This document shows positions 1-34,241 of a stretch of DNA of 34,241 bases, one piece after another (position 1 is the first letter of the stretch; every line of letters starts with the position of its first letter). Below the pieces are notes generated by a model. That model ran no database searches. It was not told the origin of the DNA and saw nothing but the letters and a program-made list of their open reading frames with translations. Position numbers and translations under genes: made by a program. Origin of the DNA: Candidatus Paceibacterota bacterium (GTDB lineage: Bacteria > Patescibacteriota > Minisyncoccia > Minisyncoccales > GCA-002788555); NCBI GenBank assembly GCA_028716825.1, contig JAQUPA010000006.1, positions 1 to 34,241 on the forward strand, given 5' to 3'.

Positions 1-453
1 GACAACGCAATAACTTCAAGAAAAATTAAAACAGGGAATGTTAAAAATTCTGATGTTGCAGACGGAGCAATCACAAAATACAAGATTGCAGCTGGCGCTG
101 TTACGGGTTCAAGGATCGCAAATGGAGCAATAGCCACGGTGGATTTGAGCGATGAAGTTGATGATCTTCTGCCCGAATATATTGATGCAGATACTTATAA
201 TTTAAATTTCAACGCAATTCCAGCAAATTCCTGTACGGAAACAGATCAAGTTTTTACGACTGCTCTTCCTGGCGATTCCTTTTCTGCAACGCCAATGCCG
301 ACCCTTAATGGAGTCGAAGATGACACCGATACAAGCTGGACAGTTTGGTCAAACGAAATGGGACATGTAATTTTGAGGATTTGTAATTCTGGCACCGAAG
401 CAACGCATGATATTGCCCAACAAATATGGGCGATAAGAAATTTCACTTGGTAA
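1..453 (+). CDS. Secreted stalk-like repeat protein, 5' end cut by window edge
   Basis: The frame is open from base 1, so the true start lies outside the window; 150 residues plus stop are visible. The first ~45 residues form a ten-residue repeat of the type xxxI-AxGAIT (for example ADGAITKYKI, AAGAVTGSRI), as in trimeric stalk or fibre segments. The remainder is a compact domain with the pattern ANSCT ... WTVW ... LRICN ... W. It is a paralog of the protein at 2177-2731: bases 1-127 are identical to 2267-2393 and the C-terminal domains are only distantly similar. By analogy with that copy it should carry an N-terminal signal segment. A surface or adhesin-like role is inference; no enzymatic motif is visible. 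Confidence 0.75.
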   Translation, partial: DNAITSRKIKTGNVKNSDVADGAITKYKIAAGAVTGSRIANGAIATVDLSDEVDDLLPEYIDADTYNLNFNAIPANSCTETDQVFTTALPGDSFSATPMPTLNGVEDDTDTSWTVWSNEMGHVILRICNSGTEATHDIAQQIWAIRNFTW

Positions 454-490
454 AATAGAAAAGCTGAAAATATATTATAATTTTTTAAAT

Positions 491-522
491 AAAAAAGGCG
501 GGAAACCTTTAGATTTCCCGCC
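491..522 (-). terminator. Hairpin terminator of the 996-531 mini-operon
   Basis: A 9-bp perfect stem (GGCGGGAAA, 497-505, with TTTCCCGCC, 514-522) has an 8-nt loop and is followed on the minus strand by a run of T (491-496). It lies just past the stop of the 65-aa gene. Confidence 0.85.
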
Positions 523-530
523 ATGACAAC

Positions 531-728
531 TTAGTGCTCGGCCTTGTTCCGCGCCTGGTCTGCCTCGTCAACCACGATCTTGGCCCTTACAACGTACTTC
601 TCGGGACAGTCTCCGAAGAGAGGACGAAGACTATGCTCTGGAAACACGACTATGCTTTTGGTGCAGTTTGCTGGCAGTTGCTCCAGGTCTAATCTGGAGA
701 CAAGGACTTTGATCTCTTTTTCCGCCAT
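531..728 (-). CDS. Small hypothetical protein (65 aa)
   Basis: This short orphan has a canonical start: GGAGGG at 736-741 lies 7 nt before the ATG at 728. A TTG two codons upstream (734) sits almost on the SD and is less likely. The product begins MAEKEIKVLV, has no membrane segment, and its charged C-terminus ends ARNKAEH. I do not recognise the family. It is the second gene of a two-gene mini-operon with the gene at 742-996 (13-bp gap) and is closed by a strong hairpin at 491-522. Its base composition is visibly GC-richer than nearby housekeeping genes. Confidence 0.7.
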   Translation of the reverse strand: MAEKEIKVLVSRLDLEQLPANCTKSIVVFPEHSLRPLFGDCPEKYVVRAKIVVDEADQARNKAEH

Positions 729-741
729 AGACAATCCCTCC

Positions 742-996
742 TTAGTTCGGGCTTAAAATTACCTCGTGCGTCCACTTTTTTGCGGCAAAGAGCTTATAAC
801 TAAAGCCCTGAATTTCCAGCCTTAAACGATCAGGGGAAATATACATATCCTCTGTTGGCTGGATGGCAAAGCCGTTTTTAAAATCGCACAGCTCGCTTTC
901 AAGGTTAGGGCTCGGATTTCGCATGCACACCTTGCAGATGTCCTCGCTGAAATCAACTCCAAGAGAGTGTGCACAACCGTAGCACTCGTTATACAT
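742..996 (-). CDS. Small Cys-rich putative zinc-binding protein (84 aa)
   Basis: An AAAGGAGG SD lies 7 nt before the ATG at 996. The product has two CxxC knuckles (C5/C8 and C21/C24) and another Cys at 37, a layout suggesting a small zinc ribbon; the C-terminal half has no recognisable motif. A near-consensus promoter (TTGACA-N17-TAATAA, 1037-1065) lies upstream. It is the first gene of the mini-operon with the 65-aa gene. The Cys spacing loosely resembles the 71-aa protein at 1754-1969 in the neighbouring mini-operon. The function is unknown; zinc binding is inferred from the Cys pattern. Confidence 0.75.
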   Translation of the reverse strand: MYNECYGCAHSLGVDFSEDICKVCMRNPSPNLESELCDFKNGFAIQPTEDMYISPDRLRLEIQGFSYKLFAAKKWTHEVILSPN

Positions 997-1036
997 ATCA
1001 AAACCTCCTTTTTGTGATGTTAATCTGCTAACCTAT

Positions 1037-1065
1037 TTATTACAATTTTTACTGGCATTTGTCAA
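1037..1065 (-). promoter_or_regulatory. Sigma70-type promoter of the 996-531 mini-operon
   Basis: On the minus strand TTGACA (1060-1065) is followed after 17 bp by TAATAA (1037-1042). It lies between the preceding operon's hairpin and the SD of the 84-aa gene. Confidence 0.65.
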
Positions 1066-1070
1066 TAATA

Positions 1071-1100
1071 TAAAAGGCGGGGCTTTGCGGCTCCCGCCTT
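1071..1100 (-). terminator. Hairpin terminator of the 1969-1121 mini-operon
   Basis: An 8-bp stem, AAGGCGGG (1074-1081) with CCCGCCTT (1093-1100), is followed on the minus strand by TTTTATATTATT. It sits just past the stop of the 129-aa gene; the T-run is imperfect. Confidence 0.7.
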
Positions 1101-1120
1101 GAATTGTTTTTATGTCGCCG

Positions 1121-1510
1121 TTATGGAGTCGACGCTTCAATGTGTACTTCGGCGCAGTAAAGGTACTGATTTATCAAGTCTTGATCTGAAAGTTCCTGAC
1201 ACCCCGGTTCTTCTTCCTCCGCGTAGAGAAGATTTGCAAAGGGTCGCTTAACGTCCTCATAAATCAGAACGAAACAAACCCCTTTGGGAGAAATTAAAAA
1301 ACGAACCTTTGTGCCGTCTTTTTTCTTCGCACACACCTCTAGCGCCCCGTTTGCCTCCTTGCCTGTTATTTGGGCCCGAATCAATCCCCTTTGATTTGCA
1401 ACCCACTGAGGGGAACCTTTTTCGAGACCGGGAGAAAGGGAAAGAAAACCAGCAATCAATGCCACAAGAATGACGATGATTAATAAAACCAAGCATCGCT
1501 CAAGCCTCAT
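1121..1510 (-). CDS. Small membrane-anchored hypothetical protein (129 aa)
   Basis: A single hydrophobic segment at about residues 6-27, preceded by MRLER, gives an N-in membrane anchor or uncleaved signal. The rest is a ~100-residue extracytoplasmic domain with Cys residues at about 60, 79, 104 and 118 that could form disulfides. The SD GGAGGTGATC lies inside the end of the upstream gene, which it overlaps by 11 bp, implying translational coupling. It is the last gene of a three-gene mini-operon and is followed by a hairpin. No family recognised. Confidence 0.75.
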   Translation of the reverse strand: MRLERCLVLLIIVILVALIAGFLSLSPGLEKGSPQWVANQRGLIRAQITGKEANGALEVCAKKKDGTKVRFLISPKGVCFVLIYEDVKRPFANLLYAEEEEPGCQELSDQDLINQYLYCAEVHIEASTP

Positions 1511-1730
1511 TCTCGATCACCTCCCCGTTTTCTTGTATTAGGGTCTGTTCGTCGTCCTCATTCTGGGTAAGCATTTCCAAAACTATCCTTACTCTTTTCT
1601 TCCCAGGAACTAATATGCGAACAATTTTCTCAATCCTTTCCGGATGATCATGCTGAAGCTGACGAAGAATTGTTGCCATGTTTTTTAACACCGCCTCTTC
1701 ATCGCCCGATTTCTTTTCAAAAACCCTCAT
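1500..1730 (-). CDS. Small charged hypothetical protein (76 aa)
   Basis: The start ATG at 1730 has GGAGGGG a few bases upstream. The protein is soluble and highly charged; the middle (about residues 15-60) looks amphipathic-helical and the C-terminus is acidic (NGEVIENEA). It lies between the 71-aa Cys protein (23 bp upstream) and the membrane protein it overlaps. Unrecognised family; reality rests on the SD, spacing and coupling to neighbours. Confidence 0.65.
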   Translation of the reverse strand: MRVFEKKSGDEEAVLKNMATILRQLQHDHPERIEKIVRILVPGKKRVRIVLEMLTQNEDDEQTLIQENGEVIENEA

Positions 1731-1753
1731 TTTGCCCCTCCAGTTTAGTACAG

Positions 1754-1969
1754 TTATTCTCCCAGAATCAAGCCGTCTTTTGTCAGGTAATTGTAAACAT
1801 GAGGTATATCGTCCTTTATCTTGAATAACATTGACGGTGGTATTTGCTTGTAAGCCTCACAGTCTTTTGCGTATTCAGGGTCAAGTGGATTTTTCGTATC
1901 GGGAGCGCAATTCTTTGATATGAATCGCATGCACGACGCGCAACAGCGAAGTATTTTTAGATCTTCCAT
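1754..1969 (-). CDS. Small Cys-rich hypothetical protein (71 aa)
   Basis: AAGGAGGG lies 5 nt before the ATG at 1969. Five Cys residues (9, 10, 13, 21, 37), including a CxxC, suggest a small metal-binding fold. It is the first gene of a three-gene mini-operon read from a promoter at 2006-2033. The N-terminal pattern CxxCMR resembles the CxxCMRN stretch of the 84-aa protein at 742-996, so the two may be distant relatives. Function unknown. Confidence 0.7.
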   Translation of the reverse strand: MEDLKILRCCASCMRFISKNCAPDTKNPLDPEYAKDCEAYKQIPPSMLFKIKDDIPHVYNYLTKDGLILGE

Positions 1970-2005
1970 TTTTACCCTCCTTTTTGTTTGTAAAAGAGCG
2001 TCAAT

Positions 2006-2033
2006 ATAATACCATTTTTAAAAACTAAGTCAA
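2006..2033 (-). promoter_or_regulatory. Promoter of the 1969-1121 mini-operon
   Basis: On the minus strand TTGACT (2028-2033), 16 bp, then TATTAT (2006-2011). The first 14 bases (TTGACTTAGTTTTT) are identical to the promoter at 12972-13000, upstream of another mini-operon. Confidence 0.65.
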
Positions 2034-2091
2034 CCAAAAATAGCCGACTTTAGGGCTGTTTTTTAGGTCAATTATCTATTTTTATTTTCTG

Positions 2092-2120
2092 TTGAGATAT
2101 TCCTATTAAAAGTTTATAAT
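2092..2120 (+). promoter_or_regulatory. Promoter of the 2177 stalk-like gene
   Basis: TTGAGA (2092-2097), a 17-bp spacer and a perfect TATAAT (2115-2120) lie about 55 bp before the ATG. The gene itself has no SD (the context is AAAAAACATATG). Confidence 0.75.
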
Positions 2121-2176
2121 TAATTAACATTAAAAATTAAAACAAAGGCCGATCAAGTAGTTGAATCAAAAAACAT

Positions 2177-2731
2177 ATGGACAAAAAATTCATTTTAGGC
2201 TTCCTTGTCGGCGCAATTTCAATACCGCTTATTGTTGGAGCGGCAATAACGACTTCCCAAATTGCAGACAACGCAATAACTTCAAGAAAAATTAAAACAG
2301 GGAATGTTAAAAATTCTGATGTTGCAGACGGAGCAATCACAAAATACAAGATTGCAGCTGGCGCTGTTACGGGTTCAAGGATCGCAAATGGAGTCGTGGC
2401 GCGAGTTGATTTGGACCCCACCTTGCAATATAACATTCCAGAATTTGTTTCAAACCGTGCAATAAGCTTAGATTATCCAGCAATCGGCGCAAATTCTTGT
2501 ACAGATCGTTCAATTTTTGTTTCGGGCGCAGTACAAGGGCAGAGAGTTGTTGCCAATCCAGAAGCAGTTTTCGGCGGAATGGGAAGTCAATCGAGCACAA
2601 TTTGGACAGCGTGGGTTTACGCAGATGATTCTGTAGAACTACGAGTTTGCAATACGAGCTCATCACCAACGGCAGATATTCCTGCTGAGTATTGGATGAT
2701 AACAGTTTTTAGTTATCCGGAGACAATATAA
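2177..2731 (+). CDS. Secreted stalk-like repeat protein (184 aa)
   Basis: The N-terminal ~23 residues are a short basic stretch plus a hydrophobic core, a signal peptide or anchor. Residues ~25-75 are about five copies of a ten-residue repeat (xxxI-AxGAIT), typical of elongated trimeric stalks. A C-terminal domain of ~100 residues carries ANSCT and LRVCN, two Cys that could pair. The start is chosen because it precedes the signal segment and follows a good promoter; there is no SD. Paralog of the partial gene at 1-453, sharing 127 identical bases over the repeat region. A cell-surface fibre or adhesin role is inferred. Confidence 0.8.
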   Translation: MDKKFILGFLVGAISIPLIVGAAITTSQIADNAITSRKIKTGNVKNSDVADGAITKYKIAAGAVTGSRIANGVVARVDLDPTLQYNIPEFVSNRAISLDYPAIGANSCTDRSIFVSGAVQGQRVVANPEAVFGGMGSQSSTIWTAWVYADDSVELRVCNTSSSPTADIPAEYWMITVFSYPETI

Positions 2732-2850
2732 GGGTGTTAAGTGTTAAAAAATAAAAATGTTCTTGGAAAAAAGAACTCTTTGTTTCGGTTTCTAAACGAT
2801 TTACAAATTCAAACCTAAAAATAATTTTGGAGGTTTTTTTCCTTCACTTT

Positions 2851-3240
2851 TTACTTTTCGCAAACAGGGCAGCATCCCCTATGCACGCAAATTGTACCGC
2901 CGCAATTTTTACAGCGCCACCGTGTTTCCTCTTTCTTCACAAATTTTCTTATTCCAAATCTTTTAATATACTCAAGATTTTCAATCTCGCTCATATTGTA
3001 TTTTGTTCTGTATCTTTTATCTAAGTGCTTTATTCTCTCACAGGGAAAATCTTTACATTCAAAACAAAAACCCGACTTTGTTTTTTTTAAGTTTTTGCAG
3101 TTTTTAATTTTGCACCTAGCAATGCTAACCGGTTCTTGTTTATTAAATGAACGACATCCAGGACACTTGTTTTTTTCTCTCAAATATGCCATGCAGATAT
3201 TGCAATTCATCCCACATGGCGCTATAAGTTTTGTTTTCAT
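2851..3240 (-). CDS. DUF3795-like cysteine-rich protein (129 aa)
   Basis: The N-terminus APCGMNCNICMAY followed by CPGCR, and the later Cys pairs CFECKDFPC and CKNCGG, match the DUF3795 family as I know it (small Cys-rich, probably metal-binding, uncharacterised). There are about 17 Cys in 129 residues, including a C-terminal CxxC...CCPVC block that looks like an added zinc ribbon. No SD is visible. It stands between the plus-strand stalk gene, with which it converges, and the three-gene operon upstream. Biochemical role unknown. Confidence 0.75.
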   Translation of the reverse strand: MKTKLIAPCGMNCNICMAYLREKNKCPGCRSFNKQEPVSIARCKIKNCKNLKKTKSGFCFECKDFPCERIKHLDKRYRTKYNMSEIENLEYIKRFGIRKFVKKEETRWRCKNCGGTICVHRGCCPVCEK

Positions 3241-3309
3241 TTTTTATTTCGGATAACCGATGTAAACCGAACTAAAGCTGGTTTTGATTGTTTTTTACTT
3301 TTAAACTCT

Positions 3310-4251
3310 TCAGATTATCAAGAAAGGTAGAAAAGAAATCTTTTCTTTTGAGGTGTAATTTTTGATTTTTGGTACGGTTACTTTTATCTTTTCATTAACT
3401 TTTTCTAATTTTTCTTGTTCTTCTTTGTCTTTAGAAAAAAATTTTTCATTACAGAAATTACTTAAACGATATCCTGTTAAAAATAAAATGACAGAGACTT
3501 TATATAAATGATTTTTATCTTTTTCTGCTTTAACGACATTGTTTAATAAAAAAATGTTCCCATGTAAATATTGCGACAACCAAGTATGCATATTTTGAAG
3601 AGTATCCGCGCTTAAATTAGTTCCAATGATTGTTTTCAAATGAGGCTCAATTTGCTTAAATAAATATTCACTAGTTACGCCAGGGAAAGTTCTTTCTATT
3701 TTCTTAAAAAATGCTTCTTTTTTTTCGAAATTATTTTTCTGTTGATTTTCGTAAAATTTTTTTTCTGATGGTTTTACATGATTAATTAATTTTTTATATA
3801 AGTCTAAAAAAATTTTATTCTTCTTGTCTGTTGCTAATATTCCGCTATAGCACATCCAGTATTGAATTGCTTTCTCTTGTTGTTTTTCTTCGGGTAAAAG
3901 ACCAAAAAATATTATTTTAGAGTAACAAATCTCTAATAAAGTTCTCATACCAAACTGGATTAATGGGTCTTCTAATCTATCAGATATCATATTATAAAAA
4001 TTCCAAAACGAAGATAAAAAAATCGATATAAAATTTTTGGGCTTGATTATCTCTTTAACAGCAACTTCTTCAAAAGGCTGCATAATTCCATTTACTAATA
4101 TATATTTTTTGCCGGCATAAATTTCGGGAAATTTAACTTTAACTGAGTTTTCTGCTTCTAGTTTTGCCACTTGGCCTTGTCCATAAGAAATTAGATCTTT
4201 TAAAACTACTTGTGTTTCAATAATAATGGGTGCAGTGTTATTTTTATCCAT
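3310..4251 (-). CDS. Helical hypothetical protein, possibly DUF5677/HEPN-like (313 aa)
   Basis: Third gene of the operon 5813-3310, starting 12 bp after the protease gene, with an AGGAG SD 9 nt before the ATG at 4251. The protein is largely helical and Lys-rich. R103-x3-E107 in RTLLEICY and the later LSQYLHGN (H230) recall the helical DUF5677/AbiV-type proteins, but this resemblance is by eye and weak. No signal peptide; a hydrophobic stretch near 105-118 is probably a buried helix. Given its partners it could be an RNase-type (HEPN) effector or a sensor; both are guesses. Confidence 0.6.
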   Translation of the reverse strand: MDKNNTAPIIIETQVVLKDLISYGQGQVAKLEAENSVKVKFPEIYAGKKYILVNGIMQPFEEVAVKEIIKPKNFISIFLSSFWNFYNMISDRLEDPLIQFGMRTLLEICYSKIIFFGLLPEEKQQEKAIQYWMCYSGILATDKKNKIFLDLYKKLINHVKPSEKKFYENQQKNNFEKKEAFFKKIERTFPGVTSEYLFKQIEPHLKTIIGTNLSADTLQNMHTWLSQYLHGNIFLLNNVVKAEKDKNHLYKVSVILFLTGYRLSNFCNEKFFSKDKEEQEKLEKVNEKIKVTVPKIKNYTSKEKISFLPFLII

Positions 4252-4263
4252 AAATTTTTACTC

Positions 4264-5049
4264 CTAACAATTAACTATTTCTTTTATTATCTCCGAAAAC
4301 CAAATAATACTTAGTGAATGAGGAATCTCTTTGTTCTCTTTGGTTCTCCATATTGGCTGACCAGAAAACACTCCCACCAGAAGCATTTTTAAAGTCCCAA
4401 CATGGATTGAGTTTCTCCCATCGGCACCTTCAGTAATATAATCTTTTAGGTACATAAAAACAGGACTACCGCTCATTCCTTTATGAGTTTCAACATCTCC
4501 AAGCATAAATGGTTTTCCCTGAAAAGCGACTCCAAATGGACTAGAAAGATGTCCAACTCTCGTTATTGGCAGATTGTTCAAAATATCATACCAACCGTAT
4601 GGATAACCCATTACAAATATCTTTTCAAATCCTATTTTAAGATTTGAAAAATCTAGCAAATCATTCCCAATTGTAACAAAAATAAATTTATGCCTATCTA
4701 GATTTATAGGAATACATATCACGTCGATTTCTTTGTTATTATGTTCTTTCCATATTTGTTCTCCTTCCTTATAAAGATTTACTGAAACTTCTTCGTTCTT
4801 TGACAAATTATTTTGATCGGAATGTAAAATTAGTCTTAGTTCATCTATTTTCGGCTTTGAATCATTGTGGGAATAATCTTTACCATAAATAACGTGTTTA
4901 TTGGTTACCAAATAAACATTATTTTCTTTATCAGAAAAGAAAAAACCTGTAGCAGAATAATACTGATTGTTTCTAAGAAATTTTACTATAGTCGTTGTTA
5001 AAAAAATTGAATCAACTTTAACAATATTTTTATTTTCTTGTTCCTCCAT
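4264..5049 (-). CDS. Cytoplasmic trypsin-like serine protease (261 aa)
   Basis: All three catalytic landmarks of the trypsin/HtrA fold are visible: His52 in VTNKHV, Asp109 in EIDVICIP and Ser193 in GMSGSPVF. The opening ATGFFF before the His motif is typical of Trypsin_2-type domains. There is no signal peptide, transmembrane segment or PDZ domain, so it should act in the cytoplasm. Second gene of a three-gene operon (32 bp after the Zn-finger gene, 12 bp before the helical gene). Solitary cytoplasmic proteases of this type are known as parts of bacterial defence or conflict systems, which fits the neighbourhood, but its substrate is unknown. Confidence 0.85.
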   Translation of the reverse strand: MEEQENKNIVKVDSIFLTTTIVKFLRNNQYYSATGFFFSDKENNVYLVTNKHVIYGKDYSHNDSKPKIDELRLILHSDQNNLSKNEEVSVNLYKEGEQIWKEHNNKEIDVICIPINLDRHKFIFVTIGNDLLDFSNLKIGFEKIFVMGYPYGWYDILNNLPITRVGHLSSPFGVAFQGKPFMLGDVETHKGMSGSPVFMYLKDYITEGADGRNSIHVGTLKMLLVGVFSGQPIWRTKENKEIPHSLSIIWFSEIIKEIVNC

Positions 5050-5081
5050 AAATTTCTACTTCTTAATTAAATTTTCGACTT

Positions 5082-5813
5082 TTAGATTTTAAATTCTTTC
5101 AATGGAAAAACATACCCTTCTTGATCATATTTATCATCACGAGAAGGCGCTAAAACCGGCAGTTTAACAAAATAAATTCCTTTGAAATTGGAATTAATAC
5201 CATCAGGAAATAGGTTTTTTATTTCTTCCGGGCTGAGAGAAGGAATTGTTACTTCAATTAATAAAAGTAGATTTTTTATAATAAGCTCGGGATATTTTTT
5301 TTCTTTTTCTTCAATGCACTTAATAATTGTTTTTTTCTTTTCTTCATCCGACATTACCTTTCCTAAAATAGAAGTAACTTTTAAACCTGGCACATCACAA
5401 AAGCCACGTTTATGAAATGTACCATATTTTCTATAAGCAACATTTTGAATATTTATTTCCTTCTTTAATTTTTCGGATTTGATAAGAACATCTATGGCAG
5501 AAGATTCTTCGCGGTCATCGCTAATGCAAAAATCAAGACTATTTTTTTTATTAAACCAGTCCACGAAAAATCTTGCATTGTTTATCTCTCTTGGTCTTTT
5601 ATATTTTTTAAAAGAGGCGTCTTCTACTTTCCTTCTTAATTTATTGATGTTTATATGTATTTTTTCTTTTATCCACTTAAGCTTATGACCGCAGGTAAAA
5701 ATTAATAACTCTCCACCGTCGCTAATCTTATCTATTTTATATAATCTCCCTTTTCCGCAAAATGGGCATCTGCCTTCTTTTATTTTTCTCTTTAAAAAAT
5801 CTATTTCTTCCAT
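5082..5813 (-). CDS. Zn-finger protein with possible nuclease core (243 aa)
   Basis: The N-terminus carries a zinc knuckle: C16-P-F-C19 and C41-G-H43. Residues ~95-160 contain AIDVLI (D108) then KKEINIQ (E119, Q123), a spacing reminiscent of a PD-(D/E)xK core with Q in place of K; this is tentative and unsupported by alignment. A later hydrophobic strand (LLLLIEVTI) could belong to the same fold. First gene of the operon with the protease and the helical protein; the minus-strand sequence upstream has TTGACA within the inverted-repeat arm at 5855-5873. A sensor or nuclease role is inferred from domains and context only. Confidence 0.65.
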   Translation of the reverse strand: MEEIDFLKRKIKEGRCPFCGKGRLYKIDKISDGGELLIFTCGHKLKWIKEKIHININKLRRKVEDASFKKYKRPREINNARFFVDWFNKKNSLDFCISDDREESSAIDVLIKSEKLKKEINIQNVAYRKYGTFHKRGFCDVPGLKVTSILGKVMSDEEKKKTIIKCIEEKEKKYPELIIKNLLLLIEVTIPSLSPEEIKNLFPDGINSNFKGIYFVKLPVLAPSRDDKYDQEGYVFPLKEFKI

Positions 5814-5854
5814 AAATTCTTGCTATTGTTTTTTAAAAATAATCTATGTTATAA

Positions 5855-5873
5855 TCTGTCAAAGACTACCTCC
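5855..5873 (+). repeat. Left arm of inverted repeat flanking the YjzC-like gene
   Basis: Read on the minus strand as GGAGGTAGTCTTTGACAGA, it matches the right arm at 6150-6168 at 17 of 19 bases. The TTGACA it contains could serve as a -35 for the operon starting at 5813, although no good -10 follows. Confidence 0.6.
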
Positions 5874-5893
5874 ACGCTTATATAACTTATATA

Positions 5894-6067
5894 TTAGTAT
5901 TTTGTTTTATCTACCAATATATAATGTTGGCCTGGCTTAGGTGTCGGGGCTAAACGTTTGCCTTTGGTAGCAGTTCGTTCTTCTCCCGTCCTTTTGCCTT
6001 TCGAATCGACAATCTCAAATTGACCGGATTCTTCGGCTTTCTGGCCAGAATTAAACATTTTTTTCAT
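5894..6067 (-). CDS. Small YjzC-like protein (57 aa)
   Basis: The ORF of 58 codons starts at ATG 6067 (a second ATG in frame is at 6058) and ends at TAA 5894-5896. The product starts MKKMFNSGQKAEESGQFEIV, continues with a GKRTGEERTATKG stretch and ends PTPKPGQHYILVDKTKY. The pattern FxxGxxA..SGQYEIV...G..TG.ERT..KG....PTPKPG recalls the small YjzC-like proteins found in many bacteria, whose role is unknown. No SD. It is enclosed by a 17/19 inverted repeat (5855-5873 and 6150-6168), so it may be a small mobile or separately regulated cassette. Confidence 0.7.
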   Translation of the reverse strand: MKKMFNSGQKAEESGQFEIVDSKGKRTGEERTATKGKRLAPTPKPGQHYILVDKTKY

Positions 6068-6149
6068 GTTTGTAATTCTATTTAAACGAGCCGACGATTC
6101 TCGCTAACTGCACTTGCAGTCTGCTGTAACCTGCTTGCAGAAAGCGGAC
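6068..6149. other. Intergenic region with short palindromes
   Basis: Contains ACTGCACTTGCAGT (6109-6122) and CTGCTTGCAG, self-complementary with loops too short for simple hairpins. They may be operator-like; no gene seen. Confidence 0.3.
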
Positions 6150-6168
6150 GGAGGTAGCCTTTGACAAA
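6150..6168 (+). repeat. Right arm of inverted repeat flanking the YjzC-like gene
   Basis: GGAGGTAGCCTTTGACAAA, matching the reverse complement of 5855-5873 at 17 of 19 positions. The two arms bound a segment of about 310 bp. Confidence 0.6.
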
Positions 6169-6198
6169 GCACAACTATAAGTGTGTTTTTTTATTACT

Positions 6199-6223
6199 AA
6201 AAAAACCAGCGTCCTATTGCTGG
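6199..6223 (-). terminator. Terminator of the candidate RNA / restriction operon
   Basis: Stem CCAGC (6206-6210) with GCTGG (6219-6223) and an 8-nt loop, followed on the minus strand by seven T. Confidence 0.8.
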
Positions 6224-6343
6224 CTTTTAGATTGCGCGCTTATTTTAAAAGTGTTGGGAATCCTTACCGCCAGTAATAGAAATTACTGCGTTCAAAGTTC
6301 AAATAGTAGATTTGAATTAGCACTCTCGACCTTTGACTGCTAA
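6199..6343 (-). ncRNA. Candidate structured small RNA (~145 nt)
   Basis: A minus-strand transcript is bounded by its own promoter (6350-6377) and a strong terminator (stem CCAGC/GCTGG, 6206-6210 with 6219-6223, then seven T). Between them, in transcript order, are: stem P1 (6338-6344 with 6316-6322), stem P2 (6310-6316 with 6298-6304, sharing one base with P1), and stem P3 (7 bp, 6282-6288 with 6271-6277, 4-nt loop). The P1 loop holds TCAAAG, which can pair with CTTTGA at 6292-6297 just after P2, a possible pseudoknot. No ORF of note and no known RNA family recognised. It could alternatively be a structured 3' UTR of the restriction operon. Confidence 0.5.
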
Positions 6344-6349
6344 TATAGT

Positions 6350-6377
6350 ATTTTAAGGATATAAAAATTGTTGTCAA
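6350..6377 (-). promoter_or_regulatory. Promoter of the candidate small RNA
   Basis: A perfect TTGACA (6372-6377), a 16-bp spacer and TAAAAT (6350-6355) on the minus strand, located between the end of the restriction gene and the structured region. Predicted start near 6343. Confidence 0.6.
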
Positions 6378-6420
6378 GGCTTAAGACTGCAAAACTTATT
6401 TTAGAATAAATTTTATTAAA

Positions 6421-7035
6421 TTATTTTAAACCTAAAATCAATTTTACAAATTTCGTTCTGGCATAAAATGCGCGACTAATGCTTCCATGCCCAGGTCCTT
6501 TTGTCCTAGGCTGTACTAGCTCCCCCATTTTTCCCGTTAAATGGTCAAAACCTTTCTTCTTTATTGTTTCTTTTACTAACTCATAATCTTCTTCTACTTG
6601 TTTTTTTATTTTTTTATCCACCAAATCAAACGTTCCAACACTAATCAAAATTGAACGTTTTTCTTCTTTACTTTCAAATTCTCTACCACAAATAATTAAG
6701 CTTTCTAATTTTTTTAAAAGATGAGAATTTTCGAACTCCGTTTCAGCTACATTTTGAGCATTAATCATGGTAATCGCCATTGTTTCCTTTGGAACATACT
6801 TTCCATCTTTTTTCTTCAATGGCACTAATTTTAACTCCCAAGATTCTCCGTTTGGCGCTTGACGACAATTTAAGCCCAGGCCCAAACAATGTTCTAAAAC
6901 ATGTCCCGCCCATCCTTTGTTTAATTTACCATTTTTAAAAACAGTAACATTGTATTTATCAGATAATACTCGCAAATCTTCACCGATGAATTTCTGTAAC
7001 TCAGCAACTGCTTCTTCTCGAGTTATAGTTTTCAT
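6421..7035 (-). CDS. MutH/Sau3AI- or MvaI/BcnI-like restriction endonuclease (204 aa)
   Basis: The central block KGWAGHVLEHCLGL (E48) followed by SWELKLVPL (E67-L-K69) is the catalytic pattern of MutH, Sau3AI, MvaI and BcnI nucleases. The later GELVQPRTKGPGH...AFYAR resembles the conserved C-terminal region of MutH/Sau3AI. The acidic residue expected a few positions before ExK is not obvious: N62 stands where MvaI-type enzymes have Asp, though E64 is close. The start overlaps the methyltransferase stop by 4 bp, so the pair is translationally coupled and forms a type II restriction-modification system. The recognition site cannot be read from sequence; GATC is a guess from the family. Confidence 0.8.
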   Translation of the reverse strand: MKTITREEAVAELQKFIGEDLRVLSDKYNVTVFKNGKLNKGWAGHVLEHCLGLGLNCRQAPNGESWELKLVPLKKKDGKYVPKETMAITMINAQNVAETEFENSHLLKKLESLIICGREFESKEEKRSILISVGTFDLVDKKIKKQVEEDYELVKETIKKKGFDHLTGKMGELVQPRTKGPGHGSISRAFYARTKFVKLILGLK

Positions 7036-7850
7036 TTTTTGTTTCTTTTATTATTAATATTTTTCTTTAGTTCCTTAAACCTCTTTATGGATAAATCTAA
7101 ATATTTTTTTTCCGTATCAATGCCAATAAATTTTCTGCCTAATAAATAAGACATAATTCCAGTTGTTGAGCTTCCTGTAAACGGATCTAAAATTAAATCT
7201 CCTTTGTTTGTGCTTGCTAATATAATTCTTTTTAATAACGCCTCTGGTTTTTGAGTTGGGTGCTTCCCAAACTTTTTCTCAATTGGCTTTGGTGTACCAA
7301 TCGCCCAAACAGAGCGCATTTGCAACCCTTTCTTTTTTAGTTGATCCTCTGGCCAATCGCCATTTTTCATTTCATTATAATTAAATATGTGTTTCGCGTT
7401 TTTTTCTTTTCTCGCCCACAGTAAAGTTTCATGGCTCGCGGTGAAAAAACGACAGCTTAAATTTGGTGAAGCGTTAGGTTTAAACCAAGCAACATCATTC
7501 AAAAAATGAAATTTATTTATTTCTAAAGCAAAACCACATTGATAAATGGAATGATAGGTTCCGCTAATCCAAATTGTTCCTCCTGGTTTTAACACACGTC
7601 TGCATGCTTTTATCCAGTTAAGATGAAATTGAAAATTCTTTTTTGTGCCGTTACTTAAATCCCAATCTCCTTTTTTTACACTAACCATTTTTCCATTCTT
7701 ACAGGTAAAACTACCGCTAGAAAGAAAATAGGGTGGATCAGCAAAAACCATATCAAAATAATTTTCTGGAAACTGTCTTAGAACTTCTAAACAATCTCCT
7801 TTATAAAGAGTAAAATTTTTATCTTCGAAATATGGTTTTCTTTTTTCCAT
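7032..7850 (-). CDS. Beta-type DNA (adenine-N6 or cytosine-N4) methyltransferase (272 aa)
   Basis: The catalytic motif DPPY (38-41) precedes the SAM-binding motif DPFTGSSTTG (222-231), giving the beta order of the N6_N4_Mtase family. KGDCLEVL near residue 17 and HPTQKPEALL before the SAM motif are also family hallmarks. The sequence after DPPY (FLSSGSF...KGDWD) recalls DpnA/MboI-group enzymes acting at GATC, a resemblance from memory. First gene of the restriction-modification operon, so methylation precedes cleavage. An extended -10 (TGGTAGAAT) lies only about 9 bp upstream, implying a nearly leaderless mRNA. Confidence 0.9.
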   Translation of the reverse strand: MEKRKPYFEDKNFTLYKGDCLEVLRQFPENYFDMVFADPPYFLSSGSFTCKNGKMVSVKKGDWDLSNGTKKNFQFHLNWIKACRRVLKPGGTIWISGTYHSIYQCGFALEINKFHFLNDVAWFKPNASPNLSCRFFTASHETLLWARKEKNAKHIFNYNEMKNGDWPEDQLKKKGLQMRSVWAIGTPKPIEKKFGKHPTQKPEALLKRIILASTNKGDLILDPFTGSSTTGIMSYLLGRKFIGIDTEKKYLDLSIKRFKELKKNINNKRNKK

Positions 7851-7858
7851 ATTCCCTT

Positions 7859-7867
7859 ATTCTACCA
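7859..7867 (-). promoter_or_regulatory. Extended -10 promoter of the restriction-modification operon
   Basis: TGG-TAGAAT on the minus strand, with TAGAAT at 7859-7864. The predicted start is about 7852, two or three bases before the ATG at 7850. The -35 region (TCTACT) is weak and lies inside the upstream hairpin. Confidence 0.45.
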
Positions 7868-7891
7868 AAAAACCTCTTTAAAGTAGAGGTT
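7867..7891 (-). terminator. Terminator of the TPR gene
   Basis: A 7-bp stem, AACCTCT (7871-7877) with AGAGGTT (7885-7891), with a 7-nt loop and a run of six T on the minus strand. It ends only ~16 bp before the methyltransferase start. Confidence 0.8.
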
Positions 7892-7969
7892 TTAAATAAA
7901 AGCGTTTAAAGCGAAGCCGGATAGTTAAGTATTGGGTGCTACAATAAATAATTTTATCGCTCACTATAT

Positions 7970-8695
7970 TTAGGCCTCTTTAATGAAGGATGCCAGATCT
8001 GCAGCAGCTCTACCGTCTGCTTTTTTAACTATTTCAAATTCTTTTCTTGCATTTTCACGATCACCAATACGAGAATATATCTGACAAATGGTGTAATGTG
8101 CTTTCAGGTAGTCTGGTCTTAACTCTATTGCTTGCTTTAATGCTTCTATAGCCTTATCCTTATCACCCTTGTCATTTAGAGCTAATCCTAAGTTAAGGTA
8201 TGGTTCTGGTTTGTTAGGCTTCAATCTTATTGCTTCTTGATAAGCCGTAATTTCTTTATCGTGTTGACTAATTTTTCCGTATGCTAGACCAAGATTGAAA
8301 TAAGCTTCTGCTGAAGAAGGCTTTTTATCAATTTCTTTTTTGAAAGATTCAATTGCCTTGTTATAGTCACCGGCAATATAGAATTTGCGTCCTTCATTGC
8401 TTACACCGATATACCAAAAAGAAAAATAGATTGAGGAAAAAATCCACAAAAATCTTAGTGGAGTTATAGCACTTAATAATCCCAATATAAATGAAGCAGG
8501 CAGCATCCAAAGTAGATGAAATGGAGAAAGACGGAGTAATAATACTAAAACTATAGAAACAGTCATAAGAAATCCTAAAAGTTCCATTGATTTTTCCGTT
8601 GCTTGTTCATTCTTGGCTTTTCCCCTGACATTTAAACACCAACCTAAAGTAAGCAGAACACTAAACCCCAATATGATATATTCGATAATATTCAT
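7970..8695 (-). CDS. Membrane-anchored TPR protein (241 aa)
   Basis: Three hydrophobic segments in the first ~95 residues (about 5-22, 40-55 and 60-95, the last perhaps two helices) are followed by at least three tetratricopeptide repeats (about residues 103-225), with typical AYFNLGLAYG and PYLNLGLALN helices and an ERPDYLKAHY-like third unit. TPRs mediate protein-protein contacts; the membrane location suggests a scaffold at the envelope. The gene has its own terminator and lies alone between the restriction operon and a 388-bp AT-rich gap. No SD. The partner is unknown. Confidence 0.85.
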   Translation of the reverse strand: MNIIEYIILGFSVLLTLGWCLNVRGKAKNEQATEKSMELLGFLMTVSIVLVLLLRLSPFHLLWMLPASFILGLLSAITPLRFLWIFSSIYFSFWYIGVSNEGRKFYIAGDYNKAIESFKKEIDKKPSSAEAYFNLGLAYGKISQHDKEITAYQEAIRLKPNKPEPYLNLGLALNDKGDKDKAIEALKQAIELRPDYLKAHYTICQIYSRIGDRENARKEFEIVKKADGRAAADLASFIKEA

Positions 8696-9033
8696 AAATA
8701 TGGCAATATAGGTTTGGCTATTAAAATTATTTATTATGATAATTAATCACCATAGAGACCTTATTCTTTATTATTGCTCCGTTTTATAAATAAATCAAGA
8801 AAGATTGTTTGATTATTATATAACATATTGACATTATTAAATTTTTATTTTCTTATAAAGAAATTCCGCCAAAAATCTTAACATTTCTTAACATTTTTTG
8901 AAAAAATACTAAGTTTTACTAAGTTTTTCTTGTTCGGTTAATAGGGGTTAACTGTATTTCGTTCCATTATCTTTTAAAAAATATCAATACAATTAATATA
9001 AAATAAATAATAAATACAAAAATTTTATAAATG
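8696..9033. other. AT-rich intergenic region with short tandem doublets
   Basis: No gene on either strand. Two adjacent doublets occur: CTTAACATTT twice (8877-8896) and ACTAAGTTTT twice (8909-8928), followed by two TTAA-centred sites, one being GTTAAC. A TTGACA at about 8829-8834 on the plus strand lacks a well-spaced -10. The promoter of the TPR gene must lie here, but no clear one was found. Confidence 0.4.
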
Positions 9034-9061
9034 AAAAGAAGGGCAAAATGCCCTTCTTTTT
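9034..9061 (-). terminator. Bidirectional-looking terminator after the secreted-protein gene
   Basis: An 8-bp stem, GAAGGGCA (9038-9045) with TGCCCTTC (9049-9056), has a 3-nt loop and A/T runs on both sides. It lies just downstream of the minus-strand gene ending at 9084. Confidence 0.8.
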
Positions 9062-9083
9062 GAACAATCAATCTCTTTTTTGT

Positions 9084-9608
9084 CTATTTTTTTTCTGCGT
9101 TATCACAAATTCCATTTTTATCAGCATCAATAAAGTTTGGGCCCTCACTTTGATTCATTCCCTGTCCTTTACCTTGTCCTTTGCCCTCACCCTGTCCTTG
9201 GCCATTTCCTCCTTTTCCTGCCCAAGCTGGCTTTCCTGGAAAATCTTCTCGCAATACTTTATCTCCAAGTTTTGTTATAAGGAAAGTATTACCTTTTTCT
9301 TTCGCTCTTTCTCCATCAACTTCGATACCTTCTATTTGAAGCTTATCTCCAACTTTTGGAGACTCACTGTACCATACGGGTCCAATTCCTGCTGTGTATT
9401 CTTTGTTTGTATCAATGTCCTTAAAGGTTATTTGACGATTATTAACCTTCGTAATTTCTGCATTAATTTTAAGAGAATTTTTTTCTCCAGTTCTTGTCGT
9501 TACTGTCCCCGTTTTTGTAGCAGCAAAAGTAGGTATTGCAACTGCAGATATAATTCCTATCAGAAGACCAATTATCGTAAAGACTACTAAATATTTTTTG
9601 TTTTCCAT
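9084..9608 (-). CDS. Secreted protein with Gly/Gln-rich linker and Ca-type loop (174 aa)
   Basis: The N-terminus (about residues 5-29) is a signal peptide ending near TFAATKT. Residues ~30-115 look like a small beta domain (VGDKLQIEG...), possibly OB-like. A GQGQGEGKGQGKGQG linker follows at about 135-150, and the C-terminus has DADKNGICD, matching an EF-hand/dockerin-type calcium loop. The gene lies 95 bp downstream of the anti-sigma gene but has its own ECF-type promoter (9676-9701), the same as that of the sigma operon, so it is the likely regulon target. Exact function unknown. Confidence 0.75.
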   Translation of the reverse strand: MENKKYLVVFTIIGLLIGIISAVAIPTFAATKTGTVTTRTGEKNSLKINAEITKVNNRQITFKDIDTNKEYTAGIGPVWYSESPKVGDKLQIEGIEVDGERAKEKGNTFLITKLGDKVLREDFPGKPAWAGKGGNGQGQGEGKGQGKGQGMNQSEGPNFIDADKNGICDNAEKK

Positions 9609-9648
9609 ATTTTTTTCTTCTTACGTTTTTTTTGCGACCTTTTTGAAA

Positions 9649-9667
9649 TGTAAGTTTTTCCCTTACA
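9649..9667. promoter_or_regulatory. Inverted repeat in the leader of the secreted-protein gene
   Basis: TGTAAG (9649-9654), a 7-nt centre and CTTACA (9662-9667), just downstream of the ECF-type -10. It could be an operator or an early hairpin in the leader mRNA. Confidence 0.4.
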
Positions 9668-9675
9668 CTTATTTA

Positions 9676-9701
9676 TACGCAAGAAGAAAAATTTTCTTTC
9701 A
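9676..9701 (-). promoter_or_regulatory. ECF sigma-type promoter of the secreted-protein gene
   Basis: On the minus strand TGAAAG (9696-9701), exactly 16 bp, then CGTA (9676-9679), the layout of Bacillus SigW-group promoters (TGAAAC-N16-CGTA). The first 16 bases are identical to those at 11131-11146 before the sigma gene. Confidence 0.65.
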
Positions 9702-9703
9702 TT

Positions 9704-10480
9704 TTAGGGATTTCTAATTCCTCCTTTAAAGTTTTTTATATTTTGTTGCAATTTGTTTCTAAAGCGCCCGTTTCTTTGACCTCCTTTACCCGAAATCCAT
9801 GGTCTTATCTCTTCTGCAATAAAAATATTCAAATCTTTTGTTTTGCCTATTATTTTTACTTTACCTCCTTCTTGAATAGTAACATTTCCCTTAAAGTTAG
9901 TATCCCTTGCCTTAATTTGCCAAATTTTATTCTTAAAATCTTTTAATGAAAATTCACTTTCGTTTTTTACTTTCACTATAACACCCCCAAGTAATCCTTT
10001 TTCGGGATTGGTCCAAATTTCTTGTCTTTGATAAAAAGTTTTTCTGTAATAAGGAAAATTATCTGCGAAAACATCGTTTATCCTTTCTCCAAATCCAAAA
10101 GAATAAAGAAAAGATCCTAAAATAATGCTTATTATTATGCTTAAAATTAAAACTAAATAAGTTTTGTGGCGATAACCCCCCTTTGTATTTTTTAGATTAT
10201 AGTCTGCAAGAAATAAAAAAACTGCCAAAAAAATAATCCATAAATACGGAAGGCTACCTATCAAGTATTCAAAAAAACTCTTTTGGAAATATTTATAAAT
10301 ATCCCAATCATTGCTTAAAATCATAAAAAGCAAAACGGCAAAAGAAATACTTCCGATTATTATCGAAAGTCCGAAAAACAACCATGTTACATAATTTTTT
10401 AAGAGAAATCTCCACCTTGGAACAGGTGTTATTTTTTCTTTTTTTATTCTCTCTAAGGTTTTTTTGCTAATTTTTTCCAT
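9704..10480 (-). CDS. Probable membrane anti-sigma factor (258 aa)
   Basis: The start lies 4 bp after the stop of the ECF sigma gene. A ~28-residue basic N-terminus is followed by three transmembrane segments (about 29-55, 73-93, 107-126) and a ~130-residue extracytoplasmic region ending in a basic, Gly/Asn-rich tail. The position directly after an ECF sigma gene and this topology are what is expected of a membrane anti-sigma factor, although no zinc anti-sigma (ZAS) HxxxCxxC motif is present and the cytoplasmic part is short. This architecture recurs in Parcubacteria-type genomes as far as I recall. The assignment is by context. Confidence 0.65.
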   Translation of the reverse strand: MEKISKKTLERIKKEKITPVPRWRFLLKNYVTWLFFGLSIIIGSISFAVLLFMILSNDWDIYKYFQKSFFEYLIGSLPYLWIIFLAVFLFLADYNLKNTKGGYRHKTYLVLILSIIISIILGSFLYSFGFGERINDVFADNFPYYRKTFYQRQEIWTNPEKGLLGGVIVKVKNESEFSLKDFKNKIWQIKARDTNFKGNVTIQEGGKVKIIGKTKDLNIFIAEEIRPWISGKGGQRNGRFRNKLQQNIKNFKGGIRNP

Positions 10481-10484
10481 ACTA

Positions 10485-11066
10485 TTAAAAAGTTATATTT
10501 TTTTCTTTTACTTCTTTTTTAAAGCGTTCCCTTGCTCTGTTCAAAAGCGTAGCTACAGAACCCATCGGAATTTTTAAAATATCTGATATTTCCTTATAAT
10601 CTTTCTGCTCAAGATATTTTAGTTCTAGAATTTCTTTATATTTTTGGTCAAGATTTTTTAAAACTTTTTTTACAGTTTCTTTTTTATATTTTTTTTCAAG
10701 ATGAATGTCCGTGGTAAATTCTGAAGACAGGCTTTCCAAAAAATCATTATCTTCAATAAAAATCATTTTAGGTCTTGCTTTTCGCTTACGCCAATTGCTG
10801 ATAACTTCATTGTGCGCAATCCGATAAATCCAGGAAGAAAATTTAAGTTTTTTATCAAAGTCATTTAAGTTCTTGTATACCTTAATAAATGTTTCTTGCA
10901 ATATGTCCTGGGCATCTTTTTCAAAAAGTCCTGAAATTCTATGAATATAACGCAAGAGTTTCTCTTCGTATCTTTGCATTAAACATAAATAATAATCTTC
11001 ATCTTTTAATGTTAAATACGCCAATTCTTCATCGGTCTTGCCATCGCATTCTTCTTTTATAATCAT
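10485..11066 (-). CDS. ECF-family RNA polymerase sigma factor (193 aa)
   Basis: Sigma70 region 2 (about residues 25-95) carries DAQDILQETFIKVYKNL and SSWIYRIAHNEVISNWRKR, the core- and -10-binding segments. Region 4 (about 130-185) carries a helix-turn-helix with LKYLEQKDYKEISDILKI and GSVATLLNRARERFKK. Regions 1 and 3 are absent, as in ECF (group 4) sigma factors, and the length is usual. It forms an operon with the probable anti-sigma factor (4-bp gap). A TGAAAG-N16-CGTA promoter at 11121-11146 suggests autoregulation. Confidence 0.93.
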   Translation of the reverse strand: MIIKEECDGKTDEELAYLTLKDEDYYLCLMQRYEEKLLRYIHRISGLFEKDAQDILQETFIKVYKNLNDFDKKLKFSSWIYRIAHNEVISNWRKRKARPKMIFIEDNDFLESLSSEFTTDIHLEKKYKKETVKKVLKNLDQKYKEILELKYLEQKDYKEISDILKIPMGSVATLLNRARERFKKEVKEKNITF

Positions 11067-11120
11067 AAAGATTTTTCACTAAAATATAATTTTAATTATA
11101 TTATACCGTAATCTAAATAA

Positions 11121-11146
11121 TACGTATTCTGAAAAATTTTCTTTCA
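11121..11146 (-). promoter_or_regulatory. ECF sigma-type promoter of the sigma/anti-sigma operon
   Basis: On the minus strand TGAAAG (11141-11146), 16 bp, CGTA (11121-11124), followed by a TATT-rich start region ~54 bp before the sigma ATG. Bases 11131-11146 are identical to 9686-9701. Confidence 0.65.
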
Positions 11147-11154
11147 AAATATTT

Positions 11155-11763
11155 TTATTTAGTGTTTCTTACTTTTGTGACGTTTATAAGCCCTGACATT
11201 AAAAAAGAAGTTTTTTTTGGATTTAATTTATTATCTTTTAGTATTTCTGGCAAGCCACCGCTTTTCAGATATTCTTTAAAGCGCTCTTTATCAACAGAGT
11301 ATTCTATAGTTTTTATAAAAAGCGAGATAATGTTTTTTGGTAAAGGAGAAGAAAAATCAACAAAAATTAAAAAACCGTTCTTTTTTACAACTCTTTTCAT
11401 CTCAAATATTATTAGCTTTCTTAATTTTTTTTCTGTTTCATGCAGTCCAAGTGAAATTAAAGCAAAATCAAAAGAATCATTGGCAAAAGGTAGTTTTACA
11501 GCGTCAATATTTAAAAAAGAAATATTTTTAAAACCAAACTTATCTTTTCTTTTTTGTGCAATTTTTATCATTCCAGGATTAATGTCAACTCCGGTAAAAT
11601 TTATTTTTGGCTTTAATTTTAAAAAATAAAAACCCTGGTCTCCCGTACCACAACAAACATCTAAAATTTTATCTCTATCCTTTGCCTCACTAAAACGCAC
11701 AATGAATCTTCTAACGTCTTTTAATAGGGGATCGATAATATTTGAATAATTTAAAATAATCAT
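11155..11763 (-). CDS. Class I SAM-dependent methyltransferase (202 aa)
   Basis: The SAM-binding motif ILDVCCGTGDQG (33-44), the acidic strand GVDINPGMI (58-66) and the post-motif DFALISLGLHE give a UbiE-like Rossmann methyltransferase. The substrate cannot be deduced. The 88-bp gap to the sigma operon holds the ECF promoter, so it is transcribed separately or just upstream. No SD. A quinone-pathway role would need partner genes, which are not visible here, so a small-molecule or lipid methyltransferase is the safest description. Confidence 0.85.
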   Translation of the reverse strand: MIILNYSNIIDPLLKDVRRFIVRFSEAKDRDKILDVCCGTGDQGFYFLKLKPKINFTGVDINPGMIKIAQKRKDKFGFKNISFLNIDAVKLPFANDSFDFALISLGLHETEKKLRKLIIFEMKRVVKKNGFLIFVDFSSPLPKNIISLFIKTIEYSVDKERFKEYLKSGGLPEILKDNKLNPKKTSFLMSGLINVTKVRNTK

Positions 11764-11848
11764 TTCTTTATCTTTTCACAATAAAATATTATTTTCAAGA
11801 TTTTTTGATAAAAAAAGAAATTAAGGCCATTCTATGCATAATAAATAA

Positions 11849-11869
11849 GCGGTCGTTTTGCGCGACCGC
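11849..11869 (-). terminator. Hairpin at the end of the 12932-11905 mini-operon
   Basis: A 7-bp stem, GCGGTCG (11849-11855) with CGACCGC (11863-11869). On the minus strand it is followed by TTATTTATTA, an imperfect T-run. Confidence 0.65.
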
Positions 11870-11904
11870 CATACATCACCTCCTTTCAAGAACGCGTACC
11901 TTTA

Positions 11905-12135
11905 TTAGATCCCTTCCTCGCATACCCTGCTTATTAGGACGCTTTGCTTGAGAGCAAAGTCAGTCACATTGGCTACGATCTCATAGCGAGGTTTGGTGTC
12001 TCCACTCTTGAAGTTCGGGACTTCCCGAATCTCCAGGAGCAATTCTCTCATTTCATCAAAGACCTTTAGTTCGGCTATATCCTCGATGCCATCCTGCCCC
12101 ACGCCTTCGTCTTTCAATCTGTAAACAACTTCCAT
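11905..12135 (-). CDS. Small hypothetical protein (76 aa)
   Basis: There are two adjacent ATGs (12138 and 12135). GGAGGG (12141-12146) lies 5 nt before the second, which is preferred. The product is a soluble, acidic small protein (MEVVYRLKDEGVGQDG...), with predicted strand-helix character and no motif I recognise. It is the last gene of a three-gene mini-operon with the cupin (18 bp upstream) and the 103-aa protein, closed by a hairpin at 11849-11869. Confidence 0.65.
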   Translation of the reverse strand: MEVVYRLKDEGVGQDGIEDIAELKVFDEMRELLLEIREVPNFKSGDTKPRYEIVANVTDFALKQSVLISRVCEEGI

Positions 12136-12152
12136 CATAACCCTCCTTTAAT

Positions 12153-12563
12153 TTACCATCTTTGACCCCTGCGGTTATAGATTACATCATCAGGGTTAAA
12201 GGGAGGAATCGAAATACACCAGAATTCCAGCTCATGTGAACCATCAGGCTTTGCAGCATGCAAAGCTCCTGGTGGAATTCTTATCCCGGTACCCCGAGTA
12301 AAGGGTAAGATTTCGTCGTTAAGGAATATCTTGCCCTCTCCTCTCCACAGGACATAAATCTCTTCTCCAACATTGTGATGGTGGATAACATCCGGTCCGC
12401 GCAATGTTATAAGAGAAAAGCTTGCTCCTGCACGCCCCTCTTTTAAGGGCACGAATTCTTCTGCTGTACCAAAGACCTTACCCTCATGGAAAAGCTCGAC
12501 TACTCTTGAGCCTGAATTCCAAAGAATAATAGGCTCCTGGACAGTTGGAATCTCTGTAAGCAT
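12153..12563 (-). CDS. Cupin-domain protein (136 aa)
   Basis: Cupin motif 1 is seen at residues 61-75 (HHHNVGEE...: His61-63, Glu68) and motif 2 as IPPGALH (His102), so three His and a Glu are available to bind a metal. The single beta-barrel domain spans ~50-125. The start at 12563 (MLTEIPTV) is chosen because GAGAGG precedes it by ~8 nt; the GTG further upstream overlaps the SD. Small cupins include isomerases, dioxygenases and sugar-binding regulators; which applies is not evident. It lies in a mini-operon with two orphans. Confidence 0.85.
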   Translation of the reverse strand: MLTEIPTVQEPIILWNSGSRVVELFHEGKVFGTAEEFVPLKEGRAGASFSLITLRGPDVIHHHNVGEEIYVLWRGEGKIFLNDEILPFTRGTGIRIPPGALHAAKPDGSHELEFWCISIPPFNPDDVIYNRRGQRW

Positions 12564-12620
12564 TTTTACCACCTCTCTCAGTTTTTGTTTTATGAAATGA
12601 ACGGTTAGACGGACAGGCGC

Positions 12621-12932
12621 TTAAGTAAATAACTTGCGCCAAGTTCTCTTCAGGGAACGCCAGATCATCATGGATAAAGTAAGATAACCAATACTCCTTT
12701 CTGAACAGAACTCAGGAGTCTCTTTCTTTTGAAAAAGAACCTCATAATAAATCCCCTGTTCGAAATGCAAAATCCTAACTACCCTTCCCCTGTTCGCAGG
12801 ATTTAGTATATTCCCATAAAGAGAATATACTCTGTCTCCGATACGAAACTCATCTCTTGGCATTCCTGTCATGAACTTTTCCAATGACGATCCTGGTATT
12901 GTATGCACCTCCCCAAATTCTGCCTTTGCCAT
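12621..12932 (-). CDS. Hypothetical protein (103 aa)
   Basis: AGGAGGTG precedes the ATG at 12932 by 4-5 nt, so the longer upstream reading is rejected. Residues ~25-80 (FRIGDRVYSLYGN... GRVVRILHFEQGIYYEVLF) look like a small SH3/Tudor-like beta barrel of the kind found in KOW or carbon-storage-like proteins; this is a fold-level impression only. The C-terminus is basic (RSLKRTWRKLFT). First gene of the mini-operon with the cupin, under a promoter at 12972-13000. Confidence 0.65.
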   Translation of the reverse strand: MAKAEFGEVHTIPGSSLEKFMTGMPRDEFRIGDRVYSLYGNILNPANRGRVVRILHFEQGIYYEVLFQKKETPEFCSERSIGYLTLSMMIWRSLKRTWRKLFT

Positions 12933-12971
12933 AATACACCTCCTAAAAAACCCAATCCTAATATATGTGTT

Positions 12972-13000
12972 TTTATATATCATTAAAAAAACTAAGTCAA
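12972..13000 (-). promoter_or_regulatory. Promoter of the cupin mini-operon
   Basis: On the minus strand TTGACT (12995-13000), 17 bp, TATAAA (12972-12977). It shares TTGACTTAGTTTTT with the promoter at 2006-2033. Confidence 0.7.
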
Positions 13001-13046
13001 TAAATTATGGACTTGCGATGTTGATAATTTTAGAATTTAAATAGAA

Positions 13047-13073
13047 CAGGCGAGGAATTCGTAAACTCCCCGC
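13047..13073 (-). terminator. Hairpin after the 126-aa gene
   Basis: Arms GGCGAGGA and TCCCCGCC pair with one mismatch around a ~10-nt loop, 35 bp downstream of the stop. The minus-strand T-run after it is poor, so terminator strength is uncertain. Confidence 0.5.
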
Positions 13074-13107
13074 CCTATATATAATTATTTCTTTGCCTGA
13101 ACTATGG

Positions 13108-13488
13108 CTAGGATCTAGAACCGCATGTATAGATATCGATTCTCCCAAGTAGACTCTTTGGGACATACACTATTGTAAGCGAAAATCCCGAATAGTTCTT
13201 ACGAACAGCGTAGCCAAAGCCTTCTTCGGGTTCTCCAAGCCCAAATCGGTCCTTTATCACCTCCCAGAAGTGACTGATAACCTCCTCTGATGTATGTTGA
13301 CATTCATTAGCCTTGAAGTAAAAGTGCTGTATCGCCAGAGAATAGGCAAAAAGCACTATCTCTGGCAATAAAAGAGCACCAATCACCTCTTTTACGTCGG
13401 AAAAACCATCAGAAGGAAGTCTTTCTTGTGCTGCGATTATGTCTTTGAATCTCAACTTCTTTATCGCCGTCTCCACCATTTCATCCAA
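13108..13488 (-). CDS. Hypothetical protein with TTG start (126 aa)
   Basis: GGAGGTG lies 8 nt before a TTG at 13488, while the first in-frame ATG (13479) would be 17 nt away, so TTG is the likely start. The product is soluble: an amphipathic N-terminal half, a hydrophobic helix around 38-52 (IGALLLPEIVLFAYSLAI) and a beta-rich C-terminal part ending with CGSRS. Not recognised. Second gene of an operon with 13537-13995; a short palindrome (CTAGTT-ACA-AACTAG, 13526-13540) spans the junction. Confidence 0.65.
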   Translation of the reverse strand: MDEMVETAIKKLRFKDIIAAQERLPSDGFSDVKEVIGALLLPEIVLFAYSLAIQHFYFKANECQHTSEEVISHFWEVIKDRFGLGEPEEGFGYAVRKNYSGFSLTIVYVPKSLLGRIDIYTCGSRS

Positions 13489-13536
13489 AACAGTAGCACC
13501 TCCTCTTAAGTAGAATACTTTATCTCTAGTTACAAA

Positions 13537-13995
13537 CTAGTTCCTTATGGCAATCCTTTCTCTCTGTATCTTTTCTGTTGCAATGAAATCAGAGATCGTG
13601 TATATTGCACTTTCCATTTCACAAGGAATCCAGAGAGATCTTCCTACAATGCCCCTTTTTCCATAAAGGGCAAAGAAAAAAACGGCTGCCGAAGATATCG
13701 ACGAATTGATTCTTATCGGCGGGCTTAGAGGAAAAAAATCTAAATCAAGACGAGCCTGACCACGGACTTCTTCGTGGTAGATTTCTCTTCCTCTTCTGTA
13801 TTCCATGAGCCTTGGCGTCGAACCATTCATTACTTTTGTCGGCTTTATCTCTCCCAATAAATCGTCTCCATCCACCCTATACAGAAAATAGGGTCCTAAG
13901 GGAAGAAGTGGCAATGGTTCCCCGCATCGGACATCGAAGTGTTGCCTAACCTTTGCAGCTAACTTTCCTTTTGGCGCAAACAAGAATACCATCAT
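13537..13995 (-). CDS. Hypothetical protein (152 aa)
   Basis: AGGAGG lies 11 nt before the ATG at 13995 (another ATG follows at 13992); the GTG further upstream overlaps the SD and is rejected. The product is soluble, with a Pro/Leu-rich stretch near 28-40 and hydrophobic strands at about 102-112 (SSAAVFFFALYG). No motif recognised. First gene of a two-gene mini-operon under a TTGAAA-N17-TATAAA promoter. Confidence 0.65.
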   Translation of the reverse strand: MMVFLFAPKGKLAAKVRQHFDVRCGEPLPLLPLGPYFLYRVDGDDLLGEIKPTKVMNGSTPRLMEYRRGREIYHEEVRGQARLDLDFFPLSPPIRINSSISSAAVFFFALYGKRGIVGRSLWIPCEMESAIYTISDFIATEKIQRERIAIRN

Positions 13996-14054
13996 TTTAA
14001 AGTACACCTCCTAAAACAAGCTTTTAACCATTTCTGTCATTAAAACACGACTTT

Positions 14055-14083
14055 TTTATACAATAAAAATTAACTTTTTTCAA
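14055..14083 (-). promoter_or_regulatory. Promoter of the 13995-13108 mini-operon
   Basis: On the minus strand TTGAAA (14078-14083), 17 bp, TATAAA (14055-14060). Confidence 0.65.
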
Positions 14084-14094
14084 GTTTTCTTATG

Positions 14095-14125
14095 AAAAAC
14101 GCCCCGACGAATTAACGTCGAAGCG
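14095..14125 (-). terminator. Terminator of the thioredoxin-like gene
   Basis: A 10-bp stem including two G-T pairs (14100-14109 with 14116-14125, hexaloop) is followed on the minus strand by five T. Confidence 0.8.
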
Positions 14126-14169
14126 TTGAGCTATATAAATAGGGCCTCAGAGATGAAATCTTGCCACTT

Positions 14170-14529
14170 TTAGGGCAAAAAGTTCACTATATCGTTTGGC
14201 CTTGGAACCTGGCCTGGCCACTTACGTATCATAGTGCGACCCTTGGCATCCACCAGCATGAGAGTGGGGATCGTCAATACGCCCCACTTATAAGCCATCT
14301 CTCTTCCGTCATCCTCGTCTATGTTGTAGATCTCGTGATTCGGGAATTGGTTTGCCACCTCTCTAGCAAAACCAGATCTTTGACAGTTGTTACTGACAAA
14401 GACAATGAGTCTGACCTCACTGCTTCCGTCCTTTTTCTGGACTGGTCTCTTAGAAGAATTAAAATCCTCTATTGCTTTTGCAGAATCGGAGATGATTCTT
14501 TCAAGCGGGGTCTCTTTTGCATAAAACAT
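14170..14529 (-). CDS. Thioredoxin-fold protein with single-Cys site (119 aa)
   Basis: The core RLIVFVSNNCQRS ... IYNIDEDDG ... YKWGVLTIPTLMLVDAKG follows the thioredoxin fold, including the cis-Pro (P88 in TIPT). The active-site region is C49-Q-R-S52, so the second Cys of CxxC is Ser and classical dithiol chemistry is not possible; a monothiol reductase or peroxiredoxin-like role is conceivable. There is no signal peptide, so it is cytoplasmic. AAAGGAGG sits 5 nt before the ATG. It stands alone with its own promoter (14560-14588) and terminator, unlike the SD-less housekeeping genes. Confidence 0.8.
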   Translation of the reverse strand: MFYAKETPLERIISDSAKAIEDFNSSKRPVQKKDGSSEVRLIVFVSNNCQRSGFAREVANQFPNHEIYNIDEDDGREMAYKWGVLTIPTLMLVDAKGRTMIRKWPGQVPRPNDIVNFLP

Positions 14530-14559
14530 TTTTACCTCCTTTGTTTTGTGTGCTGGCTA

Positions 14560-14588
14560 CATTATCCAAAAAAAACAACCATTGTCAA
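14560..14588 (-). promoter_or_regulatory. Promoter of the thioredoxin-like gene
   Basis: On the minus strand TTGACA (14583-14588), 17 bp, ATAATG (14560-14565), or TAATGT with an 18-bp spacer. Confidence 0.65.
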
Positions 14589-14613
14589 GGTTTGCTTTTA
14601 AAAAAAATAATCT

Positions 14614-15219
14614 TTACTGCCAGGTTATTTTAAACTCATCGTAAGAATCGTTGTTATAAAGTGATTTTGTCTGTTCAACTTTTATATTCTTACTATTTGT
14701 TACCATTTCAATAAGCTTTGCTAAATATCCTCTAGTATAAGTATAAACAGCCTGGTGAAATTTTTTAAATCCTTCAAGACGCAAAATTGCATAGTGTTCT
14801 TTTATATTGTATTTAGTGCACTTAATCTCTCCAAAATCAAAGTGACGACGCCAGTGTTTCGGCCCCTCAAGAAGCATTTTTTCTATAGAAACATATTTCA
14901 TAAAAAGTTTTGTCACAATAGAATACATTGGCGCTTGATATCCTATATCAAAAGCTTTCTCTTCTTCCCATCTAAAATTTTCTAAAACAGCAAGACAAAT
15001 TAAACAAGCCCAAGCCTCGGGATACATTTTAAAAGAAGAAAAGCTCTTTAGTTTTATAGGACAGCCCAGGCCTTCAAGTCTCCATTCTATTTCCTTTACA
15101 GTATCCTCCCCTCTTTTATCAACCAAATAACCACGATAGGCTCCAAAAATCGCTCCACTGACATTGCCTTTTATTTTTAGTATTCTTTGTACTCCTGCCT
15201 TGGTAAGTTTAATCGGCAT
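14614..15219 (-). CDS. V4R/heme-NO-binding-like domain protein, copy B (201 aa)
   Basis: Close paralog of the gene just upstream (4-bp gap; the SD GGGAG overlaps that gene's stop). The layout is an N-terminal helix-turn-like region (LTKAGVQRILKIKG), a mid-region SSFKMYPEAWACLICLAVLE, then KHWRRHFDFGEIKC, AILRLEGFKKFH, and a C-terminal SLYNNDSYDEFKITW. This order resembles the 4-vinyl-reductase/TIGR02265-like ligand-binding domains, whose end typically reads RGDxxCEFxxxW; here the Cys is replaced by Asp. No DNA-binding or output domain is attached. Ligand unknown; the family call is from memory. Confidence 0.7.
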   Translation of the reverse strand: MPIKLTKAGVQRILKIKGNVSGAIFGAYRGYLVDKRGEDTVKEIEWRLEGLGCPIKLKSFSSFKMYPEAWACLICLAVLENFRWEEEKAFDIGYQAPMYSIVTKLFMKYVSIEKMLLEGPKHWRRHFDFGEIKCTKYNIKEHYAILRLEGFKKFHQAVYTYTRGYLAKLIEMVTNSKNIKVEQTKSLYNNDSYDEFKITWQ

Positions 15220-15223
15220 ATTT

Positions 15224-15832
15224 TTACTCCCAGGTTATTTTAAACTCATCGTAAGGATCGTTATTGTAAAGTGATTTTATTTGTTCAACCTTTACCTTTT
15301 TACCTTTTGTCGCCATTTCAATCAATCTTGTTAAATAACCCCAGATATAAAAATATACAGTTGGGTGAAATTTTTTAAATCCGTAAAGCCGTAAAATGGC
15401 ATATTTTTTTTCTCCATTATAATTTGCGCATTTCATTTCTCCAAAATCAAAATGCTGACGCCAGTGACGATTTGATTCCTTTAGTATTCTTTCGATAGAA
15501 AGGTACTTCATTAATAATTTTGTCAAAACAGAATAAGCAGGTGCAGCATATCCTACCTTGAAGGCATCTTTCTCGTCCCAACCGGCAACCTCTAAAAACG
15601 CGAGACAAATCAAAGAAGAATATGCTTTAGGGTACCACTTGAAAGTAAAAGCATCTTTGAAAGTTATTTTAAGACCAAGATCTTTTAGTCTTTTTTCAAC
15701 TTTTATTGCTCCTTCCTGGCCAATATTATCGACGATAAATTGATAATATGCCTTAAGAATTGAACCATGAACATTGCCTTTTATTTCTGCAATTCTTTGA
15801 ACCTCTTCTTTTGTGAGTTGAATTTTTGCCAT
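15224..15832 (-). CDS. V4R/heme-NO-binding-like domain protein, copy A (202 aa)
   Basis: First of a tandem duplicate with 14614-15219; the two align over their full length without obvious gaps, and their last ~60 bases are nearly identical. Shared blocks are FKWYPKAYSSLICLAFLE, RHWRQHFDFGEMKC, AILRLYGFKKFHPTVY and SLYNNDPYDEFKITW. Lengths are as expected for one V4R-like ligand-sensing domain without further domains. It starts 5 bp after the stop of the membrane protein 15838-16332, so the three form an operon. Ligand and output are unknown. Confidence 0.7.
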   Translation of the reverse strand: MAKIQLTKEEVQRIAEIKGNVHGSILKAYYQFIVDNIGQEGAIKVEKRLKDLGLKITFKDAFTFKWYPKAYSSLICLAFLEVAGWDEKDAFKVGYAAPAYSVLTKLLMKYLSIERILKESNRHWRQHFDFGEMKCANYNGEKKYAILRLYGFKKFHPTVYFYIWGYLTRLIEMATKGKKVKVEQIKSLYNNDPYDEFKITWE

Positions 15833-15837
15833 TTTTT

Positions 15838-16332
15838 TTATATTCCGGGGCAGTTTTTTGCCGGACGGTACCCGGCTTTTTCGGCTTCGCTCTTTGAACT
15901 AAAACATCTTTTATTTTCCTCGTTTATTCTTTTTGCGCCAGGACAATCTGGTAAATGAAAAACATCGCTGTTTTTACTACCAACATACTGGCAATTTCCG
16001 GAAGATTTTAGTACGGGATCACTTGAATTTTCTTCTGATGTTTCTTTTGAAGGTGAAGAATTTTTTTCTTCTGTTTCTGTTGCTACTTCTTTAACTTCTG
16101 CTTTCTGACTTATTGTTTCTACAGGCTCTGGATCTTCTTTTTTAAATTCAATTTCCTCTATGCTAATTTTGTCTTTATTTTCAGCACTAGCTAAGTTTGA
16201 ATATTTTAAAAACTGATTACTTGCCATTAACCATCCTCCGCCAAAAGAAAGTAAAGCAATTAAAATAACACCAATAACTAAAACAATATCGGCTTCGTTT
16301 TTCTTGAAAAAATCTTTAAGTTGTGATATCAT
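15838..16332 (-). CDS. Membrane protein with Ada-like Cys tail (164 aa)
   Basis: One transmembrane segment (about 14-37), then a Glu/Ser/Thr-rich, probably disordered linker (about 50-115), then a ~48-residue C-terminal domain: YVGSKNSDVFHLPDCPGA...C...AGYRPAKNCPG. The tail matches the Ada-type metal-binding motif found at the ends of many secreted nucleases and lipoproteins in CPR and other bacteria (His-x3-Cys ... Cys). Topology suggests the tail is outside the cell. It heads the operon with the V4R-like pair and is divergent from rpmA. Role unknown. Confidence 0.8.
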   Translation of the reverse strand: MISQLKDFFKKNEADIVLVIGVILIALLSFGGGWLMASNQFLKYSNLASAENKDKISIEEIEFKKEDPEPVETISQKAEVKEVATETEEKNSSPSKETSEENSSDPVLKSSGNCQYVGSKNSDVFHLPDCPGAKRINEENKRCFSSKSEAEKAGYRPAKNCPGI

Positions 16333-16340
16333 GTTTTTTG

Positions 16341-16369
16341 TTGAAATTAGGGAGCTAACGCATTAATTT
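16341..16369 (+). promoter_or_regulatory. Possible promoter of rpmA
   Basis: TTGAAA (16341-16346), a 17-bp spacer, TAATTT (16364-16369), ~20 bp before the rpmA ATG. The short AT-rich leader has no SD. Confidence 0.45.
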
Positions 16370-16389
16370 TTTAATTTTATCAAAAAATT

Positions 16390-16662
16390 ATGTCAAAAAC
16401 AAAAGCTACAGGAACTACCAAGTTAGGAAGAGACTCAATATCTAAAAGATTGGGTATTAAATTGTATTCCGGACAAACAGCAAAAGCCGGCAATATTATA
16501 GTTCGTCAACGTGGTACAAAATATCTTCCAGGAAAAAATGTCAGAAAAGGAAAAGACGATACTTTGTATGCTGTAAAAGAAGGCAAGGTTAATTTTAAGA
16601 CCATAAAAAAAACCTGTTTTGATAATAGAAAAAAGATTGCAAAAATAGTAAACGTTGTTTAG
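16390..16662 (+). CDS. rpmA: 50S ribosomal protein bL27 (90 aa)
   Basis: The N-terminal pattern [12 protein letters not shown] followed by [30 protein letters not shown] and [14 protein letters not shown] is diagnostic of bL27, the large-subunit protein whose N-terminus reaches toward the peptidyl-transferase centre. The length is normal. It begins without the cleavable extension seen in Firmicutes. It stands alone on the plus strand rather than beside rplU (bL21), and is followed by a terminator. Confidence 0.95.
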
Positions 16663-16685
16663 GAATATATTATAAATAATAACAA

Positions 16686-16712
16686 TAAAAGGTGCTTTCA
16701 AAAGCGCTTTTT
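16686..16712 (+). terminator. Terminator of rpmA
   Basis: A stem of GTGCTT with AAGCGC around TCAA, extended by a G-T pair and AAAA/TTTT pairing, with a T-run on the plus strand. Confidence 0.8.
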
Positions 16713-16727
16713 TTGTTTGCATCTTAA

Positions 16728-16755
16728 TTGACAAAATATCACATTCTGGTATAAT
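16728..16755 (+). promoter_or_regulatory. Strong promoter of the 16804-17333 mini-operon
   Basis: Perfect TTGACA (16728-16733), 16 bp, perfect TATAAT (16750-16755) with an extended TGG before it. Confidence 0.85.
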
Positions 16756-16803
16756 TTAAAGCGTAAATGTACATTTTAAATAATAAGGAAAGGAAGGGTA
16801 AAA

Positions 16804-17073
16804 ATGAAAAGAAGGGATTTTGTCTTCGGATTAATCCTGGTAATACTGTTCATTCTGGTGGCAGTAGTGCCGCTCGTAATAACACTGGAAGCTACTCAGG
16901 TAGACCCAAAAGAGGGTACAAAATTGAGGCTCCAGGCGATAAGAAGTCTCCTTGAGAAAGCGGACGAGGAAGGCATTCTTATCGAAGAAGGAAAAAGGGT
17001 AAAATTCGAGGCAAAAGCGAGAGAAATCAGGAAAATCGTATATTCTGATTCTAGCGAGAGCCGAAAGGGGTAA
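16804..17073 (+). CDS. Small single-pass membrane protein (89 aa)
   Basis: GGAAGGG lies 5 nt before the ATG. The product has a transmembrane segment at about 7-30 after MKRRDF and a ~58-residue charged, helical tail. The tail is likely extracytoplasmic if the segment acts as a signal anchor. No family recognised. First gene of a two-gene mini-operon with a perfect-consensus promoter. Confidence 0.7.
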   Translation: MKRRDFVFGLILVILFILVAVVPLVITLEATQVDPKEGTKLRLQAIRSLLEKADEEGILIEEGKRVKFEAKAREIRKIVYSDSSESRKG

Positions 17074-17075
17074 AG

Positions 17076-17333
17076 ATGATGAACCTGGTAAAAAGAATTG
17101 ATGGAAAAGCGGGATGCCAGATCGCTATGGTAGTTCTGGCGTTCGCATTCAGTGCTGTGCTTTGGACAATGACCGGTAAATGGCCTACGATCTTCGTCTT
17201 GCCAGGTCTTTCTCTCGCACTAGTATCAGGAGCCGCCTTAACTAAGGTGGTTGCAAAACGACCAAGGGAGTCTATAGTCGTTATTATTGTCCTGATCCTA
17301 ATCACCGCCTACGTCCTATTCTTGGCCTTATAA
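17076..17333 (+). CDS. Small multi-pass membrane protein (85 aa)
   Basis: Two adjacent ATGs (17076 and 17079) follow AAAGGGG at the end of the upstream gene; either is possible. Three hydrophobic segments (about 13-32, 38-56 and 66-84) make it almost entirely membrane-embedded. Not recognised. Two bases separate it from the preceding stop, so the two products may work together in the membrane. Followed by a strong terminator. Confidence 0.7.
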   Translation: MMNLVKRIDGKAGCQIAMVVLAFAFSAVLWTMTGKWPTIFVLPGLSLALVSGAALTKVVAKRPRESIVVIIVLILITAYVLFLAL

Positions 17334-17365
17334 TCTCATCAGCACATTCGTCACACAATAAAAAG

Positions 17366-17401
17366 ACCGCCGTTCTTCTTGAACGGCGGTTATGTTTTTT
17401 T
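17366..17401. terminator. Bidirectional terminator between convergent operons
   Basis: A 10-bp perfect stem, ACCGCCGTTC (17366-17375) with GAACGGCGGT (17381-17390), has a 5-nt loop and T-runs on both strands. It serves both the small-membrane operon (+) and pyrG (-). Confidence 0.9.
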
Positions 17402-17408
17402 ATGGGTT

Positions 17409-19037
17409 TTATTTTATCTTCAAAGATGCTTTTAGGAATTCTCTAAATAAAGGATTTGGTTTTAGAGGCCGCGAGGTAAACTCTGGATGAAACTGGCTTG
17501 CCATAAAGAAAGGATGTTTTGGAATTTCAACTATCTCAACAAGTCCTGATTGAGGGTTTATACCAGAGATAACAAGACCTTTTTTCTCTAAAGTATCCCT
17601 GAATGCATCATTTACTTCGTATCTGTGCCTATGTCTTTCTGAAATTAAACTCTTTTTGTAAGCTTTTTTTGCTCTTGTTTGTGGCTTTATTTTACAATCC
17701 CAACCGCCAAGACGCATTGTACCTCCATAATGTTTTTCTTTTATATGCTTTTTCTGTTCTTCCATAATATCTATAACAGGATATTTAGCTGTCTTTTTAA
17801 TCTCTGTAGAGTTTGCATCTTTTAAGCCGCAAACGTTTCTTGAAAATTCAACCACTGCAAGCTGTAATCCAAGACAAAGACCAAGAAATGGAATTTTATT
17901 TTCCCTGCAATATTTAATAGCTTTAATTTTGCCCTCTACCCCCCTGCTTCCAAAACCACCAGGAACTATAATACCATCAAGTTTTTTAAGCTCTTTTAAT
18001 TTTTTGGGATTTTTTTCAAAATCTTCTGTATCTATCCAGATAATTTCTGGTTCTGTCTTAAAATAATAGCTTGCGTGTTTTATTGCCTCAATAACTGAAA
18101 TATAAGAATCAAGAAGGGTAAAAACTCCGGATCTGAAATATTTTCCGGCAATACCAATTTTAACTTTCTTTTTAGGATTTTTAATTGTGTTTATTAATTG
18201 TTTCCATTCCTTAAGATCTTTCTTCTTTGGTCTTAAGCCAAATTTAGTAAGAATTCTTGAAGAAAGATTATCTTTTTCAAAATTAAGTGGCACCTCATAT
18301 ATCGAATCTATGTCAGGGGCTGATATAATGTCTTCCTTCCGAACATTACAAAATATAGAAAGTTTTTCTTTTCTCCTATCGTCCATTGCTTGAGCGGAAC
18401 GACCAATGATTATGTCTGGTTGTATACCCGCAGAATAAAGAGCTCTTGTAGCATGCTGAGTTGGTTTTGTTTTCATCTCCCCAAGCATCCTTGGCACTGG
18501 TAAATAGCTTACTAACACAAAAAGAACATCCTTTGGCTGGTTTAGATGTAAAATTCTCGCAGCTTCGAGAAAAAGTAAGTTTTCATACTCGCCTACAGTT
18601 CCCCCAATCTCTATTAAAACAAAATCTGCATTTGTTTTCTGGCCTGCTTTTTTAATCCTCTTTATTACTTCATTTGGGATATCAAGTACAACCTGAACGC
18701 ACCTTCCGTTATATTCTAAGTTCCTTTCTTTGTAAATTACACTCTCATAAACCTTTCCTGTTGTCATATAATTATCCTCATAGATATTTCTGTCTAAAAA
18801 TCTTTCATAGTTTCCAATATCTTGATCGCATTCCTCTCCATCCTCTGTTACAAAAACCTCTCCATGTTCAATTGGATTCATTGTTCCTGCGTCTACATTA
18901 ATATAAGGATCTATTTTAATTGCTGTAACCTCAAATCCTTTCGCTTGTAAAATTTTTCCAATTGAAGCTGTTGCTGTACCTTTACCAACTCCAGACATCA
19001 CACCTCCACAAATAAAAATATATTTTGTTTTTGCCAT
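17409..19037 (-). CDS. pyrG: CTP synthase (542 aa)
   Basis: Makes CTP from UTP, ATP and glutamine. The N-terminal synthetase domain (1 to ~265) has FICGGVMSGVGKGTATAS and DPYINVDAGTMNPIEHGEVFV. The C-terminal glutamine amidotransferase has the nucleophile motif LGLCLGLQ and the terminal HxE in FHPEF. Full normal length. It lies 2 bp after rplI in a tight plsY-rplI-pyrG cluster. No SD; the start is fixed by the conserved N-terminus. Confidence 0.98.
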   Translation of the reverse strand: MAKTKYIFICGGVMSGVGKGTATASIGKILQAKGFEVTAIKIDPYINVDAGTMNPIEHGEVFVTEDGEECDQDIGNYERFLDRNIYEDNYMTTGKVYESVIYKERNLEYNGRCVQVVLDIPNEVIKRIKKAGQKTNADFVLIEIGGTVGEYENLLFLEAARILHLNQPKDVLFVLVSYLPVPRMLGEMKTKPTQHATRALYSAGIQPDIIIGRSAQAMDDRRKEKLSIFCNVRKEDIISAPDIDSIYEVPLNFEKDNLSSRILTKFGLRPKKKDLKEWKQLINTIKNPKKKVKIGIAGKYFRSGVFTLLDSYISVIEAIKHASYYFKTEPEIIWIDTEDFEKNPKKLKELKKLDGIIVPGGFGSRGVEGKIKAIKYCRENKIPFLGLCLGLQLAVVEFSRNVCGLKDANSTEIKKTAKYPVIDIMEEQKKHIKEKHYGGTMRLGGWDCKIKPQTRAKKAYKKSLISERHRHRYEVNDAFRDTLEKKGLVISGINPQSGLVEIVEIPKHPFFMASQFHPEFTSRPLKPNPLFREFLKASLKIK

Positions 19038-19039
19038 TT

Positions 19040-19588
19040 TTATTTATTATTTTTTTTACTTTGCTTTTTTTGTGTCTTTTTTTTGGCTGTTTTTTTCACA
19101 ACTGTTTTTTTCACAATTTTCTTTTTAACTACTTTCTTTTTCTCTTCTTCTTTTATAACACTTAATTTAAATTTATTCTCGATTCCCTCTGCTAATTTTA
19201 CAGTTACTTCGTGAATTCCTGTTTTAGAAATTGGTTTTTCTAAAATAATATTTTTCTTCTCAAGTTCAAAACCTTTTTTCTTAAGAATATTTAATAATTT
19301 TGGTGCGCTAATTTTTTCAAAAAGTTCTCCTTTTATACCTGTTTTTGATTTTACTTCTATTTTTAATTTTCCGAGTTTTTCTGCTGTCTGTTTGATTGAT
19401 TTTGACATTTCCTCGTCTTTTTTCTTTTTAACTTTAAGCATTCCTTCTCTCCATTTTAATTTTTCTTCTGTTGCCAAAGTAGCAAGTTTTTTTGGTATTA
19501 AAAAATTTCGGGCGTATCCCGCCTTTACTCTCTTTAAATCTAAATATTCTCCCAACTTTGAAACGTTTTTTAATAAAATTATTTTCAT
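19040..19588 (-). CDS. rplI: 50S ribosomal protein bL9 with Lys-rich tail (182 aa)
   Basis: The N-terminal domain (IILLKNVSKLGEY...VKAGYARNFLIPKKLA) is the bL9 signature; the linker helix and C-terminal domain follow to about residue 145. An extra ~35-residue Lys-rich tail (KKKIVKKTVVKKTAKKK...) is unusual and could add RNA contacts. Several CPR lineages lack bL9, so its presence is a lineage clue. It overlaps the upstream plsY-like gene by 4 bp. Confidence 0.93.
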   Translation of the reverse strand: MKIILLKNVSKLGEYLDLKRVKAGYARNFLIPKKLATLATEEKLKWREGMLKVKKKKDEEMSKSIKQTAEKLGKLKIEVKSKTGIKGELFEKISAPKLLNILKKKGFELEKKNIILEKPISKTGIHEVTVKLAEGIENKFKLSVIKEEEKKKVVKKKIVKKTVVKKTAKKKTQKKQSKKNNK

Positions 19589-20211
19589 TTTTTTAAATTA
19601 TTTTTTTTAATCTGACGATCTTTAAAAAACATAGGAACTGAAAATATTAAAGAAGAAAAAGTATAAACAGAAAAATGATTCGTCGCAGAAGAAACAATAA
19701 ACATAACTCCAAAAAATATTCCGCTAAAAAAATTACTTGTTTTAAACTTCTTTTTAAATCCGGGCAATATAAAACTTTTTTTAGTTCTTAAAAAAAATAA
19801 AATGGGTAAAAGGATGATTAAAAAGCTTATTAAGAATTGCTCTGGTAGTATATAAACCAAACTGCCGCCCGTTGTTGCAGCTCCTTTCCCTCCGGTAAAT
19901 TTCATATATAAAGACCAATTGTGGCCAATTATTGCCGCTAATCCCGCAAGAATAACTACTGTTGGTTGTCCCGAAAATTTTTGCGCAATAAAGACCGAAA
20001 TCAATCCTTTTAGAATATCAAGTGCCGCAACCAAAAGTCCGTAAATTTTTCCAACTTTTCTCCATGTTAAAGAAGCTCCCCTCGCTCCATCTATTGCTCT
20101 ATCTCTGATATCCACCCCTTTAAACTTTGCTATTATAAAAGCAAAAGGAATTGATCCCAAGAGATATCCAAGAATTATAACTAAAACACTAATTCCAAGG
20201 GTCGTAATCAT
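19585..20211 (-). CDS. plsY: PlsY-like glycerol-3-phosphate acyltransferase (208 aa)
   Basis: Membrane protein with about five hydrophobic segments. PlsY motifs are present: YLLGSIPFAFIIAK at the N-terminus, VAALDILKG in the middle, and IIGHNWSLYMKFTGGKGAATTGG, the acyl-phosphate/GH loop with an intact GH. The family transfers acyl groups from acyl phosphate to glycerol-3-phosphate at the first step of phospholipid synthesis. The motif after KGVDIRD is divergent (DRAIDGARGASLTWRKVG). One of two plsY-like genes in the window; upstream of rplI, overlapping by 4 bp. Confidence 0.85.
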   Translation of the reverse strand: MITTLGISVLVIILGYLLGSIPFAFIIAKFKGVDIRDRAIDGARGASLTWRKVGKIYGLLVAALDILKGLISVFIAQKFSGQPTVVILAGLAAIIGHNWSLYMKFTGGKGAATTGGSLVYILPEQFLISFLIILLPILFFLRTKKSFILPGFKKKFKTSNFFSGIFFGVMFIVSSATNHFSVYTFSSLIFSVPMFFKDRQIKKNNLKK

Positions 20212-20268
20212 TTTTATAAAAAACCCGCCGAAAAAGCAGATTTGAGTTTTTATATTTTATATCAAATT

Positions 20269-20970
20269 CTATCTAATTTTACAAATATCAAAGTTTAAGG
20301 ATATCTCTTTTACTATTTTTTCAATTTCTTCTCTTGATAAAACTGGCATCTCTTTTAAATTAGGGTTAATAATTTCTTTTGTAGAGAGAAATTCCTGTAA
20401 AAAATACTTTTTGGCGGGCTTTATCCAATTCACTATACTTAAAATATCTTTTTTTGAAATTCCAGGAGCTATTGTAGTTCTAAACTCAAAATCAACTTCC
20501 TCTGGTAATGATTTTAAAAAATTAATACTTTTTTCAATTCTAGAGATATCAATATTTCTTCCCGAATATTTCTTATACTTTTCTTTTGGCGCTTTAATGT
20601 CCATTGCAATATAATCAAAAAGATTTTCTTTTAATAGTTCTTCTAAAACTTTTGGTAAATAGCCATTTGTATCAATTTTTACTAAAAGACCAAAAGACTT
20701 AATTCTTTTAATAAATTTTTTAATATCTTTTTGAATAGTTGGTTCACCCCCACATATTACAACGCCATCTAAAACATCTTTCCGCTTTAAAAGAAAATTA
20801 AATATGTAATCCTCAGAAATTGTCGGTTGATTTTTTATTTTCTCTGGCAAAACAAGTTCTGACGAATAGCAAAAAGGGCAACTAAAATTACATCCTAAAG
20901 TAAAAACTGTGGCTGCGATTTTCCCAGGATAGTCTATTAGAGTGTTTTTTTGAAAACCACCTATTATCAT
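20269..20970 (-). CDS. nrdG: Anaerobic ribonucleotide-reductase activating protein, radical SAM (233 aa)
   Basis: C27-x3-C31-x2-C34 (CNFSCPFC) is the radical-SAM cluster motif, with VVICGGEPT as the GGE motif. It belongs to the NrdG2-type activases that put the glycyl radical on NrdD. The start overlaps the nrdD stop by 4 bp, confirming the functional pair. The length fits the family. The cluster would be oxygen-sensitive, consistent with an anaerobic lifestyle. Confidence 0.93.
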   Translation of the reverse strand: MIIGGFQKNTLIDYPGKIAATVFTLGCNFSCPFCYSSELVLPEKIKNQPTISEDYIFNFLLKRKDVLDGVVICGGEPTIQKDIKKFIKRIKSFGLLVKIDTNGYLPKVLEELLKENLFDYIAMDIKAPKEKYKKYSGRNIDISRIEKSINFLKSLPEEVDFEFRTTIAPGISKKDILSIVNWIKPAKKYFLQEFLSTKEIINPNLKEMPVLSREEIEKIVKEISLNFDICKIR

Positions 20971-23075
20971 GAAATACGTTGGGATATTTTGAAGTTTTTC
21001 CTTTGTTTAAACTCCTGTTGCTTTCCTTCGTTCCATTGCTGAACTGGTCTTAAATATCCAACGATTCTTGAATATACTTCACAAGGCTGGTCTATAATAC
21101 ACTTAGGACATGCAAAATGTTCGCCCGGCATATAGCCATGCACAGGACAAATAGAAAAAGTAGGACTTATAGTAACGTAAGGTAAATTATATTTTGTAAA
21201 CGTTTTTTTAATAAGTGATTTCAATGCCGCTGTTTCTGAAATTTTCTCGCCCATAAATATATGCAAAACTGTGCCTCCTGTATATTTTGTCTGAAGATCA
21301 TCCTGTAAATCCAATGCTTCAAAAATATCATCGGTATAGTTTACGGGTAATTGACTAGAATTTGTATAATAAGGTTTTTCTTTTGTGCCTGAAGTTACTA
21401 TATCTGGATATTTTTCTTTGTCTTTTTTGGCAAGTCTAAAAGATGTTCCTTCTGCGGGAGTTGCTTCTAAATTGTAAAGACCCCCATCGTCTTGTTGATA
21501 TTTAGTTATTTGAGACCTCATAAAATCTAGAACTTCTTTTGCAAATTTATTGCCTTCTTTTGCACCAATGTTTTTCTGAACTGGTTTAAAATTTAAAATT
21601 GCTTCATTTAAACCAACAAGTCCAATCGTTGAAAAGTGATTTCCCCAATACCCTCCTCTTATCTTCTTTACGCCCTCTAAATAATGTCGGGAATAAGGAT
21701 AAAGTCCTTTCTCAGTAAGATCTTCTATTGTTTTTCTTTTAATCTCAAGACTTTCTTTTGCTATGTCCATTAATTTCCCCAGTTTATCAAAAAATTCTTT
21801 TTTTGTTTTTGAAAGATATCCTATCCTTGGCATATTTATTGTCACAACTCCAACACTTCCGGTTAGGGGGTTTGAACCAAAAAGCCCCCCTCCCCTATGA
21901 TAAAGTTCTCTGTTATCAAGTCTTAACCTACAACACATAGAACGAACATCGTCCGGCTTCATTTCAGAGTTTATAAAGTTAGAAAAATAAGGAATCCCGT
22001 ACTTGGCTGTCATTTCCCAAACTGGCTCAATTATGGGATTTTCCCAATTGAAATCTTTTGTAATGTTGTAAGTCGGGATTGGAAATGTAAAGGGTCTGCC
22101 TTTTGCATCCCCTTCCATCATTACCTCAGCAAAAGCTTTATTTATTAAATCCATTTCATTTTGAAATTCGCCGTAGGTTTCATCTTTTGCCTTACCGCCA
22201 ATAATAACCGGCTGTTTTTTTAATATTTCAGGAACCTTAACATCCATTGTAATATTAGTAAAAGGAGTTTGAAAACCAACTCTTGTTGGTACATTACAAT
22301 TAAAAAGGAATTCCTGCATTGCTTGTTTCACCTGTTCATAGGTTAAATTATCATAACGCACGAAAGGAGCTAAAAATGTATCAAAAGAACTAAACGCTTC
22401 AGCTCCAGCGGCCTCTCCTTGTAGTGTATAGAAAAAATTTACAATTTGACCAAGAGTACTTCTTAAGTGTTTTGGTGGTTTTGATTCCATTTTGCCAAAA
22501 ACTCCACCGAATCCTTTTAAAAGAAGATCGTAAAGATCCCAACCACAACAATAAGGACCTAGGGTCTGAAGATTATGAATGTGTATATCCCCACCTGCAG
22601 CTGCTTCCCTTACTTCGGGCGGATAAACTTTATTTAACCAATATTTCTTTATAATGGCGGAAGAGACATAATTATTAAGACCCTGCAAGGAATAAGACAT
22701 ATTACTGTTTTCACGAACTTCCCAATCCATCTCCCCAATATACTGATCAACCATATCAGCTGTATCTTCTATTGAAACTCGCATTTCTCTCAATTTTCTA
22801 TGCTGATCGCGGTATAAAATATATGCTTTGGCTGTTTCTATATAATCTCCCAAAATCAAAGCCTCCTCTACTATATCTTGAACCTGTTCAACCGTTGGAA
22901 TTCCTTTGGTTTTTTCTTCGAGAGTTTTTAAAACTTTCTGAGTAAGTTTTTTTGCTATGTCGCCATCTCCTTGACTAGTTGCAATTAAGGCTTTGTGAAT
23001 GGCTTTTTCTATTTTTTTTGAATCAAAATCTACTATACGGCCATCACGTTTTTGGATTTGAGTAAATCTTACCAT
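20967..23075 (-). CDS. nrdD: Anaerobic ribonucleoside-triphosphate reductase (702 aa)
   Basis: Class III reductase making dNTPs without oxygen. The N-terminus is an ATP-cone (about residues 4-90). The centre carries the glycyl-radical enzyme barrel (IHNLQTLGPYCCGWDL). The C-terminal zinc site has CPVHGY...CPKC (643-659), and the glycyl-radical loop is RIVGYLRPV with Gly673. Normal length. It is coupled to nrdG. No oxygen-dependent reductase gene is seen in the window. Confidence 0.97.
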   Translation of the reverse strand: MVRFTQIQKRDGRIVDFDSKKIEKAIHKALIATSQGDGDIAKKLTQKVLKTLEEKTKGIPTVEQVQDIVEEALILGDYIETAKAYILYRDQHRKLREMRVSIEDTADMVDQYIGEMDWEVRENSNMSYSLQGLNNYVSSAIIKKYWLNKVYPPEVREAAAGGDIHIHNLQTLGPYCCGWDLYDLLLKGFGGVFGKMESKPPKHLRSTLGQIVNFFYTLQGEAAGAEAFSSFDTFLAPFVRYDNLTYEQVKQAMQEFLFNCNVPTRVGFQTPFTNITMDVKVPEILKKQPVIIGGKAKDETYGEFQNEMDLINKAFAEVMMEGDAKGRPFTFPIPTYNITKDFNWENPIIEPVWEMTAKYGIPYFSNFINSEMKPDDVRSMCCRLRLDNRELYHRGGGLFGSNPLTGSVGVVTINMPRIGYLSKTKKEFFDKLGKLMDIAKESLEIKRKTIEDLTEKGLYPYSRHYLEGVKKIRGGYWGNHFSTIGLVGLNEAILNFKPVQKNIGAKEGNKFAKEVLDFMRSQITKYQQDDGGLYNLEATPAEGTSFRLAKKDKEKYPDIVTSGTKEKPYYTNSSQLPVNYTDDIFEALDLQDDLQTKYTGGTVLHIFMGEKISETAALKSLIKKTFTKYNLPYVTISPTFSICPVHGYMPGEHFACPKCIIDQPCEVYSRIVGYLRPVQQWNEGKQQEFKQRKNFKISQRIS

Positions 23076-23118
23076 TTTTTTATGGGTCTTAGTTTTAAAA
23101 CAAGATAAAATAAAAAAA

Positions 23119-24243
23119 TTAATCTTTCTCTTCTTTTTCTTCGTTCTTTCCTTTTCTTCTTAAAAAAGCTGGAACGTCCCATTCACTTCCTTCGTCTTTC
23201 TCTTCTTTTTCTTCTTCATCTTCTCTTCTTGAAGTAAGTCCTGATTTATTAATCTTTGGTTTTATTTCGGGAATATTATTAAATCCAGTTGCGATAACTG
23301 TAACTTTAACTTCGTTTTTTCTTAACGCTTCATCCATTACAGCTCCAAAAATTATCTTTGCGTCGGAATCAACTGATTTTGTAATCATCTTCGATCCTTC
23401 GTTTACTTCGCTCATTGTTAAATCTTCTCCTCCAGCGATAGTAAATAATAGCCCCTTAGCCCCGTCAATTGAAACTTCAATCAGGGGTGAATTTACAGCC
23501 TCGTGTGCTGCCTCTTCCATTCTACTTTCTCCCTTCGCTCTTCCAATGCCCATTAATGCCCAGCCGGAATCTTTCATAATTGTTTTGACATCAGCAAAAT
23601 CAACATTTACTATCCCGGGTTTTACAATAAGATCTGAAATTGCCTGGACTCCCTGAGACAAAACATTATCAACGTAAGAGAAAGCATTAATTAATGTAAC
23701 TTTTTCATCAATAGTTGTTAAAACCTTATCGTTTGGAATTACAATTAAACTATCTACCTTATCTTTAAGCTCCGAAAGGCCATCTTCTGCAATCGACGCT
23801 CTTTGCTCGCCCTCAAAAGAAAATGGTTTTGTCACTATTGCTACTGTAAGAGCACCTGTGTTTCTTGCAATATCTGCAACAATTGGAGCGCTTGGCGTTC
23901 CTGTGCCACCACCAAGTCCAGCGGTTATAAAAACCATATCTGCTCCTTTCAAAGTTTCTTCTACTTCTTCTCTTGACTCTTCGCACGCTTGCCTACCTGT
24001 TTCTATATTCATTCCAGCACCAAGACCACGAGTAACACTCTTTCCAATAAGAATTTTTTCAGGGGCCTTACAATGATGAAGAGCCTGAGCGTCTGTGTTT
24101 ATCCCTATAAAATCGATCCCTTTTATCTTTTGCCTTACCATTCTAGAAACGGAATTACAACCTCCTCCTCCGACGCCAATAACTTTAATTCTGGCAAAAG
24201 ATTCAATTTCTGGTTTTACTTGTGGCATAAATTTTTTGAGCAA
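23119..24243 (-). CDS. ftsZ: Cell-division GTPase FtsZ (374 aa)
   Basis: Tubulin homolog forming the Z-ring. It has the GTP-binding core GVGGGGCNSVSRMV, the tubulin signature GGGTGTPSAP and the T7-loop region; the C-terminal peptide WDVPAFLRRK is the FtsA-binding tail. It ends with a short charged extension rich in Glu and Lys. It follows ftsA with a 96-bp gap, the classic ftsA-ftsZ order. No SD (AAAAAATTTATG context). Confidence 0.97.
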   Translation of the reverse strand: MLKKFMPQVKPEIESFARIKVIGVGGGGCNSVSRMVRQKIKGIDFIGINTDAQALHHCKAPEKILIGKSVTRGLGAGMNIETGRQACEESREEVEETLKGADMVFITAGLGGGTGTPSAPIVADIARNTGALTVAIVTKPFSFEGEQRASIAEDGLSELKDKVDSLIVIPNDKVLTTIDEKVTLINAFSYVDNVLSQGVQAISDLIVKPGIVNVDFADVKTIMKDSGWALMGIGRAKGESRMEEAAHEAVNSPLIEVSIDGAKGLLFTIAGGEDLTMSEVNEGSKMITKSVDSDAKIIFGAVMDEALRKNEVKVTVIATGFNNIPEIKPKINKSGLTSRREDEEEKEEKDEGSEWDVPAFLRRKGKNEEKEEKD

Positions 24244-24339
24244 CGCGATAAAAATTTAATGCGTAAGCTCCATAATTTTTTGAGTTTAGTAAAAAAATAA
24301 AAACAACAACCAAGGTTCTTATTTTAACAGATTATTTCT

Positions 24340-25584
24340 TTAGGGCAATAGCCCCTCAAACCATTTTTTGGCTTTGGAAAATTTATTTCCAATCTTTAAT
24401 TTTTTAGGAAGTACAAATCCCTTATCTTCATTTTCTTTCATCTCCCACAAAAGCAGTCCTATTGCTGTCGCAAAAGAAGGATCATCAACCTTATCAACAA
24501 TACCCTCAACCCTAGACGGAAAACCAACCTGGCAAGGTAGATGAAGTTCCTTTTTGACAGCCTCTTCCATGCCTGGTATTCTTGCACTCCCACCAGTCAA
24601 AACAACACCACCAGGTAAAAGCCTTTCTCTTTCAATTTTTTTAAGTTCCTTATTAACTAATTCTAAAATTTCAGTATTTCTTGCTTCAATTACATCAATT
24701 AATTTTTTTCGCGATATTTTTTTATCGCTCTTTTCATCGCCAAACTCACTAAGATTGATTTCTTCTTTCCTCCCTCCTCCATTGGCACAAGCCATGCCAT
24801 ATTTTAATTTTAATTTTTCTGCAACTTCAATTGATAATTGAAAAGCAATCGCAACATCATTTGTAATGTGTGAACCACCAATTGGTAAAACAGAAGCGGA
24901 AAGAAGATTGCCGTCCTCAAAGACGCAAAGCCCGGTTGAACTTCCCCCGATATCCAAAACTAGAACACCAAGTTCTTTTTGGCGCTTTGAAAGTACGGCT
25001 TCAGATGCCGCGAGAGTTGAAAAAACAAGACCACTTACACTACTTCCTGCTTCCTCAACAGCTTTCATAAAGCCGTTAATATAAGAGGTTGATGCCATGA
25101 TTACCTCGCATTCTACTTCTAATCTTACTCCGTGCATTCCTAAAGGATCACGGATTCCTTTTTCTTTATCAACGATAAATTCTTTTGGTATAACGTGAAT
25201 AATTTCTTTATTCTTTGGTAAAGAAACAGCCTCTGCCGCCTTAATAGCTCTTTGAACATCATCGTCTGTAATTTCACCATCTGCTCGAGAAGCAGCAATA
25301 ACACCTCTTGAGGTTATAGATTGAATATGTGGTCCGCCAACACTTGCAATAAAACTAGGTATTTTACCTCCGGTCCTTTGTTCTATTTCATTAATGTTTG
25401 TTTGAATTGCTTCTCCTGCATCGTCCTGATCAAAAATCTGACCTCTTCTAATTCCTTGAGATTCTGTAGTATTTGCTGCAATAATCTGCAAAGGAAGATT
25501 AGGTAAAATCTCGCCTACTATAGATCTTATACTTGAAGATCCTACATCGAGCGCAAAAATACAATTACTAGATCTTGAAGACAT
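24340..25584 (-). CDS. ftsA: Cell-division protein FtsA (414 aa)
   Basis: Actin-like ATPase that links FtsZ to the membrane. It has ALDVGSSSIRSIVGEI (phosphate 1), VLDIGGSSTGL (phosphate 2) and GVVLTGGSARIPG (adenosine motif). The C-terminal amphipathic helix (KAKKWFEGLLP) is the membrane-targeting sequence. The start is set at 25584 (MSSRSSNCIFALDVG); the 49 further in-frame codons are a Lys-rich artefact that reads the bL25 tail region in another frame. It starts 8 bp after the bL25 stop. Confidence 0.95.
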   Translation of the reverse strand: MSSRSSNCIFALDVGSSSIRSIVGEILPNLPLQIIAANTTESQGIRRGQIFDQDDAGEAIQTNINEIEQRTGGKIPSFIASVGGPHIQSITSRGVIAASRADGEITDDDVQRAIKAAEAVSLPKNKEIIHVIPKEFIVDKEKGIRDPLGMHGVRLEVECEVIMASTSYINGFMKAVEEAGSSVSGLVFSTLAASEAVLSKRQKELGVLVLDIGGSSTGLCVFEDGNLLSASVLPIGGSHITNDVAIAFQLSIEVAEKLKLKYGMACANGGGRKEEINLSEFGDEKSDKKISRKKLIDVIEARNTEILELVNKELKKIERERLLPGGVVLTGGSARIPGMEEAVKKELHLPCQVGFPSRVEGIVDKVDDPSFATAIGLLLWEMKENEDKGFVLPKKLKIGNKFSKAKKWFEGLLP

Positions 25585-25591
25585 AATGTCT

Positions 25592-26323
25592 TTATTTTTT
25601 AGAATTATCTTTTTTATCTGCTTCTTTTTTTGTTGCCTCTTCTGGGACTTTTGTTTCTTCTTTACCTTCTGCCACCTCTTCACCTTCCTCGCCTTCCTCT
25701 TTCTTCTCGCCAACAACCTCAATATCTTCAATTTTCTCTTCTTCTGGCTCTTCTTCTATCTTTTCTTCTTTCACTCTACCAACAACTGCTACTATCTCAT
25801 CTGGTTCGGCTAAAATTTTTACTTGTTCTGGTACAACTAAATCTTTAATTTTAATTTCATCATCAAGCTGGGCAAGTGAAGAAACATCAACTTCTATAGA
25901 ATGTACAAGATTATTTGGCAATGCTTTTATCTCAATTTCGTGCAAGTTTTTAATTAAAACACCACCCAATTCTTTCTCTGCGGGAGACTCGCCTTTAAAA
26001 TCAAGGGGAACAGTAACCTCTACTTCTTCATTCATTGGAAGTTGAAAAAAATCAGCATGGAGAAATTCTCCCGACAAAGGGTCCTTTTGAACCTCTCTTA
26101 TAAGAACGGGATACTCTTCTTCTTTGTCTCCTTTCATTTTCAATTTAATAATTGTGCTCTCGCCCGCTTCTTCATAAGCACCTCTAAAGTCGTTATAATT
26201 TGTCTTTATAGGAATGTTTCCAAGTTCTTTCCCATACACAACAGCAGGAAGTAAATTATCCTTTCTTAAAAAATCTGTTTTTTCTTTCAATTTTTCTCTT
26301 TTTTCAACGATTAAAGATAGCAT
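25592..26323 (-). CDS. rplY: 50S ribosomal protein bL25 (CTC form) with acidic tail (243 aa)
   Basis: The N-terminal 5S-rRNA-binding domain (about 1-90) has LPAVVYGKE and SGEFLHADFFQL, and the CTC-type beta domain runs to about 185. The final ~55 residues are a Glu/Lys-rich, low-complexity acidic tail. bL25 binds 5S rRNA in the large subunit. It lies between the aldolase and ftsA in a continuous minus-strand run. Confidence 0.93.
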   Translation of the reverse strand: MLSLIVEKREKLKEKTDFLRKDNLLPAVVYGKELGNIPIKTNYNDFRGAYEEAGESTIIKLKMKGDKEEEYPVLIREVQKDPLSGEFLHADFFQLPMNEEVEVTVPLDFKGESPAEKELGGVLIKNLHEIEIKALPNNLVHSIEVDVSSLAQLDDEIKIKDLVVPEQVKILAEPDEIVAVVGRVKEEKIEEEPEEEKIEDIEVVGEKKEEGEEGEEVAEGKEETKVPEEATKKEADKKDNSKK

Positions 26324-26343
26324 ATCGAATTAGCAATAAATTA

Positions 26344-27198
26344 TCAACTATTATTAAATAAATTAATTTTTTCTAGAACGACTTTCTCGATTTCTTTAGA
26401 TATTGTTGGAAATAGTTTATAAGGAATTACTTCTTTTTTATTTTCGTTTAGGGTTTTTTCAAGGCCTTTTCTCCAGGCAATTCTAATCTCTGTATTAATA
26501 TTGATTTTTCTTATTCCTTTTTGGATAGCTTTTTTTATCGATTTTTTTGAAATACCCGACCCCCCATGTAAAACTAAAAAGGCCCTAGCGCCTACTTTAT
26601 TTTTTATCATATTTAACCTATCAAGGTCAAGGTGGGGCATTTTCGCCCAAACTCCATGAATGTTACCTATAACTACAGCCAAACCGTCAACTTTCGTTTC
26701 CCTCACAAAAAAATCTGCTTCTTCAGGAGAAGTTAAATCTTCCTTTTTAATCTTCGCATAATCTTTATGTAAAAAAGAACCGCCCCTTAAATATCCCAAT
26801 TCTCCCTCAATAATTACTCCTTTCTTTTTAGCATAAATTACAACTTCTTTTGTTTTCTTTATATTAGTTTTAAGAGAAAAACTCGAACCATCAAAGTGAA
26901 CCATATCGTATCCCGCCTCTATTGCTTTTTTAATATAAGAAAAAGATTTGCCATGGTCTAAATTTAAAATTACAGGAAAACCCAATTCTTTCTCCGCTAT
27001 ATCTCTAAGTTTAACTGCAAGGCTCGGAGTTAAAAACTTACTCTCACTTTCTGAAGTTCCAAAAATAAATGTTTTTTTTGTTTTTTTTGCGGCAGATAAA
27101 ATAGCCTTAAATTGTGAGATATCCGAAAAGTTAAATTGTCCAATAGCAATTTTTTTCTTCTGGGCATCTCTAAATATTCTTATTTTTGATTTTTCCAT
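26344..27198 (-). CDS. fba: Class II (metal-dependent) ketose-bisphosphate aldolase (284 aa)
   Basis: Zn-aldolase landmarks are present: D81-H82 in NLDHG, E131-x-E133 in EGELG, H181 in GNIHG, H211 in LHGGSG, and KININTE for phosphate binding. The length is that of the FbaA/GatY family. The glycolytic neighbours (tpiA, gpmI) favour fructose-1,6-bisphosphate as substrate over tagatose. The start overlaps gpmI by 19 bp. The GTSHG motif of standard FBA reads IGNIHG, a mild divergence. Confidence 0.9.
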   Translation of the reverse strand: MEKSKIRIFRDAQKKKIAIGQFNFSDISQFKAILSAAKKTKKTFIFGTSESESKFLTPSLAVKLRDIAEKELGFPVILNLDHGKSFSYIKKAIEAGYDMVHFDGSSFSLKTNIKKTKEVVIYAKKKGVIIEGELGYLRGGSFLHKDYAKIKKEDLTSPEEADFFVRETKVDGLAVVIGNIHGVWAKMPHLDLDRLNMIKNKVGARAFLVLHGGSGISKKSIKKAIQKGIRKININTEIRIAWRKGLEKTLNENKKEVIPYKLFPTISKEIEKVVLEKINLFNNS

Positions 27199-28802
27199 AA
27201 TTTTATTTTTGATTTTTTCATAATTAATCCTTTTCTTGTCATTTCTTTTGGTTTTTTAATTCCCATAATTTCTAATATTGTTGGTGCGACATCTCCAAGA
27301 ACGCCTTCTTTTAATCTTATGTTTTTATATTTTTTTTCTTTACTGATTAAAATAAAAGGGGTTTTGTTTTTCGAATGCTTCGTATCAACTTCTCTTGTCT
27401 CGGTATTTAACATCTCTTCGATATTGCCATGATCGGAAGTAACAACGCATATAAAATTATTTTTCAGCGCTTCATTAATTAGGCTTTTTATTAGTTTGTC
27501 TAACACTTCAAGACATTTAATACCAGCTTTTAAATCTCCTGTATGGGCTATCATATCGGGATTGGCATAATTTACACAAATGAAGTTGTAATTTCCTTTT
27601 TTTATTTTTTCTTTCAGTATCTTTGTTAATTTAACAGCGCTCATCTCTGGAGTTTTATCATAACAATCAACATCCGGGGAAGGAACCCTTATTGTTTCTT
27701 CTCCTACAACAGGAACTGACCAACCGCCATTAAAGAAGAAAGTAACATGTGCATATTTTTCCGATTCTGCAATATATAATTGCTTTCCATCGCAAATTCC
27801 TTCTCTTTCACAAAGGGCGAAAGGTAAAGAATTTACAACGTCTCTTGATGGAAATGCTGTTAATATTTTTGATAATTCTGGCCCAAAATCAGTCATTGCT
27901 ACAAATCTTATATTCTTGGGTATTTTTTTTCTTTTGAAAGCACCAGGGTTTAAAGTATTAAAATCTTCTTGCGTAAAGGGCTTTGTTAATTCTCTTGCTC
28001 TATCTGATCTTAAATTGAAAAATATTACAATATCATTTTCATCTATGGTTGCTGTTGGCTTTCCGTCTTTCATAATCACTGACGGCATAATAAATTCATC
28101 GGTAAGTCCCTGATTATAAGATTTTACAATTGCGTCTTCCGCGCTTTCTACCTCAACCCCTTTTCCTAAAGTTAAAAGATTGTAAACCTTTTCAATGTTG
28201 CTCCAATTCTTTTTTCTGTCCATTGCATAGAATCTTCCAACAATACTTGCGACAACTTCGCCATTTTTAAAATTCTTTTTAAGGTGTCTTAAAAATTCGA
28301 TAGAGCCATGAGGAGAAGAATCTCTGCCGTCGGTAAATAGATGTAAAATTGGTTTGATTTTCTCTCTTTTTGCAAGTTCAAACAAACCATAAAGATGATC
28401 GGGATAAACATGTGGGCTTTCTTTACCGCTCAAAAGACCCATTAAGTGAAATTTTGATTTATGCTTTTTTAAATGATATATTGCTTGACGGAAAGCTTCG
28501 TTTTTAAAAAACGTTCCATCTTTTATACTATTTGAAATAAAAATTGCATCTTGCAAAACAACTCTTCCTGCTCCAAGATTCATATGCCCAGCTTCTGAAT
28601 TACCATCTTGATTATTTGGAAGACCAGCATACTTCCCATGACATAAAAGTTTTGTGTGTGGATAATTTTTCCAGGCATAATCAAGATAGGGCGTTTTTGC
28701 AAGAGTAAACGCATTTCCTTCTTTTTTATCAGATAAACCCAGGCCATCTATAATTATCAAGAGTATATTTTGTTTTTTATTTTCTAAAATATTCTTTATC
28801 AT
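27180..28802 (-). CDS. gpmI: Cofactor-independent phosphoglycerate mutase (540 aa)
   Basis: Interconverts 3- and 2-phosphoglycerate. N-terminal IIIDGLGL (first metal Asp) and NSEAGHMNLGAGR (phosphoserine nucleophile) are present, as are the later TDGRDSSPHGS, NLRSDRARELT and SDHGNIEEM (metal site 2). The length is slightly above the usual ~510 because of small insertions. It overlaps tpiA by 26 bp and fba by 19 bp. The start could also lie a few codons later, since homologs begin near residue 10. Confidence 0.95.
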   Translation of the reverse strand: MIKNILENKKQNILLIIIDGLGLSDKKEGNAFTLAKTPYLDYAWKNYPHTKLLCHGKYAGLPNNQDGNSEAGHMNLGAGRVVLQDAIFISNSIKDGTFFKNEAFRQAIYHLKKHKSKFHLMGLLSGKESPHVYPDHLYGLFELAKREKIKPILHLFTDGRDSSPHGSIEFLRHLKKNFKNGEVVASIVGRFYAMDRKKNWSNIEKVYNLLTLGKGVEVESAEDAIVKSYNQGLTDEFIMPSVIMKDGKPTATIDENDIVIFFNLRSDRARELTKPFTQEDFNTLNPGAFKRKKIPKNIRFVAMTDFGPELSKILTAFPSRDVVNSLPFALCEREGICDGKQLYIAESEKYAHVTFFFNGGWSVPVVGEETIRVPSPDVDCYDKTPEMSAVKLTKILKEKIKKGNYNFICVNYANPDMIAHTGDLKAGIKCLEVLDKLIKSLINEALKNNFICVVTSDHGNIEEMLNTETREVDTKHSKNKTPFILISKEKKYKNIRLKEGVLGDVAPTILEIMGIKKPKEMTRKGLIMKKSKIKLWKNQK

Positions 28803-29574
28803 GTTTTTCTTTTAAGGAGTCAATAATTTTTATAAATTCTCCGGGCTTTAACGATGCTCCCCCAACAAGCAATCCTTCAAATCCCCCTTCAATATAATTT
28901 CTTGCGTTTTTCCCATTTACGCTTCCTCCATATAAAAAGCTAATTCTATCAACTGTATTTTGAGATAGTATTTTAAGAAGTTCTTTTTTTATATACATTA
29001 AAATACTCATTGCTTCGTCACTTTTACAATTTTTCCCCGTTCCAATCGCCCAAACCGGTTCATAAGCGATAATTATATTTGTTGTGTGACGCCCAGATAA
29101 TAATCCGATAGTATTTTCAATTTGCGCACGTAAAACGTCAAATGTTAAATTTTCTTTTCGATCCTCTTCTGTCTCGCCAATACACAAAACTACTTTTAAT
29201 CCAATTTTTAATGCTGTTTTTAACTTCTTTGAAATAATTTCATCCGTTTCTTCTAAAATTTTTCTTCTTTCGGAATGGCCTAAAATTACATACTGACAGC
29301 CCATACCCCTCAGCATGGTTGGAGAAATTTCTCCTGTAAATGCTCCTTTTTCTTCCCAAAAACAATTTTGCCCGCCAAGTTTTAATTTTAAATTTTCCTG
29401 CTTAATAAGTTCTTTCTTTAAACCTTCTATATATATTGAAGGAGGGCAAATAATAATTTCTATTCCTTCCTTACTTTTTATTTCTTTTCGAATAGAATTT
29501 AAAATTGCCTTAGCTCCATCAATATTTTCTGGATTCATTTTCCAATTAGCTACAATAATTTTTTGTTTTGTCAT
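28777..29574 (-). CDS. tpiA: Triosephosphate isomerase (265 aa)
   Basis: All catalytic elements are visible: K12 in ANWKMN, H100 in LGHSERR, E172 in YEPVWAIGTGK and the phosphate-binding YGGSVNGKNA. Single TIM-barrel domain, normal length. Interconverts dihydroxyacetone phosphate and glyceraldehyde-3-phosphate. In an operon with gpmI and fba (overlaps downstream) and the plsY-like gene 12 bp upstream. Confidence 0.97.
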   Translation of the reverse strand: MTKQKIIVANWKMNPENIDGAKAILNSIRKEIKSKEGIEIIICPPSIYIEGLKKELIKQENLKLKLGGQNCFWEEKGAFTGEISPTMLRGMGCQYVILGHSERRKILEETDEIISKKLKTALKIGLKVVLCIGETEEDRKENLTFDVLRAQIENTIGLLSGRHTTNIIIAYEPVWAIGTGKNCKSDEAMSILMYIKKELLKILSQNTVDRISFLYGGSVNGKNARNYIEGGFEGLLVGGASLKPGEFIKIIDSLKEKHDKEYFRK

Positions 29575-29586
29575 AAAAATTTTTTA

Positions 29587-30243
29587 CTACCACGTTTTTT
29601 TCTCACTCTTTATTCTTTCTTTTGTGTCTCTATCTAAAAACAGTCTATATAAAATTATTTTTTTATTATTTTTTATTTTAGAAAAACTTCCGGGCTCACC
29701 AAGAATTCTTTGTAAAAAAATCAAAAATAGTGTCACGAAAGAAAAAATATAGACTTCTTTATGTCCAAGGTAAGTACCAACACCGCCGCAAATAATATAA
29801 AAAAGCATCATTCCAATGGGAGCTCCCATTTCTCTTGAAATGAACTTAAGAGAAATCCAGAACAAAATAGTGGGAAGCGCGATAAAAGGATTTAACCCAA
29901 GCATTGCACCAATACTTGTAGCTCCACCTCTTCCTCCCCAAAATTTTAAAAAAATTGGCCACATCTGCCCACAAACTGCAAGAATTCCAGAAATTGCCTG
30001 AAACAAAGGAGAAAGGCCTAAATAATAAGCACCACTTACAGCTATTAACCCTTTTAAAATATCAAAACCACCCGATAAAAGACCGGGGGCTATTCCAATA
30101 TTGTGCATTACATTTGAACCGCTAATTTTTTTCCTCCCAATTTTTCTTATATCCTGACCGGTAAACCATTTTACAACTAGATAACCATTAGGGATAGAAG
30201 CAAATAAGTAAGAAAATAAAAGCCACAAAATTGCTAAAAGCAT
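29587..30243 (-). CDS. Divergent PlsY-family membrane acyltransferase (218 aa)
   Basis: Multi-pass membrane protein. It keeps the PlsY frame: SYLFASIPNGYLVVK at the N-terminus, GSNVMHNIG after the first segment (matching GSGNxGxTN), GGFDILKG, and GQMWPIFLKFWGGRGGATSIG. In the last motif the usual GH is GQ and GGKG is GGRG, so activity on acyl phosphate and glycerol-3-phosphate may be altered. The central motif is nearer canonical than in the second copy at 19585-20211. Directly upstream of tpiA, suggesting co-supply of triose/glycerol phosphate. Confidence 0.8.
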   Translation of the reverse strand: MLLAILWLLFSYLFASIPNGYLVVKWFTGQDIRKIGRKKISGSNVMHNIGIAPGLLSGGFDILKGLIAVSGAYYLGLSPLFQAISGILAVCGQMWPIFLKFWGGRGGATSIGAMLGLNPFIALPTILFWISLKFISREMGAPIGMMLFYIICGGVGTYLGHKEVYIFSFVTLFLIFLQRILGEPGSFSKIKNNKKIILYRLFLDRDTKERIKSEKKTW

Positions 30244-30297
30244 ATGTTTAAATTAGTTTATTTTATCATAAATTATATCTTGCCTCCAATTCTCACA

Positions 30298-30516
30298 TTA
30301 TTCTTTTGAAGTTTTGTTTTCTTTTCTCTTGCTAAAAATAAAAATATATAAAATTTCTAATATCCCAAGGGTATTTAAAATCAATAATGTTATAAACCAT
30401 GCCTTATCTTCTTTCCTTGCAGACTTCCATAGAGCAACTCCTTTCCATGGTAATGTCCATAAAATTGAAATTATTACTAAGAAACTAACCCATACTGGCA
30501 TTGTATCGTAATACAT
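30298..30516 (-). CDS. DUF5652-family membrane protein (72 aa)
   Basis: Two transmembrane segments (about 8-25 and 40-60) flank the conserved loop WTLPWKGVALWKSARKEDKAWF and LNTLGILEILYIF, which I recognise as DUF5652, a short family common in CPR genomes. It ends with a basic tail (RKENKTSKE). Function unknown. No SD. Confidence 0.85.
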   Translation of the reverse strand: MYYDTMPVWVSFLVIISILWTLPWKGVALWKSARKEDKAWFITLLILNTLGILEILYIFIFSKRKENKTSKE

Positions 30517-30534
30517 GTTTTAATTTTTAAATTA

Positions 30535-30663
30535 TTATTTATTTTTTGACCTTTTACGAAAAGGCATTATTCCTCTTTTGGCAACTTCTCCTTTAAGCCG
30601 TGGCGGTTTTCGAATTGGAGTTTGCGGCCTTTTATTAAAACCACTTCTTCCTTTAGATACCAT
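30535..30663 (-). CDS. Very small basic protein (42 aa)
   Basis: A 43-codon frame from ATG 30663 to TAA 30535-30537, encoding MVSKGRSGFNKRPQTPIRKP then PRLKGEVAKRGIMPFRKRSKNK. Strongly basic with many Pro, Gly, Arg and Lys, and no hydrophobic segment, so nucleic-acid or ribosome binding is likely. Reality is supported by its clean fit between DUF5652 and the RRM promoter and by composition; no family is recognised. Confidence 0.5.
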   Translation of the reverse strand: MVSKGRSGFNKRPQTPIRKPPRLKGEVAKRGIMPFRKRSKNK

Positions 30664-30741
30664 ATTTTTATTTAAATTTAAACTAAACGACCTTTTTGCA
30701 TTATAACAAAATAAAAAATTAAATAAAATTCATAAGAAATA

Positions 30742-30769
30742 TTGTATTTTCATTTAGAAATGATATACT
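30742..30769 (+). promoter_or_regulatory. Promoter of the RRM gene
   Basis: TTGTAT (30742-30747), 16 bp, TATACT (30764-30769) with an extended TG in front. The predicted start near 30777 leaves a ~100-nt leader. Confidence 0.6.
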
Positions 30770-30776
30770 AAATAAG

Positions 30777-30876
30777 TTCCTGTAAGCATCTTCAGCGCAA
30801 ATTTTATTGTGTGGGGGGTGCGGGCACGGTCGAACAGGATAAAGCAGTTAAAACTGCGCCCGTAATTTGAAAAAAT
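30777..30876 (+). promoter_or_regulatory. Structured GC-rich 5' leader of the RRM gene
   Basis: A GC-rich block in AT-rich surroundings. An outer stem (30820-30825 with 30858-30863, one G-T pair) encloses an 18-nt loop and an inner hairpin, GCAGT (30844-30848) with ACTGC (30853-30857), stacked against the outer 3' strand. A G6 run (30813-30818) precedes it. A candidate thermosensor, riboswitch or autoregulatory site; no known class recognised. Confidence 0.45.
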
Positions 30877-31164
30877 ATGGCAAAGAAACTTTTCGTAGGA
30901 AACATCCCCTACAGTTCAAGCGAAGACGACTTGAAGAAAATGTTCAGTGAAGCAGGTACAGTTGAATCCGTTGCTATTATTACAGACAGGCATTCTGGAA
31001 GAAGCAAGGGTTTTGGATTTGTTGAAATGGCAACAGACGAAGAAGCTAAAAAAGCTGTTGATACGATAAATGGCAAAGAAGTGGAAGGCAGAGCTTTAGT
31101 TGTTAATGAAGCAAGGCCAATGAAACCACGAGGAGAAGGATTTGACAGCAACAGAGAAGAATAA
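30877..31164 (+). CDS. RRM-domain RNA-binding protein (95 aa)
   Basis: A single RNA-recognition motif: RNP2 is LFVGNI at residue 5 and RNP1 is KGFGFVEM near residue 44; the Phe residues expected to stack on RNA are present. A short acidic-basic tail follows. Similar small RRM proteins of bacteria are cold- or stress-related RNA chaperones. No SD; the long structured leader suggests post-transcriptional control, perhaps by the protein itself. Confidence 0.95.
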   Translation: MAKKLFVGNIPYSSSEDDLKKMFSEAGTVESVAIITDRHSGRSKGFGFVEMATDEEAKKAVDTINGKEVEGRALVVNEARPMKPRGEGFDSNREE

Positions 31165-31183
31165 AAAAATCTAAAAGTCAAAA

Positions 31184-31210
31184 AAAACAGGCCCCCTCTG
31201 GGCCTGTTTT
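31184..31210. terminator. Bidirectional terminator between RRM gene and 58-aa gene
   Basis: Stem CAGGCCC (31188-31194) with GGGCCTG (31200-31206), extended by A/T pairs, a 5-nt loop and a T-run on each strand. Confidence 0.9.
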
Positions 31211-31224
31211 CTTATTTATAAGTA

Positions 31225-31401
31225 TTAATTCTTTACATCTCCTAAGTGACCATAACCTCTTTTTACTTTCTTTCTTGTTTTCTTTCGCATATCCGCACAA
31301 ATTGATTTTCTAATATTTGTATTATCTTTAAATCTGCCTTTTTTATCTCTCTCTACATAACGGCATTTGCCTTTCACTTTTATTCTTTGTCTTTTTGGCA
31401 T
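31225..31401 (-). CDS. Small basic protein (58 aa)
   Basis: A 59-codon frame from ATG 31401 to TAA 31225. The product begins MPKRQRIKVKGKCRYVERDK and contains DKKGRFKDNTNIRKSICADM, then KVKRGYGHLGDVKN. The pattern D-KGRF...S...D-R-K...VK-GYG-GD recurs in short unannotated proteins of several bacteria, as I recall. Very basic, so probably nucleic-acid-associated. It sits between two terminators as a single-gene unit convergent with the RRM gene. Confidence 0.7.
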   Translation of the reverse strand: MPKRQRIKVKGKCRYVERDKKGRFKDNTNIRKSICADMRKKTRKKVKRGYGHLGDVKN

Positions 31402-31485
31402 TTTAAAATTTATTTTTATTCTGGCCTTTTTTATATTATTACTCTTGTGAAAATTTAGTCAAATAATTTTAGAAAGTTATTCAAC

Positions 31486-31514
31486 AAAAAAGGGCGATTT
31501 TTTCGCCCTTTTTT
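31486..31514. terminator. Bidirectional terminator
   Basis: Stem GGGCGA (31492-31497) with TCGCCC (31503-31508), flanked by long A and T runs. On the minus strand it closes the gene ending at 31552. Confidence 0.85.
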
Positions 31515-31551
31515 TTGAGTTAATTCTAAAGAATTATTTCTCGTAAACCAA

Positions 31552-32271
31552 CTATTCTGTAGTTGTTGGAGTCGACGGAGTATCTGTAGATGATTCACCC
31601 TTATTTAATTCTTGAATTTCCTCAAGTGTCATATCTATCCTATAAATCTCCCAATATCCATTTTTTTTCCTCATTACAAATTTAACTGATTTCCCCGATT
31701 CATCTTTTATCGCAACTTTAGCATCATTGCCACTCTTTTCCACTTTTGTATTGAGAAAAAGACTAAATAGCCCCATTCCATAATCCTGAACAATCGGAAG
31801 GTTGCCTTGTTCTATTTGATTTTCCATCTCTTTGTTTTGGGATTTCTTTAATTGATCTATAATCGCTTCTTGTTGTTGTATGGCTTCTTCTGCTTGTTCT
31901 TCTCCGTATTGTTTCACTAATTCCTCTCGAATTTCCGCAATGTACTTATCAAATAAATCATCGATGATTGAATCTGCATTGAAATATTTACTGAAACTTT
32001 TGTAATCTTTTGCTTTTGCAGCTTCTCGCATCATATAAAGAGAATATTGAGGAGTACTTTTTGCATAAAACCACGCACCACCAACAGCAAGTAAAATTAC
32101 ACCCAAAATCACCAACAAAACTATCCACCATTTTCCTCCTTTAGATTTTTTTGGTTTGTCTGGCATAACTGGCTGATCTTTTGATGGTCCCTGAGGTGGT
32201 GTTGCTTCGGGCGAAGTCTGAGGATTTTGAGATTGGGTTGGCTGACCCATTGGTTGTTCTTCGTCTTGCAT
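31552..32271 (-). CDS. Membrane-anchored DUF2939-like protein (239 aa)
   Basis: The Pro/Gln-rich N-terminus (about 1-45) is followed by one transmembrane segment (about 48-69). Then comes a domain starting STPQYSLYMMREAAKAKDYKSFSKYF, which fits the DUF2939 pattern of paired helices (P-Y-LYxxxxAxxxxDxxxxxxYxD), and a beta-rich region (KVAIKDESGKSVKFVMRKKNGYWEIYRID). A Thr/Ser/Pro tail ends the protein. The Pro-rich part is cytoplasmic by the positive-inside rule. Function unknown. Confidence 0.7.
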   Translation of the reverse strand: MQDEEQPMGQPTQSQNPQTSPEATPPQGPSKDQPVMPDKPKKSKGGKWWIVLLVILGVILLAVGGAWFYAKSTPQYSLYMMREAAKAKDYKSFSKYFNADSIIDDLFDKYIAEIREELVKQYGEEQAEEAIQQQEAIIDQLKKSQNKEMENQIEQGNLPIVQDYGMGLFSLFLNTKVEKSGNDAKVAIKDESGKSVKFVMRKKNGYWEIYRIDMTLEEIQELNKGESSTDTPSTPTTTE

Positions 32272-32336
32272 ATTATATATTTTCTATTAAATCACCGACC
32301 TTTAAATAATTCTTTAATTATCTCTCTTTTGCTAAT

Positions 32337-33512
32337 TTAAGTCAATTTTTCTTTTTCTATCTCAAGCAATCTATTGTACTTGGCAACTCGCTCGCCCCTT
32401 GCAGGAGCTCCTGTTTTAATTCCCCAGGCTCCGCAGGCAACAGAAAGATCAGAAATAAAACTATCATTTGTTTCTCCGCTTCTATGAGAAATAATAACGT
32501 CGATGTTATTTTCTGTGGCAAGATTAATTGCTTTTATAGTTTCTGTAAGTGTTCCTATCTGATTTGGTTTTATAATCACGCCAGAAATTGAATCTTCCTT
32601 AATCGCTTCTTTTAAACGATTAACATTGGTAACTGTAAGATCGTCCCCAACAACAAGACATCCCTTAATCTTTGCTTTAAGATTTTTAAAAGATTCAAAA
32701 TCATCTTCATAAAAAGGATCTTCTAGATAATTAATTTTATATTTTTCAGAAAGATTTAAATAAAAGTCTTCTATTTTCTCTTTCGAAAAATTTTTATTAT
32801 CTAATTCGTAATTTTCTCCGTTAAATAATTGGGAAGCTGCAACATCAAGACCAATACTTACATTACTTTCAACTTTTCCTCTTTCTATTATCTCTTTTAA
32901 AATTTTTAATGGTTCTTCAGAGTTCTCAAACTCTTTAACGTAACCTCCTTCATCTCCTATATTTGTTTTAAGAGTCTCACCTAATCTTCTGTAAATCTCG
33001 CTTCCTAGAAAAACTCCTTCGTTAAATGTCTCCGTTTTTAATATAATTAAATATTCCTGAATTTCAGGACCTCCAAAACTATGAATTCCTCCATTAATCA
33101 AGTTCATAAGAAGTCTTGGTTTTTCTCCTTTTTTTCTTAGGAATTGTGAGAGAAATTTATAGAGTGGTTTCTTTTCTATTTTTGCCTGAATTTTTGCCAA
33201 TGCGATACTTACACCAAGTATTGCATTTGCTCCAAAAACTTTCTTCTGAAGAGTACCTTCGCTCTCAAGTAAAGTTTTATCAATGTCTTGAAAATTAACT
33301 TCTTTGCCTAAAATTTTGGGAACAATTAACTTACTTATACTTTTTATTGCGTTGTCTGTAGATAAAGAAATAGCCTCATATTTCCCTTTGCTTTTCCCTT
33401 GGGGCACAGAAAAAGAAGCTTTAAAGTTTTCTGATTTCACTTCAACTTTAATTGTTTCTTCGCTTCTTGAATTTAATATTTTTATAGCACTAACTGCTCT
33501 TATCTTTTCCAT
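32337..33512 (-). CDS. eno: Divergent, shortened enolase (391 aa)
   Basis: Converts 2-phosphoglycerate to phosphoenolpyruvate. Catalytic and metal residues are in place: H144 (NGGIHS), E150/E153 (GPEIQEY), GDEGG (E188), D223, E264 (LEDP), D290 (GDD), K315 (IKPNQIG) and SHRSGET (342-348). The N-terminal signature normally reading ARxIxDSRGNPT is here AIKILNSRSEETI, and the mobile loop SGASTG is QGKSKG. It is about 40 residues shorter than typical enolases. A reduced-lineage enolase is likely, still probably active, though a related superfamily activity cannot be excluded. Confidence 0.88.
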   Translation of the reverse strand: MEKIRAVSAIKILNSRSEETIKVEVKSENFKASFSVPQGKSKGKYEAISLSTDNAIKSISKLIVPKILGKEVNFQDIDKTLLESEGTLQKKVFGANAILGVSIALAKIQAKIEKKPLYKFLSQFLRKKGEKPRLLMNLINGGIHSFGGPEIQEYLIILKTETFNEGVFLGSEIYRRLGETLKTNIGDEGGYVKEFENSEEPLKILKEIIERGKVESNVSIGLDVAASQLFNGENYELDNKNFSKEKIEDFYLNLSEKYKINYLEDPFYEDDFESFKNLKAKIKGCLVVGDDLTVTNVNRLKEAIKEDSISGVIIKPNQIGTLTETIKAINLATENNIDVIISHRSGETNDSFISDLSVACGAWGIKTGAPARGERVAKYNRLLEIEKEKLT

Positions 33513-33533
33513 AAATTTGAACGAAGTGAAAAA

Positions 33534-34241
33534 TTATATAATCTCTTCCTCTTCACTGTTTTCTTCGTTATCTACATAAACATCTCGCGGCTTAGCTCCC
33601 TGAGAAGGACCGACAACACCATTTTCTTCAAGCATATCAAGAAGCCTTGCAGCTCTTGCATATCCAACCTTAAGTCGGCGTTGCAAAAGTGAGGCTGATG
33701 CCTTCCTTGCTCTTACAACAACTCTTTTTGCCTCCTCGTAAAATTCATCTTCTCCTGTATCTCCGAATTCTGAAGTTTCCTGTTCTGAGGCTTTTTCAAG
33801 CGTCTCAACTAATTTATCTTCAAGTTCTTTACCTGTTTTTTTCTCGGTCTTTTGGATATAATCAACAACTTTTTTAACTTCTCTGGAAGAGACAAGAGCT
33901 GACTGAACTCTCTTTGGCTTTCCAACTTCACCCGATACAAATAACATATCTCCTCTTCCTAATAATTTATCTGCCCCTGCCATATCAATAATTGTTCTTG
34001 AATCAACTTGTGAGGCAACCTTAAATGCTATACGCGAAGTAATGTTGGCTTTAATAAGCCCTGTTAAAACCTCAACTGATGGACGCTGAGTCGCAAGTAT
34101 TAAATGAATTCCAGTAGCTCTTGACATTTGCGCTAATCTTACAACTCCGGCTTCAAATTCTTTCCCCTTTGCAGCCATAATGTCAGCTAACTCATCAATA
34201 AAAACAACTATATAGGGAAGTTTTTTTGGAGTTTCTTTATT
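33534..34241 (-). CDS. ftsK: DNA translocase FtsK/SpoIIIE, 3' part only
   Basis: The frame is open to base 34241, so the N-terminal part is outside the window; 235 residues plus stop are visible. It starts in the Walker B strand (IVVFIDELADIM), continues through GIHLILATQRPS and ITSRIAFKVASQVDSRTI, and ends with the gamma winged-helix domain (SLLQRRLKVGYARAARLLDMLEENGVV) that reads polar KOPS sites. An acidic tail follows. It pumps chromosome ends during division, matching ftsA and ftsZ elsewhere in the window. Confidence 0.95.
   Translation of the reverse strand, partial: NKETPKKLPYIVVFIDELADIMAAKGKEFEAGVVRLAQMSRATGIHLILATQRPSVEVLTGLIKANITSRIAFKVASQVDSRTIIDMAGADKLLGRGDMLFVSGEVGKPKRVQSALVSSREVKKVVDYIQKTEKKTGKELEDKLVETLEKASEQETSEFGDTGEDEFYEEAKRVVVRARKASASLLQRRLKVGYARAARLLDMLEENGVVGPSQGAKPRDVYVDNEENSEEEEII

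Follow-up and report, generated by a model that had tools for sequence, protein, structure and literature searches.

Introduction

The SigW/RsiW pair of Bacillus subtilis couples an ECF sigma factor to a membrane anti-sigma whose gene directly follows that of the sigma, and SigW promoters combine a TGAAA core at -35 with a CGTA -10 element at a spacing of 16 bp. The same order of genes and the same promoter layout are found in the locus described here, where the membrane protein is a putative anti-sigma. CpxP and Spy are small secreted proteins controlled by an envelope-response regulator, as the effector of this locus would be. To our knowledge, regulators are few and signal transduction is almost unknown in bacteria of the Candidate Phyla Radiation (CPR), which are rarely cultivable. 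No description of a system of this kind in CPR bacteria was found in the literature searched, which comprised open-licence papers.

In the SigW-DNA structure, R175 reads G-35, T171 reads A-34 and K170 reads G'-31 (PMC6713349), and the SigW regulon includes the MacAB-like transporter YknWXYZ (PMC3498285). Regarding the inhibitors of ECF sigma factors, cytosolic lengths below 50 residues have been treated as indicating a possible class II anti-sigma (PMC7406223).

Organization of the locus

The window, which is the whole stretch of 34,241 nucleotides that was analysed, comes from a 648-kb draft genome whose relatives are Parcubacteria-type CPR bacteria; named loci with close relatives of its sigma factor belong to Moranbacteria, Falkowbacteria, Wolfebacteria, Magasanikbacteria and others. 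The features of the locus, all of them on the minus strand, are the following:

11121..11146, minus: P1 (TGAAAG-N16-CGTA, then TTA), candidate promoter for the operon of sigma and putative anti-sigma (sequence and conservation)
10485..11066, minus: ECF sigma factor of 193 aa with sigma2 and sigma4 domains (PF04542, PF08281, TIGR02937; SigW 5wuq)
9704..10480, minus: putative anti-sigma factor of 258 aa with three membrane helices, N-in/C-out (gene order, AlphaFold2 model)
10397..10480, minus: cytosolic N-terminal segment of the putative anti-sigma, residues 1-28 (alignment, model)
9800..9994, minus: extracytoplasmic OB-fold domain of the putative anti-sigma, residues 163-227 (model, PDB matches)
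9676..9701, minus: P2 (TGAAAG-N16-CGTA, then TAA), candidate promoter for the gene of the secreted protein (sequence and conservation)
9084..9608, minus: secreted protein of 174 aa (sequence; low-confidence single-sequence model)
9102..9128, minus: calcium-type loop D-A-D-K-N-G-I-C-D in the secreted protein (sequence)
9034..9060, minus: strong hairpin with a short run of T behind it, 3' of the secreted-protein gene (-17.2 kcal/mol, z = -3.4), likely a terminator

The sigma factor was clearly assigned to the ECF group, as the preliminary description had claimed: sigma2 and sigma4 were its only domains, both above the Pfam cut-off (PF04542, 5e-16; PF08281, 1e-11), TIGR02937 scored 99.9 bits against a cut-off of 42.9, and SigW (5wuq) was the closest solved chain. 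It is not a SigW equivalog, with 108.8 bits against a cut-off of 209 and 96.8 against 243.1.

P1 precedes the ATG of the sigma gene by about 55 bp, and P2 starts 2 bp past the stop codon of the anti-sigma gene. On the minus strand the site at 9676-9701 reads TGAAAGAAAATTTTTCTTCTTGCGTA and that at 11121-11146 reads TGAAAGAAAATTTTTCAGAATACGTA; re-reading of the sequence confirmed that both are exact copies of TGAAAG-N16-CGTA with identical leading 16 bases. P1 has the GAAA-type -35 and CGT-type -10 of autoregulatory ECF promoters and is kept in orthologs. From the proposed likeness to SigW promoters the TGAAA core stands, but the -35 continues as TGAAAG(AAA) instead of TGAAAC.

TGAAAG-N16-CGTA matched twice in the window against 0.16 matches expected, a number reached by 1 of 100 shuffles. 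In the whole genome the short 10-base pattern matched 3 times and its reversed control 2 times, a count without significance when taken alone; the third match lies within the coding frame of DnaK. The extended pattern TGAAAGAAA-N13-CGTANWA had exactly two perfect matches in the genome, P1 and P2, with one more at one mismatch; at two mismatches the genome-wide matches were not above the reversed control. The regulon search proposed earlier thus recovered P1 and P2 and revealed no wider regulon, and the regulon of this genome looks restricted to these two predicted promoters. Sigma70-like sites are also present near the genes, at background frequency. Since motif counts within a single genome can be no more than suggestive, the question was next put to related genomes.

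Conservation of the gene pair

Of 384 genomes sampled from the class, 67 were found to encode homologs of the membrane protein, and at each of the 70 loci examined (set 1) an ECF sigma gene lies directly upstream on the same strand. Similarity to the sigma factor was then used to retrieve a second set, of 80 loci, from a named genome collection; in 79 of them the membrane-protein gene is directly downstream of the sigma gene, the lone exception being at a contig edge. As 13 of these 80 repeat set 1, 67 were left after their removal. Over both sets the order sigma then membrane protein holds at 149 of 150 loci, some of them counted in both, and the distinct loci in the combined sets number 136. 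Searches of viral contigs and of the genome collection with the membrane protein gave no matches, the second set being obtained through the sigma-based search. One locus (L119, DAOUWX010000058.1) with both the sigma and the membrane-protein gene is in a MAG labelled Atribacterota, which reflects either mis-binning or transfer out of CPR.

Conservation of the promoter sites

Conservation of the sites was assayed by fixed-box counts with spacing controls, used in place of unconstrained motif discovery, which drifted into GC-rich coding sequence in the regions upstream of the sigma genes and was dropped. The strict motif was TGAAA-N17/18-[CT]GTA, and the expected numbers were obtained from dinucleotide shuffles, which ignore shared ancestry. 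Upstream of the sigma gene, at the position of P1, it was present in 28 of 70 loci of set 1 against 0.7 expected, and in 41 of 67 loci of set 2 without repeats against 0.76 expected. Just past the membrane-protein gene, at the position of P2, the corresponding values were 34 of 70 against 0.9 in set 1 and, ahead of a small secreted protein, 36 of 66 against 1.1 in set 2 without repeats. Nearly all matches had spacings of 17 and 18, with adjacent spacings near zero. Sense motifs predominated in the loci of set 1 (81 vs. 12 antisense), 68 of the 81 lying in the two expected regions, and in 51 of 70 loci no more than about 60 bp separated the stop codon of the anti-sigma gene from the start of P2. 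A position weight matrix, partly circular as it was trained on those very sites, gave matches in 72 of 122 upstream and in 68 of 122 downstream, compared with 0 and 4 in the reversed control.

The strict motif was absent from 48 of the 136 loci, some close relatives (L007, L009, L010) among them. Nevertheless, it recurs at both places across CPR bacteria, whereas its absence upstream of orthologs had been named beforehand as grounds for abandoning the proposal. This conservation between genomes is the decisive evidence against a chance match. At one locus (L051, G294:C31:34383-34467) the extended promoter precedes the sigma gene as two divergently oriented copies some 30 bp from each other, which suggests a bidirectional sigma promoter.

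Promoter sequence and sigma clade

In most lineages the sites have the form TGAAAGAAA...(T)GCGTA, whereas one sigma clade has TGAAATAAA...TGTA. In a quick tree, the first base of the -10, C or T, follows the sigma clade with 2 changes, compared with 13.3 when labels were shuffled. Among the 19 loci of set 1 having both sites, this base is identical at the two promoters in all 19 and the sixth base of the -35 in 15 (permutation p = 5e-5 for each base, with ancestry not removed). Such a natural switch of promoter code between sigma clades would be useful for understanding ECF specificity. In the sister clade itself (L052-L071, set 1), TGAAATAAA-N-TGTA is found at both positions instead of TGAAAG...CGTA, and in several of these loci a transporter of HlyD/MacB type lies behind the anti-sigma gene.

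Comparison with SigW provides a possible basis for the -35 sequence. T173 and R177 of the window sigma are the counterparts of T171 and R175, whereas A172 replaces K170, and the three residues are invariant among nine aligned close relatives. In parallel, base -31 of the window sites is G, not C as in SigW promoters. A TGAAA core that is kept and a change from C to G at -31 fit the conservation of T173/R177 and the replacement of K170 by A172; a SigW-type reading of TGAAAC through K170 was discarded for the window.

The putative anti-sigma factor

An AlphaFold2 model of the membrane protein, built with 47 homologs, reached a mean pLDDT of 88. It starts with a cytosolic helix (residues 2-15) and a turn with the P-x-P-R-W motif, continues with three membrane helices and has outside the cytoplasm a domain of five strands (residues 163-227) with the arrangement of an OB barrel. 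Most of the top PDB matches of this domain are OB folds, among them IF-1, YgiW and CcmE. The basic loop between the second and the third membrane helices supports the N-in/C-out orientation. Across 136 homologs the first membrane helix starts at a median residue of 24, with a cytosolic segment of about 24-30 residues. This segment, with its helix and P-x-P-R-W motif, is likely the part that binds the sigma, and the OB-fold domain is likely a sensor.

The absence of a ZAS motif, claimed in the preliminary description, was borne out: Hx3Cx2C was found in 0 of 136 membrane proteins of distinct loci, always encoded directly after the sigma. Pfam and NCBIfam searches returned no family and no known anti-sigma domain. 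A class I anti-sigma (ASDI/ZAS), with a cytosolic domain of about 100 aa, was rejected on the much shorter segment, the lack of Hx3Cx2C and the lack of a Pfam anti-sigma match. The length of the segment does fit the class II limit of less than 50 aa ahead of the membrane helix. In the CnrY type of that class a very short cytosolic part ahead of a membrane helix binds the sigma; the likeness drawn here is one of layout, and the protein of the window differs in having three membrane helices and a putative OB-fold sensor. Its extracytoplasmic domain has the same fold as periplasmic YgiW/BOF and CcmE, but forms the C-terminal part of a protein anchored in the membrane, and in sequence it scored 12.8 bits against a cut-off of 35 for the YgiW/BOF family NF033674. 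That the membrane protein inhibits the sigma factor is inferred from the order of the genes, from its topology and from the conservation of its cytosolic motif. The architecture of this putative anti-sigma matches no family in the libraries searched.

Genes behind P2

The secreted protein of the window has an N-terminal hydrophobic signal or anchor, a beta-rich OB-like region, a Gly/Gln-rich linker and the C-terminal loop; its single-sequence model (pLDDT 46) was too weak to be used. Of the 67 genes behind P2, 54 group together by similarity; the proteins of this cluster are for the most part small and secreted, and their typical form is a helical ERHEAM...NFxxFAEAHxL...ELGL domain followed by a Gly-rich tail. 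The window protein has the Gly-rich tail and loop as in the cluster, but its N-terminal domain is different, and it matched 2 of 383 other genomes through the tail only. It is an atypical member, tied to the other effectors by the tail and loop. The loop DADKNGICD proposed for the effector is indeed present; it is not typical of the orthologous loci, with a DxDxDGxCD tail in 12 of 67 effectors, and in the window it had no Pfam match to EF-hand or Excalibur. The effectors behind P2 matched no family.

Other genes behind the promoter in relatives encode HlyD-type adaptors and MacB-type ABC transporters, the latter recalling YknWXYZ of the SigW regulon, and in one locus BacA/UppP, which lies 267 bp downstream. 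The nature of these genes suggests an envelope-defence response, with no specific signal indicated. No MacB-type protein was found in the genome of the window; site-2 proteases are present in it, which makes a proteolytic release step possible. In one CPR family (f27) the same promoter is also present at DUF5654 genes, at a distance from the sigma locus (L190, L197, L200, L208, L211, L216, L218). DUF5654 was rejected as a general regulon member, as the motif was upstream in 4 of 17 carriers that have the system, each of them from f27, and in 0 of 19 carriers lacking the system.

Proposed circuit and alternatives

The circuit of ECF sigma, membrane anti-sigma and secreted effector put forward in the preliminary description is supported by the conserved promoters and the obligate gene pairing, and we regard it as highly probable that the locus is a self-contained envelope-response switch that activates itself and drives the secreted protein. 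The 193-aa sigma would recognise TGAAAG-AAA-N13/14-CGTA promoters. In an unstressed cell it would be tethered by the three-helix membrane protein encoded next to it, which would bind the sigma through its short N-terminal segment in the cytosol and sense the envelope through its extracytoplasmic OB-fold domain. A signal would then free the sigma through conformational change or proteolysis. At P1, the freed sigma would transcribe its own sigma/anti-sigma operon, resulting in positive feedback along with a renewed supply of the inhibitor; at P2, where the anti-sigma gene ends, it would drive the small secreted protein, which may protect the envelope or reset the sensor.

By analogy, such a circuit would work like SigW/RsiW without being its equivalog. 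The differences are G for C at -31, Ala for K170 and scores below the SigW equivalog cut-offs, a putative anti-sigma in which, unlike in RsiW, three membrane helices are combined with an external OB domain and a class I anti-sigma domain is lacking, and a regulon of apparently two promoters. With respect to CpxP and Spy, most effectors here belong to a helical family of their own with a Gly-rich tail, and the window protein is OB-like.

The membrane protein could instead be another co-transcribed envelope protein, such as an effector or a part of a transporter, with the sigma controlled at the level of its own transcription. The lack of similarity to known anti-sigma domains and a cytosolic segment of merely about 24-30 residues would suit such a protein. 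However, its gene lies invariably right after that of the sigma at about 150 loci, its N-in topology goes along with conservation of the cytosolic motif and with an extracytoplasmic domain, P2 sets the effector apart from the membrane protein in what is as a whole the usual sigma/anti-sigma layout, and class II anti-sigma domains of similarly short length exist (PMC7406223), all of which makes a role other than that of anti-sigma unlikely.

As for the repeated sites, the AT-rich dyad GAAAATTTTTC within the 16 bases shared in the window could point to operators of a separate DNA-binding regulator rather than to promoters for the sigma. Yet the dyad is lost in orthologs, which keep the two boxes, their fixed distance of 17/18 bp, their orientation and a CGTA or TGTA -10 whose first base tracks the sigma clade, and we hold operators to be very improbable. 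Hardly any credence can be given to a chance resemblance in AT-rich DNA with ordinary housekeeping promoters in use: the lack of enrichment of the short pattern in the genome and the nearby sigma70-like sites at background frequency would agree with it, but it is statistically refuted by the excess over shuffles, about 50-fold for P1 and 30-fold for P2, in the independently fetched set 2.

Starting from the sigma/anti-sigma switch, a broader and rather doubtful proposal is that of an ECF family spread over CPR bacteria and paired with a distinct type of anti-sigma (short cytosolic tether, three membrane helices, external OB-fold sensor), with a minimal two-promoter regulon and a secreted product feeding back on the sensor, in which the code has split into CGTA and TGTA lineages and, in the window, the OB-like domains of sensor and secreted protein bind the same ligand. 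Sequence homology between the OB domain of the anti-sigma and the secreted protein of the window was looked for by comparison and not found. The conserved pair and its predicted promoter code, found in 67 of the 384 genomes sampled from the class, constitute a directly testable circuit, also in a heterologous host.

Other genes in the window

On the minus strand at 6421-7850, two adjoining genes are likely a restriction-modification pair: one resembles a restriction endonuclease, which by eye is MvaI/BcnI-like, and the other a DNA methyltransferase. A tandem pair of paralogous proteins of about 200 aa each is encoded at 14614-15832; the member at 15224-15832, the one of the pair that was checked, matched no Pfam family. 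Finally, the secreted proteins encoded at 1-453 and 2177-2731 both contain the near-identical repeat-like segment ITSRKIKTGNVKNSDVADGAITKYKIAAGAVTGSRIANG and differ in their C-terminal halves, a pattern that looks like that of recombining surface proteins.
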